DNA of 64,000 bases from Picosynechococcus sp. PCC 7003 (GTDB taxonomy: Bacteria; Cyanobacteriota; Cyanobacteriia; Cyanobacteriales; MRBY01): the NCBI RefSeq assembly GCF_001693255.1, contig NZ_CP016474.1:62001-126000 (forward strand), read 5' to 3'. Positions 1 to 64,000 of the stretch are shown in pieces. Below the pieces are notes generated by a model, which saw only the letters and a program-made list of their open reading frames with translations, was not told the DNA's origin and did not search any database. The translations under genes were made by a program, and so were the position numbers. Within the stretch, counting starts at the first letter, position 1. Every line of letters starts with the position of its first letter.

Positions 1-267
1 AACTTCGGAACTGGAAGCGGCGATCGCCTGAATCTGTTCCCCAGCATTAATTCGAATATAATTTGCCAATAAATTTGGGGTCGTGGCAGGGTATTTTGTT
101 CCTAGTTCCACCGCCAGGTCGAGGGGGATGATCCGTGTTTCACCGGATTCATGGAGACTGGCCGGAAATGCGCGAATAGGCACATCTGCTAAACGTGGAT
201 TGGCTGCCTTGTGATATTCCCAGCTGAGTGCTGTCTTTTGCCAAGTCTGATTCATGACATTTTCCAT
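1..267 (-). CDS. partial conserved protein, possibly cupin-like (C-terminus outside window)
   Basis: Read leftward from ATG at 267 the frame stays open to the window edge, giving 89 residues. A GGGAG stretch lies just upstream of the ATG, which supports this start; a second in-frame ATG lies at 255. The visible part has no signal peptide or membrane segment. The stretches RIIPLDLAVEL and NYIRINAGE resemble the N-terminal half of cyanobacterial cupin-domain proteins, but that is recollection of a family style, not a motif proof. The gene carries one HIP1 site. It is followed by 210 non-coding bases and then accD, on the same strand. Function is not assigned. Confidence 0.72.
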   Translation of the reverse strand, partial: MENVMNQTWQKTALSWEYHKAANPRLADVPIRAFPASLHESGETRIIPLDLAVELGTKYPATTPNLLANYIRINAGEQIQAIAASSSEV

Positions 268-477
268 ATCCCGACTCCCGCTCAACCTAAATTGATTGCC
301 TAAAGAAAAATGTCTCTTCGCGACGCCTGATCACTACATTGTTCGGGCTGAGGCAAAGAGATGTTTAACCAAAGTTAACATAAATGCCAGTAATAACAGT
401 ACATTTAGCAACAAAATCCCTAAAGGGTACCATTGTCTAGGCTAATCACTCCAATGTACTTTTTCCCATCAATTTCC

Positions 478-1437
478 TTACTTATAAAAGTCGTTGGTCG
501 AAGTTGATGCAATGGGCTCGTAAACTTTTTCTTTTTCCACGTGGGGGTCTAATTGTAGCTCCGGCAAAATGGGGTGAAAGGGCTGATGCAGACTGATCAT
601 CTGGGCGAGGGTCTTTTTCAATTCGGTGCGGGGCACAATCGCATCTACAAATCCGTGTTGGAGTAGATATTCAGAGGTTTGAAAATCGTCAGGGAGTTTT
701 TCTCGTAATGTCTGTTCAATGACGCGGCGTCCCGCAAAACCGATGGTTGCTTTAGGTTCGGCGATGATTAAATCTCCCAACATCGCAAAGCTAGCAGTGA
801 CGCCCCCGGTGGTGGGATTGGTGAGGACGGGGATGTAGAGTAATTTTTTGGTGCGGTGACGTTCGAGGGCACCAGAGATTTTCGCCATCTGCATCAGACT
901 AAGCATTCCCTCTTGCATTCTCGCCCCACCAGAAGCGCAGACGACTACCACGGGTAAACCTTCGGCGGTGCCATGTTCTACGAGGCGGCAAATTTTTTCA
1001 CCGACAACAGATCCCATACTGCCCCCCATAAAGCCAAAGTCCATCACGGCGAGGGCCAGGGGCAGACCGTCAATAAGTCCTGTGCCAGTGATTACAGCAT
1101 CAGTGAGGCTGGTTTTTTCTTGGTAATCTTTGAGGCGATCGCTATAGGCTTTTTTGTCACGGAATTTCAGGGGGTCGGTCGGCGCGACATTCTGACCAAT
1201 TTCTGTCCAGGTGCCTTCGTCAATGAGTTGGCGTACCCGTTCCCGACTGCCGACTCGGTTATGGAAGCCACACTCTTTACAGACCATTTGATTGTTGCGG
1301 AGGTCTTTGGTGTAGGTTAGGGCATCGCAGGATTTGCATTTCGTCCAGAGGCCATCGGCAATCTCTCGCTCCTGTTGGGGCTGGAGCTGGGTTTCAGAAT
1401 TTTGGCGATTTGCGGCAAACCAATCAAAAAGAGACAT
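478..1437 (-). CDS. accD: acetyl-CoA carboxylase carboxyltransferase, beta subunit
   Basis: AccD and AccA form the carboxyltransferase of acetyl-CoA carboxylase, which makes malonyl-CoA for fatty acid synthesis in the cytosol. The 319-aa protein starts with a short variable leader. A four-cysteine zinc ribbon follows (C34, C37, C53, C56; CKSC and CKEC pairs), then a crotonase-fold carboxyltransferase domain with the glycine-rich stretches [23 protein letters not shown] and [13 protein letters not shown], which shape the acyl-CoA binding site. Length and zinc ribbon are as usual for bacterial and plastid AccD. accA is not in the window, which is normal for cyanobacteria, where acc genes are scattered. 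A DUF2007-type gene lies 26 bases upstream on the same strand and may be co-transcribed. Confidence 0.97.
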
Positions 1438-1463
1438 AGGCGGTTAGGGCGAAACACAAGGGT

Positions 1464-1673
1464 TTAGGGGTCATTTTCGGGGGGACTGAGCAGCAGTAAG
1501 GCGGTCCATTGATCAGGCGATCGCACCTGGAGAGCAGCTTGACTACCCTGCCCAAAATAAATGCCCAGTCCAATATCTAAAACACGATTGGGGATGCTGT
1601 GGGCTTCTAGGATCTGTCCCATCATTTCAGCTTCCCAACGGGCTTTTGTGGTTTTAATTGTAATCCAAGTCAC
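1464..1673 (-). CDS. DUF2007-type small protein
   Basis: A 69-residue protein read from GTG at 1673. The pattern of a short beta strand (WITIKTTKARWEAEMM), a helix (GQILEAHSIPNRVLD) and a closing strand with A-L-Q-V-R-S matches the DUF2007 'putative signal transducing protein' family. Such proteins are small, ferredoxin-like in fold and biochemically uncharacterised. There is no signal peptide or membrane segment. It sits 26 bases upstream of accD on the same strand, suggesting joint transcription, though no functional link is known. The family call rests on overall pattern, so it is moderate; that it is a gene is well supported by codon use and position. Confidence 0.7.
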   Translation of the reverse strand: MTWITIKTTKARWEAEMMGQILEAHSIPNRVLDIGLGIYFGQGSQAALQVRSPDQWTALLLLSPPENDP

Positions 1674-1822
1674 AGTTTAGAAAAAGACAAAGGGTTGAGG
1701 GGCTTTTAGCACAAGGATAATTTTAAGGGGTTTATTTGGGCAAAGATCTACGATGGCGTTGGTCAGATTCAGCCGGAACCATCTTCTATAATGATCGGGT
1801 TTATCGTGTGTGGAGCTAAAAA

Positions 1823-2221
1823 ATGTCGTCTTTGCCCCATAAGCAGATCGGTGTCGCCGTTATTCGCGATCGCCAGGGAAAAATTTTAATTGATCGCCGT
1901 TTAGACAAAGGGGAAATGGCGGGCCTGTGGGAATTTCCTGGGGGGAAGATTGAACCAGGGGAAACCGTAGAAGCCTGTATTGCGCGGGAAATCCAAGAAG
2001 AAATTAATCTCCAAGTCGAAGTGGGCGATCGCCTTATTTTGATCGAACATGATTACCCGAAATTCAAAGTTTCGCTCCATGTGCATTGGTGCAGCGTCCT
2101 GGCCGGCGACCCTAAACCTATTGAATGTGCGGAGATTCTGTGGGTCAACCCCAATGAACTAGGGCAATACCAGTTCCCGGAGGCCAATCAATCGATCATC
2201 GAGGCAATCCAAAGTAGCTAA
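1823..2221 (+). CDS. mutT: MutT-type Nudix hydrolase (8-oxo-dGTP diphosphatase)
   Basis: The 132-aa protein carries a near-complete Nudix box at residues 41-63 (GX5E, then REIQEE with the metal-binding glutamates). The canonical second glycine is replaced by Asn. MutT enzymes hydrolyse oxidised dGTP to the monophosphate and so prevent A:T to C:G transversions. The N-terminal GVAVIRDRQGKILIDRR strand and the later LHVHWCSV stretch also fit MutT rather than the larger ADP-ribose pyrophosphatases. The length (about 130) matches the family. It is transcribed rightward, divergent from the DUF2007 gene, and convergent with rnc. Substrate is inferred from family only. Confidence 0.88.
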   Translation: MSSLPHKQIGVAVIRDRQGKILIDRRLDKGEMAGLWEFPGGKIEPGETVEACIAREIQEEINLQVEVGDRLILIEHDYPKFKVSLHVHWCSVLAGDPKPIECAEILWVNPNELGQYQFPEANQSIIEAIQSS

Positions 2222-2333
2222 ATCATGGTGGAACCTCGAATCTGAATCAAGCGTCTAGGACGCTAGTTTGGGTGTGAGGAAAATAGAAGGGCGTCGGGGG
2301 ATCGCAACTCAGGCAAGATCTCCGGGCGCTTTT

Positions 2334-3053
2334 CTATGGTTGGGGGCTGAAATTTTCGAGGGGGGCGATCGCCTCAAAGGCCATGCGGGCAGCGGCTTGT
2401 TCGGCGGCTTTTTTAGAACGGCCTACCCCTTTCCCGAGCAAGGTGTCTCCTAGCTTCACTTCGGCCAAAAATCGCTCTTCTTCGTGGCGAAATTCTGGAT
2501 TTTCGGTCACTTGGTAGGTGGGGAGTTTTTGGTATTCCCCTTGGCTCCAGGTTTGCAGGGCATCTTTATAATTTTCCCGGGCGGGATCTTGTTTGATCTC
2601 AGCGGCTTTGTGGCGGAGATGTTCGTCGAGCCAAGGGTGCACCAGGCTTAAATCGTTAGTGGTGAGAAATAATGCCCCCAACATCGCCTCAAAGGCATCG
2701 GCCAACAGGGAAATTTCCCCAGCACCGTGATAATGGCCGTGATAAGCCAAATATTTTTTGAGGTTGTAGCGGTGGGCAAATTCTGCCAGGGTGCGATCGC
2801 TCACCAGGATTGACCGGATGGCGGCAAATTCCCCCACGGGTTCGTCGGGATATTCGGCGTAGAGCACTTCAGAAGCGGCCAGACGCACCACCGCATCGCC
2901 GATAAATTCTAACTGTTCATAATTCTTGTCGGGGGAAATGCTGGGGTGGGTGAGGGCCAGATCCAGTAAATCCCAACGTATACCATGGTCATCGGGGAGG
3001 CCGAGGCGATCCATGAGGCGACGGAGGCTTTTTTGACGTTGGGGAGGAACCAT
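2334..3053 (-). CDS. rnc: ribonuclease III
   Basis: RNase III cleaves double-stranded RNA in rRNA maturation and in decay of some mRNAs. The N-terminal catalytic domain has the signature NYEQLEFIGDAV (residues 44-55) and the second acidic pair at about D119/E122 (ADAFEAMLGALF). The C-terminal part is a double-stranded-RNA-binding domain, recognisable by GVGRSKKAAEQAAARMA. The ATG at 3053 gives 239 residues; a TTG six codons upstream (3071) is possible but less likely. The gene ends at 2334, about 110 bases beyond the end of mutT, with which it converges. Cyanobacteria usually carry more than one RNase III-like protein; this one is full length. Confidence 0.96.
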   Translation of the reverse strand: MVPPQRQKSLRRLMDRLGLPDDHGIRWDLLDLALTHPSISPDKNYEQLEFIGDAVVRLAASEVLYAEYPDEPVGEFAAIRSILVSDRTLAEFAHRYNLKKYLAYHGHYHGAGEISLLADAFEAMLGALFLTTNDLSLVHPWLDEHLRHKAAEIKQDPARENYKDALQTWSQGEYQKLPTYQVTENPEFRHEEERFLAEVKLGDTLLGKGVGRSKKAAEQAAARMAFEAIAPLENFSPQP

Positions 3054-3147
3054 GGAGATACTCAATGGCAAAAACAGGGAACTTTGTTTGGTAATTTTCG
3101 TCTATCCTCTACACCATAACAATTTGAGGCAACATTAGCGGAGAATT

Positions 3148-3639
3148 ATGGGCTTTTTTGGGCAACGGATCATTCAGTTCACCCTGGGATCAGCCTTGGT
3201 GGCGGGGGGCTTGTTTCCCTCCCATGGGGCGATCGCCAAACCAGATCGCCAACCCAAACCGACAAGCGTGCAGCAATCTTTGGGGTCTAATCAGGGGATG
3301 CCTGGCCGCCAAACCTGGCAAGCTATCCTGGCTGATATTCGCAATCAATATCAAAGCATTCCGGACAACCGCTTTATCCAGTTACGGGGGGATGATGCTT
3401 TCCGAAATCAGCTTTTTTCGCTGTTTTGGGGGCAAACGGGCGATCGCCTCACAATCCAAGAAATCCTCGTCGATCTGCTGCTCAATGGTTCCCGTTCCCA
3501 AAATTCCCAAGGCCATTACTTTTACGACGTGGATCGCCGCTGCCTCCCCCCCGGCCAACAGCAACGCCTTGCCAGCGGTAAACCAATTCCTCCAGGCATC
3601 TTACAAAAGTGCGGCCGACCAATTTTCCGGAATTATTAA
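3148..3639 (+). CDS. small exported protein of unknown function
   Basis: A 163-residue protein starting at ATG 3148, preceded by a GGAG ribosome-binding site. Residues 1-30 form a good signal peptide: basic start, hydrophobic stretch FTLGSALVAGGLF, then a cleavage-type site near AIA-KPD. The mature part is hydrophilic with two cysteines that could pair (RRCLPPG and LQKCGRP). A HIP1 site inside is read as GDRL, as is typical of real genes here. An overlapping frame (3158-3649) is also open but has unnatural composition. It lies just upstream of the UPF0182 gene, same strand. I recognise no family. Confidence 0.8.
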   Translation: MGFFGQRIIQFTLGSALVAGGLFPSHGAIAKPDRQPKPTSVQQSLGSNQGMPGRQTWQAILADIRNQYQSIPDNRFIQLRGDDAFRNQLFSLFWGQTGDRLTIQEILVDLLLNGSRSQNSQGHYFYDVDRRCLPPGQQQRLASGKPIPPGILQKCGRPIFRNY

Positions 3640-3682
3640 TCGCGCGTGATTTTTGGGCCAGCAAGTCGATACAATCGGCACC

Positions 3683-6682
3683 ATGGATAAAAAATGGTCA
3701 CTAATCATCTATCTATGCTGTGCGATCGCCGCCGGCTGGGGTCTATTTGAATTAGTCTCCCGCTTCCTCGTAGAACAATTTTGGTTTGCCGAGCTGGGAT
3801 ACCGTTCTGTTTTTTTTAAGCAGGTTGCCCTACGCATCGGCCTGTGGAGTCTCGGTTTTTGTGGCTCCTTTGTGTTCCTTTGGGTTAATTACCGGGTGGT
3901 TGATCGCCAGGAATGGCAGCTAATCCCGGATCAATCGGGGGGCGATCGCCAAACCAATGTGCCCCGTGCCCCACTGCGGTGGTGGCAGAAATTTTTTCTA
4001 GAGCCAATTCCCTATCACACGAAAATTCCCGAATCGCCGGCGATCAACTTTCGGGGGCTGTTGCTGTTAATGGCTGGGTTCAGCTTGCTGATTGTCCTGA
4101 TTTTGTTCCATTACGGCTCGGTGGTGTGGGAAATGGGACAGCGAGACATGAGCCTACCTCTCATTACTCCCGCCTTACCCGATCCCCTGGCGTTTAAGTC
4201 ATTACATAGTCTTTGGCAATTTACCCAACAGCAAATTTGGCGTTTGGGGTTAGCTGCGGTGGTGCTGGGGGGGATTCTCTGGCGACGGTGGTTTTCTTTG
4301 CGGGCGATCGCCGTGGTTTTAAGTCTCTGCTTCGGGACGATCCTCGCGAATAATTGGGTGCGGGTGTTCCAGGGCTGGTTTGGGGTGCCCTTTGGCCAAA
4401 TCGATCCGATCTATAACCACGATGCCGGCTTCTATGTTTTTACCCTGCCCCTGTGGCAAATCCTCGATTTTTGGTTTGAGGGTTTATTTCTCTATGGTTT
4501 GGTGAGTGTCACCCTGTACTATCTGCTGTCTGGCGATAGTTTTTCCCAGGGGCAGTTTCCGGGGTTTAGTCCGGCCCAGTTGCGACATCTCAATCTCTTG
4601 ACAGGCCTCCTTTTTCTCGCCGTGGCCGGACGCCATTGGTTAGTACGCTATGAACTGCTCTACTCCAAGCTGGGGGTGGTTTACGGGGTGAGCTACACCA
4701 ATATCAACATCGATCAACGTGTAGAAATTCTCCTCACCGTTTTGGCCTTGGCGATCGCCGTCTGGTGTTTGGGGCAATTCTGGCATTATCCCTACCGCCG
4801 TACCGTTTCCATCCGTCGCCAACAGCCCCAGGTCTTAAAGGGCATTATTTTGTATATTGGCGTGATGGCGATCGGTGCCATTCTCTCCATTGGAACCCAG
4901 CGCCTCATCGTGCAACCGAACGAATTGGCCCGGGAGCGTCCCTATTTGGAATACAGCATCGCCTCAACCCGCAGGGCCTTTGGGCTAGATGCCATCGAAT
5001 CACGGGTGTTTAATCCAGAGGGGGAACTGACCGCCGCTGACATTAGCAATAATCCCCTCACGATCAACAATATCCGCCTTTGGGATAGTCGTCCGATCTT
5101 GCAAACGAACCGCCAACTCCAGCAAATTCGTCTGTATTACCGTTTTCCCGACGCGGACATTGACCGCTATACCCTCCGCCTCGAACCAGACCAGGATTCT
5201 ACTCAACAACAGGTGATTATTGCCCCCCGGGAACTCGATTACGAAGCAGTACCTGATCAGGCAAAAACTTGGGTTAACAAGCACCTCATCTATACCCATG
5301 GCTATGGCTTCACCGTTAGCCCCGTGAATCGAGCCGAAGAAACAGGCTTGCCCCAGTATTATGTGCAAGATATCGGTGTGGGGGAAACGGCGGCAGATGG
5401 CAATTTAACGACCTTAACTCCCGGAGTGCGGGAAGCGATTCCCATCGGTCAACCGCGTATTTATTATGGTGAGCTGACCAATAACTACGTGATGACGGAT
5501 ACGAAGGAGCAGGAGCTGGACTATCCCAGTGGGGAAGATAACCGCTACAACACCTATGACGGCACGGGAGGCATTGCCTTCGGGAATCCTTTGAAACGTT
5601 TGTTTTTTGCGCAGTATCTCCGGGATTGGCGAATTTTGCTATCCAATGATCTCACCGGTGATACCCGCTTGTTGATGCGACGCAATATTAATCAACGGGT
5701 GCGGGCGATCGCCCCATTCTTGCGCTTTGATCGCGATCCTTACCTCGTATCAGCAGACATTGGCGAGACCAACCGCCTTGGTGAAAAAAATTACCTCTAC
5801 TGGATTTTGGATGCCTACACCACCAGTGACCATTATCCCTACGCCGATCCGGGGGAACATCCTTTCAACTACATCCGCAACTCCGTCAAGGTGGTGATTA
5901 ATGCCTACAATGGCACAGTGCGTTTTTACATCGCCGATGCGGCAGACCCGATGATCCAAACCTGGGAAAGGGCCTTTCCAGAACTGTTCCGCTCCTTTGC
6001 TGCACTGCCCGACAACTTAAAAGACCACCTGCGCTATCCCACTGATTTTTTTAATGTGCAGTCCGAACGCCTCCTGAGCTACCACATGCAGGATCCCCAG
6101 GTTTTCTATAATCGCGAAGACCAGTGGGACATTCCCCAGGAAGTTTATGGAAATGAACCCCAGGCGATCGCCCCCTACTATCTGATTATGCGGCTGCCCA
6201 CGGCTACCTCAGAGGAATTTATTCTGCTCCATCCCTACACCCCCACCAGTCGGCCCAACCTCATTGCCTGGTTAGCGGGACGTGCTGACGGGGAACATTA
6301 CGGCAAGCTGTTGCTGTATCAGTTCCCAAAACAGAAGTTGATCTATGGTCCAGATCAAATTGAAGCGCTGATTCAACAGGATCCAGTTATTTCCCAGCAA
6401 ATTTCCCTTTGGGATCGCGAAGGCTCCCGGGCAGTGCAGGGGAATTTATTGGTGATTCCCATTGAGCAATCACTGTTGTATGTGGAACCCCTCTATCTAG
6501 AGGCCGATGAAAATAGTGTCCCAACCTTGGCCCGGGTGATCGTGGTCTATAACAACCAAATCGTGATGTCCCGCACCCTAGAAACAGCTCTGAATACGAT
6601 TTTTCGCCCAGAGCTAGAGTCGCCTGAACCGGATACGATTTTCCGGGATCTGGAAACGGGAGAAATTGTGTCCCCCACTTAA
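3683..6682 (+). CDS. UPF0182 family integral membrane protein
   Basis: A very large (999 aa) membrane protein of the UPF0182 (COG1615) family, found in cyanobacteria and actinobacteria; the function is unknown. The N-terminal third carries about seven hydrophobic segments (for example SLIIYLCCAIAAGWGLFEL, LLLLMAGFSLLIVLILF, GIILYIGVMAIGAILSIG). The long remainder is a soluble, probably extracytoplasmic domain with family stretches such as RPYLEYSIASTRRAFGLD, NNYVMTDTKEQELDYPSGED and YPYADPG. ATG 3683 is preferred; a TTG ten codons upstream (3653) extends the frame. It follows the small exported protein by 43 bases on the same strand and the two may be co-transcribed. The gene ends well before the 5'-nucleotidase gene. 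Confidence 0.92.
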   Translation: MDKKWSLIIYLCCAIAAGWGLFELVSRFLVEQFWFAELGYRSVFFKQVALRIGLWSLGFCGSFVFLWVNYRVVDRQEWQLIPDQSGGDRQTNVPRAPLRWWQKFFLEPIPYHTKIPESPAINFRGLLLLMAGFSLLIVLILFHYGSVVWEMGQRDMSLPLITPALPDPLAFKSLHSLWQFTQQQIWRLGLAAVVLGGILWRRWFSLRAIAVVLSLCFGTILANNWVRVFQGWFGVPFGQIDPIYNHDAGFYVFTLPLWQILDFWFEGLFLYGLVSVTLYYLLSGDSFSQGQFPGFSPAQLRHLNLLTGLLFLAVAGRHWLVRYELLYSKLGVVYGVSYTNINIDQRVEILLTVLALAIAVWCLGQFWHYPYRRTVSIRRQQPQVLKGIILYIGVMAIGAILSIGTQRLIVQPNELARERPYLEYSIASTRRAFGLDAIESRVFNPEGELTAADISNNPLTINNIRLWDSRPILQTNRQLQQIRLYYRFPDADIDRYTLRLEPDQDSTQQQVIIAPRELDYEAVPDQAKTWVNKHLIYTHGYGFTVSPVNRAEETGLPQYYVQDIGVGETAADGNLTTLTPGVREAIPIGQPRIYYGELTNNYVMTDTKEQELDYPSGEDNRYNTYDGTGGIAFGNPLKRLFFAQYLRDWRILLSNDLTGDTRLLMRRNINQRVRAIAPFLRFDRDPYLVSADIGETNRLGEKNYLYWILDAYTTSDHYPYADPGEHPFNYIRNSVKVVINAYNGTVRFYIADAADPMIQTWERAFPELFRSFAALPDNLKDHLRYPTDFFNVQSERLLSYHMQDPQVFYNREDQWDIPQEVYGNEPQAIAPYYLIMRLPTATSEEFILLHPYTPTSRPNLIAWLAGRADGEHYGKLLLYQFPKQKLIYGPDQIEALIQQDPVISQQISLWDREGSRAVQGNLLVIPIEQSLLYVEPLYLEADENSVPTLARVIVVYNNQIVMSRTLETALNTIFRPELESPEPDTIFRDLETGEIVSPT

Positions 6683-6790
6683 ATTCACCAGGGAAACAGC
6701 GTGTTTATCAAAATTTGTGAGCGATCGCCTTTCTCTGGCGCTGACCTAAACCATCATGAAGGGATGATTGATGGATTTTGGTAATGACCC

Positions 6791-8302
6791 ATGTTTTTTG
6801 ATTGCTTTGGGAAGGTTGTTCGGTCTACGGCGCTTGTTGTGTCTGGGGCAGTGGTTGGCTTGGCGATCGCCCCCCTATCCCTCTGGGCCGAAACTGTAGA
6901 ATTGCAACTGCTGCACCTCAATGATGTCTATGAAATTACGCCCCTGGGTGGTGGAGCAACGGGAGGCCTGGCGCGGCTGGCGACCCTACGCAAGGAACTG
7001 CTCACAGAAAATCCCCACACCTTCACCGTTTTAGCTGGGGATCTCTTTAGTCCGTCGGCCCTGGGCACTGCAGTGGTTGATGGCGATCGCCTGGCAGGCA
7101 AACAAATCGTGGCGGTGATGAACCAGGTGGGCCTCGATCTCGCCACCTTCGGCAACCATGAATTTGACATCAGTGAATCCCAGTTCAGACAACGATTAGC
7201 AGAATCAGAGTTCCAATGGTTTTCGGGTAATGTCCTCACTACGGCAGGGGAACCCTGGGAGAATGTGCCTCCCTATGTGATTGAAACCATTTATGGTGAG
7301 GCAGGCACCCCGGTGCGAGTTGGTTTTGTGGGGGTGGTGATTCCCAGCAATCCCGTTGATTATGTCACCTATCTCGACCCGCTAGAACAGATGGAAACCC
7401 TCGTCGCCGAACTAGATGCGCAGACAGATATTATTGTGGCGGTCACCCACCTGGCGATGCAGGATGACCATTACCTCGCCGAAAATATCCCGGAAATTGA
7501 CCTAATCCTGGGGGGCCATGACCATGAGAATATTCAGCAGTGGCGCGGTGCGGATTTTACGCCGATTTTTAAGGCTGATGCCAATGCCCGCACGGTTTAT
7601 CTCCACAATCTCAGCTATGACACGGAAACAGATCAGCTTACGGTTCAATCGCACTTGCAACCGATCACAGCGGCGATCGCCTCGGATCCGGAAACGGAAC
7701 AGGTCGTGAATTACTGGCAGGAACTGGCCTTTGATGGGTTTCGGGCCAATGGCTTTGAACCAGAGCAGATTATTACCGAAAGCCCAATTGCCCTAGATGG
7801 TTTAGAAAGTTCCGTGCGTAATCAAGCCACGGCCTTAACGGAGATCATTGCCCAGTCGATGTTGACGGTGACGCCCAGTGCCGAATTAGCCTTTTTCAAT
7901 GGCGGCTCGATCCGTGTCGATGACGTGCTGCCCCCCGGCCCGTTGTCCCAATATGATGTGATTCGGATTTTGCCCTTTGGGGGAAATTTGGCCACCGTAG
8001 AGATTAAAGGAGCTACCCTAGAACGAATTCTCAATCAAGGTTTAGCCAATCGCGGCACAGGGGGATATTTGCAAACGGCAGGGGTGACCTTTGTCCCAGA
8101 AAGTCAAACCTGGCAAATTGGCGATCGCCCTTTAGATTCCCAACGGATTTATCGGGTCGCGGCAACGGAATTTCTCATCTCTGGGCGAGAAACGGGCCTC
8201 GATTTCTTCACGCCTGACCATCCCGACGTGACTTTGATCGAAACGGGAGAAGATGTGCGTTTTGCCTTTATTCAACAACTCCAACAGGAATGGGCCGATT
8301 AG
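6791..8302 (+). CDS. exported 5'-nucleotidase / 2',3'-cyclic phosphodiesterase family metallophosphatase
   Basis: A 503-aa two-domain phosphatase. Residues 1-33 are a signal peptide (hydrophobic VVSGAVVGLAIAPLSLW, cleavage near LWA). The N-terminal calcineurin-like domain has the metal-binding motifs LLHLNDVYE, AGDLFSPS, GNHEFD, THLAMQDD and GGHDHE. The C-terminal 5'-nucleotidase domain has FFNGGSIRVDD and YDVIRILPFGG, which form the substrate-binding part in the UshA/CpdB-like family. Such enzymes act in the periplasm, releasing phosphate and nucleosides from nucleotides. All metal ligands appear present, so activity is expected, but which nucleotide is preferred cannot be read. A short palindromic repeat follows the stop codon. 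Confidence 0.92.
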   Translation: MFFDCFGKVVRSTALVVSGAVVGLAIAPLSLWAETVELQLLHLNDVYEITPLGGGATGGLARLATLRKELLTENPHTFTVLAGDLFSPSALGTAVVDGDRLAGKQIVAVMNQVGLDLATFGNHEFDISESQFRQRLAESEFQWFSGNVLTTAGEPWENVPPYVIETIYGEAGTPVRVGFVGVVIPSNPVDYVTYLDPLEQMETLVAELDAQTDIIVAVTHLAMQDDHYLAENIPEIDLILGGHDHENIQQWRGADFTPIFKADANARTVYLHNLSYDTETDQLTVQSHLQPITAAIASDPETEQVVNYWQELAFDGFRANGFEPEQIITESPIALDGLESSVRNQATALTEIIAQSMLTVTPSAELAFFNGGSIRVDDVLPPGPLSQYDVIRILPFGGNLATVEIKGATLERILNQGLANRGTGGYLQTAGVTFVPESQTWQIGDRPLDSQRIYRVAATEFLISGRETGLDFFTPDHPDVTLIETGEDVRFAFIQQLQQEWAD

Positions 8303-8329
8303 AACCCTCCCCTAACCCAGTTCTTCAAG

Positions 8330-8348
8330 TCTCCCTTACGAAGGGAGA
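8330..8348. repeat. short palindrome of a CTCCC/GGGAG dispersed type
   Basis: TCTCCCTT and AAGGGAGA form an 8-bp perfect stem around a 3-base loop, followed by a T-poor tail. The surrounding text (cccctaac.. cttcaag.. gggagatttagaggga) resembles the stretch after ssb at 57503-57570, suggesting a dispersed intergenic repeat family. It may also help terminate the 5'-nucleotidase transcript or that of crr7, which converges here. Confidence 0.45.
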
Positions 8349-8371
8349 TTTAGAGGGATGTGGGGGATGCC

Positions 8372-8626
8372 CTATTTTTTAAAGCGCACCGCATACCACT
8401 GCAAAAAACCGTCCTCAATTTCCAGTTCACAATAATCTGCGAGGAGTTGATCTATTTGCGCCTCCTGGGAAGGAAGGTTCGTTAACTCTGGGGGCAGTAG
8501 ATCCGGCTGGGTACTGAGAAGCGTTTCAAAAAAGGTGCGGATCTCGTCGGGCTCCATCAATTGTTCTGGGTGGTCGTGGCGCAACACCACATAACCATCC
8601 ACTTGGTACATAATCGGATCTGCCAT
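8372..8626 (-). CDS. crr7: chlororespiratory reduction 7 (CRR7) family protein
   Basis: An 84-residue soluble protein from ATG 8626. The start MADPIMYQVDGYVVL, the middle DLLPPELTNLPSQEAQ and the end CELEIEDGFLQWYAVRFKK fit the CRR7 family (PF12095). In plants CRR7 is needed to assemble the chloroplast NAD(P)H dehydrogenase-like complex; cyanobacterial homologues are assumed to act on thylakoid NDH-1. The frame is open further upstream (to 8752), but that extension runs through a non-coding hairpin element, so it is not counted. The promoter region of this gene is occupied by that element. Family call from recall of conserved pattern; the gene itself is clear. Confidence 0.8.
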   Translation of the reverse strand: MADPIMYQVDGYVVLRHDHPEQLMEPDEIRTFFETLLSTQPDLLPPELTNLPSQEAQIDQLLADYCELEIEDGFLQWYAVRFKK

Positions 8627-8649
8627 AATACGTCTTAATGCTTTTTGGT

Positions 8650-8893
8650 TTAACGGCAAAGGGTTGAAATCCCCGCCCCTTGGGGCGTAATGCTCTATAA
8701 TCATATCGTTGACACGGCAACGGATAGCGAAAACCAAGCTAGACACATACAAAGTATTTTTTGTGACCGTGATTTTTGTCCTCGGGAACCGGGGAGTCCG
8801 CCTATCGCCAGAATATAAGACTCGCTATTCCTCGGAATAGAAAGCTGTTCTTTGGGTAGGAAGCCCCGCCGCTTGCGGCGGGTTAGTTCACTT
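8650..8893 (-). mobile_element. non-coding hairpin element, HEARO/IscB omega-RNA-like or IS200/IS605-derived (candidate)
   Basis: A ~245-base gene-free insert between crr7 and selO, bounded by two GC-rich hairpins: an 8-bp perfect stem at 8865-8882 (cccgccgc/gcggcggg) and a 6-bp stem at 8674-8687 (cgcccc/ggggcg). Read leftward it starts just after GTGA (8891-8888) and runs through several smaller stem candidates, such as CTATTCC..GGAATAG at 8825-8840. Compact hairpins at both ends and lack of a protein match non-autonomous IS200/IS605-type elements, and ORF-less HEARO RNAs (the IscB guide RNA), which I recall insert after ATGA/GTGA. Orientation is inferred. No iscB or tnpB gene is present. 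Class uncertain. Confidence 0.42.
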
Positions 8894-8901
8894 GTACGCC
8901 C

Positions 8902-10332
8902 ATGCCCCCCATCAGTGAGTTCACCCAAAATCCCTTCGTTTGTCTGCCCTATGAACAGGTGTTTGCAAGCCTAGGCGATCGCTTTTCTGATGCAGTGACG
9001 GCGGCGGACTTTTCTCAATACGAGCTACGGTTCCGTAATGACGCTGTTTTAGAAAAATTCGGCCTCGAACCCAAACAAGTAGACGATCAAGATTTCATCG
9101 AAGCCTTTGGTCAGTTCCAAGCGCCCCATCCCCTGCGGGCTATGTGTTACCACGGCTATCAATTTGGCCAATACAATCCCCAACTGGGCGACGGGCGCGG
9201 TTTTCTTTATGGACAGGTGCGCGCCCAGGATGGCTTACTCTATGACCTCGGCACCAAAGGCTCTGGCCAAACCCCCTATTCCCGCAATGGGGATGGGCGT
9301 CTAACGCTCAAGGGTGGCGTTCGGGAAGTTTTAGCGGCGGAAGCGTTGCATCAACTGGGAGTGAATACATCCCGTTGTTTGAGCTTGATCGAAACGGGGG
9401 AATCCCTCTGGCGGGGTGATGAACCTTCTCCAACGCGGTCTTCGGTGATGGTGCGGTTCCAGCGATCGCATATTCGGTTTGGCACCTTTGAACGGCTTTA
9501 TTACCTGCAACGGCGGGATCTCTTACAGCAACTCCTCGACCATGTGGTGACCCATTACTACAGCGACTATGCCGGGGACGAAAATTCCTACGCCCTGTTT
9601 TATGCTGATCTGGTGAAACGGGTGGCGCGATTGGCGGCCCAGTGGATGGCGGCGGGTTTTTGTCATGGGGTTTTAAATACGGATAATATGGCGATTACAG
9701 GGGAAAGCTTTGATTATGGCCCCTATGCGTTTATTCCCAGCTACGACCGCAAGTTTACGGCGGCTTACTTCGACTACAGTGGTCGGTATAGCTATGGCAA
9801 CCAGCCGATGATCTGCCGTCTGAATTTAGAAATGTTGCAAATGCCTTTAGGGATGGTGATGGATAAGCGAGATTTGGCGACGGGCCTTGTGAACTACGAC
9901 ATTGAATATGAGCAAAGCTATCGCCAGTTAATGCTCGAAAAATTGGGGCTGCGAGATTTCCCCGAAGATCTAGGGGCAGATCTCCTCGCTGCAACTTTGG
10001 CACTCCTAGAAGAAACCCAAACGGGCTACCACGAATTTTTCTATCAGTTGGGAATTCAGTTTAACCATGCTTGGCGATCGCACGCTGAAACCATCCTCGA
10101 AAATAGCGATTTATCGGGGCCGCTGTTTGAAAAGTGGCAAGGACTTTACCAGCAAGCCTTACAGGAAATTCCTGAACCTGAGTTGGATCAGATTGGCGAT
10201 CGCCTCCAGCAGACCAACCCGAAAACGGCGCTCTTACGTCCGGTGATCGAATCTATTTGGGAACCGATCACCACAGAAAACAACTGGCAACCTTTTTATG
10301 ATCTGCTCGCCGCAATTCAGCAACGCCAATAG
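8902..10332 (+). CDS. selO: protein adenylyltransferase SelO (YdiU/UPF0061)
   Basis: SelO is a pseudokinase-fold enzyme that transfers AMP from ATP, in inverted orientation, to Ser/Thr/Tyr of target proteins, with a role in redox homeostasis in bacteria and mitochondria. The 476-aa length fits the bacterial family (about 480). Recognisable family stretches are [14 protein letters not shown] near the N-terminus, [20 protein letters not shown] (nucleotide-binding loop), [16 protein letters not shown] and the catalytic region [16 protein letters not shown] followed by FDYGPYAF. No C-terminal selenocysteine/cysteine is seen, as in many bacterial members. ATG 8902 has no good ribosome-binding site; the hairpin element ends about 10 bases upstream, so expression signals may lie inside that element. 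Confidence 0.94.
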
Positions 10333-10396
10333 TGCTAAAGTACAACGTCGAACCAGTGACATGGTCATATTTTTGATTTTTTAAGGATGAAGCCCG

Positions 10397-10576
10397 ATGG
10401 AATGGACAGACGAAGCCAAAACCCTTTTTAAGCAAATTCCCTTTTTTGTGCGTCCCTTTGCCAAGGGGAAAATTGAAAAACTCGCCGAAGAAATGGGGGC
10501 AACAATCATCGATAAGGACATTTATATCCAGGCCAAAGCTAAATTTAACGACCCGAAAAAATCAGGGGAAGCTTAA
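10397..10576 (+). CDS. PCP reductase (ChlB C-terminal-like) small protein
   Basis: A 59-residue protein starting MEWTDEAKTLFKQIPFFVR and continuing with a helix and a short strand (AEEMGATIIDKD). This is the pattern of the PF08369 'proto-chlorophyllide reductase 57 kD subunit' C-terminal domain, normally fused to ChlB of the dark-operative protochlorophyllide reductase. In cyanobacteria it also exists as a stand-alone small protein of unknown role; a redox or tetrapyrrole link is only inferred. AAGGA lies 11 bases before the ATG. It follows selO by 64 bases on the same strand and ends 2 bases before the convergent lpxB stop. Confidence 0.82.
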   Translation: MEWTDEAKTLFKQIPFFVRPFAKGKIEKLAEEMGATIIDKDIYIQAKAKFNDPKKSGEA

Positions 10577-10578
10577 CT

Positions 10579-11751
10579 TTATCGTCGGTGACTGGGAAAG
10601 GTAAGAATATCAACAGCCGCCACATCACAGGCTTTGCCGTCGCCCATAACTTGCCGCATTTCTTGATAATCTTGCTGGAGTTGGGCTTGGCGATCGCCAT
10701 CCTGGAGTAAAGCTAAAGATTCCTGGACAATGCGGGGGGCGGTCGCTTCTGTTTGCAACAATTCAGGGACGATCCGGCGCATCAGGGTCAAATTCACCGG
10801 ACACATGAAAGGGATCGAAAATTTCAGCAGATGTTTCGCAATCCAAGCGGTAATGGGATGCACTCTATAAAGCACCACCTGGGGTACGTCCAACAGGGCA
10901 ATTTCGAGGTTTACGGTGCCTGATTTTGTGATCGCCAGATCCGCAGCGGCGATCGCCAAGGGGGTTTGGGCCGAATCATCGATGAGAATCGCATTTAAAC
11001 CCGCCTCATTGACCGCCGTTTCTAGGATGTTGCGGTAGTGGGGCAGGGCGACGGGAATTAAAAACTTTACCTCCGGCACCTGACGCTGGAGAATTTGGGC
11101 GGCTTCTATCATCACAGGCAAAAGGTACTTTAATTCCTGACGACGAGACGCTGGCAATAGTGTGATCAGGGAATGCTCTGGGTGTAAGCCTAATTGTTCC
11201 CGGGCAGCAGCACGCCGGGGGTAGGTGGCCATTTTCGCCACGAGGGGATGGCCCACAAATTTCACATCAATGCCATATTCGGCAAAGTAACGGGCTTCTT
11301 CGGGGAAAATCGCGAGGATGCGGTCGGTAATGCGGGCGATCGCCTTGGTATTGTTGTCATTAAATGACCAAACCCAAGCCTGGGGGGCAATGTAGTAAAT
11401 GATCGGCACCTGGGGCAACTGACGACGGACAAAATTACCGATGCCAATATTCGGGCCAATGTAATCGATCAGTACCACCAGATCCGGCGGCTTTTCCTTG
11501 AGGTAGCGTTTTGCCTGTCGTTGAATACGGAGGGTGGGAATGATGTAGGGCAGGGATTCGATCAGACCAATGGAGCCAATTTTTGTGGTGTTCCCCAGGA
11601 GAGTGGCTCCCGCTGCGGCCATGCGATCGCCTCCCAAGGCTGTAATTTTCAGGTCAATGTTGAGGGCTTCGGCCTGACGAAAAAGCGCTTCTACCAGGAG
11701 GCTCCCCTGGAGATCGCCGGACACTTCCCCCGTACTGATGAAAATATGCAT
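10579..11751 (-). CDS. lpxB: lipid-A-disaccharide synthase
   Basis: LpxB joins UDP-diacylglucosamine and lipid X into the disaccharide of lipid A, at the inner face of the membrane (GT19 family). The 390-aa protein begins with the family signature MHIFISTGEVSGDLQGS; other typical stretches are ALGGDRMAAAGATLLGN, YYIAPQAWVW, FVGHPLV and KSGTVNLEIALL, which form the UDP-sugar site. Length fits. It is the last gene of a leftward cluster fabZ-lpxA-lpxB; the lpxA stop is 6 bases upstream, so the two are surely co-translated. LpxC, which would normally supply the deacetylated substrate, is not in the cluster. Confidence 0.97.
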   Translation of the reverse strand: MHIFISTGEVSGDLQGSLLVEALFRQAEALNIDLKITALGGDRMAAAGATLLGNTTKIGSIGLIESLPYIIPTLRIQRQAKRYLKEKPPDLVVLIDYIGPNIGIGNFVRRQLPQVPIIYYIAPQAWVWSFNDNNTKAIARITDRILAIFPEEARYFAEYGIDVKFVGHPLVAKMATYPRRAAAREQLGLHPEHSLITLLPASRRQELKYLLPVMIEAAQILQRQVPEVKFLIPVALPHYRNILETAVNEAGLNAILIDDSAQTPLAIAAADLAITKSGTVNLEIALLDVPQVVLYRVHPITAWIAKHLLKFSIPFMCPVNLTLMRRIVPELLQTEATAPRIVQESLALLQDGDRQAQLQQDYQEMRQVMGDGKACDVAAVDILTFPSHRR

Positions 11752-11757
11752 TATCGC

Positions 11758-12555
11758 CTAACTCCGTTTCCCCGGAATTAAACCGCGACGGCTGGGGTCA
11801 AGGGCTTTTTCGAGAAATTGTTGTAGATGACGTAAATGTTCGTGGTCGCCAATGTGTGAGAGTTGGGCGATCGCCTCAGATGTTTTTAAATCAGAACGGT
11901 AAAGTAAGCGAAATGCCTGTTTGAGTAACCCCATTTCAGCCGGGGTTAAACCACTGCGCTTCAGACCGACTAAATTTAAAGAGCGCACCTTCGATGGGTT
12001 GCCTTCGACCAGCATAAACGGCGGCACATCCCGGTCAATGCGACTCATGCCGCCTAGCATCGCCATCTTCCCAATATGGACAAACTGGTGAATCCCCAAC
12101 ATCCCACCAATCACCGCCCGGGATTCGATTTCCACATGGCCGGCGATCGCCACATTATTCGCAATGATGATGTTATTTTCCAGAACGCAATTGTGGGCCA
12201 CATGGACATAGGCCATCAAAAGATTGTCGTTCCCAATGATCGTTTTTTCTCCTGCCGCCGTCGCCCGATTCACCGTCACATATTCGCGGATCGTATTGCG
12301 ATCGCCAATTTCAACTAAACTGGCCGCCCCTTGATACTTAAGATCCTGCGGTTCTAAGCCGATAGCCGCCCCTGGGTAAATCCGATTCCCCTGACCAATG
12401 CGTGTATAACCATCCAAAATTGCATGGGCACCAATAACCGTACCTTCCCCGACCGTGACATACTCACCAATCACTGCATAGGGGCCAATCTGAACCGTTG
12501 GATGAATTTGAGCGTTGGGGTGAACCACCGCCGTCGGATGAATCAGAGTACTCAA
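11758..12555 (-). CDS. lpxA: UDP-N-acetylglucosamine acyltransferase
   Basis: LpxA adds a 3-hydroxyacyl chain from acyl-ACP to UDP-GlcNAc, the first step of lipid A synthesis. The 265-aa protein is built of hexapeptide repeats (left-handed beta helix): IHPTAVVHPNAQIHPTVQIG and onward to about residue 190. It carries the catalytic-loop histidine region MAYVHVAHNC and the acceptor-binding NRATAAGE. A helical C-terminal domain follows (GLTPAEMGLLKQAFRLLYR). Length is normal for bacterial LpxA (about 262). Fifty bases separate it from fabZ upstream and six from lpxB downstream, an operon typical of Gram-negative envelopes. Confidence 0.97.
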   Translation of the reverse strand: MSTLIHPTAVVHPNAQIHPTVQIGPYAVIGEYVTVGEGTVIGAHAILDGYTRIGQGNRIYPGAAIGLEPQDLKYQGAASLVEIGDRNTIREYVTVNRATAAGEKTIIGNDNLLMAYVHVAHNCVLENNIIIANNVAIAGHVEIESRAVIGGMLGIHQFVHIGKMAMLGGMSRIDRDVPPFMLVEGNPSKVRSLNLVGLKRSGLTPAEMGLLKQAFRLLYRSDLKTSEAIAQLSHIGDHEHLRHLQQFLEKALDPSRRGLIPGKRS

Positions 12556-12605
12556 AAGAATTCTCCAGTTTGCTCCATAGTAGTTTTAGCGGGCCTTAGG
12601 GCCAA

Positions 12606-13073
12606 TTATTCAAAATTTAGACGGGAAAAGAGCATCTCCCCTTCCACCGCCACTTGACCATCCACGGTGCCACAGCCCTTCATTTTCGCGATACGCTTCG
12701 CCTTTACCGTGATCACTTCCACCGTCATAATCAGTTGGTCTCCAGGGACTACCGGTCGCCGGAACCGGACTTTATCAATCCCAGCAAACGCAAAAAAGCT
12801 ATCTTCCATGCCCGGCATTTGGGTCAAAATAAACCCACCGACCTGGGCCATCGCTTCTACCATCAGCACCCCCGGCATAATTGGGTGATTCGGGATATGA
12901 CCTTGGAAATGGGGTTCATTAAAGGTGATATTTTTTAGGCCCACAGCCTTTTCACCAGGTATGTATTCGAGGATGCGGTCTACCAGCGAAAAAGGATAGC
13001 GGTGGGGCAGTAATTTTTGAATTTCTTCGACGGGGATCGGCTGGGCCAAAGTTCCAGGATGTTCTGTGGTCAT
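12606..13073 (-). CDS. fabZ: 3-hydroxyacyl-ACP dehydratase FabZ
   Basis: FabZ removes water from 3-hydroxyacyl-ACP in each round of fatty acid elongation. The 155-aa hot-dog fold protein has the active-site histidine in [19 protein letters not shown] (the motif GHFPxxPxxPGV in most relatives) and the helix with the acidic residue (ALAQVGG type: [11 protein letters not shown]). The N-terminal [20 protein letters not shown] is the standard FabZ start. Length is normal. Placed first in the fabZ-lpxA-lpxB cluster, it competes with LpxA for the same 3-hydroxyacyl-ACP pool, which explains the conserved linkage. Confidence 0.97.
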
Positions 13074-13207
13074 AGACGGTGATCAATCAATAACAGTCTG
13101 TGCGGCTAGTTTAGATTACTACAAAATGTTAACTCTGCAGCGCTTCTCCATGGGGGATCTATACCCGTGCCCCATTTTGGTTAAAATCAAGTCTGTTCGT
13201 AGCTCGA

Positions 13208-13465
13208 TTAGGAACCCTTTTGGTTCGCAGAACGGAACCGCCCTGATACAAAATCACGCTTTTGGAGATGTTTTGTGCTCCGCCCTGTCACTCGCTTGCG
13301 CCACATCTTAAAGCTAGAGCGTTTCATATAGCGCCGCATAATTTGAATCACTTCCTTTTCCTGGAGCCCAAATTGCAACTCAATGGCCTCAAAGGTGGTG
13401 CGGTCTTCCCAGGCCATTTCGATCACCCGGTCAATGGTGGCCTCATCTAGCGCCTCAAAATTCAT
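13208..13465 (-). CDS. TIGR03643/DUF2805 family small protein
   Basis: An 85-aa basic protein. The N-terminal half (DRVIEMAWEDRTTFEAIE, then QFGLQEKEVIQIMRR) looks like a helix-turn-helix of the DUF2805/TIGR03643 family; the following MWRKRVTGRSTKH is the conserved family tail. Members are small, widely conserved and not characterised; a nucleic acid role is suggested by the basic composition only. ATG at 13465. It lies 134 bases upstream of fabZ on the same strand and about 55 bases downstream of the YlqF gene, also leftward. Confidence 0.82.
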   Translation of the reverse strand: MNFEALDEATIDRVIEMAWEDRTTFEAIELQFGLQEKEVIQIMRRYMKRSSFKMWRKRVTGRSTKHLQKRDFVSGRFRSANQKGS

Positions 13466-13521
13466 CGTTGTTTAACGTTCTATCTAAAAATCAGTTTCAC
13501 GCTGTACTGTAGCGCAAATCT

Positions 13522-14358
13522 TTAAGTCGGTAATTCGAGGGGGATTTGTCCCAAAATACCCTTGCGAAATTCGTGTAGTAGAGTCACTGCACTGCGTTCT
13601 TTATCGCCTTGGAAGCGGTGTTCTCCTAGGGCAATGACATAATCTTCGCCGGACATATCGAGGGGGTCGAGGTCATAGCGCTCGATGAGATGCTGCTCTA
13701 AATTCAGTTCTACGAGTAAATCCACCATTGCTGCGGCGACCAGTTGGTTGTCATAGGAGGCCGCACCAATATCCTCGCAAATGGCTAGTTTTACTGCATT
13801 GTGTTGATCATCGAGCTTCCAGGGAATCACCCCCGGAGCATCGAGCATTTCAATTTGGTCAGAGATTCTCACCCAGCGCAATTGTTTTGTCACTCCCGCT
13901 TTGCGGGCACTTTCGACGACTTTTTTGCCGACTAAACGGTTGATCAGGGCTGATTTCCCAACGTTAGGCAAACCCATGACCACTGCCCGCACGGGACGGG
14001 GCCGCATCCCCCGGGAAATACGACGGTCATTCATCGCTTTTCCGGCTAATTGGGCGGCTTTAATCACGCCTTTAACCCCGGTTCCTTTTTTTGCATCGGT
14101 AAAGACAGGCTGAATCTTCTGGGCTTGATACCAATCACGCCATTGACTGAGAATCTCGCTCGGAATCATATCCCGCCGATTAACCACCACGACCCTGGGC
14201 TTTTCGCCGATCCATTCATCGACCTGGGGGTGATGGGACGCGAAGGGGATGCGAGCATCAAGGACTTCTAACACCACATCAACGCGGTTGAGTTGTTCTT
14301 TGAGTTGGCGTTCGGCCTTGGCAATGTGGCCGGGATACCATTGGATCGGTTGGGGCAT
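13522..14358 (-). CDS. ylqF: ribosome biogenesis GTPase YlqF (RbgA)
   Basis: YlqF/RbgA is a circularly permuted GTPase that helps late assembly of the 50S subunit. The protein of 278 aa starts MPQPIQWYPGHIAKAERQL, the conserved family start. It shows permuted motif order: G4-type NRRD, then G1 GLPNVGKSALINRL and G3 DAPGV. The frame is open up to 14481, but the longer form would overlap the enolase terminator and lacks conservation, so ATG 14358 is chosen. Leftward, following eno by about 190 bases. With rnc, rbfA and der it is one of several ribosome-maturation genes in this window. Confidence 0.94.
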   Translation of the reverse strand: MPQPIQWYPGHIAKAERQLKEQLNRVDVVLEVLDARIPFASHHPQVDEWIGEKPRVVVVNRRDMIPSEILSQWRDWYQAQKIQPVFTDAKKGTGVKGVIKAAQLAGKAMNDRRISRGMRPRPVRAVVMGLPNVGKSALINRLVGKKVVESARKAGVTKQLRWVRISDQIEMLDAPGVIPWKLDDQHNAVKLAICEDIGAASYDNQLVAAAMVDLLVELNLEQHLIERYDLDPLDMSGEDYVIALGEHRFQGDKERSAVTLLHEFRKGILGQIPLELPT

Positions 14359-14467
14359 GGGAAGGAAGTCAAAACGGTGTTTTTTATCATACTGCCTTGG
14401 GTTCGGTCGAAAATTGCTTAGGGGCAAATTAGCAGCGCTTTTGGCGATCGCCTTTTGACGACTCACC

Positions 14468-14501
14468 ACAAAAAAGACCACAGCGATAGAACACTGTGAT
14501 C
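14468..14501 (-). terminator. intrinsic terminator of enolase
   Basis: Read leftward, GATCACAG (14501-14494) pairs with CTGTGGTC (14483-14476) around a 10-base loop and is followed directly by TTTTTTG. It lies about 50 bases past the eno stop codon and before the ylqF start. Confidence 0.8.
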
Positions 14502-14552
14502 TGGATGGGAGTATGAAAAAGTTAAAGTTGAATGTCTGTTAGACGAGAACTC

Positions 14553-16223
<1,671 letters not shown>

Positions 16224-16619
16224 ATGGCAAATAGTCGACGGGTATCGAAGGTTTCTTCGCTCATTAAGCGGGAAGTGAGTTTGATGCTCATGCAAGATAT
16301 TAAAGATGACCGGGTTGGGGCGGGCATGGTGAGCATTACTGAAGTGGAAGTGTCTGGGGATCTGCAGCACGCGAAGATTTTTGTGAGCATCTATGGTTCA
16401 GCAGAAGCCAGAGCCGAAACGATGGAAGGGCTGAAGGCTAGCCAAGGGTTTGTGCGTCGTACCCTAGGTCAACGGATTCGCCTGCGGCGATCGCCAGAGG
16501 TTTCATTCATTGAAGACCGCTCCCTCGAAGAAGGAGACCGGATGATCCATCTCATTAACCAATTAGAAATTAAGGATCCAGAGGAATTAGAAGCCCAAGA
16601 ATCCGAGGAAATGGTGTAA
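16224..16619 (+). CDS. rbfA: ribosome-binding factor A
   Basis: RbfA binds the 30S subunit and assists 16S rRNA 5'-end maturation and cold adaptation. The 131-aa KH-like protein begins with the typical [20 protein letters not shown] and has [20 protein letters not shown] and [18 protein letters not shown]. These match the family, including the AxG-type kink region replaced by Ser-Gln (KASQGFVRR). The C-terminus is acidic ([11 protein letters not shown]). Strong ribosome-binding site TAGGAGG 11 bases before ATG 16224. A GH3 gene begins 11 bases after the stop, so the two probably form an operon, an arrangement without obvious functional logic. Confidence 0.95.
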
Positions 16620-16630
16620 CGCCCTTGGTG

Positions 16631-18223
16631 ATGGCTCCTCTCCCCCCGATTGAATCTTTGTCTCTGCGCCAGGCGATCGCCCAGATGATCGTCGTGCGGG
16701 GGGCCGGCTATTTATTCGACCACGAACGACCCTACCCCCAATGGGAAGCCGACGAGGCAACCCTGAAGCGGTGGATCGAAGCCGGTATCGGCGGCGTAAT
16801 TCTCCTGGGGGGCAGTGCTGCCGAAGTGGCCCAAAAAACCAAGCAATTGCAACATTGGGCTAAAATGCCCCTTCTGATTGCCGCAGATATCGAAGAAGGG
16901 GTCGGTCAACGGTTTAGCGGTGCCACAGAATTTCCGCCCCCCATGGCCCTTGGTGAGATTTGGCGTACAGATCCCCACCAGGCGATCGCCCTGGCAGAAA
17001 CCATGGGCGCGATTACGGCCCAGGAAGCCCTCAGTATCGGGATCAATTGGGTCTTGGCTCCCGTGCTGGATGTAAATAACAATCCCCATAACCCGGTGAT
17101 CAACATCCGCGCCTTCGGAGAAACGCCGGATCAAGTTAGTGCCTTGGGTACCGCTTTTATCCGTGGGGCGCAACAATACGCTGTTTTAACCACAGCGAAA
17201 CATTTCCCTGGCCATGGGGACACGGCGACCGATTCTCACCTCGCTCTCCCCACCATTTCCCACAACGAAACGCGCTTAAATACCGTCGAACTCCCTCCTT
17301 TTGAAGCTGCCATTCAAACGGGAGTCGATGCCGTGATGAGTGCTCACCTGATGATCCCCGCCTGGGATCAGCACTATCCAGCGACCCTTTCTCCGGCAAT
17401 TCTGACAACTCAACTGCGGCAAAATCTGGGGTTTGGGGGGTTAATTGTCACCGATGCGTTGGTCATGGGGGGAATGACCCAGTTTGCAGACCCCAATACT
17501 GTTGCTGTCCAGGCGATCGCCGCTGGGGCCGATATTCTCTTGATGCCCCCCGATGTGGACGGAGCGATTACGGCCATCGAAACGGCAGTTAAAACAGGCC
17601 AACTCCCAGAAAGTCGCATCTACGCATCTGTGGCCCGCATTTGGCAAGCGAAGCAGAAAATTCTCACGGCGAAACCATTAATCTTTCCCCAGGGGATCAA
17701 CGGGGATCACCCAGAAACGCAAAAAACCGTTGCGATGATGCTGCAAAAGGCCGCTAAAAATAAAAAAGCCTCCATAAAAATATCAAGTTTTCCTGACAAT
17801 TTTGCGCGCAATTTAATTGTGGTGGATTCAGTTTTAAAAAGCCCTTTTTTGCGTCCCAATTGTCCGGTGATCGCCATTCCCCAACGTCACGGTTATACGG
17901 CAGAAATTATCGAATTAAAAACCCTCCCTCGCCTGCAGTTAGAAGCGATCCCTACCCTTGTACAGTGTTTTCTTCGGGGGAATCCCTTTACCGCAAAACT
18001 CGCGGATCCAATTGACTCTCTTAAAGAAATTGCCGCGCAAATACCGTTACAGGGCGTTATCTTTTACGGCAGTCCCTACTTCCTCGAAGCTTTACAAGCG
18101 GCTTTGCCAGAAATTCCCTGGTGGTTTAGCTATGGTCAAATGGCGATCGCCCAAGCACAAATCTGTACATCCCTCTGGGAATCAGTACCCCAACCGGATC
18201 ACACCGCTGCCGAGTTTATCTAA
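16631..18223 (+). CDS. glycoside hydrolase family 3 (beta-N-acetylhexosaminidase, NagZ-like)
   Basis: A 530-aa protein. The N-terminal TIM barrel (about residues 15-345) has NagZ-like signatures: IGGVILLGGS, IAADIEEGVGQR (substrate Asp region), NIRAFGETPDQV, TTAKHFPGHGDTATDSH (the His/Asp catalytic loop of NagZ enzymes) and LIVTDALVMGGM with the nucleophile Asp. The remaining ~180 residues form a second, poorly conserved domain, longer than the single-domain E. coli NagZ. The enzyme probably removes GlcNAc from peptidoglycan turnover products. No signal peptide, so cytosolic. ATG 16631 chosen; GTG and TTG codons lie one and two codons upstream. Confidence 0.9.
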   Translation: MAPLPPIESLSLRQAIAQMIVVRGAGYLFDHERPYPQWEADEATLKRWIEAGIGGVILLGGSAAEVAQKTKQLQHWAKMPLLIAADIEEGVGQRFSGATEFPPPMALGEIWRTDPHQAIALAETMGAITAQEALSIGINWVLAPVLDVNNNPHNPVINIRAFGETPDQVSALGTAFIRGAQQYAVLTTAKHFPGHGDTATDSHLALPTISHNETRLNTVELPPFEAAIQTGVDAVMSAHLMIPAWDQHYPATLSPAILTTQLRQNLGFGGLIVTDALVMGGMTQFADPNTVAVQAIAAGADILLMPPDVDGAITAIETAVKTGQLPESRIYASVARIWQAKQKILTAKPLIFPQGINGDHPETQKTVAMMLQKAAKNKKASIKISSFPDNFARNLIVVDSVLKSPFLRPNCPVIAIPQRHGYTAEIIELKTLPRLQLEAIPTLVQCFLRGNPFTAKLADPIDSLKEIAAQIPLQGVIFYGSPYFLEALQAALPEIPWWFSYGQMAIAQAQICTSLWESVPQPDHTAAEFI

Positions 18224-18323
18224 AAATTCCCCCCCGACGTTGGACAACGGATAATCCAACCTTAATGATCTTTGATTACATTACTTAAAGTTTCGCTAAA
18301 AACGTTATTGATAAGTATTGAAA

Positions 18324-18343
18324 TATACAGCGTTTTCTGTATA
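18324..18343. promoter_or_regulatory. 20-bp palindrome upstream of the DUF4327 pair
   Basis: TATACAG and CTGTATA form a perfect 7-bp inverted repeat with a 6-base spacer. It lies about 68-87 bases before the preferred start of the first DUF4327 gene and just upstream of a possible -10 box TAGAAT (18364-18369). The size and spacing suit a dimeric repressor or activator site, but no known regulator is identified. Confidence 0.35.
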
Positions 18344-18410
18344 GCAATGCCTTGCATAATCCAATAGAATAGGCATGGAACAAACATCAGCCACCCAAGA
18401 GGTAAATCCT

Positions 18411-18659
18411 ATGACCACCACGACAATGCCTCCGGCGTCTCCTACCCCAAAACATTTTTCTATTGAAATGCTTAAGGACGAAGCCCGTCAGTTGGTCGAA
18501 TCAGGAACAGTAGACTGCAGTCAACCTATTTATGTCCTCTGTCAGTTCATTCCGGCCCGGGAATGGGTTTGTGTAGAATGCGAACTCGAACGCAATGGCT
18601 TTCTCCTCCGGGATCAAATTGCCGATCTAAATCCAGCCCAATGCTGGTCTGATGACTAA
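18411..18659 (+). CDS. DUF4327 family protein, copy 1
   Basis: An 82-residue protein from ATG 18411, which has an AGAGGT ribosome-binding site about 10 bases upstream; an ATG at 18375 would add 12 residues but lacks such a site. The conserved core runs from LKDEARQLVESG through QPIYVLCQFIPAREWVCVEC to ELERNGFLLRDQI, the pattern of the cyanobacterial DUF4327 family. Two cysteines lie in the EWVCVECEL stretch. Role unknown. A second paralogue follows 67 bases later in the same direction, so the locus is a tandem duplication. It may be controlled by the 20-bp palindrome upstream. Confidence 0.85.
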   Translation: MTTTTMPPASPTPKHFSIEMLKDEARQLVESGTVDCSQPIYVLCQFIPAREWVCVECELERNGFLLRDQIADLNPAQCWSDD

Positions 18660-18726
18660 ATCAATTCACTGTTGTCGGTACCTGGGTGCACTGCCCAACG
18701 CCGACCATTCTCCTGGATGACTTTCC

Positions 18727-18969
18727 ATGACTCAATCAGTCTTTGCATTGCGATCGCCTTTCTTTTTTTCATTGGGACAAATTCGCGATGAAGTAAAACA
18801 ATTAGTCGAACAAAATCGTGTCAGTCGTCAACAGCCGATCTATAGCCTTTGTGAATATATTCCCCCCCGCGAGTGGCACTGCATCGAAGTCGAGCTAGAA
18901 CGCTGCGGCTTTCTCCTCCGGGACTGCATCGGTGATTTGCTGGGGGCAGAGCGATGGGATAACGATTAG
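18727..18969 (+). CDS. DUF4327 family protein, copy 2
   Basis: An 80-residue paralogue of the preceding gene. It shares IRDEVKQLVEQNRVSRQQPI, YSLCEYIPPREWHCIEVELE and RCGFLLRDCIGDLLG with copy 1. The cysteine pair of copy 1 is only partly kept (C in REWHCIE; extra C in ERCGFLLRDC). The higher divergence of the N-terminus and different cysteines suggest an old duplication with some specialisation. Starts at ATG 18727; no strong ribosome-binding site is seen. Function unknown; conserved only in cyanobacteria as far as I recall. Confidence 0.85.
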   Translation: MTQSVFALRSPFFFSLGQIRDEVKQLVEQNRVSRQQPIYSLCEYIPPREWHCIEVELERCGFLLRDCIGDLLGAERWDND

Positions 18970-19087
18970 TTGATCTCTTTCGTTATTACTCCAAGCAATA
19001 GGCACAAAAAAATAGGGCAGAAGTTTTTTTAACTGCCCCAAATGGTTGAACTCATATCAAATTTACTGACAGATCCGAACTTGATGC

Positions 19088-19477
19088 CTAGTTTGGTTCG
19101 TTTTCTTGTTTATCCTGACGGAGAGCCGCAAGTTCGCTTTTGAGGGTGACAATTTGATCCGTTAAGTTCTTGAGTTCGTTTTGCAGATCACTATCTTTCA
19201 CTTCCGTCGCCGTGGTCACGATTTCTTGGGTACCGGGTTCCCTGGCGGCTTTGTCTTGCTGGAAGATTTTTTCGAGGAATTTGCGGGCTTCTTGTTCGGT
19301 CATTTCACCTTTTTCTGACCATTGTTCCGCGCGATTTTGGAGCTCTGTACGAAATTCAGAAATTGTCACTTCGCGCTTGTTTGGATCTTGGATCGTTTCG
19401 ACGAAAGTGGCAGCGGCCCCAACGGTGACATGGAAGCCCTTTTGAAACAGTTCAAAGAAGTTTGTGGATGTACTCAT
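19088..19477 (-). CDS. phasin-like coiled-coil protein
   Basis: A 129-aa protein, almost all helix. The start STNFFELFQKGFHVTVGAAATFVETIQDP includes a weakly hydrophobic helix. The middle FRTELQNRAEQWSEKGEMTEQEARKFLEKIF resembles phasin/PhaF-type and PHA-granule-associated helices, and the last 35 residues (NELKNLTDQIVTLKSELAAL) form a heptad coiled coil. Such proteins are common in cyanobacteria, annotated as hypothetical or phasin-like; no PHA synthase is in the window, so a granule role is unproven. Leftward; no clear partner. Confidence 0.72.
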   Translation of the reverse strand: MSTSTNFFELFQKGFHVTVGAAATFVETIQDPNKREVTISEFRTELQNRAEQWSEKGEMTEQEARKFLEKIFQQDKAAREPGTQEIVTTATEVKDSDLQNELKNLTDQIVTLKSELAALRQDKQENEPN

Positions 19478-19579
19478 GGCAACAGTTTTCTCGCTTGAGG
19501 GATTGAGATGGGACTAGAAAATTGCATCATTTACGTTTAGCCTAGCGCACCGCCACAAAAATCGCTGTTATCTTTCACA

Positions 19580-19927
19580 CTAATCGGCTTGGGCTAGATA
19601 ATTCTCTAAATCTTCGATTAAGCGGGGTAATTCTGCTTCGCTGGTGAGCCGAATCCGGTCGTCCCGGAGGGTGATCAATACCTTTGCGGCGAAGGGGCTA
19701 GGGTAAATATTCGGATTGCAAAAAATCTCTAAGAAAATGTCCCCGGTGTATTGATAGTTCATTGATTCTTGGGGTTGGGGGCGGCCTTTTAGGTTAGTAT
19801 TGCCGGCGATCGCCTTCATACTGTCCATAAGTTGAGCGATTTCTGCCTTGAGGGTTTGGGCGGCAGTGCTGGTAAACCGAAAGGTCACAGAACCTTGTAA
19901 TAAATTGAGGGTGAGGGGCATTGACAT
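19580..19927 (-). CDS. conserved hypothetical protein
   Basis: A 115-aa soluble protein (possibly starting two codons later at MPLTLNL). It has a beta-rich start (LNLLQGSVTFRFTST), a helix (AAQTLKAEIAQLMDSMKAI) and a beta-rich second half (TGDIFLEIFCNPNIY, AAKVLITLRDDRIRLTSE), ending in a helix (LPRLIEDLENYL). No motif is recognised. It lies about 100 bases upstream of the phasin-like gene on the same strand. Codon use and a HIP1 site support a real gene. Confidence 0.72.
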   Translation of the reverse strand: MSMPLTLNLLQGSVTFRFTSTAAQTLKAEIAQLMDSMKAIAGNTNLKGRPQPQESMNYQYTGDIFLEIFCNPNIYPSPFAAKVLITLRDDRIRLTSEAELPRLIEDLENYLAQAD

Positions 19928-20039
19928 TCTGTTAGTTTAAACTCGAAAAAATAACGATGTTTTTATCATAGGAATTCCTGGGGCGATCGCCAATTTTTTG
20001 TGATCTTTTATTGAGCAATGTCGCCGAATGCTAATTTAA

Positions 20040-20831
20040 TTAATTTTGCCGCAGGGCTGTGCCACATCGTTTACAAAATTGAGCATCTTGATCGTGGAAG
20101 GCTAAACCACATTTTGTGCAGTCGATTTCCTGTTGGTTTGCACTTTTGAGAAACTGCCGCACTAAATCCCCCAATTGCCAAGGAATCACGGCAATTCCTG
20201 TGAGGATCATGCTTAAAGTCACGACTTTACCAACATCTGAAATAGGGGTTTTATCACCGAAACCTACTGTGGTCATGGTCACCACGGCAAAATATAAAGC
20301 ATCTAAAAAGTTGCCAAAAACGCCGGGGTTGATGTCATGTTCAACTTGATAAATTAGCCCAGAATAAACAAAGATTATGGTAAATAAGGTCAGGAGGATT
20401 CGGCTGAGAATAATGCTGTCTTCGGCCTTGATTTTAAAAATAGAAATTTCTAATCGAAAAAATCTGATCAAGCGCAGCAACCGAAACCAGCGGAACAGCC
20501 GCACAAAACGAATGTCGAGGAAGCCGAAAAATAACGGGGCGATCGCCAACAGATCGAGATAGGAAAAGAAGCTAAAAATAAATTTTCGCGGTTCTGCAGC
20601 CCCCACACAGCGACAGCAGTATTCCACCGCAAATAAAATCAAAATGCCCGTATCTAAATAATCCAACCATTGGGCCCAAACCGTTGGTAAAGGATAGGTC
20701 TGCGCCACAAAAATCCCCGACGAAATAAAAATTAACCCACACAAAACCAAATTGAGCAGGCGACCTGTGCCACTGTCAAAATCATCGAGGTAACGGCCTA
20801 ATCTTAATCGCCAAGGTAATTGGCTTTCCAT
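20040..20831 (-). CDS. voltage-gated-type potassium channel with C-terminal zinc ribbon
   Basis: A 263-aa six-helix ion channel. S1-S4 are hydrophobic segments in the first 130 residues, with an arginine-rich S4-like stretch (DIRFVRLFRWFRLLRLIRFF), the voltage sensor of Kv-type channels. S5 is followed by the pore loop with selectivity filter TVGFGD, the K+ signature, and then S6 (VVTLSMILTGIAVIPWQLG). The last 25 residues form a CxxC...CxxC zinc ribbon (CTKCG and CKRCG), an unusual addition that could sense metal or redox state or aid assembly. It begins 13 bases after a HMA metal-chaperone gene, same strand, so they may be co-expressed. Confidence 0.92.
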   Translation of the reverse strand: MESQLPWRLRLGRYLDDFDSGTGRLLNLVLCGLIFISSGIFVAQTYPLPTVWAQWLDYLDTGILILFAVEYCCRCVGAAEPRKFIFSFFSYLDLLAIAPLFFGFLDIRFVRLFRWFRLLRLIRFFRLEISIFKIKAEDSIILSRILLTLFTIIFVYSGLIYQVEHDINPGVFGNFLDALYFAVVTMTTVGFGDKTPISDVGKVVTLSMILTGIAVIPWQLGDLVRQFLKSANQQEIDCTKCGLAFHDQDAQFCKRCGTALRQN

Positions 20832-20844
20832 CGGCGGTGCTGTC

Positions 20845-21039
20845 CTAGGCGGGAGTATGGCCTGCTTCAGTGATGATATTTTTTAAGGCAGTTTCAGAAA
20901 GTGTCGTCTGAATTGAAACTACTTTACTAGGAATATCGACAGCAACTTGGGCATTTTGATCTTGATTTTGGATGGCTTTTGTAATGGTTTGACCGCAGAC
21001 TTCACAGGCAATAGTCGGCACAGTAATTGTAAATTCCAT
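20845..21039 (-). CDS. heavy-metal-associated (HMA) domain protein, copper-chaperone-like
   Basis: A 64-residue protein with the ferredoxin-like HMA fold: strand EFTITVPTIACEVC (metal-binding CxxC at residues 12-15, with Ala in place of the usual Met-x before it), helix, strand QVAVDIPSKVVSIQT, helix, and the closing GHTPA. Such small proteins (Atx1/CopZ type) deliver Cu(I) to P-type ATPases, in cyanobacteria to CtaA and PacS in the thylakoid. The histidine of cyanobacterial Atx1 loop 5 may correspond to the H in EAGHTPA. It directly precedes the K+ channel gene by 13 bases. Confidence 0.85.
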   Translation of the reverse strand: MEFTITVPTIACEVCGQTITKAIQNQDQNAQVAVDIPSKVVSIQTTLSETALKNIITEAGHTPA

Positions 21040-21114
21040 AAATACTAAAAAATAATGGTTGGCAGTGGGGATTTAGCCGATTGTAAGACTTTTAGTTTGA
21101 GATTAGTAATAAAT

Positions 21115-21810
21115 TTAGTTTAGTAATTTACGCCATGTTTGAGCACCAACAATCCCATCTCCATCTAACTTCAAGGCAGTTTGGGCAGCAATGACGGCAG
21201 TGCGAGTATTGGGGCCAAAAATACCATCAATATTGCCTGTGTAATAGCCCAATGCCTGCAGGCGAGTTTGCAAGAGTTTTACCGAATCCCCTTCCATGCC
21301 TTCCTTTAAAAGAGGCAGTGTATCTGGATCTGTGCTGGCGGCGGTTTGATTTGCGCTGGTACTGGGAGTTTCGTTGGAATCTGTCGTTTCCTGGGCTGGG
21401 GTTGTAGCTGTTTCGTTCTGGGCTGCTGTTGTTGGGCTACTGGTCGCGGGGGTCGGGGTTTGGCCCTCAGCAACGGGAAAGTTTGCCGCAGAAATCGGAA
21501 ATAAGGTTTCCCAAGTGGTGCTATCCATAACGCCAGTCTGGGGAATTTGGGCAGCCTTTTGAAATTGGTAAACTGCGATCACGGTCGCTTCGTCGTAGGT
21601 ACCGGTGGTTTCGCCGCTGTAGTAGCCCAGCAGTCGGAGGGTGGTTTGCAACTCTTGAACTACAGTTCCTGTGCTGCCGATGCGCAATTCTGGTCGGGGA
21701 GCTTGGGCGCTTGCCAGTGGATTGAGGCCGAGGCTACTGGCTAAAATCAGGGCCGTCGATAGACCTAAATTAAAAATGGTTTGACGCGCAGACATGACGA
21801 TTTTCTTCAT
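21115..21810 (-). CDS. exported protein with two peptidoglycan-binding (PG_binding_1) domains
   Basis: A 231-aa protein. The N-terminal 36 residues are a signal peptide (LGLSTALILASSLGLNPLASA). Two PG_binding_1 modules follow: residues about 42-110 (GSTGTVVQELQTTLRLLGYY, then TYDEATVIAVYQFQ) and about 168-230 (GDSVKLLQTRLQALGYYTG, then GPNTRTAVIAAQ). They are joined by a Thr/Ala/Pro/Ser-rich linker of ~55 residues. No catalytic domain is present, so it is probably a wall-binding adaptor or spore-cortex-lytic-like remnant in the periplasm. It follows the M16 peptidase-like gene by 23 bases on the same strand. Confidence 0.9.
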   Translation of the reverse strand: MKKIVMSARQTIFNLGLSTALILASSLGLNPLASAQAPRPELRIGSTGTVVQELQTTLRLLGYYSGETTGTYDEATVIAVYQFQKAAQIPQTGVMDSTTWETLFPISAANFPVAEGQTPTPATSSPTTAAQNETATTPAQETTDSNETPSTSANQTAASTDPDTLPLLKEGMEGDSVKLLQTRLQALGYYTGNIDGIFGPNTRTAVIAAQTALKLDGDGIVGAQTWRKLLN

Positions 21811-21833
21811 GATGTTTAGGGGGCGATCGCCTT

Positions 21834-23123
21834 TTACGATAGCTGAAGATCTTCGATCAGGGAAAGGGCCGCTTGGGAGCCCACCACCGACACATAGGGA
21901 TGTTGAAAATGACGTTGGGCTGCCTGGTGGGTTTCCGCCGTTGTGATCTTTTCGATGTGGTGCTGAAAGGCTTGATCAAAGTCGATGCCAAGGCCAATGC
22001 TCTCATACCAACCAAAAATTTGTGCCAATTCGGCGTTGGTCTGTTTTCCCAGGGCATACTGACCAAGGAGCTTGTTTTTGGCAATTTGCAAATCCGCTTC
22101 CGTGAGGGGGGCTGCCACTAGCCGTTGAATTTCTTGGTGCAATCCGTTGAGGGCGATCGCCGTATTTTGAGGGGCCGTACCGATGTAGGTAATAAATTGA
22201 GATTGACTCAAGCGCGTGGGAAAAAACGCCGACACATCATAGGCGAGCCCTTGCTTTTCTCGCAATTCCACAAACAGCCGACTAGATAGCCCATTACCCA
22301 AATAAGTGCTGAGGAGTTTCAAGACAAAAAAATCATCATCGGCCACTGTTCCCGTCAGATAGCCCAAGATAATAATCGCCTGTTGACTATCTTTTTCCTT
22401 CGTCCAAACGCCTCCCTGGGGTTGCAATGGCGCGATCTCTAGGGTGGGTAGCGGCGTTGTCGGGTTTTGCCAATCCCCTAGGGTCTGTTCCACAATTGCC
22501 TCTGCCTGTTCTAGGGTCAGCCGACCGGAGAGACTAATTACTAAATTATCGGGACGGAAATGGGTTTGGTGGGCCTGGCGTAAATCTGCAGCCGTAAACC
22601 GCGCCACCGTTGCCGCTGTCCCTAAAATGGATTGGCCGTAGGGATGCTGGGGGTACATCTGGCTCCGGAGGAGGTCATAGGCCACATTAAAGGGCTGCTC
22701 CATTTGGGAACGGATATTTTGTAGGGTAATTTTCCGCTCTAGCTCCACCTCTTCGGGGGGAAAAGTCGGTTCTCGGAGAATTTCTGCTGCCAGCTTAAAA
22801 ATAGTGTAGAAATCCTTTGTGACGGTTTTGAGACTGAGGGCCACATAATCGTTGGACGCACTCGCGCCGAGGCTCGCCCCGATGGATTCTATTTGTTCCG
22901 CGATTTCGACGGCACTATAACGGTCGGTGCCTTTTGTGATCACCGCTGCTAGAAGATGAAATAAACCCGCTTGGTCGAGGGATTCCCACCGTCCGCCCGC
23001 CTGGGGGAAAAATAAACGCGCTGCCACCAAATCCGCCACAGGATTTTCCGTCACAATCAGGGTAATCCCATTTTTGAGGACGGTGCGGTGGGTCGTTTGG
23101 GGAGACACAGGGCTAGCAACCAT
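21834..23123 (-). CDS. M16 family peptidase homologue lacking the zinc-binding HxxEH motif
   Basis: A ~429-aa protein with the M16 (pitrilysin/processing peptidase) two-half fold. Family stretches are RTVLKNGITLIVTENPVAD, FFPQAGGRWE and SSRLFVELREKQGLAYDVSA (the Arg/Tyr partner region). In active enzymes the helix after the GGRWE region carries HxxEH; here the place reads GLFHLLAAVITKGT, with no glutamate-histidine pair. So this is probably the non-catalytic partner of a heterodimeric cyanobacterial M16 pair; the active partner is not in the window. ATG 23123 is preferred; GTG 23153 gives ten more residues. Confidence 0.9.
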   Translation of the reverse strand: MVASPVSPQTTHRTVLKNGITLIVTENPVADLVAARLFFPQAGGRWESLDQAGLFHLLAAVITKGTDRYSAVEIAEQIESIGASLGASASNDYVALSLKTVTKDFYTIFKLAAEILREPTFPPEEVELERKITLQNIRSQMEQPFNVAYDLLRSQMYPQHPYGQSILGTAATVARFTAADLRQAHQTHFRPDNLVISLSGRLTLEQAEAIVEQTLGDWQNPTTPLPTLEIAPLQPQGGVWTKEKDSQQAIIILGYLTGTVADDDFFVLKLLSTYLGNGLSSRLFVELREKQGLAYDVSAFFPTRLSQSQFITYIGTAPQNTAIALNGLHQEIQRLVAAPLTEADLQIAKNKLLGQYALGKQTNAELAQIFGWYESIGLGIDFDQAFQHHIEKITTAETHQAAQRHFQHPYVSVVGSQAALSLIEDLQLS

Positions 23124-23238
23124 GGGCAGAGGAGACTTTCCGAAAAAGAACACTGGCGTTTCACTTTAGCAAATTCCTGGGGTGAGGGGCGGTGCAAGGT
23201 ACGCTATTTGAGAAAAGCGATAGAAATATTTACCGACT

Positions 23239-24012
23239 GTGTTCGATCCTGATGCGATTCAAGGGGCTTTAACTGCTCTTCTTGCTTGTGAAACGACGAT
23301 ACCCATCGAAATTTTCCCGGAGCTTGACTCTACCAATGCACTCCTGTGGCAACGGTATCAAGGGCAATGCACGATGCCGAGGGTGGCGATCGCCTTAGCC
23401 CAGACCGCAGGACGGGGCCAATGGGGACGCACCTGGATTTCAGCGCCGGGGGGATTATATCTGTCGGTCTTGGTGCCCGTAGAATTAGACCCTCAATTTG
23501 CCTATAGCCTAACCCTGGCTAGCGTTTGGGGCATTGTCGAGAGGTTACAAGAGCAAGGGATTCCCGTACAAATTAAATGGCCCAATGATCTTCTTTTGCA
23601 AGGCAAGAAACTGGGGGGGATTAAAACCGAAACAAAAGTCTCCCAGGGCAAAATTAGCGCCGCAGTGGTTGGCGTTGGTCTTAACTACCAAAATCCCGTT
23701 CCGCCAACAGGGATTAACCTCGAACAGTTCTGGCAAGGGACGCTAAAAATCGAAGGCGATCGCCTTGCTGCTTTAGTCATTGCCGGAATTTTGCAGGGGA
23801 CGCAAAAATTAGCTCACAGTTCCATTGAAAATATATTGCCGGATTATTTCAAGCACCTCAAAAATTTAGGTGAAACCATTACCTATGAAGGTCATCAAGG
23901 AATAATTACTGGCGTGAATAAAAAAGGTGAACTCCTGGTTAAACTCACTGCTCCAGGGGCCAGTAGCATTGTTAAAATTCCCCCTGGCCAGATTTCCCTT
24001 GGCTATGAATAA
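23239..24012 (+). CDS. birA: biotin--[acetyl-CoA-carboxylase] ligase
   Basis: BirA activates biotin to biotinyl-AMP and attaches it to the biotin carboxyl carrier protein of acetyl-CoA carboxylase. The 257-aa protein has the ligase core: STNALLW, GRGQWGRTWISAPGGLYLS (biotinyl-AMP loop), KWPNDLLLQGKKLGGIKTE and VVGVGLNYQN, followed by a small C-terminal SH3-like domain (GITGVNKKGELLVKL). There is no N-terminal DNA-binding domain, so it is the monofunctional group I type, not a repressor. Starts at GTG 23239. Its client pathway includes accD at the left of the window. Confidence 0.94.
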   Translation: MFDPDAIQGALTALLACETTIPIEIFPELDSTNALLWQRYQGQCTMPRVAIALAQTAGRGQWGRTWISAPGGLYLSVLVPVELDPQFAYSLTLASVWGIVERLQEQGIPVQIKWPNDLLLQGKKLGGIKTETKVSQGKISAAVVGVGLNYQNPVPPTGINLEQFWQGTLKIEGDRLAALVIAGILQGTQKLAHSSIENILPDYFKHLKNLGETITYEGHQGIITGVNKKGELLVKLTAPGASSIVKIPPGQISLGYE

Positions 24013-24087
24013 TGCTCTAAATTTGACTTTCTTATTGAAGCTTGCCACACTGCGAATCATGGCCTTGAAATAAGCATAAAGAGCAAG

Positions 24088-24753
24088 ATGAAAACCTATC
24101 TGATTACCGGAGCAAATCGGGGCATTGTTCTGGAATACTGCCGCCAACTTAAAGCCCAAGGCGATCGCGTTATTGCGGCTTGTCGCACACCCTCCGAGGA
24201 ACTGTTGCAACTGGGCGTAACAGTAAAAGCAGACGTGGATCTGACGAATCCCGATGTAGTCAAACAGCTTGCCCAAGATCTCCAGGCAGAAACCATCGAC
24301 GTTTTAATTAACAATGCCGGCATTATAGAACGAGTCAATTTAGATAATTTAGATTTTGAGAGTATTCGGCGTCAATTTGAAGTCAATGCCCTTGGCCCGC
24401 TGCGTTTCACCCAAGCCCTTTTGCCAAATTTCAAATCTGGTTCAAAAGTGATTCTGATGACCAGCCGTATGGGTTCCATTGAGGACAACACCTCTGGCGG
24501 TTCCTATGGCTATCGGATGTCAAAGGTGGCCCTTTCCATGGCCGGGAAATCCTTGGCGATCGATCTCAAACCCCAGGGCATCGCAGTGGGCATTTTGCAC
24601 CCCGGCCTTGTGAAAACCCGCATGATTAATTTTCGGGAAGATGGCATTAGTCCCGCCGTGGCAGTGAAAGGGTTACTAGCCCGTGTTGAGGAACTGAATC
24701 TCGATAATACAGGCACCTTTTGGCACGCCAATGGAGAAATTTTGCCCTGGTAA
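24088..24753 (+). CDS. short-chain dehydrogenase/reductase
   Basis: A 221-aa Rossmann-fold SDR. The cofactor loop reads TGANRGIVLEY (canonical TGxxxGIG; the last Gly is Val here). NNAG is present at about residue 76, the catalytic Ser region is TSRMGSI, and the catalytic YxxxK is YGYRMSK. The loop after strand 1 includes AACRTPSEE, compatible with NADP. It resembles the C-factor/sniffer-type small SDRs. The substrate cannot be read from sequence. It is transcribed rightward between birA and the convergent msrP, about 75 bases after birA. Confidence 0.88.
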   Translation: MKTYLITGANRGIVLEYCRQLKAQGDRVIAACRTPSEELLQLGVTVKADVDLTNPDVVKQLAQDLQAETIDVLINNAGIIERVNLDNLDFESIRRQFEVNALGPLRFTQALLPNFKSGSKVILMTSRMGSIEDNTSGGSYGYRMSKVALSMAGKSLAIDLKPQGIAVGILHPGLVKTRMINFREDGISPAVAVKGLLARVEELNLDNTGTFWHANGEILPW

Positions 24754-24767
24754 ATATTTAATTAGTC

Positions 24768-25745
24768 CTAACTGTAGAGGCTGGCAACATATTCGCCGTA
24801 GCCGTTGTAGGGGAGCGTTTCCTTCATCTCCCAGCTAAATTCTGGGGTATTACCGATAAATTTTTCGGTGGCTTGAGACCAGCGGGGATGGGGGACATTG
24901 GGCTCGACGTTGGCTTCAAATTTATATTCATGGCCGTCGATGGTGTTCCAATAGGTAGCTGGTTGCTCCGCGAGGAATTCAATCTTGACGATGGATTTTG
25001 CCCCCTTGAAGCCGTATTTCCAGGGAATCACCGTCCGCAAGGGGGCACCGTGTTGCTTCGGCAGATCGTGGCCATAGATTCCTAGGGCAAAGAAGGCGAG
25101 TTCGTTATTCATTTCTTCGATGCGCAGTCCCTCGGTGTAGGGCCAGGGTAAATTCCCCAGGTGGAAACTGGGGCCGTAGGTGACATTCTCGTCGTAATAG
25201 CTGGTGAAGCGGACAAATCTTGCTTGGGCTGTAGGTTCGACGGCTTTGATCAGTTCACGCATGGGGAAACCAATCCAGGGCAGCACCATTGACCAGGCCT
25301 CTACACAACGGAAGCGATAAATGCGCTCTTCGAGGGGGAATTTCGTTTTGAGGTCGTCGATATCGTAGGTTTGGGGATTGTTCACGAGGCCGCCCACTTC
25401 CACTTGCCAAGGTTTGGTCGGGAGATTTTGGGCGTTTTGCCAGATGCCTTTGGTGCCGCCAAATTCGTAGAAATTATTGTACTGACCCGCAAAGAGTTCT
25501 TTGGTGATCGGGCGATCGCCAATTTTTTGGAAGTTAGGATTTTTAATCGCGTCTAGTTTGGGCAAATCTAAAGTTTCACGGAGGGCGCTGTACTGCTGAT
25601 CTTGGGACTGACAACTTGCCAAGCCAATGCCCACCCCGGCTCCCAGAAGGGTTTTGATAAATTTGCGGCGATTCCAATAGACGCTTTCGGTGGTGACGAG
25701 GTTTTCGGAAAGAGTATAGCTGGGGGGGACTTTAAACAGCACCAT
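24768..25745 (-). CDS. msrP: periplasmic methionine sulfoxide reductase, molybdopterin subunit (MsrP/YedY)
   Basis: MsrP is a molybdenum-cofactor enzyme that repairs oxidised methionine in periplasmic proteins. The 325-aa protein has a Tat-like signal NRRKFIKTLLGAGVG (R26-R27) ending in LASC, which is also a possible lipobox (C45). Family stretches are FYEFGGTKGIWQNAQ, RIYRFRCVEAWSMVLPWIGF with the molybdenum-ligand Cys, and the HGAPLRTVIPWKYGFKGAKS cofactor region. The cytochrome subunit MsrQ (YedZ) is not adjacent, unlike in E. coli. It is divergent from the MFS transporter gene across about 145 bases. Confidence 0.94.
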   Translation of the reverse strand: MVLFKVPPSYTLSENLVTTESVYWNRRKFIKTLLGAGVGIGLASCQSQDQQYSALRETLDLPKLDAIKNPNFQKIGDRPITKELFAGQYNNFYEFGGTKGIWQNAQNLPTKPWQVEVGGLVNNPQTYDIDDLKTKFPLEERIYRFRCVEAWSMVLPWIGFPMRELIKAVEPTAQARFVRFTSYYDENVTYGPSFHLGNLPWPYTEGLRIEEMNNELAFFALGIYGHDLPKQHGAPLRTVIPWKYGFKGAKSIVKIEFLAEQPATYWNTIDGHEYKFEANVEPNVPHPRWSQATEKFIGNTPEFSWEMKETLPYNGYGEYVASLYS

Positions 25746-25891
25746 GACGGGTTTTACAGGAGACGAATAGGATTGTGTGCTTTAAAAATCTAACGTATTT
25801 TGCCGAGGGCCTCTGTCCCCAACTTTGTTAACATCCCTTTACAATCTGTAAAGATGTGCCATCTATACAAGCAATTGTTGGGGAAATTTAG

Positions 25892-27157
25892 GTGAAGGTT
25901 TTTTTGCAGCTCCAGCCGGAAATGCGCTGGAATTTGGGCTTGTTATTTTTAGCGGCCCTGGGATTTTGGTTGAGTATGACCAGTTTATTGCCGGTGCTCC
26001 CGGCTTATATCCAAGATCTGGGGGCAACGGATCAGCAGGTGGGCTTTGTGATGGGTTGCTTTGCCATCGGTCTGCTGTTGGCCCGCACCCGCCTCGGCAA
26101 AATGGTCGATGAGCAAGGCCGCAAACGGGTGATTCTCATTGGGGCTGTGGTGGTGGCGATCGCCCCTTGGGGATATATTTTCTTAAATTCGATTCCCCAG
26201 ATGATGGTGTGGCGGGCGTTCCATGGCATTAGTATTGCGGCTTTTACGACGGGTTACAGTGCCCTAGTCGTAGATTTGGCCCCAGAACGAAACCGGGGTG
26301 AAGTAATTAGTTACATGAGTTTGGCGATTCCGGTGGGAATGTCCATTGGGCCAGTTTTGGGGGGCTATCTCTTGGGTGTCGTCGATTACCCGTGGATCTT
26401 TGCGGCGTCGGGTCTGTGCGGGGTGGGGGCTTTGCTCCTTGCCAGTCAGACTAAAGAATCTAATCCCCAGGCGATCGCCATTAATAAAAATTCTCTGGTG
26501 CCCAACCAAGGGGAAACTAACCGTGATTACCCGGAACTGTTTCGCCATAAGGGACTCTATATTCCGTCGCTAATTATGCTCTGCATTGGCTTGGTGTTTG
26601 GCGTTTTAGTGACGTTTCTTCCCCTCTACATCCGGGAACTGGGCTTAAATTTTAATGTCGGTCTGTTCTATGGAGCAGCGGCAATTTCTAGTTTTAGCAG
26701 TCGTATCCTAGTGGGAAAAGCGTCCGATACCCTGGGGCGTGGTCTGTTTATTAGCGGGAGTCTGCTTTGTTACGCGGCGACAATGCTGATCCTCAACCAC
26801 GCTATCAGTACTCCCTGGTTTGTTGTGGCGGGGGCAGTGGAAGGTTTGGGGGCGGGTACGCTGGTACCGATGATGATTGCCCTGATGTCGGATCGTTCCT
26901 CCAGTGCGGAGCGGGGAAAGGTTTATTCTATTTGTATTGGCGGCTTTGATGTGGGGATTGCCCTGGCGGGTTTGTTGCTTGGCACCGTCACCCAGACCGT
27001 CGGTTATCAAGGGATTTTTGCGATCGCCGCTGGGTTAGCTCTGTTTTCTTTGTTTATTTTCCTTACCCAGGGCAATGCCAAAATTAGTACCTCCCTCAAA
27101 TTTGCCCTTGGGCGCACCGGCGATCGCTATGCCCAAAAATTTTTAAATCAGCCATAG
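25892..27157 (+). CDS. major facilitator superfamily transporter
   Basis: A 421-aa, 12-helix MFS protein. The hallmark loop between helices 2 and 3 reads GLLLARTRLGKMVDEQGRKR, and the second-half copy is SSRILVGKASDTLGRG. PVGMSIGPVLGGYLLG is the helix-5 motif of drug:H+ antiporter types. No substrate-determining feature can be read; a multidrug or small-molecule efflux role is a family guess. Starts at GTG 25892 after a weak ribosome-binding site. Three small genes follow closely in the same direction (gaps of 16, 31 and 41 bases), so a common transcript is likely. Confidence 0.92.
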   Translation: MKVFLQLQPEMRWNLGLLFLAALGFWLSMTSLLPVLPAYIQDLGATDQQVGFVMGCFAIGLLLARTRLGKMVDEQGRKRVILIGAVVVAIAPWGYIFLNSIPQMMVWRAFHGISIAAFTTGYSALVVDLAPERNRGEVISYMSLAIPVGMSIGPVLGGYLLGVVDYPWIFAASGLCGVGALLLASQTKESNPQAIAINKNSLVPNQGETNRDYPELFRHKGLYIPSLIMLCIGLVFGVLVTFLPLYIRELGLNFNVGLFYGAAAISSFSSRILVGKASDTLGRGLFISGSLLCYAATMLILNHAISTPWFVVAGAVEGLGAGTLVPMMIALMSDRSSSAERGKVYSICIGGFDVGIALAGLLLGTVTQTVGYQGIFAIAAGLALFSLFIFLTQGNAKISTSLKFALGRTGDRYAQKFLNQP

Positions 27158-27173
27158 TTTAGTCACTTTTAAG

Positions 27174-27476
27174 ATGAAACATCCCGAACCTTTTTCCCTG
27201 CCTCCCCTTGCCCCCTACGAAGATCGTTTGCTCCATGCCCTTGCTTTTTTTCGGACGGGCCGCGCCGTGGAAACCCAAGCCCACCATTGCCTATCCATGT
27301 ACCTACGCCAGGGGGAAGCGCGCGTGATGGGAGAGGTGGGTTTCTATGCCAAGTTGCTTAAGATGAGCCCCGATGAATTATTGGAATTGATCTATTGCAA
27401 TCCGAGCCAAGCCCAAACGTTGTTAGCCGAATTTGGGGCGATCGCCCCCGTCGCAGAGGAAAATCATTCGGCATAA
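27174..27476 (+). CDS. conserved small protein of unknown function
   Basis: A 100-aa soluble, helical protein with no signal or membrane segment. Noticeable stretches are PPLAPYEDRLLHALAFFRTG, LSMYLRQGEARVMGEVGFYA and MSPDELLELIYCNPSQAQ. It looks like a cyanobacterial conserved hypothetical protein, with a helix-rich core that could be a small alpha-alpha regulator domain; this is impression only. It begins 16 bases after the MFS gene and ends 31 bases before the 2TM gene. Confidence 0.78.
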   Translation: MKHPEPFSLPPLAPYEDRLLHALAFFRTGRAVETQAHHCLSMYLRQGEARVMGEVGFYAKLLKMSPDELLELIYCNPSQAQTLLAEFGAIAPVAEENHSA

Positions 27477-27507
27477 TGGAAGAAAACCATTCCGTTGCGA
27501 TGCATTG

Positions 27508-28005
27508 ATGAGCGCACCCCAAGGGCCCGACACCTATCAAGTTGAAGATATCCAAGCCATTCTCCAATTGGCGATCGCCCGCCGGGATACCGATGGCGAA
27601 CTGACCCGCAGCCAACTCGAAGAAATTGCCGCTGATCTCGGGATCCCCCAAACCGACCTCGTCGCCGCCGAACAGACTTGGCTCGACCTCAAGGTTGAAA
27701 CTAGCAAAAAGCAAGAATTCAATTTATATCGCCGTCAACGCCTCAAGAATCGGGCGATCCGCTTCAGCATCATCAACAGCTTCCTCGTTGGCCTGGATAC
27801 CCTCGATACCGGACATCCCTCCTGGTCTCTGTATGTGCTGCTGTTGTGGGGTCTCTTTTTTACTTTGCGGAGTTGGCGACTCTGGCAAACCAGCGGCACC
27901 GATTACGAAACCGAGTTTCAAAAATGGGACCGCAAAATGCAGCTCAAAGAATCTGTCCAAACCCTTTGGCAAAAAACCCAGGAATTCCTCAAGGGCATTT
28001 CTTAG
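27508..28005 (+). CDS. 2TM domain membrane protein
   Basis: A 165-aa protein from ATG 27508. The first ~70 residues are a soluble, acidic helical region (VEDIQAILQLAIARRDTDGE, then LTRSQLEEIAADLG), like the short N-terminal domains found before 2TM segments. Two closely spaced hydrophobic helices follow (IRFSIINSFLVGLDTL and SWSLYVLLLWGLFFTLRSW), and the rest is a charged helix (KWDRKMQLKESVQTL). The frame is open upstream to 27433, but that would overlap the previous gene. Such proteins are uncharacterised; the N-terminal part suggests a DUF1707-like or SHOCT-like adaptor. Confidence 0.82.
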   Translation: MSAPQGPDTYQVEDIQAILQLAIARRDTDGELTRSQLEEIAADLGIPQTDLVAAEQTWLDLKVETSKKQEFNLYRRQRLKNRAIRFSIINSFLVGLDTLDTGHPSWSLYVLLLWGLFFTLRSWRLWQTSGTDYETEFQKWDRKMQLKESVQTLWQKTQEFLKGIS

Positions 28006-28046
28006 ATTCGCAAACTTGATCCAGTCATCATTGCCGACCCAAGCCC

Positions 28047-28586
28047 ATGACCCAGATTCCTAAACCCATAGCGACTGAATTAGACGATTTTTTACGCCAG
28101 AAAAATATTGAAGCTTCGCCTGCTTGGGAATTTCTGTTTGGTGCTGCGAAACAAAAACCGATGCCATCTCTGTTCCACTCCCGTCTCCAGCGCAATTTGG
28201 TCAACGCCATTAACCAGCAAACCACCGAATATGAAGCGATTCAGGAATTGCGTTGCCTTGTGCCGCCCCTATCGCCGGTGCCGGATATTGTGGTTGTTAG
28301 AGCAGAAAGATTAATAGAAGATGGCCCACTACAGGGAGCACCGGACTGGCTGATTGAAATTCGCTCCCTCGATCAGAGCACCCTCGATCTCCAAAATAAA
28401 ATCCTGCATTGCTTGGGACAAGGCACAGCATTAGCTTGGTTGATCGATATTCAGCGGGAACGGGTTTGGGTTTGGGAGCAGGATGAGCTACCCATTATTT
28501 ACGCTGGCGATAACGTTTTACCGACTTTAGGGGACATCAAAAAACTGACGGTAGAAACCGTGATCGCCATGACCCAGCAGCATTAA
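28047..28586 (+). CDS. Uma2 family (DUF820) PD-(D/E)XK protein
   Basis: A 179-aa protein of the Uma2/DUF820 family, greatly expanded in cyanobacteria. The restriction-endonuclease-like core shows PDIVVVRAERL (catalytic Asp), DWLIEIRSLDQSTLDL (E-x-R/S in place of the usual EVxSxS; the SLDQ tail matches) and the strand LAWLIDIQRERVWVW. Members are predicted nucleases, but none I know of has a settled function. The protein has no signal or membrane part. It is the last gene of the MFS-led run and converges with thrB. Confidence 0.86.
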   Translation: MTQIPKPIATELDDFLRQKNIEASPAWEFLFGAAKQKPMPSLFHSRLQRNLVNAINQQTTEYEAIQELRCLVPPLSPVPDIVVVRAERLIEDGPLQGAPDWLIEIRSLDQSTLDLQNKILHCLGQGTALAWLIDIQRERVWVWEQDELPIIYAGDNVLPTLGDIKKLTVETVIAMTQQH

Positions 28587-28629
28587 GCTAAAAATTCTCC
28601 GTCAATAGCCGAGCATCGCGATCCATTCC

Positions 28630-29547
28630 CTAGAGGATGACCGTGCCCCGTTGGTCAATTTCTAAAACGTGGGCGATCGCCTTGACGCCAATCCCTTCCC
28701 AAGCGGTTTGCATCGCCGTTGCGACTTGGGATGCATTTTCTGGTGTAGCAAGGGCTAATAACGTCGGGCCAGCGCCACTAATCACCATGCCATAGGCCCC
28801 AGCGGCGATCGCTGCTTGCTGAACCTGCTCATAGCCTTTAATCAGATTTTTTCGGTAGGGCTGATGAATTTGATCATCCAATGCCGCCGTTAAATATTCA
28901 GGATTATTTTGCGCTAAACCGTGGGGCAACAAACCCAACCGCGACGCATTAAAAATTGCTTGGGCGCGGGCGTACTGTTGGGGCAAGACAGCGCGCGCTT
29001 CTTCTGTAGATAGCTCAAAATCAGGAATTGCCACCACCGGCACAACATTTTCGTGCCAGGCCCACGGACAAATGACCCAATCCTGCCGATGGTTCACCGA
29101 CAGTTGACAACCCCCCAACAGGGCAGGCACCACATTATCGGGGTGGCCTTCCATCTCGATGGCAAGGTTCATAATTTCCCGCTGGCCCAAGGGAGATCTG
29201 GCCAGGGCATTGGCGCCCACTAAGCCACCCACAATTGCCGTCGCTGAACTGCCCAGCCCACGGGACAAAGGCACCTTGAGATCAATGGCAATATTCACAT
29301 GGGGGACAGGCTGACCAAGGGTTTCAAACACCTTGGCAAAGGCCCGGTAGAGCAGATTGTCGGCTGTGGCTTCGAGCTTCTGGGTTTCCACATCTGCGCC
29401 GACGAGTTCAAGGCTGAAAAATGGCTCACTTTCCCCAGTGAGACGAAATTGGAACTGGTTATGGAGACTCAGGGCAGCGCCTAAACAGTCAAACCCAGCG
29501 CCGATATTCGCAGTGGTAGCAGGGACTTGGACGTGGATGGTGGTCAT
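28630..29547 (-). CDS. thrB: homoserine kinase
   Basis: ThrB phosphorylates homoserine in threonine biosynthesis (GHMP kinase family). The 305-aa protein has the start VPATTANIGAGFDCLGAAL, the ATP-binding motif VPLSRGLGSSATAIVGGL and the C-terminal GAYGMVISGAGPTLLALAT. ATG 29547 is chosen; a TTG four codons upstream is less likely. It is the last gene of the leftward group pdxJ-ycf54-(unknown)-thrB, with a 21-base gap to its upstream neighbour. Length and all GHMP motifs look normal. Confidence 0.96.
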   Translation of the reverse strand: MTTIHVQVPATTANIGAGFDCLGAALSLHNQFQFRLTGESEPFFSLELVGADVETQKLEATADNLLYRAFAKVFETLGQPVPHVNIAIDLKVPLSRGLGSSATAIVGGLVGANALARSPLGQREIMNLAIEMEGHPDNVVPALLGGCQLSVNHRQDWVICPWAWHENVVPVVAIPDFELSTEEARAVLPQQYARAQAIFNASRLGLLPHGLAQNNPEYLTAALDDQIHQPYRKNLIKGYEQVQQAAIAAGAYGMVISGAGPTLLALATPENASQVATAMQTAWEGIGVKAIAHVLEIDQRGTVIL

Positions 29548-29568
29548 AAACTTTTTCAAAAAAACAAA

Positions 29569-30372
29569 TCAAAGGCGAATGTCGGCCTTCAGGAGAATGA
29601 CTTGATCGGCAGGAACGGCGATCGCCCCGAGGCCATTTTGATTGAGACGATTTAACAATTCGGTGATTCGGGCCGAGTCTGCGGTGTGGGCCGCCAGCAG
29701 ATAACCGCGTCCCCCATAGGCGACCAAGCCAATATTTTGACCCATTAAACGCTGCAACTGATTGGCGATCGCCAAATTACCGCCGTATTCTACCAGCACC
29801 CCGAATCCGCCCCGGAGTCCTTGGGGTTGGAAGCTGGCTGGCCCTTGGGTCACGATGGGAGGTGTAGATTTTGCTGCCGCCTGGGGCTGGGCTGGGGGTA
29901 GAGAAACATTACGGGTTGACGTCTGGGTGGTTTCGACTACCATATCCGGGGCGATCGCCGTTGCCATGGGAGGAATGGTCGGCGCTTGGCTGGTTTCGAG
30001 GGCCAAATCACTATCTACTGGGGTGATCACCATCAAGGGTAAACCCACCGCTTCCCCAAAATATTCAGCCCATTGAGTTGCCTTTTCGAGGCCTGTAAAG
30101 CCTCCGACCCGACTGAGAACGTTGCCATCATATTCACAAACCACCGCCTGTTGATTTTCCGGCAGGGTCTGGCTCACTTGACTGCGTACTTCTGCCTGGA
30201 GGGGTTGGGACGGGGTAAAGACCAAGACCAAAAACTCTGCGCCCTGGGGCGGCTGGCATTGGGATAAGCTCCGCTGGGCAATACTGGGGGGGCCAAAGGC
30301 GATCGCCGCGATACTGCCGATGCAAGCAGCACGACCAAGCCCAATCAACGGTTTCCAGAAATTGCCCATCAT
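29569..30372 (-). CDS. exported protein of unknown function, SPOR-like tail
   Basis: A 267-aa protein. Residues 1-32 are a signal peptide (GLGRAACIGSIAAIAFGPPSIA). The mature part starts with a region having two cysteines (LSQCQPP and VVCEYDGN) that could form a disulfide. Then come a Thr/Pro/Ala-rich linker (about residues 125-185) and a C-terminal ~75 residues (FGVLVEYGGNLAIANQLQRL to GLGAIAVPADQV). That tail has the beta-alpha-beta feel of a SPOR-like domain that in other proteins binds denuded peptidoglycan. The domain call is tentative. It lies between ycf54 and thrB, in the same operon. Confidence 0.75.
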   Translation of the reverse strand: MMGNFWKPLIGLGRAACIGSIAAIAFGPPSIAQRSLSQCQPPQGAEFLVLVFTPSQPLQAEVRSQVSQTLPENQQAVVCEYDGNVLSRVGGFTGLEKATQWAEYFGEAVGLPLMVITPVDSDLALETSQAPTIPPMATAIAPDMVVETTQTSTRNVSLPPAQPQAAAKSTPPIVTQGPASFQPQGLRGGFGVLVEYGGNLAIANQLQRLMGQNIGLVAYGGRGYLLAAHTADSARITELLNRLNQNGLGAIAVPADQVILLKADIRL

Positions 30373-30402
30373 AAGTTCACTCGCCAGAAAGAATAGGGGA
30401 GT

Positions 30403-30726
30403 CTAGGCGGCTAGGGACTTGAGGGGCTCTGGAATTTCCTCAGAGGGAGCCTCAAATTCGCCGACATAGATGTACTCCAACCGTAATTTTAACCAAGTAA
30501 TAAATTGCTTCTTCGTTGAGATGATCGCCACACAGGGTTTGGGGGTTTTTTCACTGGCTTCTTTGAGGCTGGGAGCATTAATAAAGGCGGGCTCTTTCAC
30601 GACCCAAAAATCCCGTTCTTTGCCCTGTTCTTCGTAGTGGCGGATGCGTTCTTTGATTACTTCTTCGAAGGGTTCTTCTTCAAAGAGAAATTTTTGGCTG
30701 GCAAGGGCGAAATGATAGGTCGTCAT
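30403..30726 (-). CDS. ycf54: Ycf54 (Mg-protoporphyrin ester cyclase assembly/stability factor)
   Basis: Ycf54 is needed for normal level and activity of the oxidative Mg-protoporphyrin IX monomethylester cyclase (AcsF/CycI), which forms ring E of chlorophyll. The 107-aa protein matches the family along its whole length: TTYHFALASQKFLFEEEPFE, GKERDFWVVKEPAF, ISTKKQFITWLKLRLEY and the tail GEFEAPSEEIPEPLKSLAA. ATG 30726 is clearly the start; an upstream GTG would give 23 foreign residues. It lies 53 bases after pdxJ and 30 before the SPOR-like gene. Conserved linkage to the cyclase is not seen here. Confidence 0.95.
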   Translation of the reverse strand: MTTYHFALASQKFLFEEEPFEEVIKERIRHYEEQGKERDFWVVKEPAFINAPSLKEASEKTPKPCVAIISTKKQFITWLKLRLEYIYVGEFEAPSEEIPEPLKSLAA

Positions 30727-30779
30727 CACTTGTTCAATATAGAAAGATTTATAAATGTTTTTGTTCCAGTAAAGATACC

Positions 30780-31520
30780 CTACAACTGTCCCCACATGGC
30801 AAGCTTCATCTCCCGAACGGCCCGTTCTAAGCCCACCAAAACGGCGCGGCTGATGATGGTATGCCCAATGTTTAACTCTTCCATGCCCTCAATACAAGCC
30901 ACTGGGTAAACATTACGATAGGTTAAGCCATGGCCAGCGTTGACCCGCAACCCCAGGGCGATCGCCTGTTTTGCACCGGTTTTGAGGTTGGCCAGTTCTG
31001 CCTGTTGCTGCTCTGAATCCTGGGCTTCAGCATATTTCCCCGTGTGCAACTCAATAAATTGCGCTCCAGTTTTCTGGGCTGCTTCGATTTGGTCGAGCTC
31101 GGCATCAATAAACCAACTGACGGGAATCCCGGCCCCCTGGAGTTGTGCGACTACTTCTTCAAATCGGGCAAAATTACCGACGATGTCAATGCCTCCTTCG
31201 GTGGTGATTTCCTCGCGTTTTTCAGGGACGAGGGTCACATAGTCAGGCTGAATGTCTAGGGCGATCGCCACCATTTCCGCCGTTGGGGCCATCTCTAAAT
31301 TCAGGTGGGACTGCACCGTTTGCCGCAGGATTTTGACATCCCGGTCTTGGATGTGGCGCCGGTCTTCCCGCAGGTGTACCGTAATGCCGTCGGCCCCCCC
31401 CAGTTCTGCTAAGGTTGCCGCCGCCACCGGGTCTGGTTCTACTGTGCGTCGCGCTTGACGAATCGTCGCAACATGGTCAATATTCACACCGAGGGTCAGG
31501 CGAGGATTTGGGGAAACCAT
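30780..31520 (-). CDS. pdxJ: pyridoxine 5'-phosphate synthase
   Basis: PdxJ condenses 1-deoxy-xylulose 5-phosphate with 3-amino-2-oxopropyl phosphate to make pyridoxine phosphate, the last step of DXP-dependent vitamin B6 synthesis. The 246-aa TIM-barrel protein has [35 protein letters not shown] (active-site His/Arg), [21 protein letters not shown] and [12 protein letters not shown], all family hallmarks. ATG 31520 is chosen; the frame extends to 31559. It heads the leftward group pdxJ-ycf54-unknown-thrB. Length is normal. Confidence 0.97.
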
Positions 31521-31829
31521 TAGGGAAAATAAGCTTAGAGGATAAGTTAAGAAAACCAAAGCCCTATTTTATCAGGGTTGCCAAAGGAGATGGAAGGGAC
31601 ATTGCGCGGAATTTGCAGCAGGTTACTGCGATCCCCCGCTGAATTTCTAGAGGCGGCGATCGCCCTTAAATAAACGATTCCCAAATCTTAAAATGACGTC
31701 GGTGAAAATCAGACCTATGATGGATTCTGGGGAAAAAATCCCGAAAAAGTTTGAATTGTTACTTTTCGAGATCCCCCCTCCAGTCATACACTTGACACAG
31801 AGGTCAAAGGCAGTCGTGAGGTCTTTTTT
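31521..31829. other. divergent intergenic region, pdxJ / glgC
   Basis: 309 bases between divergent genes. It has one HIP1 site (near 31657) and a TTGACA box at 31792-31797, for which I find no matching -10. The GTG start of glgC is preceded by GAGG. No RNA or riboswitch structure is evident. Confidence 0.4.
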
Positions 31830-33119
31830 GTGAAACGAGTCCTAGGAATCATACTTGGCGGCGGCGCAGGTACTCGCCTATATCCGCTAACAAAACTCAG
31901 AGCTAAGCCCGCAGTACCTCTAGCAGGCAAATATCGTCTAATTGATATTCCTGTTAGCAATTGCATTAATTCTGAAATTCATAAAATCTACGTTTTAACC
32001 CAATTTAATTCAGCATCTTTAAATCGTCACATTAGTCGAACCTACAACTTTACCGGGTTCACCGAAGGCTTTACCGAAGTACTCGCAGCCCAACAAACCA
32101 AAGAAAATCCCGATTGGTTCCAAGGCACCGCTGATGCTGTCCGACAGTACAGTTGGCTTCTAGAAGACTGGGATGTCGATGAATACATCATCCTTTCCGG
32201 TGATCATCTCTACCGCATGGATTACCGCGAATTTATCCAGCGCCACCGTGACACAGGGGCAGACATTACCCTGTCTGTAGTTCCCGTGGGCGAAAAAGTA
32301 GCCCCTGCTTTTGGGTTGATGAAAATTGACGCCAATGGTCGTGTGGTGGACTTTAGCGAAAAACCCACCGGTGAAGCCCTCAGGGCAATGCAGGTCGATA
32401 CCCAGTCCTTGGGTCTTGATCCAGAACAAGCGAAAGAAAAACCCTACATCGCGTCGATGGGGATCTACGTCTTTAAGAAACAGGTGCTCCTCGATCTCCT
32501 CAGAGAAGGTCAAGATAAAACCGACTTCGGGAAAGAAATTATTCCTGATGCGGCGAAAGACTACAACGTCCAAGCCTATCTTTTTGATGATTATTGGGCA
32601 GACATTGGTACCATCGAAGCTTTCTATGAAGCAAACCTTGGCTTGACGAAGCAGCCGATCCCGCCCTTTAGTTTCTATGACGAAAAGGCACCGATCTATA
32701 CCCGCGCCCGCTATCTACCACCGACGAAGGTTCTCAACGCTGACGTGACAGAATCGATGATCAGCGAAGGTTGCATTATTAAAAACTGCCGCATTCATCA
32801 CTCAGTTCTCGGCATTCGCACCCGCGTCGAAGCGGACTGCACCATCGAAGATACGATGATTATGGGTGCTGATTATTACCAGCCCTATGAAAAGCGTCAG
32901 GATTGTCTTCGTCGTGGCAAGCCTCCCATTGGGATTGGGGAAGGTTCGACAATTCGCCGGGCGATCGTGGATAAAAACGCGCGCATTGGTAAAAACGTGA
33001 TGATCGTCAATAAGGAAAATGTGGAGGAGTCAAACCGCGAGGAACTTGGCTACTACATTCGCAGCGGCATTACGGTAGTCCTGAAAAATGCCATTATTCC
33101 TGATGGCACGGTCATTTAG
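31830..33119 (+). CDS. glgC: glucose-1-phosphate adenylyltransferase (ADP-glucose pyrophosphorylase)
   Basis: GlgC makes ADP-glucose for glycogen synthesis, the committed and 3-phosphoglycerate-activated step in cyanobacteria. The 429-aa protein starts at GTG 31830 and has the nucleotide-binding [39 protein letters not shown], then [12 protein letters not shown] with the catalytic Asp and [10 protein letters not shown] follow; [11 protein letters not shown] marks the glucose-1-P site. The C-terminal third is a left-handed beta-helix with [15 protein letters not shown]. The conserved lysine-containing [10 protein letters not shown] end is the 3-PGA site. An intrinsic terminator follows the gene. 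Length and all sites are normal. Confidence 0.98.
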
Positions 33120-33183
33120 GATTGGTTGCGACTTTTGTTTTAAAAATTCTTTTTAAATCACATTTTTTTGTCTAGGCAATGTG

Positions 33184-33213
33184 CCCTGTCTCTCGGTGAG
33201 GCGGGGTTTTTTT
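33184..33213 (+). terminator. intrinsic terminator of glgC
   Basis: CCCTGTCTC (33184-33192) pairs with GAGGCGGGG (33198-33206), with two G-U pairs and a short loop, followed by TTTTTTTG. It is about 65 bases after the glgC stop. Confidence 0.7.
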
Positions 33214-33242
33214 GTTGCCAGAGGCGATCGCCTTTTTCGCCT

Positions 33243-33812
33243 TTAACTATCGAGGGCCCAAGACCAGTGGTGTTGTTGGAGTCGTTGGGAAACGGTAGTT
33301 CCCCAGGCTTCTAATTGGATGGCAAATTCGGGCTGCTCTAAACCCTTACGCCACATAATCAGGGCATCTTCTCCGGTGTCTTGGTAGTATCCTTTACGTC
33401 GTCCGGCTAGTGTGAAACCAAATTTTTCGTAGAGGGCGATCGCCCGCTGATTTGATTCTTTGACTTCGAGGGTGGCCCGCTCTAAACCCCGCAGCCAAGC
33501 ATCCCGGAGTAAGCCCAATAAAATGAGCTGCCCTAAACCCTGCCGTTGCACTTCTGGATGAACCGCCATGAGGGTGATATGGGCTTCCTCGACAATTGCC
33601 CAGAGACAACCCAACCCCAATAATTTATTTGGATCATGGGGCGCCGGCACAATCAGCAAGGTGCTATTCGGACTTTCCAGTTCCCGCAGGTAGCCATCCT
33701 TAGACCAAAGGCCACCAAAACAGAGTTGATCTAAAACCAAGGCTTGGGGTAGCGTTTGTTCCGTCAAAAGCTGCACCGATAAAGCAACTGCACTCACAAA
33801 TCTCACCACCAT
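33243..33812 (-). CDS. rimI: ribosomal protein alanine N-acetyltransferase-like GNAT protein
   Basis: A 189-aa GNAT acetyltransferase of RimI type. The acetyl-CoA-binding motif is VHPEVQRQGLGQLILLGLL (Q/R-x-x-G-x-G/A), preceded by AHITLMAVHPE and followed by LEVKESNQRAIALYEKFGF (the RimI B motif) and RRKGYYQDTGEDALIM. RimI acetylates the N-terminal alanine of S18 in E. coli; in many bacteria it is promiscuous, so target is not certain. ATG 33812 is chosen; the open frame reaches 33929, but the extension lies beside a decayed insertion element. Converges with glgC. Confidence 0.88.
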   Translation of the reverse strand: MVVRFVSAVALSVQLLTEQTLPQALVLDQLCFGGLWSKDGYLRELESPNSTLLIVPAPHDPNKLLGLGCLWAIVEEAHITLMAVHPEVQRQGLGQLILLGLLRDAWLRGLERATLEVKESNQRAIALYEKFGFTLAGRRKGYYQDTGEDALIMWRKGLEQPEFAIQLEAWGTTVSQRLQQHHWSWALDS

Positions 33813-33936
33813 TAACAAAACACTTGAAAAGTGTATCAAACCTGAACAACAAAAGAATTGGAGGACACTCGGTTCAATTATCAAAATTTTAGGGTGGCGC
33901 GAAAAATCATCTGCCAGCAACAAGGACAATTAATTT

Positions 33937-34360
33937 TTGACACTCCCCTGCCTAAAGGTGAGGGGATTCTTGGTTCAGCGAGTCCACTTACCTAGGATTC
34001 CTTGCGAAGCCCTAACCAGAGGTGGTTCTCTCCCCAAGCGTTACTTCCCCAGTGCCCCTGGGTAGTTGAATTTCTCCAATGTTTGTTTGACTTGAAACCC
34101 TTTGTTTCAAATGCTGGTCGTCTAGTTCCTGCAAGGATTTTACCTATCCACAGGGGGAACCTAGAACAATTGGATAGAACCCGATATCTTTGATTGTCAA
34201 GGTTCAGCGTAGTGCCGTGAGGCTACTGGGTTTTTAAAGCGGTTGATTACCCTCCCCGCTAGAATGCAGTGTAACAAAATGCCACTCGATATTGGCATGC
34301 TTCTTCCCTTTGGTCAGTCGCTCGGCTTATATCCCCGCTCTAAAAGAGGCAGGGTTTTAC
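33937..34360 (-). mobile_element. IS200/IS605-family relic with tnpB 3' end and omega-RNA-like right end
   Basis: A ~420-base element, leftward. Its left end is a hairpin at 34333-34354 (CCCCGCTCT/AGAGGCAGGG); its right end is a hairpin at 33944-33964 (CCCCTGCC/GGTGAGGGG) followed by gtgtcaa. Such terminal hairpins are the mark of IS200/IS605 elements. The inner part keeps the decayed end of tnpB. The TnpB guide RNA (omega RNA) is known to come from the tnpB 3' end plus right end, so the part 33937-34150 could still make an orphan RNA. The bulk of tnpB and any tnpA are lost. Borders are approximate. Confidence 0.6.
33992..34190 (-). pseudogene. tnpB: tnpB C-terminal remnant
   Basis: Leftward translation down to the TAG at 33994-33992 gives about 66 residues ending STTQGHWGSNAWGENHLW and then LGLRKES. 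Translation in the neighbouring frame ends VDSLNQESPHL. Both styles are typical of the ends of cyanobacterial TnpB (RNA-guided nuclease) reading frames. No RuvC motif or zinc finger is left, so no protein function is expected. The call depends on remembered tnpB end patterns. Confidence 0.5.
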
Positions 34361-34436
34361 GCCGACTTTCCGATAAAAATTTTTAAACAGTTTTTTGATT
34401 CATCCGTACAATGGCAGTAGATTTCACGCACAAACG

Positions 34437-34763
34437 ATGCAAAAACAAAACAAAACTCTCGAAGCAATTGCTTTAAAAAGTATGGCCGTTGTCGCTCTGT
34501 GCGGCGGTTCCCTTTTTGGGTTTAGTCACAATGCCATGGCCCAGGAATTTAACGGTGGCTCTATGACCGTGTCTGAGGGCAGAAATGGTACAGAAATTAT
34601 CATCAAAGCCGATAACGGCAGCACCATTCGTGTTCGTCTCAGTAAAGACGGTGGTAATAACGTGGATAATACTTCGAGCAGCGGCGAAAATACAAACACG
34701 ACGACGAGTCGGGATGGTGATCAAACGACAACGACCAACGCCAATGAAAATTTAGGCAAATAG
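34437..34763 (+). CDS. small exported Thr/Asn-rich protein of unknown function
   Basis: A 108-aa protein from ATG 34437. Residues 1-36 are a signal peptide (basic start, SMAVVALCGGSLFGFSHNA, cleavage near AMA-QEF). The mature part has a short beta-rich core (GSMTVSEGRNGTEIIIKADN, then GSTIRVRLS) and a disordered low-complexity tail of Asn, Thr, Ser, Asp and Gly (about 40 residues). No family is recognised. It sits between the insertion relic and lysA, transcribed rightward. The low-complexity tail suggests a flexible linker or surface-exposed protein. Confidence 0.68.
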   Translation: MQKQNKTLEAIALKSMAVVALCGGSLFGFSHNAMAQEFNGGSMTVSEGRNGTEIIIKADNGSTIRVRLSKDGGNNVDNTSSSGENTNTTTSRDGDQTTTTNANENLGK

Positions 34764-34860
34764 CCGACATTACCATAGCAAGGGTGATTATTTTTTCGGT
34801 ATCCTTATTTACCTGTGATTCTATTGAATCTAGTTAAAGATAACCACAAAGTAATTGCTT

Positions 34861-36249
34861 ATGTTAACCGCAGCCTCCACTGACAATACAGGTCGGCAAT
34901 ATCTGCCCCAAAGTCCAGATGTTTTGTCTCCCAACCAAGCATTAATGCCCTTGAGCAGCACCGTAAATGGCCAGGATCACTTGGTGGTGGGAGGCTGCGA
35001 TGTAATTGAGTTGGTGAAACAATATGGTTCTCCGCTGTATATCCTCGATGAGCAGACCCTAAGAACTACCTGCCGCCAATACCGTGATAGCTTCCAGAAA
35101 TACTATGGTGGCGAATCCCTCGTGATTTACGCATCCAAGGCCTGGAGTTGCATGGCCATCTGCGCTATTGTCGACAGTGAAGGGTTAGGCTTTGATGTGG
35201 TCTCTGGAGGAGAACTCTACACAACTCTCAAAGCTGGAGTAAGCCCGCAAAAGATTTACTTCCATGGCAACAACAAATCCCGCGAGGAGTTAAATTTTGC
35301 CCTCGATGAAGGGGTGACGATTATTGTTGATAATTTCTTTGAGTTGGAATTGCTCAAGGGCTTAACGGGCGATCGCCAAACAACAGCCAAGATTATTTTG
35401 CGCCTCACCCCCGGCATCGAATGCCACACCCACGAATATATCCGCACCGGGCATTTAGATAGCAAATTTGGCTTTGACCCGAACCAAATCGAAGCGGCCT
35501 TTGAATTAGTGAGCCAGGCTGAATTTTTAAACTGCATTGGTCTCCATGCCCACATTGGGTCGCAAATCTTTGAACAACAACCCCACAAAGATCTCGGAGA
35601 TGTCCTTGCGGGTTGGTACAAAAAAGCTGCTGACTATGGTTTAAACCCTGAAATTCTCAATCTTGGGGGCGGTTTAGGAATCCGTTATACTGAGTCCGAT
35701 GATCCCCCCAGCATTGAAGCTTGGTCACAAAATGTCGCCCAATCCCTCGAAGCAGCCTGCCGGAGCCATGGGATTCCGCTACCGAAATTGATCGTAGAGC
35801 CGGGGCGCTCCCTCGTCGGTAGTGCCTGTGTTACCGCCTACACCGTCGGGAGTCGTAAGGTTGTGCCAGAAATTCGTACCTATGTTTCTGTAGATGGCGG
35901 CATGTCTGATAATCCCCGCCCCATTACCTACCAATCTCTGTACCGAGCCGTTATTGCTAATCGCCTGTCTGCCCCCTGTGAAGAAACTATCACGGTGGCG
36001 GGTAAACATTGTGAGTCGGGGGATGTGGTAATCAAGGATGCCCAACTGCCCATGCCTCAACCGGGGGATATCCTCGTAGTGCTGGCGACGGGGGCCTATA
36101 ACTACAGTATGGCCTCGAATTACAATCGCATCGGTCGCCCGGCAGCAGTGCTGGTGAATGACGGGGAGGCTCAATTGATCATCCGTCGAGAAACCCTGGA
36201 GGATTTGGTGCGTCAGGATTGTTTACCGGAGCGGCTACGTCAAGGCTAA
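34861..36249 (+). CDS. lysA: diaminopimelate decarboxylase
   Basis: LysA converts meso-diaminopimelate to lysine, the last step of lysine synthesis. The 462-aa protein is a fold-III PLP enzyme: the PLP lysine lies in VIYASKAWS (K93). Typical stretches are GLGFDVVSGGELYT, FHGNNKSREEL, RLTPGIECHTHEYIRTGHLD, GLHAHIGSQI, NLGGGLGIRY, VEPGRSLVG and, at the dimer site, CESGDVV. The N-terminal ~40 residues are an extra variable leader. The ATG at 34861 is preferred over a TTG two codons before. A strong stem-loop follows the stop. Confidence 0.97.
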   Translation: MLTAASTDNTGRQYLPQSPDVLSPNQALMPLSSTVNGQDHLVVGGCDVIELVKQYGSPLYILDEQTLRTTCRQYRDSFQKYYGGESLVIYASKAWSCMAICAIVDSEGLGFDVVSGGELYTTLKAGVSPQKIYFHGNNKSREELNFALDEGVTIIVDNFFELELLKGLTGDRQTTAKIILRLTPGIECHTHEYIRTGHLDSKFGFDPNQIEAAFELVSQAEFLNCIGLHAHIGSQIFEQQPHKDLGDVLAGWYKKAADYGLNPEILNLGGGLGIRYTESDDPPSIEAWSQNVAQSLEAACRSHGIPLPKLIVEPGRSLVGSACVTAYTVGSRKVVPEIRTYVSVDGGMSDNPRPITYQSLYRAVIANRLSAPCEETITVAGKHCESGDVVIKDAQLPMPQPGDILVVLATGAYNYSMASNYNRIGRPAAVLVNDGEAQLIIRRETLEDLVRQDCLPERLRQG

Positions 36250-36280
36250 TCGGTTTTCATTGGTTGAACAATTTTGGGGA

Positions 36281-36330
36281 AACGGGGTAGGTGGGGAAGC
36301 CCAATTGAGGCGATCGCCCACCCCGTTTTT
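36281..36330 (+). terminator. intrinsic terminator of lysA
   Basis: AACGGGG plus GTGGG (36281-36295) pairs with CCCACCCCGT (36317-36326) with a three-base bulge, followed by TTTTT. The loop includes a HIP1 site. About 30 bases after the lysA stop. Confidence 0.6.
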
Positions 36331-36411
36331 CTTTGCCCAAGGTTATCCTCGCCATGACATGATAGAGTCTGATGGAAGTTATTGGTTGTGCTGGAGTAGC
36401 GGTAATAGAGG

Positions 36412-37299
36412 ATGCCAGATTGGCTGTTAAACATTGCGGATATTGCGCTGACAGTGCTGTTAATTTATGCGGCAATTTTTACTCGGGATCAACCGACACT
36501 CCGGGTTATTCGGGGTTTTTTGGTGCTGATTATTGCTGACAAATTAGCAAGCTATTATCAGTTAAAGTATCTAGCGGCTGTTTTAGATCAACTGGTACGC
36601 ATCGCAGCGGTAGCGATCGCCGTTGCTTATCAGTCCCAATTGCGTCAACTCCTAGAAAAGCTTGGTCAGGGAAATATTAAAGGCCTTCTCAAGACTGTCA
36701 AATCCCACAGTATGGATCCAGAAAATGAAGTCTTAGATCGAATTGTGGATGCGGTTAAAGAACTTTCTCGTTCCCGTACCGGTGCTTTAATCCTCATTGA
36801 GACTTCTCCAACTCCCATTGATACCACGGATAAGAAGGACTTTGCTCAGCCAGGAATTCCGGTTTATGCTGAAGTTTCACGGGAACTGATCCAGGCGATT
36901 TTTTATGACAAAAATCCTCTCCATGATGGCTCTATCCTGATTCGTGATTCCCGGATTATTGCGGCTAAAGTTTTCTTTAAACTCTCCGATAAATTTACTT
37001 CTCGCCAGTTGGGAAGTCGGCACTTAGCCGCGAGAAGCATTACCGAACGTATTGAATACTGTGTCTGTGTCGTAGTCTCTGAAGAAACAGGCTCCATTTC
37101 CCTAGCCCAAGGAGGTGAGCTGAATCGCCCTCTGACGAGTAGTGAACTCAAAGACTTACTTCTAGAGTATTTTGGTTCAGGCGATCGCGAATCTGTAACG
37201 CCGTCCCTAGGTGACCTGGGTCGTCAGCTAAAATCTCAAGGGGAAGATTTACTCAAGTTTCTCCGGCAACTGAATCTCCCTTTCACCAACAAAGATTAA
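36412..37299 (+). CDS. cdaA: CdaA-type diadenylate cyclase (TIGR00159), with altered signature motifs
   Basis: CdaA makes cyclic di-AMP from two ATP; in cyanobacteria the nucleotide controls osmotic balance and night survival. The 295-aa protein has three N-terminal membrane helices (about residues 6-25, 32-50, 55-73), a linker, and a DAC domain from about residue 110. The domain keeps AEVSRELIQAIFYDKNPLHD and VVVSEETGSISLA. The canonical motifs DGA and RHR read DGS (D172-G173-S174) and RHL (R203-H204-L205) here. The catalytic Asp and the ATP-binding His are kept. Fifteen bases before uppS, thus an operon. Whether activity is normal is open. Confidence 0.93.
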   Translation: MPDWLLNIADIALTVLLIYAAIFTRDQPTLRVIRGFLVLIIADKLASYYQLKYLAAVLDQLVRIAAVAIAVAYQSQLRQLLEKLGQGNIKGLLKTVKSHSMDPENEVLDRIVDAVKELSRSRTGALILIETSPTPIDTTDKKDFAQPGIPVYAEVSRELIQAIFYDKNPLHDGSILIRDSRIIAAKVFFKLSDKFTSRQLGSRHLAARSITERIEYCVCVVVSEETGSISLAQGGELNRPLTSSELKDLLLEYFGSGDRESVTPSLGDLGRQLKSQGEDLLKFLRQLNLPFTNKD

Positions 37300-37314
37300 C
37301 CTTTGACTGTAACT

Positions 37315-38052
37315 ATGGTTCATCCTTTGCCCGCTGACCTCGATCCCCAAAAACTTCCCAAACACATCGCTGTCATTATGGATGGGAATGGTCGCTGGGG
37401 CCAACAGCGTGGTTTACCCAGAATTATGGGGCACCAAAAAGGGGTAGACACGATCCGCAATATGCTCACCTACTGCCAAGACTGGGGGATCCATGCCCTC
37501 ACGGTCTATGCGTTCTCCACCGAAAATTGGCGGCGTCCCCCCACTGAGGTGGAATTTTTGATGACCCTGTTTGAAAAGGTGCTGCGGCGGGAAATTAAAA
37601 TTTGGGCGGCAAAAGGAATTCAAATTCGCTTTGTGGGCGATCTGACCTCCCTACCTTATTCTCTCCAGGCCGAAATTCAACGCTCTGTCATTCAAACCGA
37701 GCATAATGACGGTATTCAATTTACCGTCGCCACCAACTACGGCGGACGCCAAGAATTAGTCCAAGCCTGTCGGGCGATCGCCACTAAAGTTGCCGCCGGG
37801 GAACTCCGACCCAGCGATATCAATGAAACCTTGATTAACGATCACCTTTATACCCACGGCATCCCGGATCCCGATCTTTTGATTCGCACCAGTGGTGAAA
37901 TGCGCCTGAGCAATTTCCTGCTGTGGCAGATGGCCTATAGCGAAATTTATGTCACTCCCACCCTCTGGCCTGATTTTGACAAAACCGAACTCCATCGCGC
38001 TCTCCTAGCCTTTCAGAAACGGGAACGCCGCTTTGGCAAAGCCACCGTTTAA
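37315..38052 (+). CDS. uppS: isoprenyl transferase (undecaprenyl diphosphate synthase)
   Basis: UppS chains isopentenyl diphosphate onto farnesyl diphosphate to make the lipid carrier for peptidoglycan and other polymers. The 245-aa protein has [17 protein letters not shown] (diphosphate-binding Asp), the GHQKGVD helix, [13 protein letters not shown], and the C-terminal [20 protein letters not shown] and [16 protein letters not shown] 37315 is preferred over a TTG four codons upstream. It follows cdaA by 15 bases, a link between cell-wall precursor supply and c-di-AMP also seen in other bacteria where cdaA lies near glmM. Confidence 0.97.
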
Positions 38053-38126
38053 GCCCCCCGGAAAATGCAGGAAAATCGCCTAAAGTCCTCCTTGGGGGTT
38101 GCTTGAAAAAAAAATGGAAAAAGGAG

Positions 38127-38155
38127 TTGACATCTATAATTTTTGACTTTATATT
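38127..38155 (+). promoter_or_regulatory. sigma70-type promoter of tRNA-Asp
   Basis: TTGACA (38127-38132) and TATATT (38150-38155) are separated by exactly 17 bases, close to the bacterial consensus. Transcription would start near 38162, some 17 bases before the tRNA gene. Confidence 0.75.
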
Positions 38156-38178
38156 ATTGAAAGTGACCTAAACCACTT

Positions 38179-38252
38179 GGGACTGTAGTTCAGCTGGTTA
38201 GAATGCCTGCCTGTCACGCAGGAGGTCGCGGGTTCGAGTCCCGTCAGTCCCG
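38179..38252 (+). tRNA. tRNA-Asp (GTC)
   Basis: A 74-nt cloverleaf. The acceptor stem GGGACTG pairs with CAGTCCC; the D-arm TAGTTCAGCTGGTTAG, the anticodon stem CCTGC/GCAGG around CTGTCAC, and the T-arm GCGGGTTCGAGTCCCGT are all standard. The anticodon is GTC (38213-38215), which reads aspartate codons GAU and GAC. Discriminator base is G; CCA is not encoded. A near-consensus promoter lies upstream. Confidence 0.97.
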
Positions 38253-38385
38253 TACAACAAAGAACGATTCAATCGGCTTATGGCCATTGGTATGGATATT
38301 GCGATGCAATGCGATAAACAGCTCTAGCCAGGAATAGTGATGTACTGGTAGGCTGATATCAGAATTTCAAAGGCAGTGAACTAGG

Positions 38386-40389
38386 ATGGCATGGCGTCGG
38401 CGTGATTTTTTACAAGCTTTGGGGTTGACCTGTGGTGCCCTAGGGTTTTCTTCGTATTTACAGCCATCTACTCTTAACCAATCTGCCCAGGCTCTCAGTC
38501 AATTTCGCGGCCGCAAGATCGCGCTACTCATCGGCATTGACCACTATGGTCAAGACCATAATCTGGGGGGTTGTCAGCAGGATCTAAAAATCCAGAAACA
38601 TTTGCTAGAGTCTCGTTTTGGTTTTGCGGCAACGGATATTATCACCCTCCGTAATGAGCAAGCCAGTGGCAATGGTATTTTTACAACGTTTCAAACAGAC
38701 CTCAAGACCAGGGTGAAACCGGAGGATCTGGTTTTTGTACATTTCAGCGGCTATGGTACTCGGCTAGTCACAGACCCAGCGGCTCCGGAACCGATGCCGG
38801 CCCTTGTGCTCCCCGGAAAATCTGGCCCGGAGGCGATCGCCCTGAGCACTTTCCAGGCATTAATCGAAGATCTCAATCCAGCCCAGGGGATTCTCGTCTT
38901 AGATACTAGTTTTGACCCCGGCTCCCGGCCTCCGGCTGCCTATTGGCGACCCCGCACTTATCCTGAGGGAACAGCGATCGCCCCCGCCGTTGTCCCCGAA
39001 ACCAGCACCGTTAAACCAAGTTCTAGTTTTGCGTTGGGGCGATCGCCTGTAATCCAACTCTGGGCTGCCACCGAGGGCATTACCGCAGAAGTACAAATTA
39101 ACGGCGTGATGACGGGGCTTTTTACAGCAGCCCTTGGGCAATACCTCTCCGCCTATGACCCAATGGTGACAGTAGCCACGGCCCAGGCGAACCTCACTGT
39201 TCGTCTACCTAAGGATGAGACTCAGCCGGCGACAATGACATTTTTGGGCGCCAAAACCGCCCCCCTCTATGGCACGCTTCCCACTGATACGTTGCCCGCA
39301 ACAGGGAAGATTTTCAGCCAAAATCCCACAGGATTAGAAGTCTATTTGGGGGGCTTTGAACCGGAGATTTTGCAGGCGATCGCCCCTGGTAGTGAATTAA
39401 CAATCCGCACCGAAACCGCACCGATTTTCCAACTCAGCGGGAAAGCAGGGGTCTTCGGCCAAGGGAAAGCCTCTACTCCGAATGTCACCGTTGGCACAGC
39501 GCTCCAAGAAACCAAACGTCACCTGCCCCGCAACCTCGCTTTAAAAATTGCCCTTGCTGAGGATCTCAGTCGCATCGAACGGGTAGATGCTACCAGTGCT
39601 TTTGCAAGTCTGACCAATGTCGCCAGTGTGAGCAACCCCCAAGATTGGGTAGATTATGTTTTTGATGGCGCCTATCAGTTGACCACAAACTCCGGCAAAA
39701 TTGTCCCCGGTGTGGTGCCAGCCAGTGATAATGAAGCGATCAAATCTTCAGTGAGTCGACTCCTGCCCCGCCTAGAGCAATTATTAGCCCTGAAATGGCT
39801 CCGGCTATTGGTGAACGAGACCAGTACTCAACTACCCTTAAAACTGAGTGTCCAACGTCTAGATCGTTTTTCAACCCTGCTGACAGCAAAAACGACGCCC
39901 TTCAGCCTGGGGCAATCGAAGAGCAATCCCAATCCTCAGCCGATGTTTACGGTGGGAGAAAAGGGGCAATATCAGTTGGAAAATACCGGGACGCAACCCC
40001 TCTTTTGTCTGGGTTTTGCCCAAAGTCCGAAACAGGAATTGTTGTTGCTGACCTCAAAGGAAAGCCTAAAACTCCCTTCGGCAACAGCGGTCAGCCCCCT
40101 CGAATTTACAGCTTTACGTCCCCCCGGGCTCTGGACAACCTATTGGATCATTGGCGATCGCCCCTTTGAAAATTTCCAAGACCAGGCCACCCAACTTTTT
40201 GGAGATTTAGAAACCATTCCCCAGAGACTCGAAAAACCTCTACCCCTGATTCAAGCTCTCCTCAGCGATTTGCAAGCAATTCCTCCGGAAGGCACAGAAC
40301 CCAATAAAGAAAATTACGTTTTCTCGACAACCCAGTGGGCGGGTTTGCGCTTTACCTATACCGTTGTAGAAGCGGATGCATCATCATAA
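38386..40389 (+). CDS. orthocaspase-like (caspase family p20) protein with substituted catalytic residues
   Basis: A 667-aa protein. The N-terminus has a Tat-type signal (MAWRRRDFLQALGLTCGALG), so the protein is probably exported. Residues 42-180 form a caspase/metacaspase p20 fold: RKIALLIGIDHYGQDHNLGG, TTFQTDLKTRVKPEDLVFVH and a final ILVLDTSFDPGS. The catalytic His position (SGHG in active members) reads SGYG (Y123) and the catalytic Cys position (D-x-C) reads DTS (S175). The dyad is therefore Tyr/Ser, a substitution known in some cyanobacterial orthocaspases. The remaining ~480 residues are an uncharacterised C-terminal region (a repeat of beta-rich sequence and DUF4384-like part). It begins 134 bases after tRNA-Asp. 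Confidence 0.85.
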   Translation: MAWRRRDFLQALGLTCGALGFSSYLQPSTLNQSAQALSQFRGRKIALLIGIDHYGQDHNLGGCQQDLKIQKHLLESRFGFAATDIITLRNEQASGNGIFTTFQTDLKTRVKPEDLVFVHFSGYGTRLVTDPAAPEPMPALVLPGKSGPEAIALSTFQALIEDLNPAQGILVLDTSFDPGSRPPAAYWRPRTYPEGTAIAPAVVPETSTVKPSSSFALGRSPVIQLWAATEGITAEVQINGVMTGLFTAALGQYLSAYDPMVTVATAQANLTVRLPKDETQPATMTFLGAKTAPLYGTLPTDTLPATGKIFSQNPTGLEVYLGGFEPEILQAIAPGSELTIRTETAPIFQLSGKAGVFGQGKASTPNVTVGTALQETKRHLPRNLALKIALAEDLSRIERVDATSAFASLTNVASVSNPQDWVDYVFDGAYQLTTNSGKIVPGVVPASDNEAIKSSVSRLLPRLEQLLALKWLRLLVNETSTQLPLKLSVQRLDRFSTLLTAKTTPFSLGQSKSNPNPQPMFTVGEKGQYQLENTGTQPLFCLGFAQSPKQELLLLTSKESLKLPSATAVSPLEFTALRPPGLWTTYWIIGDRPFENFQDQATQLFGDLETIPQRLEKPLPLIQALLSDLQAIPPEGTEPNKENYVFSTTQWAGLRFTYTVVEADASS

Positions 40390-40417
40390 TCTTGGGGCTT
40401 GGCACAATTTTAAAAAA

Positions 40418-40436
40418 TATAGTTAATTCGAATAAG
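40418..40436 (+). repeat. IS630 terminal inverted repeat, left
   Basis: TATAGTTAATTCGAATAAG; matches the right end with two mismatches over 19 bases. The first TA is the target duplication. Confidence 0.85.
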
Positions 40437-40446
40437 TTCTAGAGGA

Positions 40447-40989
40447 TTAAGGGTCATCGCAATAATCTCTAATAAGCTGGTCAAGACTGGTTCCCTCCGG
40501 CAAATATTCCCTTCTCTTCTTGAGAGCAGCAAAATCATGTTCTATTTTGTTGAAATCTGGGGAGTACTTTGGCAGAAACTTGACGATGTGACCCTTCTGG
40601 TCGGCGAGTTCCCTTATCCTGCTTTTGCGGTGAATTGGAGCATTATCCATGACTAATATTGAGTTCTCCTTCAGCTGCGGCATCAACCAATGGGATAACC
40701 ATGTCTCAAAACAGATGGCATTCACGCTTCCTGTGACCAACATCGGGGCAATCATCTTGCCCTCTTGTCGAGCGGCCAACAGATTCTCTCGCTTTTCGCG
40801 TTTTCCTGTCCTCTCTCCAAATAATTTCTGACCTCTGGGTGCCCATCCATGTCTTCGATGCACGCGGTTATCGAAACCTGATTCATCGATAAAGGCTAAT
40901 TTCTCTGCTCCTACCCTTTGGAGTAACTCTCGTAGTTCTCTGAGATATTGTTGCCGTTCTCGATGGTTACGCTCTCGATATTTTTGCTG
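40447..40989 (-). CDS. IS630 transposase, catalytic part (second frame)
   Basis: 180 codons from the frameshift site to the stop; no start codon of its own is needed. It holds the DDE active site: FIDESGFDNRVHRRHGWAPR (first Asp), ILVMDNAPIHRKSRI (second Asp) and YSPDFNKIEHDFAALK (Glu). Joined to the first frame by skipping one base at A8 it gives a 279-aa transposase, the normal size for IS630. Expression probably uses programmed frameshifting or transcriptional slippage. All catalytic residues look kept. Confidence 0.85.
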   Translation of the reverse strand, partial: QQKYRERNHRERQQYLRELRELLQRVGAEKLAFIDESGFDNRVHRRHGWAPRGQKLFGERTGKREKRENLLAARQEGKMIAPMLVTGSVNAICFETWLSHWLMPQLKENSILVMDNAPIHRKSRIRELADQKGHIVKFLPKYSPDFNKIEHDFAALKKRREYLPEGTSLDQLIRDYCDDP

Positions 40990-41287
40990 TTTTTTTTCTC
41001 GTTATCTTCATCTGTTTGAGGGCATAATGCATTGAACTTGTGGTCACCCCAAAGTGCTTGGCTCTATCGAGCAGTCTTGCTTCTGGATACTGCCTGACAT
41101 GCTCGGCGACTGCTTGCCAGTCGAGCTTACGACGACGACGATTCACTACTGTTGGTTTCAGGTCGGGACGCTTGAGCCAACTATAGACTGTCGCTTCTGA
41201 AACTTCATAGCGTCTTGCAGCCTCTGCTTTGCTGCCGCCAGAGCGGACAAAGTTCACCACTCTTGTTCTGAGGTCTAAGCTATACAT
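40967..41287 (-). CDS. IS630 transposase, DNA-binding part (first frame)
   Basis: A 106-aa frame from ATG 41287. It has two helix-turn-helix-like segments: KAEAARRYEVSEATVYSWL and, after a basic linker (NRRRRKL), LDRAKHFGVTTSSMHYAL. These bind the inverted repeats. At the end, ITRKK is encoded by the A8 run, after which this frame closes after a few codons. The last shared codons before the shift are at about 40991-40997. It alone would be an inhibitor-like short protein. Confidence 0.85.
   Translation of the reverse strand: MYSLDLRTRVVNFVRSGGSKAEAARRYEVSEATVYSWLKRPDLKPTVVNRRRRKLDWQAVAEHVRQYPEARLLDRAKHFGVTTSSMHYALKQMKITRKKTAKISRA
40990..40997 (-). other. A8 slippery run between transposase frames
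   Basis: Eight consecutive A on the coding (minus) strand. Loss of one A in the transcript, or a +1 ribosomal shift, fuses residue 99 of the first frame to the 180-residue second frame. Such runs are known frameshift or slippage sites in IS630 members. Confidence 0.7.
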
Positions 41288-41302
41288 CTTTTTCCTCCAT
41301 TC

Positions 41303-41321
41303 TTTATTCGAATTTACTATA
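41303..41321 (-). repeat. IS630 terminal inverted repeat, right
   Basis: Read on the minus strand as TATAGTAAATTCGAATAAA; partner of the repeat at 40418-40436. Confidence 0.85.
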
Positions 41322-41454
41322 AAATCAAACAAGAAAAAACCCCCGAGACGAAACCCTGGGGTCAAAAACTACTAGTTTTTTAAGCTAAAGGATTAGGGCT
41401 TGGTATGGTTGTTTTCAGCAGCCCAAACTCGCCAGATTCATGATTTTTTAAATC

Positions 41455-41787
41455 CTAGAGACCAGGAAGGTTGAGGCCACTGGTCAGCTCTTCCATCCGG
41501 GTGCGCATGGTTTCGGTGGATTTGGTATAGGCATCAGTCAGAGCTTCGGAAACAGCAGCCGAGAGTTCCTCTGCACCCTTGGCGATCGCCTCTGGGGAAA
41601 TTTTGACACCCCGTGGTTCCTGGTTACCGCTGAGGACGACCTTTACAGAACCGTCGGCGTTGGTGCCTTCAATGTTCATCGCTTCCAGTTCTTCTTGGAG
41701 TTTTTTCGCCCCTTCCTGTACCTTTTGGGCTTGCTGGAATGCGGCGGCCAGCTCTTTCATTTTCCCGAGTCCAAATCCTTGTGCCAT
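41455..41787 (-). CDS. ebfC: YbaB/EbfC nucleoid-associated protein
   Basis: A 110-aa protein of the YbaB/EbfC family, small dimeric DNA-binding proteins that organise the nucleoid. The glycine-rich start (GFGLGKMKELAAAFQQAQ), the helix (KVQEGAKKLQEELEAMN), the beta part (GSVKVVLSGNQEPRGVKISP) and the C-terminal helix with GLNLPGL are all typical. It lies leftward about 128 bases after murB. In other bacteria ybaB is linked to dnaX and recR, not seen here. Confidence 0.94.
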   Translation of the reverse strand: MAQGFGLGKMKELAAAFQQAQKVQEGAKKLQEELEAMNIEGTNADGSVKVVLSGNQEPRGVKISPEAIAKGAEELSAAVSEALTDAYTKSTETMRTRMEELTSGLNLPGL

Positions 41788-41914
41788 AGTCCTTACAAAA
41801 TAATGATGTTAGTGATTGTCTCGTCTAGATCAGACCCCCAGGGCATCTAATCCGTAACCTATCTTAATACCTCTTGGCACTATTTGACGCCACCGAGGGA
41901 TTTTCTGCCGGGGG

Positions 41915-42859
41915 TTAGGAAAAATCTCCCAGAATTTTGACTTCGGGTTTGAGTAAAACCTGCCAGCTCTGCTCCACCTGTTCTTGAACATGTTGAATTA
42001 GCTGGAAAATGTCCATGGCCTTAGCGCCACCACAATTGACAATAAAATTGGCATGGCGTTCGGCCACCTGGGCACCGCCAATTTGATATCCTTTCAGCCC
42101 CGTTTGTTCGATTAAATGACCCGCTGCCTGGGGATAGGGATTGCGGAAAACACTGCCACAACTGGGTAAATGGTAGGGCTGGGTAGATTTGCGCATCCGG
42201 AGATTCCGATTGGTTTCCGTCCGTACCGCTGCTTTATCAAAACCGGGTTCCAGTTGAAAGGCTGCTTCTAAAACCAGGCGATCGCCCCCCTGGAGATTAG
42301 AGGTGCGGTAGCGGTAATCGAGATCTGCCGGTTGGAGCTGGTGAATGGTACCGTCGGGGTTAAGAACTTTGAGCCACAGCAGTTGATTGGCAACACAGCC
42401 CTGGTGGGCGCCCGCATTCATCACTACACTCCCGCCGACACTTCCCGGAATGCCCACGGCCCACTCCAGACCTTTCCAACCCCGTTTCGCCGCATTCCAA
42501 GCAAGGCGGGCAATGGGTTCCCCTGCACTGGCTACGAGAATGCCATCGTCCTCTTGGGCATGGTAATAGCGTAATTTTTTCGTGTTGATGGTGAGGCCAG
42601 GAATACCTTTATCACTGATCAAAAGGTTAGAGCCTGCCCCCAGAATCGTTAGGGGAAACCCCGATAAATGCTTGAGATACCATTCAAAACAGGCTTCTGT
42701 TTCCAGCAAAGTGCTGGGTTCTGCATAAAATTCCGCCTTTCCTCCAACCCGAAAGGAGGTGTAGTGGGCCAAGGGGACTTGAGCTTGAATCAGGCTCTTG
42801 CCGTCGCCTGGGGTTGTCACATTAGTAGCAATCTGGGAACGGGAAGGGGAGCAAACCAT
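41915..42859 (-). CDS. murB: UDP-N-acetylenolpyruvoylglucosamine reductase
   Basis: MurB is the FAD enzyme that reduces UDP-GlcNAc-enolpyruvate to UDP-MurNAc. The 314-aa protein has the FAD-binding stretch TSFRVGGKAEFYAEP, ILGAGSNLLISDKG, the diphosphate-binding WAVGIPGSVGGSVVMNAGAH, the active-site serine region SCGSVFRNP and a final glutamate region (RHANFIVNCGGAKAMDI). It belongs to the shorter (type II) MurB lineage. It follows murC by 39 bases; murB and murC work in sequence with MurA. Confidence 0.97.
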   Translation of the reverse strand: MVCSPSRSQIATNVTTPGDGKSLIQAQVPLAHYTSFRVGGKAEFYAEPSTLLETEACFEWYLKHLSGFPLTILGAGSNLLISDKGIPGLTINTKKLRYYHAQEDDGILVASAGEPIARLAWNAAKRGWKGLEWAVGIPGSVGGSVVMNAGAHQGCVANQLLWLKVLNPDGTIHQLQPADLDYRYRTSNLQGGDRLVLEAAFQLEPGFDKAAVRTETNRNLRMRKSTQPYHLPSCGSVFRNPYPQAAGHLIEQTGLKGYQIGGAQVAERHANFIVNCGGAKAMDIFQLIQHVQEQVEQSWQVLLKPEVKILGDFS

Positions 42860-42898
42860 GGCGTATTTCCGGGTCTAGGGGGCAAAGGTTAAAAGCGC

Positions 42899-44362
42899 TT
42901 AGTCTGGGACAGAACATTGGGTCAACGGCACTTGGTGCAACTCAGGATCGCCATTGGCAGACAGTTGAGCCAAGAGAATCGGGATACTTTGGTTAAGATT
43001 CCCAGCTCCCAGGAACAGAACCAGATCCCCTGTTTGTAGTTGTGGTGCTAACCATGTGGGTAGGCTTTGGAGATCTGGGTAATAGGCAACGTCACCATCC
43101 TGTTGATGGGCGATCGCCTGCTGTAGGGCTTCACCTGTAAGGCTATCTACATTTTTCTCCCCTGCACCATAAATATCAGTAATTATGGTCACATCTGCGT
43201 TTTTAAAAGCTTTTGCAAATTCATCGAAGAAAGCTTGGGTACGACTGTACCGATGGGGTTGAAAAATGGCCACAACCCGTCGCCCTTGACCGGCCCGGAG
43301 CCGAGCTGCCTGGAGGGTAACTTCGATTTCACTCGGGTGGTGGGCATAGTCATCAATGAGGGTAATACCCTGGTATTGACCGCGAATTTCAAACCGTCGT
43401 TTTGCCCCTTGAAAAGAAGCTAAAGCTTCAGCAATCGGCTCAAAGGGAATGCCATAGGAACGGGCTACGGCGATCGCCCCTAGGGCATTACTGAGGTTAT
43501 GGGCACCCAGCAGGGCTAAATCAATTTCCCCCAGGCGATCGCCCCGTTCCCAAATCGTTGCCCGGGTCGATGTTGATCCGTAGTGAATATCCGTCGCCCA
43601 ATAATCAGCTTGTTCAATATTCTGTAACCCATAGCCCACCTGATAGGGCACGGCCCCCGTAGCGATGGTGGGACAGTCCACGCAGGCAATCAGGCGATCG
43701 CACTGCTGAGCAAAGGTTTGAAAAATTGCTACCACCTGATCCAGCGATTGATAATGATCCGGGTGATCTAATTCAATGTTCGTGACAACCCCCAGCTGGG
43801 GACGGAGCTTTACCAAGGTACCGTCCGATTCGTCAGCCTCCGCCACCAAATAATTGCTTTGGCCGAGGCGAGCATTGCCATCCCAAGCATCCACTTCGCC
43901 CCCAACAATGATTGTCGGATCAACCCCTGCAACCAGAAAAATATAGCCAATCAAACTACTGGTCGTTGTCTTTCCGTGGGTTCCCCCCACCGCCACACTG
44001 TCATATTCCGCGACTAGGGCAGACAAAACATCAGACCGATGGAAAATGTGACAGCCTAAGGATTGGGCCGCTTGAAATTCTGGATTTTCTTGGCCAATGG
44101 CCGTTGAGCAAATAACCTGGGGCAAACCGTTAGATTCAATGGCATCGGGTTCCCCACGAAAAGCCTGTAAATTTTCTTTGATTTGTTGACTGAAAATATG
44201 GGCACCCACTGCCGCTAAGCGTTCTGTAATGTGACTAGCGCGTTGGTCAGAACCGGAGACGGGTAATTTTTTTTGGGCCAGGACATAAGCGAGAGCAGAC
44301 ATCCCAATCCCGCCAATGCCAATGAAATGGAATGGTTTTCCGTTTAGATCTACTGTTTTCAA
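42899..44362 (-). CDS. murC: UDP-N-acetylmuramate--L-alanine ligase
   Basis: MurC adds L-alanine to UDP-MurNAc, the first peptide step of the wall precursor. The 487-aa Mur ligase has FHFIGIGGIGMSALAYVL (UDP-binding loop), VGGTHGKTTTSSLIGYIF (P-loop), VAEADESDGTLVKL, TNIELDHPDHYQ and DDYAHHPSEIEVTL, the standard motifs. Translation starts at TTG 44362 with a strong GGGAGG site about 6 bases ahead; no better start is in frame. The gene is followed by murB and is divergent from gap2. Confidence 0.96.
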   Translation of the reverse strand: MKTVDLNGKPFHFIGIGGIGMSALAYVLAQKKLPVSGSDQRASHITERLAAVGAHIFSQQIKENLQAFRGEPDAIESNGLPQVICSTAIGQENPEFQAAQSLGCHIFHRSDVLSALVAEYDSVAVGGTHGKTTTSSLIGYIFLVAGVDPTIIVGGEVDAWDGNARLGQSNYLVAEADESDGTLVKLRPQLGVVTNIELDHPDHYQSLDQVVAIFQTFAQQCDRLIACVDCPTIATGAVPYQVGYGLQNIEQADYWATDIHYGSTSTRATIWERGDRLGEIDLALLGAHNLSNALGAIAVARSYGIPFEPIAEALASFQGAKRRFEIRGQYQGITLIDDYAHHPSEIEVTLQAARLRAGQGRRVVAIFQPHRYSRTQAFFDEFAKAFKNADVTIITDIYGAGEKNVDSLTGEALQQAIAHQQDGDVAYYPDLQSLPTWLAPQLQTGDLVLFLGAGNLNQSIPILLAQLSANGDPELHQVPLTQCSVPD

Positions 44363-44663
44363 AGATCCCTCCCCTCACACGTTCTATCGCTAGTATGGGT
44401 AACGATAGATAACAGAACACATTTAAGTATGCAATATTACCGGACATTTACAAGTAAATAATTCTGCGGAAAGGTTTCTTTTGGCGATCGCCTTTTTGGG
44501 TCTAGCCAATCGATCTAGAGGCATAGCACCGAAGTCTTAATTCCCAAATCAATTCAGCAGTTTCCCGAAATTCGGGGATCGAATTGTGCAGTCTTTGATA
44601 TGATTGGGGTCATCAAATGAAAACTTTTATTGCAATTTAATCTTTAATAGAGGGCAAGACGCG
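44363..44663. other. divergent intergenic region, murC / gap2
   Basis: 301 bases. It holds the murC ribosome-binding site and a 7-bp inverted repeat TCTATCG/CGATAGA (44383-44389 and 44403-44409). One HIP1 site (near 44485) and a possible gap2 -10 TATGAT (44599-44604), without a matching -35, are also present. No RNA gene is convincing. Confidence 0.4.
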
Positions 44664-45680
44664 GTGATTAGAGTAGCGATTAATGGATTTGGACGTATTG
44701 GACGCAACTTCTTGAGATGTTGGGCTGGTCGTGAAAACAGCCAACTCCAAGTCGTTGGGATCAATGCGACCACCGATACCAAAAGTAATGCCCACATGCT
44801 TCGTTACGACACGATGCTGGGTAAATTTGATGGCGAAATCGATTATGACACCAACTCTCTGACTGTCAACGGTAACGTGATCAAATGCTGTTCTGACAGA
44901 AACCCCCTCAACCTTCCTTGGAAAGAGTGGGGCGTCGATTTGGTGATCGAATCTACCGGTGTATTCAACACCGAAGAAGGATCTTCTAAGCACATTACAG
45001 CTGGTGCACAGAAAGTACTGATTACAGCCCCTGGTAAAGGCGGTCATATCGGCACCTATGTGGTTGGTGTAAATTCCGATCAGTATGGCCATGACAAACA
45101 AAATGTAATTAGTAATGCCAGCTGTACCACCAACTGCCTCGCCCCCATTGTTAAAGTACTCAATGATCGTTTTGGAATCGTCAAAGGGACGATGACCACC
45201 GTCCACAGTTACACTGGCGACCAACGTATCCTCGACAATAGCCACCGGGATCTCCGTCGGGCGCGGGCCGCTGCAGAAAATATTGTGCCGACTTCTACCG
45301 GTGCCGCAAAAGCTGTTGCCTTGGTTATTCCTGAAATGAAGGGTAAGCTCAACGGGATTGCAATGCGGGTACCGACCCCCAACGTCTCTGTGGTTGACCT
45401 GGTTGCGCAAGTAGCCAAGCCCACCATTGCTGAGGAAGTTAACCAGGTACTCAAAGAAGCTTCTGAAACCTACATGAAAGGGATTTTAGCTTACACCGAA
45501 GAACCCCTCGTCTCCTGTGATTTCCGGGGGACTGATGTCTCTTCTACGATTGACGGTAGCCTCACCCTCGCCATGGATGGTGACCTGATTAAGGTTGTGG
45601 CTTGGTACGACAACGAGTGGGGTTATTCTCAACGGGTTGTTGACCTTGCAGAAATCGTTGCCCAAAACTGGCAAGGGTAA
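44664..45680 (+). CDS. gap2: glyceraldehyde-3-phosphate dehydrogenase, Calvin-cycle type
   Basis: Gap2 reduces 1,3-bisphosphoglycerate in the Calvin cycle, accepting NADPH and NADH. The 338-aa protein, from GTG 44664, has the Rossmann loop [10 protein letters not shown], the region [20 protein letters not shown] without the Asp that forces NAD use in Gap1, the catalytic [12 protein letters not shown] (C154), the His in [10 protein letters not shown] and the phosphate-binding [12 protein letters not shown]. Closing are SLTLAMDGD and [15 protein letters not shown]. The short C-terminus lacks the cysteine pair of plant GapB. Regulation by CP12 is normal for this class. The frame is open upstream to 44604 but the GTG has an AGGG site. 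Confidence 0.95.
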
Positions 45681-45802
45681 TTTCTCAAAACTAGATGTAC
45701 CATGTCTGGCATTAGTGTTGAGCACAGGTTAGACATCTAATCAGACAGGGAAAGTTAGTAGTTGAAAAAAGGTGGCTTTGTACCACCTCTTTTTTTTGCT
45801 GG

Positions 45803-46147
45803 CTAAACTTCAAACAGGCTCTCGAATTCATGGCGTAGGGCCTGAAGATTGGCAATGCGAGCTACCACCAGATAGGGTTCTTGGGGGTCGTCGGGGAATT
45901 CCTGTTCACAGCGGCGCACCACTGCTTCTTGTTTAAGCCAAAAGTGAACCATGGTTTCGACGACTTCATCCCAGTTCCAATGGGGCTTTTTCGGAATGGT
46001 GTCTAGGGCGTGGATAAAGCTATCTAAGGTACAGCGATAGGCCGCTAAATAGGCTTTTGGACGCTGGGGATCTAGTTCGTATTGCTGTTGATAGTTAAAG
46101 AAAGTGAGGAGGGGCGTCACCCCAAGAAGATCGAAAGAATAGGTCAT
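45803..46147 (-). CDS. conserved hypothetical protein
   Basis: A 114-aa acidic, helical, soluble protein from ATG 46147. Notable stretches are LLGVTPLLTFFNYQQQYE, PKAYLAAYRCTLDSFIHALD, WDEVVETMVHFWLKQEAVVR and VARIANLQALRHEFESLF. It looks like a cyanobacterial orphan family with no known motif. It is convergent with gap2 and separated from mtnP by about 250 bases. Codon use fits the neighbours. Confidence 0.75.
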   Translation of the reverse strand: MTYSFDLLGVTPLLTFFNYQQQYELDPQRPKAYLAAYRCTLDSFIHALDTIPKKPHWNWDEVVETMVHFWLKQEAVVRRCEQEFPDDPQEPYLVVARIANLQALRHEFESLFEV

Positions 46148-46396
46148 TTTTTGCACACTCCAAACGCATGACAAGGGGAAAAATCAGTCCACGGCATCCT
46201 TGGGCTGGGACTGTCCCATTGATCAAAGGCGATCGCCACAGGATAGGACAGTGGGAGGGAGAGCGCTCGTCCCTACGGTTGAGATATAGGGACTGTTATT
46301 TTTCTAGTTTAAGGAAAATTCCTCTTCAAAGGGTTATCTGCAAACTTTTTGCAATATTTAGCAGTTTCTAAGCGAGAGTGCTAATTTTGGACTGAT

Positions 46397-47269
46397 TTAC
46401 AAGTATTTGTTGAGCAATAGGGCGAGTTTTTCCTTCGTGCTGGCTGGGACTTGGTCGAGGGGAGTGAGAATCGCGTATTTAAGAGCATCATGGGCGGCGG
46501 ACTGGGGAGGATTGGTTGCTAGTTTTTCAACGACAGCCTGGATCACTTTTTGGGCATTGGTGGCATTTTTATGGAGATTGCCGATGACCATTTCAACGGT
46601 GACGCTGTCATGGTCGGGGTGCCAACAGTCGTAATCGGTCACGAGGGCGAGGGTCGCATAGGCGATTTCTGCTTCCCGGGCCAGTTTGGCTTCCTGGAGA
46701 TTGGTCATACCAATGATGCTGGCATCCCAACTGCGGTAGAGATTAGACTCGGCTTTGGTGGAAAAGGCCGGGCCTTCCATGCAGATATAGGTGCCGCCCC
46801 GGTGGAGATCAACGCCTTCTAGGTTTAAGGAGTCCACTGCATCGCCTAAAATGGCCGCCAATTGAGGACAGATAGGATCGCCGAAGGCAATGTGGGCAAC
46901 AATCCCGTCTCCAAAAAATGTGTCGGTGCGGTGGCGGGTGCGGTCAATGAATTGATCGGGAATGACCATGTCCACAGGTTTGATGGGGGCCTGGAGCGAA
47001 CCCACAGCCGAGGCAGAAATAATGTATTCGACGCCGAGGGATTTGAGGGCGTAGATATTCGCTTGAAACGGAAGCTCTGTGGGGAGGAGATGGTGATGAC
47101 GGCCATGGCGGGGGAGAAAGACAACGGGGGTGCCGTCGAGGGTGCCGCTGATGAGGCGATCGCTTGGGGCACCGAAGGGAGTTTCAATGGTAATTTCTTC
47201 GATGTTTTGGAGGGCGTCCATTTTGTAGAGACCGCTACCGCCGATGATGCCAATTTTGATGTCTGCCAT
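46397..47269 (-). CDS. mtnP: S-methyl-5'-thioadenosine phosphorylase
   Basis: MtnP splits methylthioadenosine, the by-product of polyamine and other syntheses, into adenine and methylthioribose-1-phosphate for methionine salvage. The 290-aa protein has [71 protein letters not shown] and [19 protein letters not shown], all of the PNP/MTAP type II family. Residue choices ([15 protein letters not shown]) suit MTA rather than inosine. Length is normal. No other salvage gene is adjacent. Confidence 0.95.
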
Positions 47270-47339
47270 GGTGACTCGCTGTTAGATTTGCCTTGATTTG
47301 CTACAACATTATCTTGTATCAAAACCTGCTTTAAATCCC

Positions 47340-47918
47340 ATGTTGCAATTTTTTCGGACGATTTTAATTACGGTGGCGGCGATCGCCTTTATGTGGTTTC
47401 CCAGTGAAGCGGCGATCGCCCTGGGTGGCCCCCAACCCGAACTCAACCAACTCGCCCCAGAATTCACCCTCCTGGGCAATGACGGCGAAGGAGAAATTCA
47501 AGAATTCTCCCTCCAAGACTACCGGGGTCAATGGGTCGTACTCTACTTTTATCCCCAGGATTTCACCCCTGGCTGTACCCTCGAAGCCCGCCGTTTCCAA
47601 CAGGATCTCCCCAAATACCTTGAACGTAATGTACAAGTCCTGGGGGTCAGCGTTGACGATGTCGATTCCCACGAAGCGTTCTGTGATGCCGAAGGCTTAA
47701 AGTTTCCTCTCCTGGCCGATAGCACCGGGGACGTGAGTAAACAATATGGCTCCTACCTGACGGGCTATTCCCTGCGCCATACCTACCTCATTGATCCAGA
47801 AGGTATTTTGCGCAAAATTTATCTGGGAGTAAATCCCGCGATCCATAGCCAAGAAGTCCTTACAGACCTTGATTCTCTGATGGCAAATTCCTCAGCCCAG
47901 CTTCCCCCGATGGGTTAA
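47340..47918 (+). CDS. peroxiredoxin, PrxQ/BCP type, exported
   Basis: A 192-aa thiol peroxidase. Residues 1-30 are a signal peptide (FFRTILITVAAIAFMWFPSEA), which suggests the thylakoid lumen or periplasm. The peroxidatic Cys lies in YPQDFTPGCTLEARRF, and a second Cys (HEAFCDAEGL) about 35 residues later is a possible resolving residue; in canonical PrxQ the resolving Cys sits five residues on and here that place is not a Cys (TLEAR). The LADSTGDVSKQYGSYL and YLIDPEGILRKIYLGVNPA segments are typical. ATG 47340 is chosen over an upstream start at 47298. Confidence 0.92.
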   Translation: MLQFFRTILITVAAIAFMWFPSEAAIALGGPQPELNQLAPEFTLLGNDGEGEIQEFSLQDYRGQWVVLYFYPQDFTPGCTLEARRFQQDLPKYLERNVQVLGVSVDDVDSHEAFCDAEGLKFPLLADSTGDVSKQYGSYLTGYSLRHTYLIDPEGILRKIYLGVNPAIHSQEVLTDLDSLMANSSAQLPPMG

Positions 47919-47974
47919 AATCGACAACGATTGTAAAGTTTGTCCACACCGTTGTTTTAAAAGAAGATTCCTCC

Positions 47975-49282
47975 ATGATTCACGATATTTTCATGCCCGC
48001 CCTCAGCTCTACGATGACCGAAGGTAAAATCGTCTCTTGGACTAAGTCCCCGGGGGATAAAGTCGCTAAAGGTGAAACCGTTGTCGTGGTGGAATCTGAC
48101 AAAGCCGATATGGACGTTGAGTCTTTTAACGAAGGGTTTCTTGCAGCGATTATTGTTGATGCGGGAGAAGAAGCACCAGTGGGTTCGGCGATCGCCCTCA
48201 TTGCCGAAACCGAAGCAGAAATCCCAGAGGCTAAACAAAAAGCCGCTGACCTAAAAGGAGGGGGTAGTAGTGCTCCTGCCGCTGCACCAGCACCTGCGCC
48301 TGCCGCACCTAGTCCAGAGCCGACCCCCACACCTGCGGCACCGACCCCCACACCTGCGGCACCGACCCCTGCCCCCGTGGTCAATGATGGCAGAATTATT
48401 GCTTCTCCGAGGGCGAAAAAACTCGCCAAAGAATTTGGCGTTGATCTCAAAACAGTTCCTGGCTCTGGCCCCCACGGTCGCATCGTCGCCGAAGATATCG
48501 AAAAAGCAGCCGGTAAAGCGCCCACTATCGTCCCAGCCGCCGTCTCAACTCCCGCCCCGACAACCACTAAACCTGCAGCCCCCACACCGGCCCCTGTCGC
48601 CGTTGCGCCTGGTGAAGTCGTCCCGATGAATACGTTGCAACAGGCGGTTGTGCGTAACATGAATGCCAGCCTGAATGTGCCTACCTTCCATGTATCCTAT
48701 GACATCACAACCGATGCCCTAGATGCTCTCTACAAGCAAATTAAGAGTAAGGGCGTCACCATGACAGGTCTTCTAGCCAAGGCGGTGGCTGTGACTCTCC
48801 AGAAACACCCAGTGGTCAATGCCAGCTTCGGGGATAACGCAATCCAATACAGCAGTGGCATTAATGTGGCGGTGGCCGTCGCCATGCCGGATGGTGGTCT
48901 GATTACCCCTGTGCTCCAAAATGCCGATCAAATGGATATCTATTCCCTTTCCCGCAAGTGGAAAGATTTGGTAGACCGGGCGCGCCTCAAGCAATTGCAG
49001 CCCGATGAGTACAGCACTGGTACCTTTACCCTCTCTAACTTAGGGATGTTTGGGGTCAATAGTTTTGATGCGATTTTACCCCCCGGCCAAGGTTCAATCC
49101 TCGCGATTGGTGGTGCCCAGCCCAAAGTGGTTGCGACGCCCGATGGCTTGTTTGGTGTGAAAAAGCAAATGACCGTCAATATTACCTGCGACCACCGCAT
49201 TATTTACGGTGCTGATGCAGCGGCATTCCTCAAGGATCTAGCTGACTTGATCGAAAACAATACCCACAGCTTGACCCTTTAG
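47975..49282 (+). CDS. pdhC: dihydrolipoamide acetyltransferase (E2) of pyruvate dehydrogenase
   Basis: E2 is the core of the pyruvate dehydrogenase complex, moving the acetyl group from lipoyl to CoA. The 435-aa protein has one N-terminal lipoyl domain with ESDKADMDVES (the lipoylated Lys). An Ala/Pro/Thr-rich linker (about residues 90-140) and an E3/E1-binding domain (IIASPRAKKLAKEFGVDL) come next. A second Pro-rich linker and the catalytic domain follow, ending with VNITCDHRIIYGADAAAFLK (His/Asp motif). One lipoyl domain is usual for cyanobacteria and plastids. The linker DNA holds a 21-bp tandem repeat. A terminator follows the stop. Confidence 0.95.
   Translation: MIHDIFMPALSSTMTEGKIVSWTKSPGDKVAKGETVVVVESDKADMDVESFNEGFLAAIIVDAGEEAPVGSAIALIAETEAEIPEAKQKAADLKGGGSSAPAAAPAPAPAAPSPEPTPTPAAPTPTPAAPTPAPVVNDGRIIASPRAKKLAKEFGVDLKTVPGSGPHGRIVAEDIEKAAGKAPTIVPAAVSTPAPTTTKPAAPTPAPVAVAPGEVVPMNTLQQAVVRNMNASLNVPTFHVSYDITTDALDALYKQIKSKGVTMTGLLAKAVAVTLQKHPVVNASFGDNAIQYSSGINVAVAVAMPDGGLITPVLQNADQMDIYSLSRKWKDLVDRARLKQLQPDEYSTGTFTLSNLGMFGVNSFDAILPPGQGSILAIGGAQPKVVATPDGLFGVKKQMTVNITCDHRIIYGADAAAFLKDLADLIENNTHSLTL
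48320..48369 (+). repeat. 21-bp tandem repeat within the E2 linker
   Basis: Two identical 21-bp units (48320-48340 and 48341-48361) and a partial third encode repeated PTPAAPT. In-frame repeats of this kind lengthen or shorten the flexible linker by seven residues per unit, so the copy number may vary between strains. Confidence 0.85.
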
Positions 49283-49339
49283 GTTAATCTCGTTGATCCT
49301 TGGGATTTTCCTCAAATATGCAATAAACCATGATCTGTG

Positions 49340-49363
49340 ACTCCCCGCCCTGGGGAGTTTTTT
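49340..49363 (+). terminator. intrinsic terminator of pdhC
   Basis: ACTCCCC (49340-49346) and GGGGAGT pair around GCCCT, followed by TTTTTT. About 57 bases past the stop codon. Confidence 0.82.
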
Positions 49364-49395
49364 GTAGCTATGATTGTGGCCGTTTTTAAGGACAA

Positions 49396-49426
49396 TAAAA
49401 AAGACAACCATCATTAGGGTTGTCTT
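49396..49426 (-). terminator. intrinsic terminator of psbV
   Basis: AAGACAACC (49401-49409) and GGTTGTCTT (49418-49426) form a 9-bp perfect stem. Read leftward it is followed by a T-tract. It lies about 65 bases past the psbV stop and may also back up the pdhC terminator. Confidence 0.8.
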
Positions 49427-49490
49427 CTGTACTTCATTTTGCGAATTTTAGATAAAAAAGACGATTTAAATAAAGTCGATCAATCGTGTT

Positions 49491-50003
49491 TTAGTTAACG
49501 GTTTTACCACCGCCCCAAGCAACACCACGCACCTGGGCTTGAACGAGGACATAACCGGAAACATTTTGCAGATCTTCTTCATTGAGATTGCGCATGCTAC
49601 TCCAGATGTCGGCGCGGACGGTGTTGGGGTGCAACTGAGACAGGTCTAATTCACCATCGTAGGAGGTGGGATTTTTCAGATAGTCCACCATGGCCAGGAT
49701 ATTATCGCGGCGGGGTTCTGCCCCTTCTAGATCCACCGAAGAAAGGGTTACGTTGGGGTTACTCTTTGTCCGGCCGCTGTTGTGGCAGGTGGAGCAAGTG
49801 TTGATAAAGATCCGCTCTCCCTTGGCAACCTGCTGGTCACTGAGGACGACCGTTTCGGTTTCATTGAGGTTGACGGTGCGGTCTACTTCCCGGAGAGCCG
49901 TAGCATTGGCAGCGCCGACATTGAGTTGCCAAAATAGTAAAACGAATGCGCTAATCCCGAAAATAAATTTTTTGAGTGGGTCGATCCCCAGAATTTTATT
50001 CAT
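49491..50003 (-). CDS. psbV: cytochrome c550 of photosystem II
   Basis: PsbV is an extrinsic lumenal c-type cytochrome that stabilises the oxygen-evolving complex of cyanobacterial PSII. The 170-aa precursor has a signal peptide of 34 residues (FGISAFVLLFWQLNVGA, cleavage at ANA-TAL) and a mature part of 136 residues, the usual size. The heme site is CSTCH (C70, C73, H74), and the distal His lies later. The C-terminal stretch GYVLVQAQVRGVAWGGGK is the family end. ATG 50003 is the start; a TTG four codons earlier is open. Followed by a strong terminator. Confidence 0.97.
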   Translation of the reverse strand: MNKILGIDPLKKFIFGISAFVLLFWQLNVGAANATALREVDRTVNLNETETVVLSDQQVAKGERIFINTCSTCHNSGRTKSNPNVTLSSVDLEGAEPRRDNILAMVDYLKNPTSYDGELDLSQLHPNTVRADIWSSMRNLNEEDLQNVSGYVLVQAQVRGVAWGGGKTVN

Positions 50004-50249
50004 GTTTTTCCTCAATACAGCAATAACGTAAATAAATCTATCTCCACCTATTTAACTGTGAAGGCAGACCTACAGGCAAGAATTTATCAAGGCTGTAAGT
50101 AAATGTGCTTATCTTTGTTTGTTTAAATTTGCGTTGCCAACGGCACCAGTCAGCCAGGGCAACTAACCATACATATCATGCCATTGGGGTGAATTTTTCT
50201 TATAAATCCGTAAAGAACAGCAATATTTCGCGCGATGTTGTGCTGTTTT

Positions 50250-50954
50250 CTAGGGTTCACCCTGGAGAATGTGGGCGATCGCCGTTGCACATTGGGGATC
50301 GCTGCCAAAGGGTTGACCAAGGTAAACGGTGATGTCGGGGTGAGTTTGGGAAAAGGTGCTGATCTGTTCGGCGATCGCCCCTGGGATTTTGCCGGAAAAA
50401 AGGAAATAGGGAACCAAGTGAATCGTTTTTGCTGTTGCCTCCTGGAGTTGGGTAAGCCTTTGGTCAAGAGACGGTTCTGTGGCCCAGTAGGCGGTACTGG
50501 CGTTGAGGGTTTGGGCCAGCTTTTCGATTTCGGGATTGGCCCCGGTGCGACGGCTACCATGGGCGATCAACAGGCGTTGGGCGGCAGGATTTTGGGCAAA
50601 TTGCCGCTCTAGGAAAGGGGCAAGGCGGGCATCTTTACCGAGGTAATCGAGCAGTTTAAAGCACACCTGGGGAAATTGGGTTTGCAGTTGGGCGATCGCC
50701 TCTGGCAGATCTTCTCGGACATGAACACCGGGCAAGAGGAACAAAGGGAGAATTTGCACTTCAGCGGGTTCTGGGGCGTGATCTTGGAGGAACTGGGCGA
50801 TCGCCGTGGTTAGAGTCACCTCGCTACATTCTAAATAGGCCCCAAGTACCGAATGATCCACCTGGGCTTTCACCTGGGCGATCAGGGTTTGAAATTCCCG
50901 TTGATAACTGTCACTAAAACTGCCATGGACGACCACCACCGATAACCGCTGCAT
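50250..50954 (-). CDS. CbiX-type sirohydrochlorin chelatase-like protein
   Basis: A 234-aa class II chelatase of the CbiX/SirB family, which inserts Fe2+ (siroheme) or Co2+ (cobalamin) into sirohydrochlorin. Two CbiX repeats are seen: the first has VVVVHGSFSDSYQREFQ and LPLFLLPGVHVREDLPEAI, the second has LLIAHGSRRTGANPEIEKL and HLVPYFLFSGKIPGAIAEQ. The metal-binding histidines are in VHGS, AHGS and GVHVREDL. Length fits the long (two-module) form. Which metal is used cannot be told from sequence. It is leftward, about 245 bases upstream of psbV. Confidence 0.88.
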   Translation of the reverse strand: MQRLSVVVVHGSFSDSYQREFQTLIAQVKAQVDHSVLGAYLECSEVTLTTAIAQFLQDHAPEPAEVQILPLFLLPGVHVREDLPEAIAQLQTQFPQVCFKLLDYLGKDARLAPFLERQFAQNPAAQRLLIAHGSRRTGANPEIEKLAQTLNASTAYWATEPSLDQRLTQLQEATAKTIHLVPYFLFSGKIPGAIAEQISTFSQTHPDITVYLGQPFGSDPQCATAIAHILQGEP

Positions 50955-51088
50955 GAATTTTTTGTCCCATCTACTGTTTCTGTTTCGTGATTATAGAAAA
51001 GTTATCGCCAAATTTCTGGGCCATAGTTGTGGCGGGATTGGCTTCGGCGTAGGATAAAACGAGAAAAAACTGTGGGAGTCATTAAACT

Positions 51089-51667
51089 GTGCAATGTCCT
51101 AAATGTCGCGATGTTGAGCTTGGGAATCAGCTTCTCTCCGGGGCGCTAACCAGTTGCCATTGTGAAAAATGTGAAGGAGATTGGCTCCCTGGCGATCGCT
51201 ACCAAACCTGGCAAAATAGCCAACAGAAACCACAGCGCCTCAATACCCAACTGTCCCTCTCAGAGACTGTGATCCCCGGTGAAACGGACAATAAAGCCGC
51301 CCTCTGTCCCGAATGTCGCCGCTATTTATCGCGGGTAAAAATCCCCGTTGATCAACCCTTTTACTTGGAACGTTGCCCCGAATGTAATGGTTTTTGGTGC
51401 GATCGCCAAGAATGGGAAATTTTAGAAAAACTCCAACTCCATACCAGCCTCGAATATATTTTTACCGCCGAATGGCAGCACAAAGTCCGGGAACAACAGC
51501 ACAACATCAGCGAACGGCAGGCGCTCATCCAAAAACTGGGGCCGACCCTGGCCACCGCTGTTTTTGACCTGGGCGAAAAACTCGCGGCCCACAACAATGG
51601 CGATTTTGCCGTGGCCTATCTCGCCCGTCAAGTCACCGAAAACCAGACGAATCAAGGTCAACCATAG
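51089..51667 (+). CDS. zf-TFIIB domain zinc-ribbon protein
   Basis: A 192-aa protein from GTG 51089 with two zinc-ribbon modules: residues 3-33 (CPKC ... CHCEKCEGDW) and about 72-105 (CPEC ... CPECNGFWCDRQE). The second is a clear zf-TFIIB pattern (LERCPECNGFWCDRQEWEIL). The rest is helical and charged (WQHKVREQQHNISERQALIQ) with a final helix. Such proteins are common in cyanobacteria and uncharacterised; metal binding is likely, DNA or RNA binding possible. It precedes the GH57 gene by about 150 bases on the same strand. Confidence 0.85.
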   Translation: MQCPKCRDVELGNQLLSGALTSCHCEKCEGDWLPGDRYQTWQNSQQKPQRLNTQLSLSETVIPGETDNKAALCPECRRYLSRVKIPVDQPFYLERCPECNGFWCDRQEWEILEKLQLHTSLEYIFTAEWQHKVREQQHNISERQALIQKLGPTLATAVFDLGEKLAAHNNGDFAVAYLARQVTENQTNQGQP

Positions 51668-51818
51668 CAACATCGGCTAAATGTCACAGCCCCATCGCAT
51701 CCTTGCAATTCATTAAGGCCGCCCAGGATAACGGAAAGGCGATCGCTATGATTTAAAGAGAAAGCCAAACTTACCCAAGGCTTTTTGAGACTCCACAGCG
51801 GCAAATATTTCCATTTAT

Positions 51819-54047
51819 ATGTCTTATCCCCTCTACATCGCGTTTATTTGGCATCAGCATCAACCCCTCTACAAAGCACCGGACGGTCAATATCATCTCC
51901 CCTGGGTGCGGCTCCACGGCACCAAAGATTATTTAGATTTGATTCTGCTGCTCGAAAAATATCCGCGCCTCCACCAAACTGTAAATTTGGTACCTTCCTT
52001 GATGATGCAGTTGGAAGATTATGCCGAAGGCAAGGCCCTTGACCCCTATCTAAAGCTTGCCCTCACCCCCGTCATAGACCTCAACAGCGACCAAAAATGG
52101 TACATTCTAGAACATTTCTTTGATGGCAATCACCGCACCCTAGTGGATCCCCACCCCCGCTACCGGGAGCTTTATACCGAACGTCAGGACAAAGGCAAAG
52201 CCTGGTGCCTAGAAAATTGGGACGAACAAAAATTTAGTGATCTGCTGGCTTGGCACAATTTAGCCTGGATTGATCCCCTCTTTTGGGATGATCCGGAGAT
52301 CGCCGCCTGGCTCGAAAAGGATCGCGGTTTTACTTTAGGCGATCGCCAACGCATCTATTCCAAACAACGGGAGATCATCAAGCGGATTATCCCAAAACAC
52401 AAACAGATGCAGGACAACGGGCAACTGGAGGTGACTACCACTCCCTACACCCACCCGATTTTGCCCCTGCTCGCAGATACAGATTCCGGTCGGGTCGCCG
52501 TCCCCGGGATGGAATTACCCAAGGAGCGCTTCCAGTGGTCAGAGGATATTCCCCGCCACCTCAACCGCGCTAAGGAAATGTACCGCGAGCGCTTTGGCCG
52601 GGAAGTGCGAGGCCTATGGCCATCGGAGCAATCTGTCAGCCCGGAAGTACTAAATCCCATCGCCGCTGCTGGCTTTAAGTGGATCTGTTCCGATGAAGCG
52701 GTGCTGGGTTGGAGCCTAAAGCATTTCTTCCACCGAGATGAAGTGGGCAATGTCTACGAACCCGAAAAAATGTACCGCCCCTATCGCCTCGAAACAGACC
52801 ATGGAGATCTCGCCATTGTCTTCCGGGATCACCGTCTGTCGGATCTCGTCGGCTTTACCTACAGCGGTATGGACTCAGAACAAGCTGCTAGCGATTTAGT
52901 CGGTCACCTAGAGGCGATCGCCCGTAGTTTGCGCCACCACCAAAAAGAAGGCCAAACCACTCTCCAAGAACCGCACCTCGTCACCATTGCCCTCGACGGC
53001 GAAAACTGCTGGGAATTCTACGAAAAAGACGGCATTCCCTTCCTAACATCCCTCTATGAAAAACTGAGTGCCAATCGCCAACTAGAACTCGTCACTGTCT
53101 CTGAATTTATTGAGCAATTTCCCCCCACCGAAACGATCCCCAGCCACAAACTCCATAGTGGTTCCTGGGTTGACGGCAGCTTTACCACCTGGATTGGGGA
53201 TCCCGCTAAAAATCGCGCCTGGGATATGCTCACCAAAGCCCGCCATCTGCTTGCGGCCCACCCTGAAGCGACGGAAATCACCAACCCCGAAGCCTGGGAG
53301 TCCCTCTATGCCGCCGAAGGCTCAGACTGGTTCTGGTGGTTTGGGGAAGGTCACTCCTCCAACCAAGACGCCATGTTTGACCAACTCTTTCGGGAGCATG
53401 TCGCCGGGATTTATAAAGCCTTAAACGAACCGGTTCCCCCGGAAGTGCTGCAACCCATTGAAGACCACACCCGCCACCGGGAGCACCTCCCCGAAAGCTT
53501 TATTCACCCAGTAATTGATGGTGTCGGCGACGAACAGGATTGGGATAAGGCCGGTTGCATCGAAATTGGCGGTGCCCGGGGAACTATGCACCAAAGTAGC
53601 GCCCTGCAACGGCTCTTTTACGGTTGGGATCACCTCAATTTTTACCTACGCTTTGACCTCAAACGGGGCATCAAATGGGGTGAGGAACTCCCGGCAGAAC
53701 TCCACCTGCTCTGGTTTTATCCAGGGGTAAATTGCGCCATTAGCCCGGCTCCCATTGCCAGTATGCCCGACCAAGCTCCCCTAAATTATCTCTTCCGGCA
53801 CCACATCGGCATTAACCTCCTCACCCAATCCATCTGGTTTGAAGAAGCTAGTGATTATGGCCAATGGCGGCCCCGGGGCGCCCATGCAACAATGGCTTAC
53901 CGAGAATGTTTAGAACTGTCTGTGCCGTGGGATGTGTTGCAGATTAAACCGGACTATACGCTCAATTTAGTGGCGATTTTGGCCGATGATGGTGAGTACC
54001 ATAGCTTTGTGCCGGAAAATCGCTTTGTCACCCTCCAAGTGCCTTAA
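51819..54047 (+). CDS. glycoside hydrolase family 57 protein (alpha-glucan acting)
   Basis: A 742-aa GH57 enzyme. The N-terminal (beta/alpha)7 barrel begins YIAFIWHQHQPLYKAPDG (family motif 1). It continues with the GLWPSEQSVSPEVLN motif, whose Glu is the nucleophile, and the LHSGSWVDGSFTTWIGD motif with the acid/base Asp near WIGDPAKNRAW. The remaining ~200 residues are a C-terminal beta-rich domain (ending VPENRFVTLQVP). GH57 members in cyanobacteria are annotated amylase, 4-alpha-glucanotransferase or branching enzyme; the sequence does not let me choose. Glycogen turnover is plausible, given glgC in the window. Confidence 0.92.
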   Translation: MSYPLYIAFIWHQHQPLYKAPDGQYHLPWVRLHGTKDYLDLILLLEKYPRLHQTVNLVPSLMMQLEDYAEGKALDPYLKLALTPVIDLNSDQKWYILEHFFDGNHRTLVDPHPRYRELYTERQDKGKAWCLENWDEQKFSDLLAWHNLAWIDPLFWDDPEIAAWLEKDRGFTLGDRQRIYSKQREIIKRIIPKHKQMQDNGQLEVTTTPYTHPILPLLADTDSGRVAVPGMELPKERFQWSEDIPRHLNRAKEMYRERFGREVRGLWPSEQSVSPEVLNPIAAAGFKWICSDEAVLGWSLKHFFHRDEVGNVYEPEKMYRPYRLETDHGDLAIVFRDHRLSDLVGFTYSGMDSEQAASDLVGHLEAIARSLRHHQKEGQTTLQEPHLVTIALDGENCWEFYEKDGIPFLTSLYEKLSANRQLELVTVSEFIEQFPPTETIPSHKLHSGSWVDGSFTTWIGDPAKNRAWDMLTKARHLLAAHPEATEITNPEAWESLYAAEGSDWFWWFGEGHSSNQDAMFDQLFREHVAGIYKALNEPVPPEVLQPIEDHTRHREHLPESFIHPVIDGVGDEQDWDKAGCIEIGGARGTMHQSSALQRLFYGWDHLNFYLRFDLKRGIKWGEELPAELHLLWFYPGVNCAISPAPIASMPDQAPLNYLFRHHIGINLLTQSIWFEEASDYGQWRPRGAHATMAYRECLELSVPWDVLQIKPDYTLNLVAILADDGEYHSFVPENRFVTLQVP

Positions 54048-54068
54048 GCAGTCTCCTGAGGATAATGT

Positions 54069-55247
54069 CTAGCTCGTCGATAATCGTTGCACCGCTGCTC
54101 CTCCGAGTAAATCATGGGTTTCCTGGAGGTACTGGAGAATTTGCTTACGGTGGGGACTGAGACGTAATACATTGCGCAGATCGACTTCCGTTAAGTGGTC
54201 AGCTTTTTGGCCGGGGAACCAGTGGCCGCCGTTGCCCATCAGATTGTAGCGGGCCTTGCCGTATTCAATCATGTCGTAGGCGATCGCCAAATTTCTGAGC
54301 CAGAGAATGACGGGAATATTAATGTTGTTCGGGGTTTGATCATAGGTTGGCAGGCCCACTTGCCAGGTCTTTGCCCAATCTTCCCCTAGGGAGGCGATCG
54401 CCTGATTTTCCAGTCGCGCGAGAATATCTGGCAAAATTTCATCAGCTCGCCCTAGTAGAGGGAGGGTCTCTAGATGCTGATCAAAATCCGAGGGACGCGC
54501 CGCCCCCACGCTCAAAGTATGGATCTGGGGATGGGATAAGCAAAATAAATCGTTAAACACCATTGGATGCAATGGCTTGCAGAGATCGACTAATTTTTGA
54601 GGCGGATTATAAAGATGTCCTCCCTTATCCGATGGACTGATAATAAATACCCCCATATCCTGCTTCGTTGCTGCTTCGATGGCCCGCCAATTGTCCTGAT
54701 TAATCCAATACCAGTGCAAATTCACATAATCCATCGCCCCCGTTTCAATGGTTTTTACAATGAGATCCGTCGCGCCATGGGTCGAAAAACCGATGTGACG
54801 AATGCGTCCTGCTTGCTGGAGTTCCTGGGCAACTTCTAAACAACCCTGCTCAAAGGTGAACCGAAATATTTCCTCATTATTAATGCCATGGATGCCGAAT
54901 AAATCAACATAATCCAATTGCAAATAATTGAGGGATTTTTCGATCTCGCGTCGAAATTCCTGGGGATCTGCCTTTGGGGAAACCTTCGTTTGGATAATCA
55001 GATCTTCTCGTTTAAATTGCGATAACACCCAGCCCAACTGCATTTCTGACGTGCCGTAACCCCGCGCCGTTTCGATGTGGTTAATGCCAAGGTCAAGCGA
55101 TCGCCGAATTGTTTCTGTTAGATTTTTTTGGTTATCCGCAGGAATTTTCGCTGGATCTTGATCCTGCCACTTGAACTGATAGCGCATCCCTCCACAGGAA
55201 AAAACAGGCATTTGCAGTTCGGTGCGACCAAAACGACGATATTGCAT
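54069..55247 (-). CDS. aldo/keto reductase family protein
   Basis: A 392-aa AKR. Family stretches are MQYRRFGRTELQMPVFSCGG, GINHIETARGYGTSEMQLGW, IIQTKVSPKADPQEFRREIE, LDYVDLFGIHGINNEE and IRHIGFSTHGATDLIV. In the catalytic tetrad Tyr, Lys (QTKV) and His (GIHG) are present, while the Asp position (usually DTA) reads ETA. The C-terminal ~110 residues go past the normal barrel end and resemble the extended AKR/oxidoreductase type, with only one Cys (CLSHP), so no Fe-S cluster. ATG 55247 chosen; TTG 55256 three codons earlier. Substrate unknown. Confidence 0.9.
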   Translation of the reverse strand: MQYRRFGRTELQMPVFSCGGMRYQFKWQDQDPAKIPADNQKNLTETIRRSLDLGINHIETARGYGTSEMQLGWVLSQFKREDLIIQTKVSPKADPQEFRREIEKSLNYLQLDYVDLFGIHGINNEEIFRFTFEQGCLEVAQELQQAGRIRHIGFSTHGATDLIVKTIETGAMDYVNLHWYWINQDNWRAIEAATKQDMGVFIISPSDKGGHLYNPPQKLVDLCKPLHPMVFNDLFCLSHPQIHTLSVGAARPSDFDQHLETLPLLGRADEILPDILARLENQAIASLGEDWAKTWQVGLPTYDQTPNNINIPVILWLRNLAIAYDMIEYGKARYNLMGNGGHWFPGQKADHLTEVDLRNVLRLSPHRKQILQYLQETHDLLGGAAVQRLSTS

Positions 55248-55627
55248 AGATCTCAAGCGGGTTGATAACTTCTATCGGGAGACATTCAAGAAAGATATTA
55301 TAACGAAGAAAAAATCTGGCCCTTAAGCAGTCAAGGCTCCTCAACCTCTGGGAAAACAAAATGCACCCATCTAAACCCAACTGACTCGAGCGGCAACCCA
55401 TCGATTCTCAGGCAACCACTGATCCTTGATCTCAAATCCACAGACAAAGCCCACAGTATTGTTGGTCTTTGTTATACTGTTGCTGCTGTTTCAGCATCAT
55501 GGGGAGAGTCGCAGTAAAAATTGTGCAGAGATCTTGTATCTGGTACTTATTGACACTCTGCTGAAATAATCCATATAGTGCTTGCGATATTGTTTTAAAC
55601 AGCTTCTACAAATATTTTTTCGAGTTT
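55248..55627. other. divergent intergenic region upstream of gpx
   Basis: 380 bases between the leftward aldo/keto reductase and rightward gpx. The gpx promoter is at 55550-55579. The rest shows no gene, strong hairpin or repeat; a reading frame that enters from the left is a shadow. Confidence 0.4.
55550..55579 (+). promoter_or_regulatory. sigma70-type promoter of glutathione peroxidase gene
   Basis: TTGACA (55550-55555) and TATAGT (55574-55579), spacer 18 bases. Transcription would start near 55586, leaving a leader of about 42 bases. Confidence 0.5.
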
Positions 55628-56122
55628 ATGACTACCCAAACGCCTACTTCTATTTATGATTTTTCGGCCACAGCTATTGATGGCACATCGGTTGATCTCA
55701 GTACCTACAAAGACCAGGTTTTATTGATTGTTAATACAGCCAGTCAATGCGGATTTACTCCTCAATACAAAGGTTTGCAGGCACTCCATGAACAATATGG
55801 CGGCAAAGGCTTAGTCGTTCTTGGTTTTCCCTGTAACCAATTTGGCCAACAAGAACCCGGCAACGAAACGCAAATTCAATCATTTTGTAAAACAACGTTT
55901 GGGGTTTCTTTTCCGATGTTTCAAAAAATCGATGTTAATGGCAGCAATGCCCATCCGTTATATCAATATTTAACCAAAGAAGCACCCGGTATTTTGGGGA
56001 CAAAAAATGTGAAATGGAATTTTACGAAGTTTCTCATTAATCGCCAGGGTCAAGTGGTAAAACGTTATGCACCCACGGCAACACCAGAGGCGATCGCCAA
56101 AGACATCCAAGAATTACTTTAA
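55628..56122 (+). CDS. glutathione peroxidase-family peroxidase
   Basis: A 164-aa thiol peroxidase. The peroxidatic Cys is in VNTASQCGFTPQYKGLQ, the catalytic Gln and Trp regions are FPCNQFGQQEPG and VKWNFTKFLINRQG, and a third Cys (SFCKTTFG) allows the thioredoxin-type 2-Cys mechanism seen in cyanobacterial and plant GPXs. They often use NADPH or thioredoxin rather than glutathione and reduce lipid hydroperoxides. No signal peptide. Strong terminator after the stop. Next gene is a GST, convergent. Confidence 0.95.
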   Translation: MTTQTPTSIYDFSATAIDGTSVDLSTYKDQVLLIVNTASQCGFTPQYKGLQALHEQYGGKGLVVLGFPCNQFGQQEPGNETQIQSFCKTTFGVSFPMFQKIDVNGSNAHPLYQYLTKEAPGILGTKNVKWNFTKFLINRQGQVVKRYAPTATPEAIAKDIQELL

Positions 56123-56167
56123 AGACGATCTTTTCTAGAAAATATTCTGTTTTCTGAAGCCGATCAA

Positions 56168-56202
56168 CCCCCAGGCTTGCATTAGACTTGGGGGCTTTTT
56201 TT
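56168..56202 (+). terminator. intrinsic terminator of gpx
   Basis: CCCCCAGGCT and AGACTTGGGGG pair (with G-U) around a short loop, followed by C then TTTTTTT. About 45 bases after the gpx stop. Confidence 0.8.
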
Positions 56203-56219
56203 ATTTCAAGGACAATTCA

Positions 56220-57020
56220 TTAATCGATTTCGATGGTTGTGGGGGCGCCATCTTCAGTCTTGGTCTCACGATTGCCCCCTGTTTCTTGGCGGAAATCTCG
56301 ATAAAGGCGATCGCGCCACTCAAAAAACGGCGCATATTCCGCATTGTCTCCCAAGCCTGGAATACCCTTGCCTTTGAGGTAGTCGGGCATCTCAAAATAG
56401 TTCCCCTCAGGGAATTTCAGCAAAATACTCAGGGCGGCCACGGAGAAATCCGCTAAGGTGGGCTGGTCGCCGATTAAATAGGGCTGCTGCTGTACGAGCA
56501 AGGTTAAGGCTTCGAGATCTTGCTTCAGACCCCGCTGGGCTTCTTTCACCGCGTCACCACCAAGACCAACGCCCGCCCCAAAGAAATCTAAAACATCCCC
56601 CGGCACTGCCCCCAAAAGATTTTTAAAGAGATCAGGCACCTGCTTCGGCACAATGGAGGTACGGAAGTTGGGGTTTTGATTGAGGGCACCAATAAAAGCT
56701 TTGCGGCCTTTTAAACCAATGGATTCATCGGCCCATTCTTCCATAATCAAACACTGGGCCCGTTGCACTGGGGCCGTGGGAATAATCGGTTTTTCGGGAT
56801 ATTTGCGGTCAAGGTAAAAAGCAATTTCTGTGGAGTCGCTGATTACCGTATCGCCATCTTTGAGGACAGGCACTTGACGCTGACCCGACATTTTATATAC
56901 GTCCAGTTGACCGATACCGGGGGTCACTTCGATTTTTTTGTACTCTAAACCCTTGTAATCGAGGATTAAGCGGACTTTTTCCGAAAACTGGGATAGTTCA
57001 AATTGGTATAACGCCAACAT
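56220..57020 (-). CDS. glutathione S-transferase family protein
   Basis: A 266-aa GST. The N-terminal thioredoxin-fold domain runs to about residue 80: LYQFELSQFSEKVRLILDYK (Ser-x-F-S in place of the Cys/Tyr site), SGQRQVPVLKDGDTVISDST (cis-Pro loop) and IAFYLDRKYPEKP. The C-terminal helical domain has LTLLVQQQPYLIGDQPTLAD with the structural Asp motif. Length (266) exceeds the usual 200-220 because of an insertion between helices (around FGAGVGLGGDAVKE). ATG 57020 chosen. Substrate unknown; a role in oxidative stress is suggested only by the neighbouring gpx. Confidence 0.88.
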   Translation of the reverse strand: MLALYQFELSQFSEKVRLILDYKGLEYKKIEVTPGIGQLDVYKMSGQRQVPVLKDGDTVISDSTEIAFYLDRKYPEKPIIPTAPVQRAQCLIMEEWADESIGLKGRKAFIGALNQNPNFRTSIVPKQVPDLFKNLLGAVPGDVLDFFGAGVGLGGDAVKEAQRGLKQDLEALTLLVQQQPYLIGDQPTLADFSVAALSILLKFPEGNYFEMPDYLKGKGIPGLGDNAEYAPFFEWRDRLYRDFRQETGGNRETKTEDGAPTTIEID

Positions 57021-57137
57021 AGGGGTTCGCCTTGATGATTGAGTAGGGAAATCACTCACACCTTACAAAACTTCACAACAAATTGCCATCGGAACTTGTG
57101 GCACAATAAAGCAGAACAGTTGTATGGACAGTCAACG

Positions 57138-57497
57138 ATGACCATTAACCTCGTAAATCTTGTGGGCCGGGCCGGCGGGGATCCGGAAGTGCGCTATTTC
57201 GAGTCGGGTAGTGTGCTGTGTAACTTGACTTTAGCGGTAAATCGTCCCACCAGCCGGACAGACCAGCCGGATTGGTTTAATTTAGAAATTTGGGGCAAAA
57301 CAGCAGAGGTGGCCGCTAATTATGTGAAAAAAGGTAGTCTGCTCGGCATCCAAGGCACCTTAAAGATTGAGACTTTCACGAACCGTAATGGCCATGAATC
57401 GTCTAAGCCGGTAATTCGGGTTAATCGATTGGATTTATTGGGTTCCAAGCGGGATGTAGACCCCAATGCAGTGGATAGTTATAACAACTACGGGTAA
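57138..57497 (+). CDS. ssb: single-stranded DNA-binding protein
   Basis: A 119-aa OB-fold SSB from ATG 57138. Typical stretches are INLVNLVGRAGGDPEVRYF, LCNLTLAVNRPTSRTD, DWFNLEIWGKTAEVAANYVK and GSLLGIQGTLKIETF. The C-terminus ends DSYNNYG and lacks the acidic DDDIPF-type tip that recruits partners in most bacteria; the family in cyanobacteria is commonly short (about 120 residues), so this may be normal. The frame is open upstream to 57039, beyond the convincing start. Confidence 0.92.
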   Translation: MTINLVNLVGRAGGDPEVRYFESGSVLCNLTLAVNRPTSRTDQPDWFNLEIWGKTAEVAANYVKKGSLLGIQGTLKIETFTNRNGHESSKPVIRVNRLDLLGSKRDVDPNAVDSYNNYG

Positions 57498-57520
57498 ACA
57501 CCCCCTAACTTTTTTAGGCA

Positions 57521-57536
57521 CTCCCCTCAAGGGAGG
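57521..57536. repeat. short palindrome, CTCCC/GGGAG type
   Basis: CTCCC (57521-57525) and GGGAG (57531-57535) flank a short CTCAA centre. It lies between ssb and the ABC gene, next to a larger hairpin of similar sequence, and echoes the palindrome at 8330-8348. Confidence 0.45.
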
Positions 57537-57547
57537 CACCCCTCCAA

Positions 57548-57570
57548 CTCCCCTTAAGGGGAGATTTTTT
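57548..57570 (+). terminator. intrinsic terminator of ssb
   Basis: CTCCCCTT and AAGGGGAG form a perfect 16-base palindrome followed by ATTTTTT. It overlaps the stop codon of the convergent ABC ATPase gene. Confidence 0.75.
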
Positions 57571-59323
57571 AGAGGCCTTGGGGGATCGCGGCGATGAGTT
57601 GTTTGGTGTAGTCCTGTTGGGGATTGCGGTAAATCTGGTCAGCCGTACCCACTTCCTCGATTTTGCCTTTATTCATCACAATGATGCGATCGCCCATAAA
57701 TTTCACAACGCTGAGATCGTGGGAAATAAAAATGTAGGTCAGTTGAAATTCCGCTTGCAGTTCCTTCAGCAGATTTAACACTTGGGCCTGGACAGACACA
57801 TCCAAGGCCGACACTGATTCGTCACAGATAATAAACTGAGGTTCAATGGCCAAGGCCCGTGCAATACAAACCCGTTGCCGTTGGCCGCCCGACAGTTCGT
57901 GGGGATAGCGGTTCACCCAACCGGGATTGAGGCCCACCCGTTCTAACAGGTATTGCACCCGTTCGAGGCGTTTTTTCTTGTCCCGCTTGATATTGTGAAT
58001 GATTAACGGTTCGGCGATCGCCTGGCCAATGGTCATGCGGGGGTTGAGGGAATTGTAAGGATTTTGGAAAACAATTTGCATCTCCCGGCGCAGTTGTCGG
58101 AGGCGTTTGCTGCGGGCGGGGAGTTGGGCAATATTTTCACCCCGAAACCAAATGTCGCCGCTGAGGGGTTGGATAAGTCGCAAAATGGCCCGGGCCAGGG
58201 TGGATTTGCCGCACCCAGATTCGCCCACTAGACCCAGGGTTTCCCCCGGATAGAGATCAAAAGAAACGTTATTAACGGCCATGAAATACCGTTGTCCCGT
58301 CAAAAGAAAATTACGACTGGGGTAACCCACCTGGAGCTTTTGCACAGATAGGAGGGGTTTTTGTTTAATGAGAGCTTCGAGACGTTTTTTATCAGCCTCT
58401 AGGGATACTTCCGCCAGTAAATTCAGATCCGGTTGTCGCTCTTGAATCACAATACTTTGGGTGTCGGGATCAGTTTCAACGCTCATGTAGTCGGCAACGG
58501 TCGGCAGCAGCACCAACTTTTGATCAAGGCGGGGCCGACAGGCCAGTAACCCTTTGGTGTAGGGGTGTAGGGGCGCTTTAAAAATTCGTTCGATGGGGCC
58601 TTGCTCAACGATTTTCCCCCGGTACATCACCGCCACCTCGTCAACGAGTTCCGCAATCACCCCCAAATCGTGGGTAATGAAAATCAAAGACATTTGCCGG
58701 GCCTGACACAAATCCCGCAACAGTTGCAAAATCGTTGCTTGCACGGTGACATCCAAGGCGGTGGTGGGTTCATCCGCAATTAATAGCGTCGGATTGGAGG
58801 CGATCGCCATCGCAATCATCACCCGTTGCAGTTGGCCCCCGGACAGTTCGTGGGGATAGCGTTTCATTACTTCGGCGGGCAGTTGCACTTCCTGGAGCCG
58901 GGCGATCGCCTGTTGTCGGGCCTGGGCTGGGGTGACATTCTGGTGCAATAAAATCGCTTCGGTGAGCTGAAATTCCACGTTATAAACAGGATTGAGGGAA
59001 CTCATCGGTTCCTGGAAAATCATCGCAATCTCGCCACCGCGATAGGTGCGCCGTTCCCATTCCGGCAAACTTTGCAGATCAAGGGGTTCTGTGTCTGGGG
59101 TCGCCTTAAAGAAAATTTTGCCCCCGGTGACGCGGCCTGGCTTTTGGATCAGCCCCATCAGCGCGAGGGAAGTGACCGATTTGCCGGAGCCGGATTCCCC
59201 CACAATGCCGAGGGTCTGGCCCCGTTCGATCTGAAAGCTAATTTGATCAACCGCGAGATTGGTTTGATTTTCGCTGGTGAAGGCCACCTGCAGTTGACGG
59301 ACATCGAGAACCAGATCACTCAT
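57569..59323 (-). CDS. ABC transporter ATPase, fused DppD-DppF type (oligopeptide/dipeptide or nickel family)
   Basis: A 584-aa protein with two complete ABC ATPase modules in tandem, as in GsiA. Module 1 (about 1-300): Walker [10 protein letters not shown], signature LSGGQLQR, Walker [13 protein letters not shown]. Module 2 (about 320-584): Walker [10 protein letters not shown], signature LSGGQRQR, Walker [13 protein letters not shown]. Both have the C-terminal DPP-type extension ([12 protein letters not shown] and [12 protein letters not shown]). They energise a PepT/Dpp-type importer for peptides, glutathione or nickel. The permease and binding-protein genes are not in the window, so the substrate is unknown. 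Confidence 0.94.
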
Positions 59324-59376
59324 GGGGGCAGTTTTTTTACTAGACTCAGGCAGAGAAATTTATGTTGATTGTAGCG

Positions 59377-60876
59377 TTAGGCGTTTTTTTGGCGGCGATC
59401 GCCGAGGGCTTTGCGGGCTTCTTCCCGGTCATCGAAGTGAATTTTTTCAGTGCCCAGAATTTGATAATCTTCGTGACCTTTGCCAGCGATGAGCACCCCA
59501 TCCCCCGGTTGCGCCTCGACAATTGCCCGCTGGATCGCTGTGGCTCGGTCTGCTTCTACGAGAAATTGAATATTTTCGGGAATGCCTTCCACCACATCGG
59601 CCAAAATTTGCTTGGGATCTTCCGTGCGCGGATTATCGGAGGTCACCACAGCCCAATCGGATTGTGTCGCAGCGATTTTCCCCATCAAGGGTCTTTTGGT
59701 GCGATCGCGATCGCCACCGCAACCAAACACACAGATCATTTTTTTGGCGATAAAAGGCCGGGATGCTTTCAGGAGATTTTCTAAACTGTCGGGGGTGTGG
59801 GCATAATCAACGATCACACTAATGTCTTGATCCTCCGCCACAATCACCCGTTCCATGCGACCGGGCACCCCTTGGAACTGCGGCAGACAGGTAATCATCT
59901 GGTCTAAATCCAAGCCCAAAGCCAGACCCGCACCGATGGCGGCCATCACATTTTCGAGGTTGAACTGACCAACTAAGGGCGACGTGAATTCCACTGTGCC
60001 CATGGGTGTTTTTAAGCGGCCTTGAACACCCGTAGCAGTGTAGATCAGGCGATCCATGTAAAGATCCGCAGCGGCATCTTGGAGACTGTAACCCCAGGCT
60101 TTTTCTCCAAGTTTGTGGGCGAGGCGATCGCCATAGGGATTATCCAAATTCACCACCGCTCGGCCGTGGCAATATTCCTCATTAAAGAGCAAGGCCTTTG
60201 CCTGGAAATAATCCTCCATGGTGGGATGATAATCCAGGTGATCCTGAGTCAAATTTGTGAATACCGCCACATCAAACTGACAGCCCTTAACACGATTTTG
60301 GTGTAGCGCGTGGGAACTCACTTCCATAACGGCGTGGGTATTGCCTGCTTCGAGGGCCGCCGCAAAGTTTTTCTGGAGATCAATGGCGAAAGGAGTGGTG
60401 TGGGTGGCAATTTTTTCGTAGCCAGGCCAGCGGGTGTAGAGGGTGCCAATCAGGGCCGTGGGCTGTTGGGCGGCTTGGAGGAAATATTCAATTAGGTGGC
60501 TGGTGGTCGTTTTGCCGTTCGTCCCCGTCACCCCGACCAGTTTTAAACTTGCAGTGGGTTTGTTGTAAAAGAGGTTGGCAATTTCAGCACAGGCAATTAT
60601 GGGGTCGGCAACGGGAATGACACATTCGCCCTTGGTTGCGGGGAATTTTTCGAGGGCCTCTGGACTGACCACAGCGGCGATCGCCCCGGCTTCGATGGCC
60701 CCTTGCCAAAACTCACCTCCATCGACGCGGGTGCCGGGCAAGCCAACAAACAGATCCCCAGGCATCACGGCTTGGGAGTTGCTCGCCAATCCTTTAACGA
60801 CTTGCTGTAGCATCGGGTGATCCGGCAGGGATTCAATGGCCGATACCTGTTTTAAAAGTGCGCCTAGCTGCATCAT
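59377..60876 (-). CDS. murE: UDP-N-acetylmuramoyl-tripeptide synthetase (diaminopimelate-adding)
   Basis: MurE adds the third amino acid to UDP-MurNAc-L-Ala-D-Glu. The 499-aa Mur ligase has GDLFVGLPGTRVDGGEFW (N-terminal domain), VGVTGTNGKTTTSHLIEYF (P-loop), MEVSSHALHQNRV, FTNLTQDHLDYHPTMEDYF and VDYAHTPDSLENLL. The region SDNPRTEDPKQILADV (DNPR motif) marks meso-diaminopimelate rather than lysine as substrate. Length normal. Leftward; about 50 bases upstream of the ABC gene's start, divergent from none. Joins murB and murC in this window but not in the same cluster. Confidence 0.97.
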   Translation of the reverse strand: MMQLGALLKQVSAIESLPDHPMLQQVVKGLASNSQAVMPGDLFVGLPGTRVDGGEFWQGAIEAGAIAAVVSPEALEKFPATKGECVIPVADPIIACAEIANLFYNKPTASLKLVGVTGTNGKTTTSHLIEYFLQAAQQPTALIGTLYTRWPGYEKIATHTTPFAIDLQKNFAAALEAGNTHAVMEVSSHALHQNRVKGCQFDVAVFTNLTQDHLDYHPTMEDYFQAKALLFNEEYCHGRAVVNLDNPYGDRLAHKLGEKAWGYSLQDAAADLYMDRLIYTATGVQGRLKTPMGTVEFTSPLVGQFNLENVMAAIGAGLALGLDLDQMITCLPQFQGVPGRMERVIVAEDQDISVIVDYAHTPDSLENLLKASRPFIAKKMICVFGCGGDRDRTKRPLMGKIAATQSDWAVVTSDNPRTEDPKQILADVVEGIPENIQFLVEADRATAIQRAIVEAQPGDGVLIAGKGHEDYQILGTEKIHFDDREEARKALGDRRQKNA

Positions 60877-60980
60877 TTGCCTCCAAATCCTGGGATTTTC
60901 CCGATTTTAGTCTGTGCTCAGGGAAATTTTGTCATCTCAGTAGCAGTTTAGCTCAATTTTTCGGTGGGATTACCGCAGTA

Positions 60981-61532
60981 TTAGAGGGTCAAAAAAGGTT
61001 TAGCGAGATAGTAGCTGGCAATGGTTTTTGCATCGAGGCGATCGCCATTGTGGATTTTGGCTTCCAACTCTTCTGGACTCAGCAAGAGCACCTCAATATC
61101 TTCGTCGGCATCCTGGGCTGGAGGGACGGCTAATTTTTCTAAATCCGTCGCCAAAAAACTATAAATCCACTCGTCAGAGTAGCCCGGACAAAGGGGGAAT
61201 TTCCCTAGCGATCGCCAATTTTTCGCCACGTAACCCGCTTCCTCTGGCAGTTCCCGTTGCACCGTGCTGAGGGGATCTTCATCGGTTTCGATGGTTCCTG
61301 CCGGAAATTCAATAATCCTTCCCTGGAGGGCAAAGCGATACTGACGCACCACCACTAACTGCCCTTCATTGGTCACGGGCACCACCAACGCCCCCCCCGG
61401 ATGGCGGATCGCCCCATAGTCACCAACGGCCCCATTGGGTAACCGCAGGCGATTCACTTCGTAGGCAAATTTCGAGCCACTATACATCAAGAGAGGTTTG
61501 ATCACCTCAGGCAGTTCATTGTGGGAAGCCAT
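60981..61532 (-). CDS. Nudix hydrolase, ADP-ribose pyrophosphatase type
   Basis: A 183-aa Nudix protein. The box lies around residues 77-99: GTIETDEDP, then RELPEEAGY. The pre-box region (GGALVVPVTNEGQLVVVRQY and FALQGRIIEFPAG) and a post-box helix match the ADP-ribose/NDP-sugar pyrophosphatase subgroup (NudF-like). A proline in the box (RELPEE) is uncommon but seen in some homologues. Probably cleaves ADP-ribose or similar housekeeping metabolites. Leftward; 104 bases upstream of murE. Confidence 0.88.
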   Translation of the reverse strand: MASHNELPEVIKPLLMYSGSKFAYEVNRLRLPNGAVGDYGAIRHPGGALVVPVTNEGQLVVVRQYRFALQGRIIEFPAGTIETDEDPLSTVQRELPEEAGYVAKNWRSLGKFPLCPGYSDEWIYSFLATDLEKLAVPPAQDADEDIEVLLLSPEELEAKIHNGDRLDAKTIASYYLAKPFLTL

Positions 61533-61738
61533 GGGAAAAATTACAGGGTAAAAGACTAAGAAAAGGAGAACCAGAATCGGGGCGATCGCCTTAAAAATTG
61601 GTATGATTAAATATTCTGAGTTTTGATGTTGGCGTTTATATCATAATTTTTTGAAGCAAACCAGACCGCTTGTACTAAAGTTTAGCGAGTCCCCCCGTCA
61701 TTATCCAGTCTTTTCCCCCTGATTCAAGCAGAGTCCCT

Positions 61739-63100
61739 ATGAAACTCCCCATTATTGCCGTGATCGGTCGTCCCAACGTGGGCAAATCCACCCTCGTCAA
61801 CCGCATTGCTGGCGATCAACAGGCGATCGTCCATGATCAGCCCGGCATTACCCGCGATCGCACCTATCGCCCTGGTTTTTGGCAAGACCGCAACTTTCAG
61901 ATTGTCGATACGGGTGGGATCGTTTTCGATGACCGCGAAGAATTTATCCCCCTAATCCGCGAACAAGCGGCGATCGCCCTTGCCGAAGCCGCCGTTGCCC
62001 TTTTTGTGGTGGATGGCCAGGCCGGATTAAACGCCGCCGACCAAGAAATTGCCGACTGGTTGCGCCAACAAAATGTCCCCGTTGTCCTTGCTGTCAACAA
62101 GTGCGAATCCCTCGAACAAGGTTATACCCAAGCAGCCGAATTCTGGGAACTGGGCATGGGAGAACCTTTCCCCATCTCAGCGATCCATGGCAGTGGTACC
62201 GGTGATCTTTTAGACAAAGTCATTGAATATCTCCCGACGATCACCGACGTGGAAGAAGATACCACTATTAATGTCGCGATTATTGGTCGCCCCAATGTCG
62301 GTAAATCGAGTCTGCTAAATGCTCTTACCGGGGAACAACGGGCGATCGTCAGCCCAATTTCTGGTACAACCCGCGATGCCATTGACACAATCATCGCGCG
62401 CAACGGCCAACAATATCGCCTCATTGATACCGCTGGCATCCGCCGGAAAAAAAATGTGGATTATGGGGCCGAATTTTTTAGCATTAACCGTGCCTTTAAA
62501 GCAATCCGCCGCGCCGATGTGGTGCTTTTTGTAATTGATGTTTTGGATGGGGTGACTGAACAGGATCTCAAACTGGCGGGTCGGATCATTGACGAAGGTC
62601 GAGCCGTAATTATCATCGCTAATAAGTGGGATGCCGTCGAAAAAGATACCTACACCATCAACCAATACCGCAAAGAGTTGCAGGCGCGTCTATTTTTCAT
62701 GGAATGGGCCGATATGCTCTTTATCAGTGCCCAAACTGGTCAGCGGGTAAATAAAATCCTCGATTTAGTCGATCAAGCTGCTGAATCTCACCGTCGCCGC
62801 GTTTCTACCTCCGTCATTAATGAGGTGATCCAAGAAGCGGTTTCCTGGCATTCTCCCCCCACCAGTCGCCAAGGGAAACAGGGCCGGATTTACTATGGCA
62901 CCCAGGTGCGTAGTCAGCCACCAACGATTTCTCTATTTGTCAATGACCCCAAACGTTTTAATGACAGCTATCGCCGCTATATCGAGAAGCAATTTCGCCA
63001 GGATCTTGGTTTCCATGGCACACCGATTAAATTGGTTTGGCGGGGTAAGCGAGTCCGGGATGCAGAGCGGGGCACTCCCAACCGAGCCACAAAGGTTTAA
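61739..63100 (+). CDS. der: ribosome-assembly GTPase Der (EngA)
   Basis: Der is an essential GTPase with two tandem G domains that acts in 50S maturation. The 453-aa protein has G1 motifs GRPNVGKST (residue ~9) and GRPNVGKSS (~183). The two G3 motifs are DTGG and DTAG, and the two G4 motifs are NKCE and NKWD. The C-terminal KH-like domain has the final RPPTISLF-type segment ([18 protein letters not shown]) and [11 protein letters not shown]. Length is normal. A HIP1 site occurs within both G domains. Strong ribosome-binding site is not seen. Confidence 0.97.
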
Positions 63101-63147
63101 AGCAGGCGATACACTGAAGGGCATATTTGTCTTGGGCACCAGGCTTT

Positions 63148-64000
63148 ATGTCTTCTGAAAAAATGTCTTCGTCACCCACCTATGATCTGATTGTGGTGGG
63201 GGCCACTGGCTTTGTGGGCCAAATTATTTGCCGCTATCTTTGTGACCATGCGGAACGTGAATCATTTACTTGGGCGATCGCCGGTCGTTCAGCCGAAAAA
63301 TTAGCCCAACTGAAGCGTTCCTTAGGTGTCCCTGGGAAGACCTTAGCAAGTCATGTCGTTGATGTTTTTGATCAAGGGGCAGTGATGGCTCTCTGTGCGC
63401 AAACGAAGGTGATCGTCACCACGGTCGGCCCCTACAGCCTCTACGGCGAAACCCTGGTACGGGCCTGCGCCACGACGGGGACTGATTATTGCGATCTGAC
63501 TGGGGAAGTCCAGTGGATCAAAAAAATGGTGAGCAAATATGAGGCGATCGCCCAACAAGCGGGAGCGCGGATTATCCATTGTTGCGGCTTTGATTCGGTA
63601 CCGTCTGACCTTGGGGTGTATTTTTTGCAGCAGCAAGCCCGAAAACAATTTGGGGAACCCTGTCATCAGATAAAAATGCGCGTGAAGGCCGCCCAGGGGG
63701 GAATTTCCGGGGGAACAGCGGCCAGTGGTGTGAATCTGATCAAAGAGGCGATCGCCGACCCAGAGATCAAAGCACTGTTGGGAAATCCCTATGCCCTCTG
63801 TTCCGAAGCCCCCAATCCACAGCATCCAGCTCCCCTAATTCCCGTACAAATCGATCACGCCTTTGGTGAATGGGTGACACCCTTTATCATGGCGGCAGTG
63901 AATACCCCCATCGTGCTGCGCTCCAATGCCTTAGAAAATTGGGCCTATGGTGAACAATTCCAGTACGACGAAGGATTGCTTACGGGGGTCAGTGTTGGCG
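63148..64000 (+). CDS. saccharopine dehydrogenase-like NAD(P)-binding protein (trans-acting enoyl reductase type), partial
   Basis: Open from ATG 63148 past the end of the window (284 codons visible). The Rossmann start reads YDLIVVGATGFVGQIICRYL, followed by AIAGRSAEKLAQLK, VVDVFDQGA and TTVGPYSLYGETLVRACA, CATTGTDYCDLTGEV and GFDSVPSDLGVYF. This pattern is the Sacchrp_dh_NADP/COG3268 family, which includes trans-acting enoyl reductases and uncharacterised membrane-associated dehydrogenases. True lysine-pathway saccharopine dehydrogenase is not implied. The C-terminal part is missing. Confidence 0.88.
   Translation, partial: MSSEKMSSSPTYDLIVVGATGFVGQIICRYLCDHAERESFTWAIAGRSAEKLAQLKRSLGVPGKTLASHVVDVFDQGAVMALCAQTKVIVTTVGPYSLYGETLVRACATTGTDYCDLTGEVQWIKKMVSKYEAIAQQAGARIIHCCGFDSVPSDLGVYFLQQQARKQFGEPCHQIKMRVKAAQGGISGGTAASGVNLIKEAIADPEIKALLGNPYALCSEAPNPQHPAPLIPVQIDHAFGEWVTPFIMAAVNTPIVLRSNALENWAYGEQFQYDEGLLTGVSVG

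Follow-up and report, generated by a model that had tools for sequence, protein, structure and literature searches.

Insertion of IS605-type elements takes place 3′ of a short motif, next to which TnpB cuts DNA matching a guide derived from the flank. TnpB is regarded as the ancestor of Cas12, and the source of its guide RNA is normally its own mRNA. The stand-alone IscB omega RNAs of the 2021 IscB/OMEGA work are reportedly guide RNAs without an adjoining nuclease gene, as in the element described here; however, their guide is said to lie at the 5′ end of the RNA, and the RNA is said to be unrelated to that of our element.

In this study, we analysed a window of 64,000 nucleotides (G000:C1:62001-126000) of the 3.35-Mb genome of Picosynechococcus sp. 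PCC 7003, and it contains a short element that invites comparison with several described systems. Like the omega RNA of ISDra2-type TnpB, the predicted RNA has a scaffold of ~116-145 nt whose terminus is the right end and beyond which the guide lies, and its tnpB-linked relatives overlap the 3′ end of tnpB; unlike it, the element lacks tnpB and carries a promoter-like box of its own and an extra 5′ domain of ~142 nt. The palindrome-associated transposable elements (PATEs) of Haloquadratum are likewise transposase-free and of the IS605 type, have hairpins at their ends and do not duplicate the target (PMC3119063), but the accessible part of that source describes them as fused ends or core deletions, whereas our element has a long structured RNA that different genera have conserved. 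ORF-less IStrons, according to the accessible text of PMC4227781, resemble our element in being RNA elements that lack an ORF and have ends of the IS605 or IS607 type; they differ in that our element has no group I intron match and has a promoter-like box at its end in place of a 5′ splice site. The RAGATH-18 RNA, or IS607 TnpB reRNA, is a guide-RNA scaffold beside TnpB in the 3′ region (PMC11061315, accessible part), and sub-threshold matches to it fall at the homologous place in our element. The initial annotation of this locus had suggested a covariance search with known TnpB omega RNAs, and our Rfam search returned RAGATH-18 (RF03064), which scored 22.2 bits in the window and, in four of 20 relatives, 23.5-25.5 bits against a gathering score of 44.9, so that the element is no member by the Rfam standard. 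In the window stretch and the 20 relatives, the 5′ domain had no Rfam match, and the other matches were obviously due to chance.

Our search of the open-licence literature, judged mainly by titles and the beginnings of abstracts and with the omega symbol unsearchable, found no description of a TnpB guide-RNA element that stands alone, is driven by a promoter of its own and carries a 5′ domain of this kind, which is weak evidence of absence; the accessible part of PMC12558985 does not mention MITE, standalone, non-autonomous, PATE or solo. In its putative function, the element would resemble a TnpB guide RNA that acts in trans from within a PATE-like element, and it bears an additional 5′ domain that has no name.

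Boundaries, copies and insertion site

The initial annotation placed a decayed TnpB element at positions 33937-34360. The start at 33937 is exact, but the left end lies at 34372, and the whole non-autonomous element measures 436 bp (33937-34372, minus strand, as are all features given below; right end 33937). These limits derive from four genome copies and from a seamless empty site in a sister genome, G002. When the joined flanks of the window copy were compared with six genomes of the genus, they matched G002 C1:105623-106127 continuously at 82%, with a seamless joint and TTAT retained. Therefore, the ends are exact and the insertion produced no target duplication. The TTAT to the left of the element (34373-34376) also precedes the left end in L002, L003, L004 and the TnpB element of the sister genome, and we consider it to be the target motif and a candidate TAM. 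A genome search identified three further long copies (98, 93 and 92% identity, E 1.7e-221 to 4.6e-126), which gives four copies of the 436-bp element in its own genome, all with TTAT; the window copy is intergenic.

Besides one stand-alone relative (84%), G002 contains, elsewhere in its genome, a TnpB element (C1:2764356-2765753) with an open frame of 432 codons, and the OrfB_IS605 and TNB domains of its protein were confirmed by Pfam. This sister TnpB element and the window element have in common TTAT, an identical left end of 56 bp (34317-34372) and the terminal 35 nt at the right (35 nt compared by eye); the left-end hairpin, also read by eye, lies at ~34333-34354. Exact insertion next to a short motif, with no duplication of the target, and ends common to a TnpB-encoding element of G002 are features of a non-autonomous IS200/IS605-type element, and the initial description of such an element without tnpB was correct. 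No recognisable protein is encoded in the 436 bp. A TnpB ORF is present neither in the element nor in the displayed flanks of the window copy, so that the tnpB in cis expected of an omega RNA is absent there.

Read in the way of the initial annotation, the locus would be the decayed remnant of a single TnpB element with an omega RNA that happened to survive, and the missing tnpB and the broken frame agree with this reading. However, the locus belongs to a defined element with four copies and an empty site in a sister genome, a family of the same design occurs in at least 53 of 386 cyanobacterial genomes, and the extra 5′ domain is not on the tnpB loci examined. Moreover, among the four own copies and the G002 copy, copy-to-copy identity is 88.8-97.9% in the RNA part compared with 60.6-86.3% in the left end and promoter (104 bp), apart from L001 and L002, in which these 104 bp are identical. 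Because two copies bear the exact left end of the sister TnpB element, this gap may partly stem from left-end swapping with TnpB elements. Related copies, the absence of which the annotation had named as evidence against itself, occur in G002 and across cyanobacteria. We consider decay to be extremely unlikely and, judging from the copies and the empty site, regard the element as an intact, precisely bounded, multicopy and mobile IS200/IS605-type element without a protein gene, not as a relic.

Two RNA domains and a promoter-like box

In addition to the multicopy and mobile state, the initial annotation had missed a second structured RNA domain at 34119-34260 and a promoter-like box. The conserved structured RNA of the element is ~330 nt long and is composed of this 5′ domain of ~142 nt followed by an omega scaffold of 145 nt.

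The scaffold (33937-34081) matches model R1 with 157.8 bits, the copy itself being in the model. R1 was built from stand-alone copies only, and it overlaps the 3′ end of tnpB in all 30 fetched loci of one TnpB clade (35.7-100.1 bits), which are the best-scoring loci and not a random sample; this is the homology expected of an omega-RNA scaffold. The stand-alone nucleotide profile likewise matches the 3′ ends of tnpB genes outside its build (L029, L063, L065, L073, L074 and L077; E 1.3e-8 to 6.5e-17), and at tnpB-linked loci the match is confined to the 3′ part (profile position at least 202), overlapping the tnpB 3′ end. The right-end hairpin (33944-33967; pairs of columns 129-133 with 148-152 of alignment A2) and the tnpB-like 3′ end reported initially are thus real and far above chance, since there are three more genome copies and the profile matches independent tnpB 3′ ends; the initial annotation was also right that the omega-RNA part at the right end survives, and it is whole. 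The likeness to tnpB holds for the RNA and not for the coding frame, which has stops here. Among the stand-alone copies, this frame is open in one of the 92 members of a 97-sequence set that have the AAGAATC anchor and in two of 35 in a mixed alignment. For the TnpB-linked copies, the proportion is 15 of 23, with 11 of 34 lacking the anchor and several loci being broken genes themselves.

In the omega core alignment A2 (42 sequences, 37 pairs), 94.8% of cells are paired, 234 cells have changed on both sides compared with 65.0 in shuffles, and the covariation score is 0.458 compared with 0.166; on all five measures, 0 of 500 shuffles were as high. The layout broadly follows that of the ISDra2 omega RNA, in which positions -3 to -5 form a pseudoknot with -103 to -105 (PMC10097598, accessible part), and the pairs -4/-105 and -5/-104 are possible in 92.6% of cells in our alignment, with no both-side change, i.e., no covariation. 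By homology, the 3′ part is an omega-RNA scaffold; by function, it is a putative omega RNA.

The 5′ domain (34119-34260), which contains pseudoknots, matches model R2 with 154.4 bits at C1:96119-96260 (copy included in the model). According to mutual information in 97 sequences, the top pairs are nearly all Watson-Crick partners. Alignment A1 of this domain (30 sequences, 30 pairs) has 94.0% of cells paired, 129 both-side-changed cells compared with 44.5 in shuffles and a covariation score of 0.380 compared with 0.173; none of 500 shuffles was as high in the score or the both-side count, and five of 500 equalled the count of further pair types. When partners were slid as a control for A1 and A2, pairing fell to 29-46%. 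The first pseudoknot is misaligned in A1 and was therefore tested separately: a helix of at least 5 bp can form in 78 of 92 sequences, compared with a maximum of 56 in 200 partner shuffles. The paired cells contain G-U and A-C at 57:13 and 97:19 in the two alignments, where 105:62 and 162:94 are expected from the columns, and this excess of G-U over A-C indicates that the pairing acts on the minus strand. Both domains covary and thus have the conserved secondary structure that characterises a TnpB omega RNA. The folding energy of the minus strand (33937-34265) is no better than that of shuffles (z -0.40), and that of the plus strand is better than that of the minus strand (z -2.05). Support for the RNA structure is therefore comparative, and single-sequence folding is uninformative or slightly contrary.

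The loops of the 5′ domain are variable, and the domain was not found on the tnpB-linked omega RNAs examined. Additional hairpins occur in two variable RNA loops of L027, L057, L058 and L059. At one locus (L170, G281:C1:2235300-2238300), a tnpB gene encoding 418 aa lies inside the RNA, in the same loop that has 40 extra nucleotides in L027. We considered this locus as an autonomous form of the element and rejected it: the TnpB element concerned is present in at least six copies in G281 (97-100% identity, six candidates scored) and its ends recur at unrelated loci, so that it represents a nested insertion in the 5′-domain loop.

A pseudoknotted domain with variable loops, and a tnpB inside the RNA at the G281 locus, might be expected if the 5′ domain were an intron-like ribozyme and the element ends were splice sites. 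Elements of this kind, with a 5′ group I intron joined to an IS605 or IS607 element, have ORF-less copies in the accessible account of PMC4227781. However, no group I intron was detected even at permissive thresholds (E ≤ 5 in the window stretch, E ≤ 10 in the 20 relatives), the conserved RNA begins downstream of the promoter-like box and not at the left end, the G281 tnpB is a nested insertion, and the window copy is intergenic. We therefore regard an ORF-less IStron as very unlikely.

Just upstream of the RNA lies an extended -10-like box, TGTTACACT (34268-34276), a motif that is enriched at this place in the family and to which the window copy is a weak match. The promoter scan covered 47 non-redundant copies, 42 of which could be anchored. 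A TANNNT box begins within a window of 13 nt that immediately precedes the RNA in 34 of these 42 copies (shuffle mean 13.1, maximum 23 in 500 rounds), compared with 5-11 in other windows, and its extended form TGNTANNNT is found in 17 (shuffle maximum 4). A TTG at -35, spaced by 15-19 nt, occurs in only 16 of the 42, a figure that stands without a control. On the left-end side of L035, L036, L042 and L045, a small divergent ORF of about 31-55 aa starts beside the RNA promoter; its product is weakly similar to ribbon-helix-helix/CopG proteins (best Pfam E 7.5e-5, below the cut-off), and it is possible that it is an autoregulator of the element.

These observations bear on whether the element could be a passive PATE or MITE, in which the ends alone matter, TnpA moves the DNA and the internal RNA is unused by TnpB. 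Transposase-free PATEs of the IS605 type, some of which arose by core deletion, have been described in Haloquadratum (PMC3119063, accessible part), the ends of our element match those of the sister-genome TnpB element, and its own genome has no close TnpB. At the same time, compensatory changes preserve the internal RNA structure throughout the diversity sampled, the left end is less well conserved than the RNA part, and the promoter-like box stands at a fixed place. A passive element is consequently unlikely in our view.

Distribution, would-be guides and candidate partner proteins

The 5′-domain model R2 was found in 53 of 386 genomes and in 30 of 142 genera of Cyanobacteria, which is a lower bound because eight candidates per genome were scored; the R2 matches outside the order are three and weak (E ~1e-5). 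Within the order, some match occurs in 201 of 291 genomes (two candidates per genome scored), and many of these matches cover only the right end or a tnpB 3′ end. Among the fetched loci, 100 full-length matches to the 330-nt interior profile were obtained, 97 of them distinct, a few places having been fetched twice. A pattern scan of named genomes yielded at least 115 stretches, and 77 of the 80 loci compared match the profile, 52 of them nearly in full; the three others are one Anabaena locus, one truncated Crocosphaera locus and one Bacteroidota record. The named hosts include Nostoc, Anabaena, Dolichospermum, Calothrix, Crocosphaera, Microcoleus and Microcystis. Several elements (L080, L084, L092 and L105) have a recurring CTTCGACA(A/G)GCTCAG-like repeat inserted in or near their left-end hairpins.

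Mobile DNA also carries the family. Four plasmid records match, one of which is a TnpB element, and seven records of Nodularia phages match, five over the full length. Phage kac65v151 contains a stand-alone copy (R1 161 bits, R2 133.8 bits) a few kb from a gene, annotated as a transposase, whose product is a TnpB of the same clade as the sister TnpB and 58% identical to it. In this phage (L370, 115682-123993), the copy directly follows a ribonucleotide reductase gene that contains an intein, with the TnpB gene upstream; the related phage kac68v161 (L372) has a TnpB-linked right end only (34 nt match).

The TnpB clade in question (E ≤ 1e-80) is present in 44 of the 53 genomes with the 5′ domain, compared with 34 of the 333 without it, an odds ratio of 43 that is uncorrected for relatedness and transposon load (386 genomes; four and eight candidates per genome scored). 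The remaining nine R2-positive genomes include the genome of the window copy. The initial annotation had proposed that an intact TnpB with a matching right end be sought in this genome; no TnpB of the matching clade was found there at E ≤ 1e-80, despite four element copies, and the best R1 match outside the elements has 27 bits, compared with 143-158 bits for the four copies. Because a close partner TnpB was not found, the element is at present an orphan in its own genome. Its 18 PF07282 (TNB-domain) matches, two of which are halves of one locus, all belong to other groups. Own-genome TnpB loci were tried as cognates and rejected, since nhmmer revealed no common interior except, very weakly, at L022/L023 (16.9 bits), and R1 reached 23.7 bits at L007 and 18.3 bits at L013. 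L022/L023 (C1:2112101-2112294) is a frame-broken tnpB with a right end like that of the element over 36 nt. The same genome has a near-identical family of 455-aa TnpB proteins (L014-L020; at least six full-length copies and one frame of 277 codons), and on contig C3 a TnpB related to this family adjoins a Y1 TnpA. A TnpA with matching ends was not found among the seven loci compared (best 14 nt; L381, L382 and L384 were outside the comparison).

Scaffold identity is 73% among stand-alone copies and 68% among TnpB-linked copies, compared with 58% across the two. The separate grouping of the stand-alone scaffolds indicates an old separate family, not fresh deletions of resident TnpB elements. 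Pairs of stand-alone and TnpB-linked scaffolds from the same genome exceed the expected identity by 2.2 points, which none of 2000 permutations reached; coadaptation within genomes is thus a small effect only.

The would-be guide is the 20 nt directly beyond the right end (33917-33936), by analogy with TnpB omega RNAs (PMC10097598, accessible part) and in view of the distinct right flanks of the family; its original placement leftward of 33937 agrees with that layout. Among 100 loci, 95 right flanks of 20 nt are distinct, and the repeats are due to three places that had been fetched twice and to a set of three orthologous loci. Since every copy necessarily has a right flank, distinct flanks are no proof of guide use. 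They form the pattern expected of a self-aiming mobile element and not of a regulator with a fixed target. For the window copy, one of four guides, a search for TTAT plus the first 12 guide bases with at most two mismatches gave four matches in its own genome, none exact, compared with six for a reversed-pattern control, and there is thus no evidence that this guide has further targets.

The lack of a fixed target also bears on whether the RNA could be a regulator or decoy that binds TnpB to titrate or repress it, or that regulates host genes, instead of guiding cuts to the benefit of the element. The tnpB-linked omega RNAs examined lack the added 5′ domain, some members have the divergent small ORF with its weak likeness to ribbon-helix-helix proteins, and the element is kept in genomes without a detected partner TnpB; all of these observations would suit such a role. 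The 95 distinct flanks argue against it, and no association with host genes was noticed in an unsystematic view of the loci. A regulator or decoy is likewise unlikely.

Proposed mode of action and its implications

We favour, with moderate confidence, the view that this is a protein-free mobile guide-RNA element to which TnpA and TnpB are supplied from elsewhere, the use in trans being what we infer from sequence data. The initial annotation had already raised such use by a TnpB made elsewhere, which we regard as a reasonable suggestion. RNA polymerase would start at the -10-like box and read through the scaffold into the flanking DNA, and the DNA beyond the right end would supply the guide. 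A TnpB made elsewhere, of the clade of the sister TnpB element, would load this RNA and cut TTAT-flanked sites without the element, and repair would thereby restore the element. A TnpA made elsewhere would move it. The 5′ domain probably takes over the protective or processing role that the tnpB mRNA has for an ordinary omega RNA.

More tentatively, and with rather less confidence than the preceding proposal, we suggest a widespread class of elements whose sole gene product would be a promoter-driven guide RNA with a new pseudoknotted 5′ domain, parasitising or cooperating with a resident TnpB in trans. One TnpB might then uphold many elements, each aimed by its own flank, in the chromosomes, plasmids and phages of cyanobacteria.

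If this proves true, the 5′ domain would represent a novel RNA fold joined to a TnpB guide RNA, and in phages the pair of stand-alone RNA and TnpB could exclude rivals that lack the element. Many of the hosts are culturable cyanobacteria, in which RNA sequencing and genetics are feasible. The family would allow the idea of TnpB as a shared resource exploited by protein-free elements to be tested, and, as mobile elements without the protein but with a guide RNA under its own promoter, it would provide a natural example of the separation of nuclease and guide, a step that has been proposed for the origin of separate guide-RNA genes.
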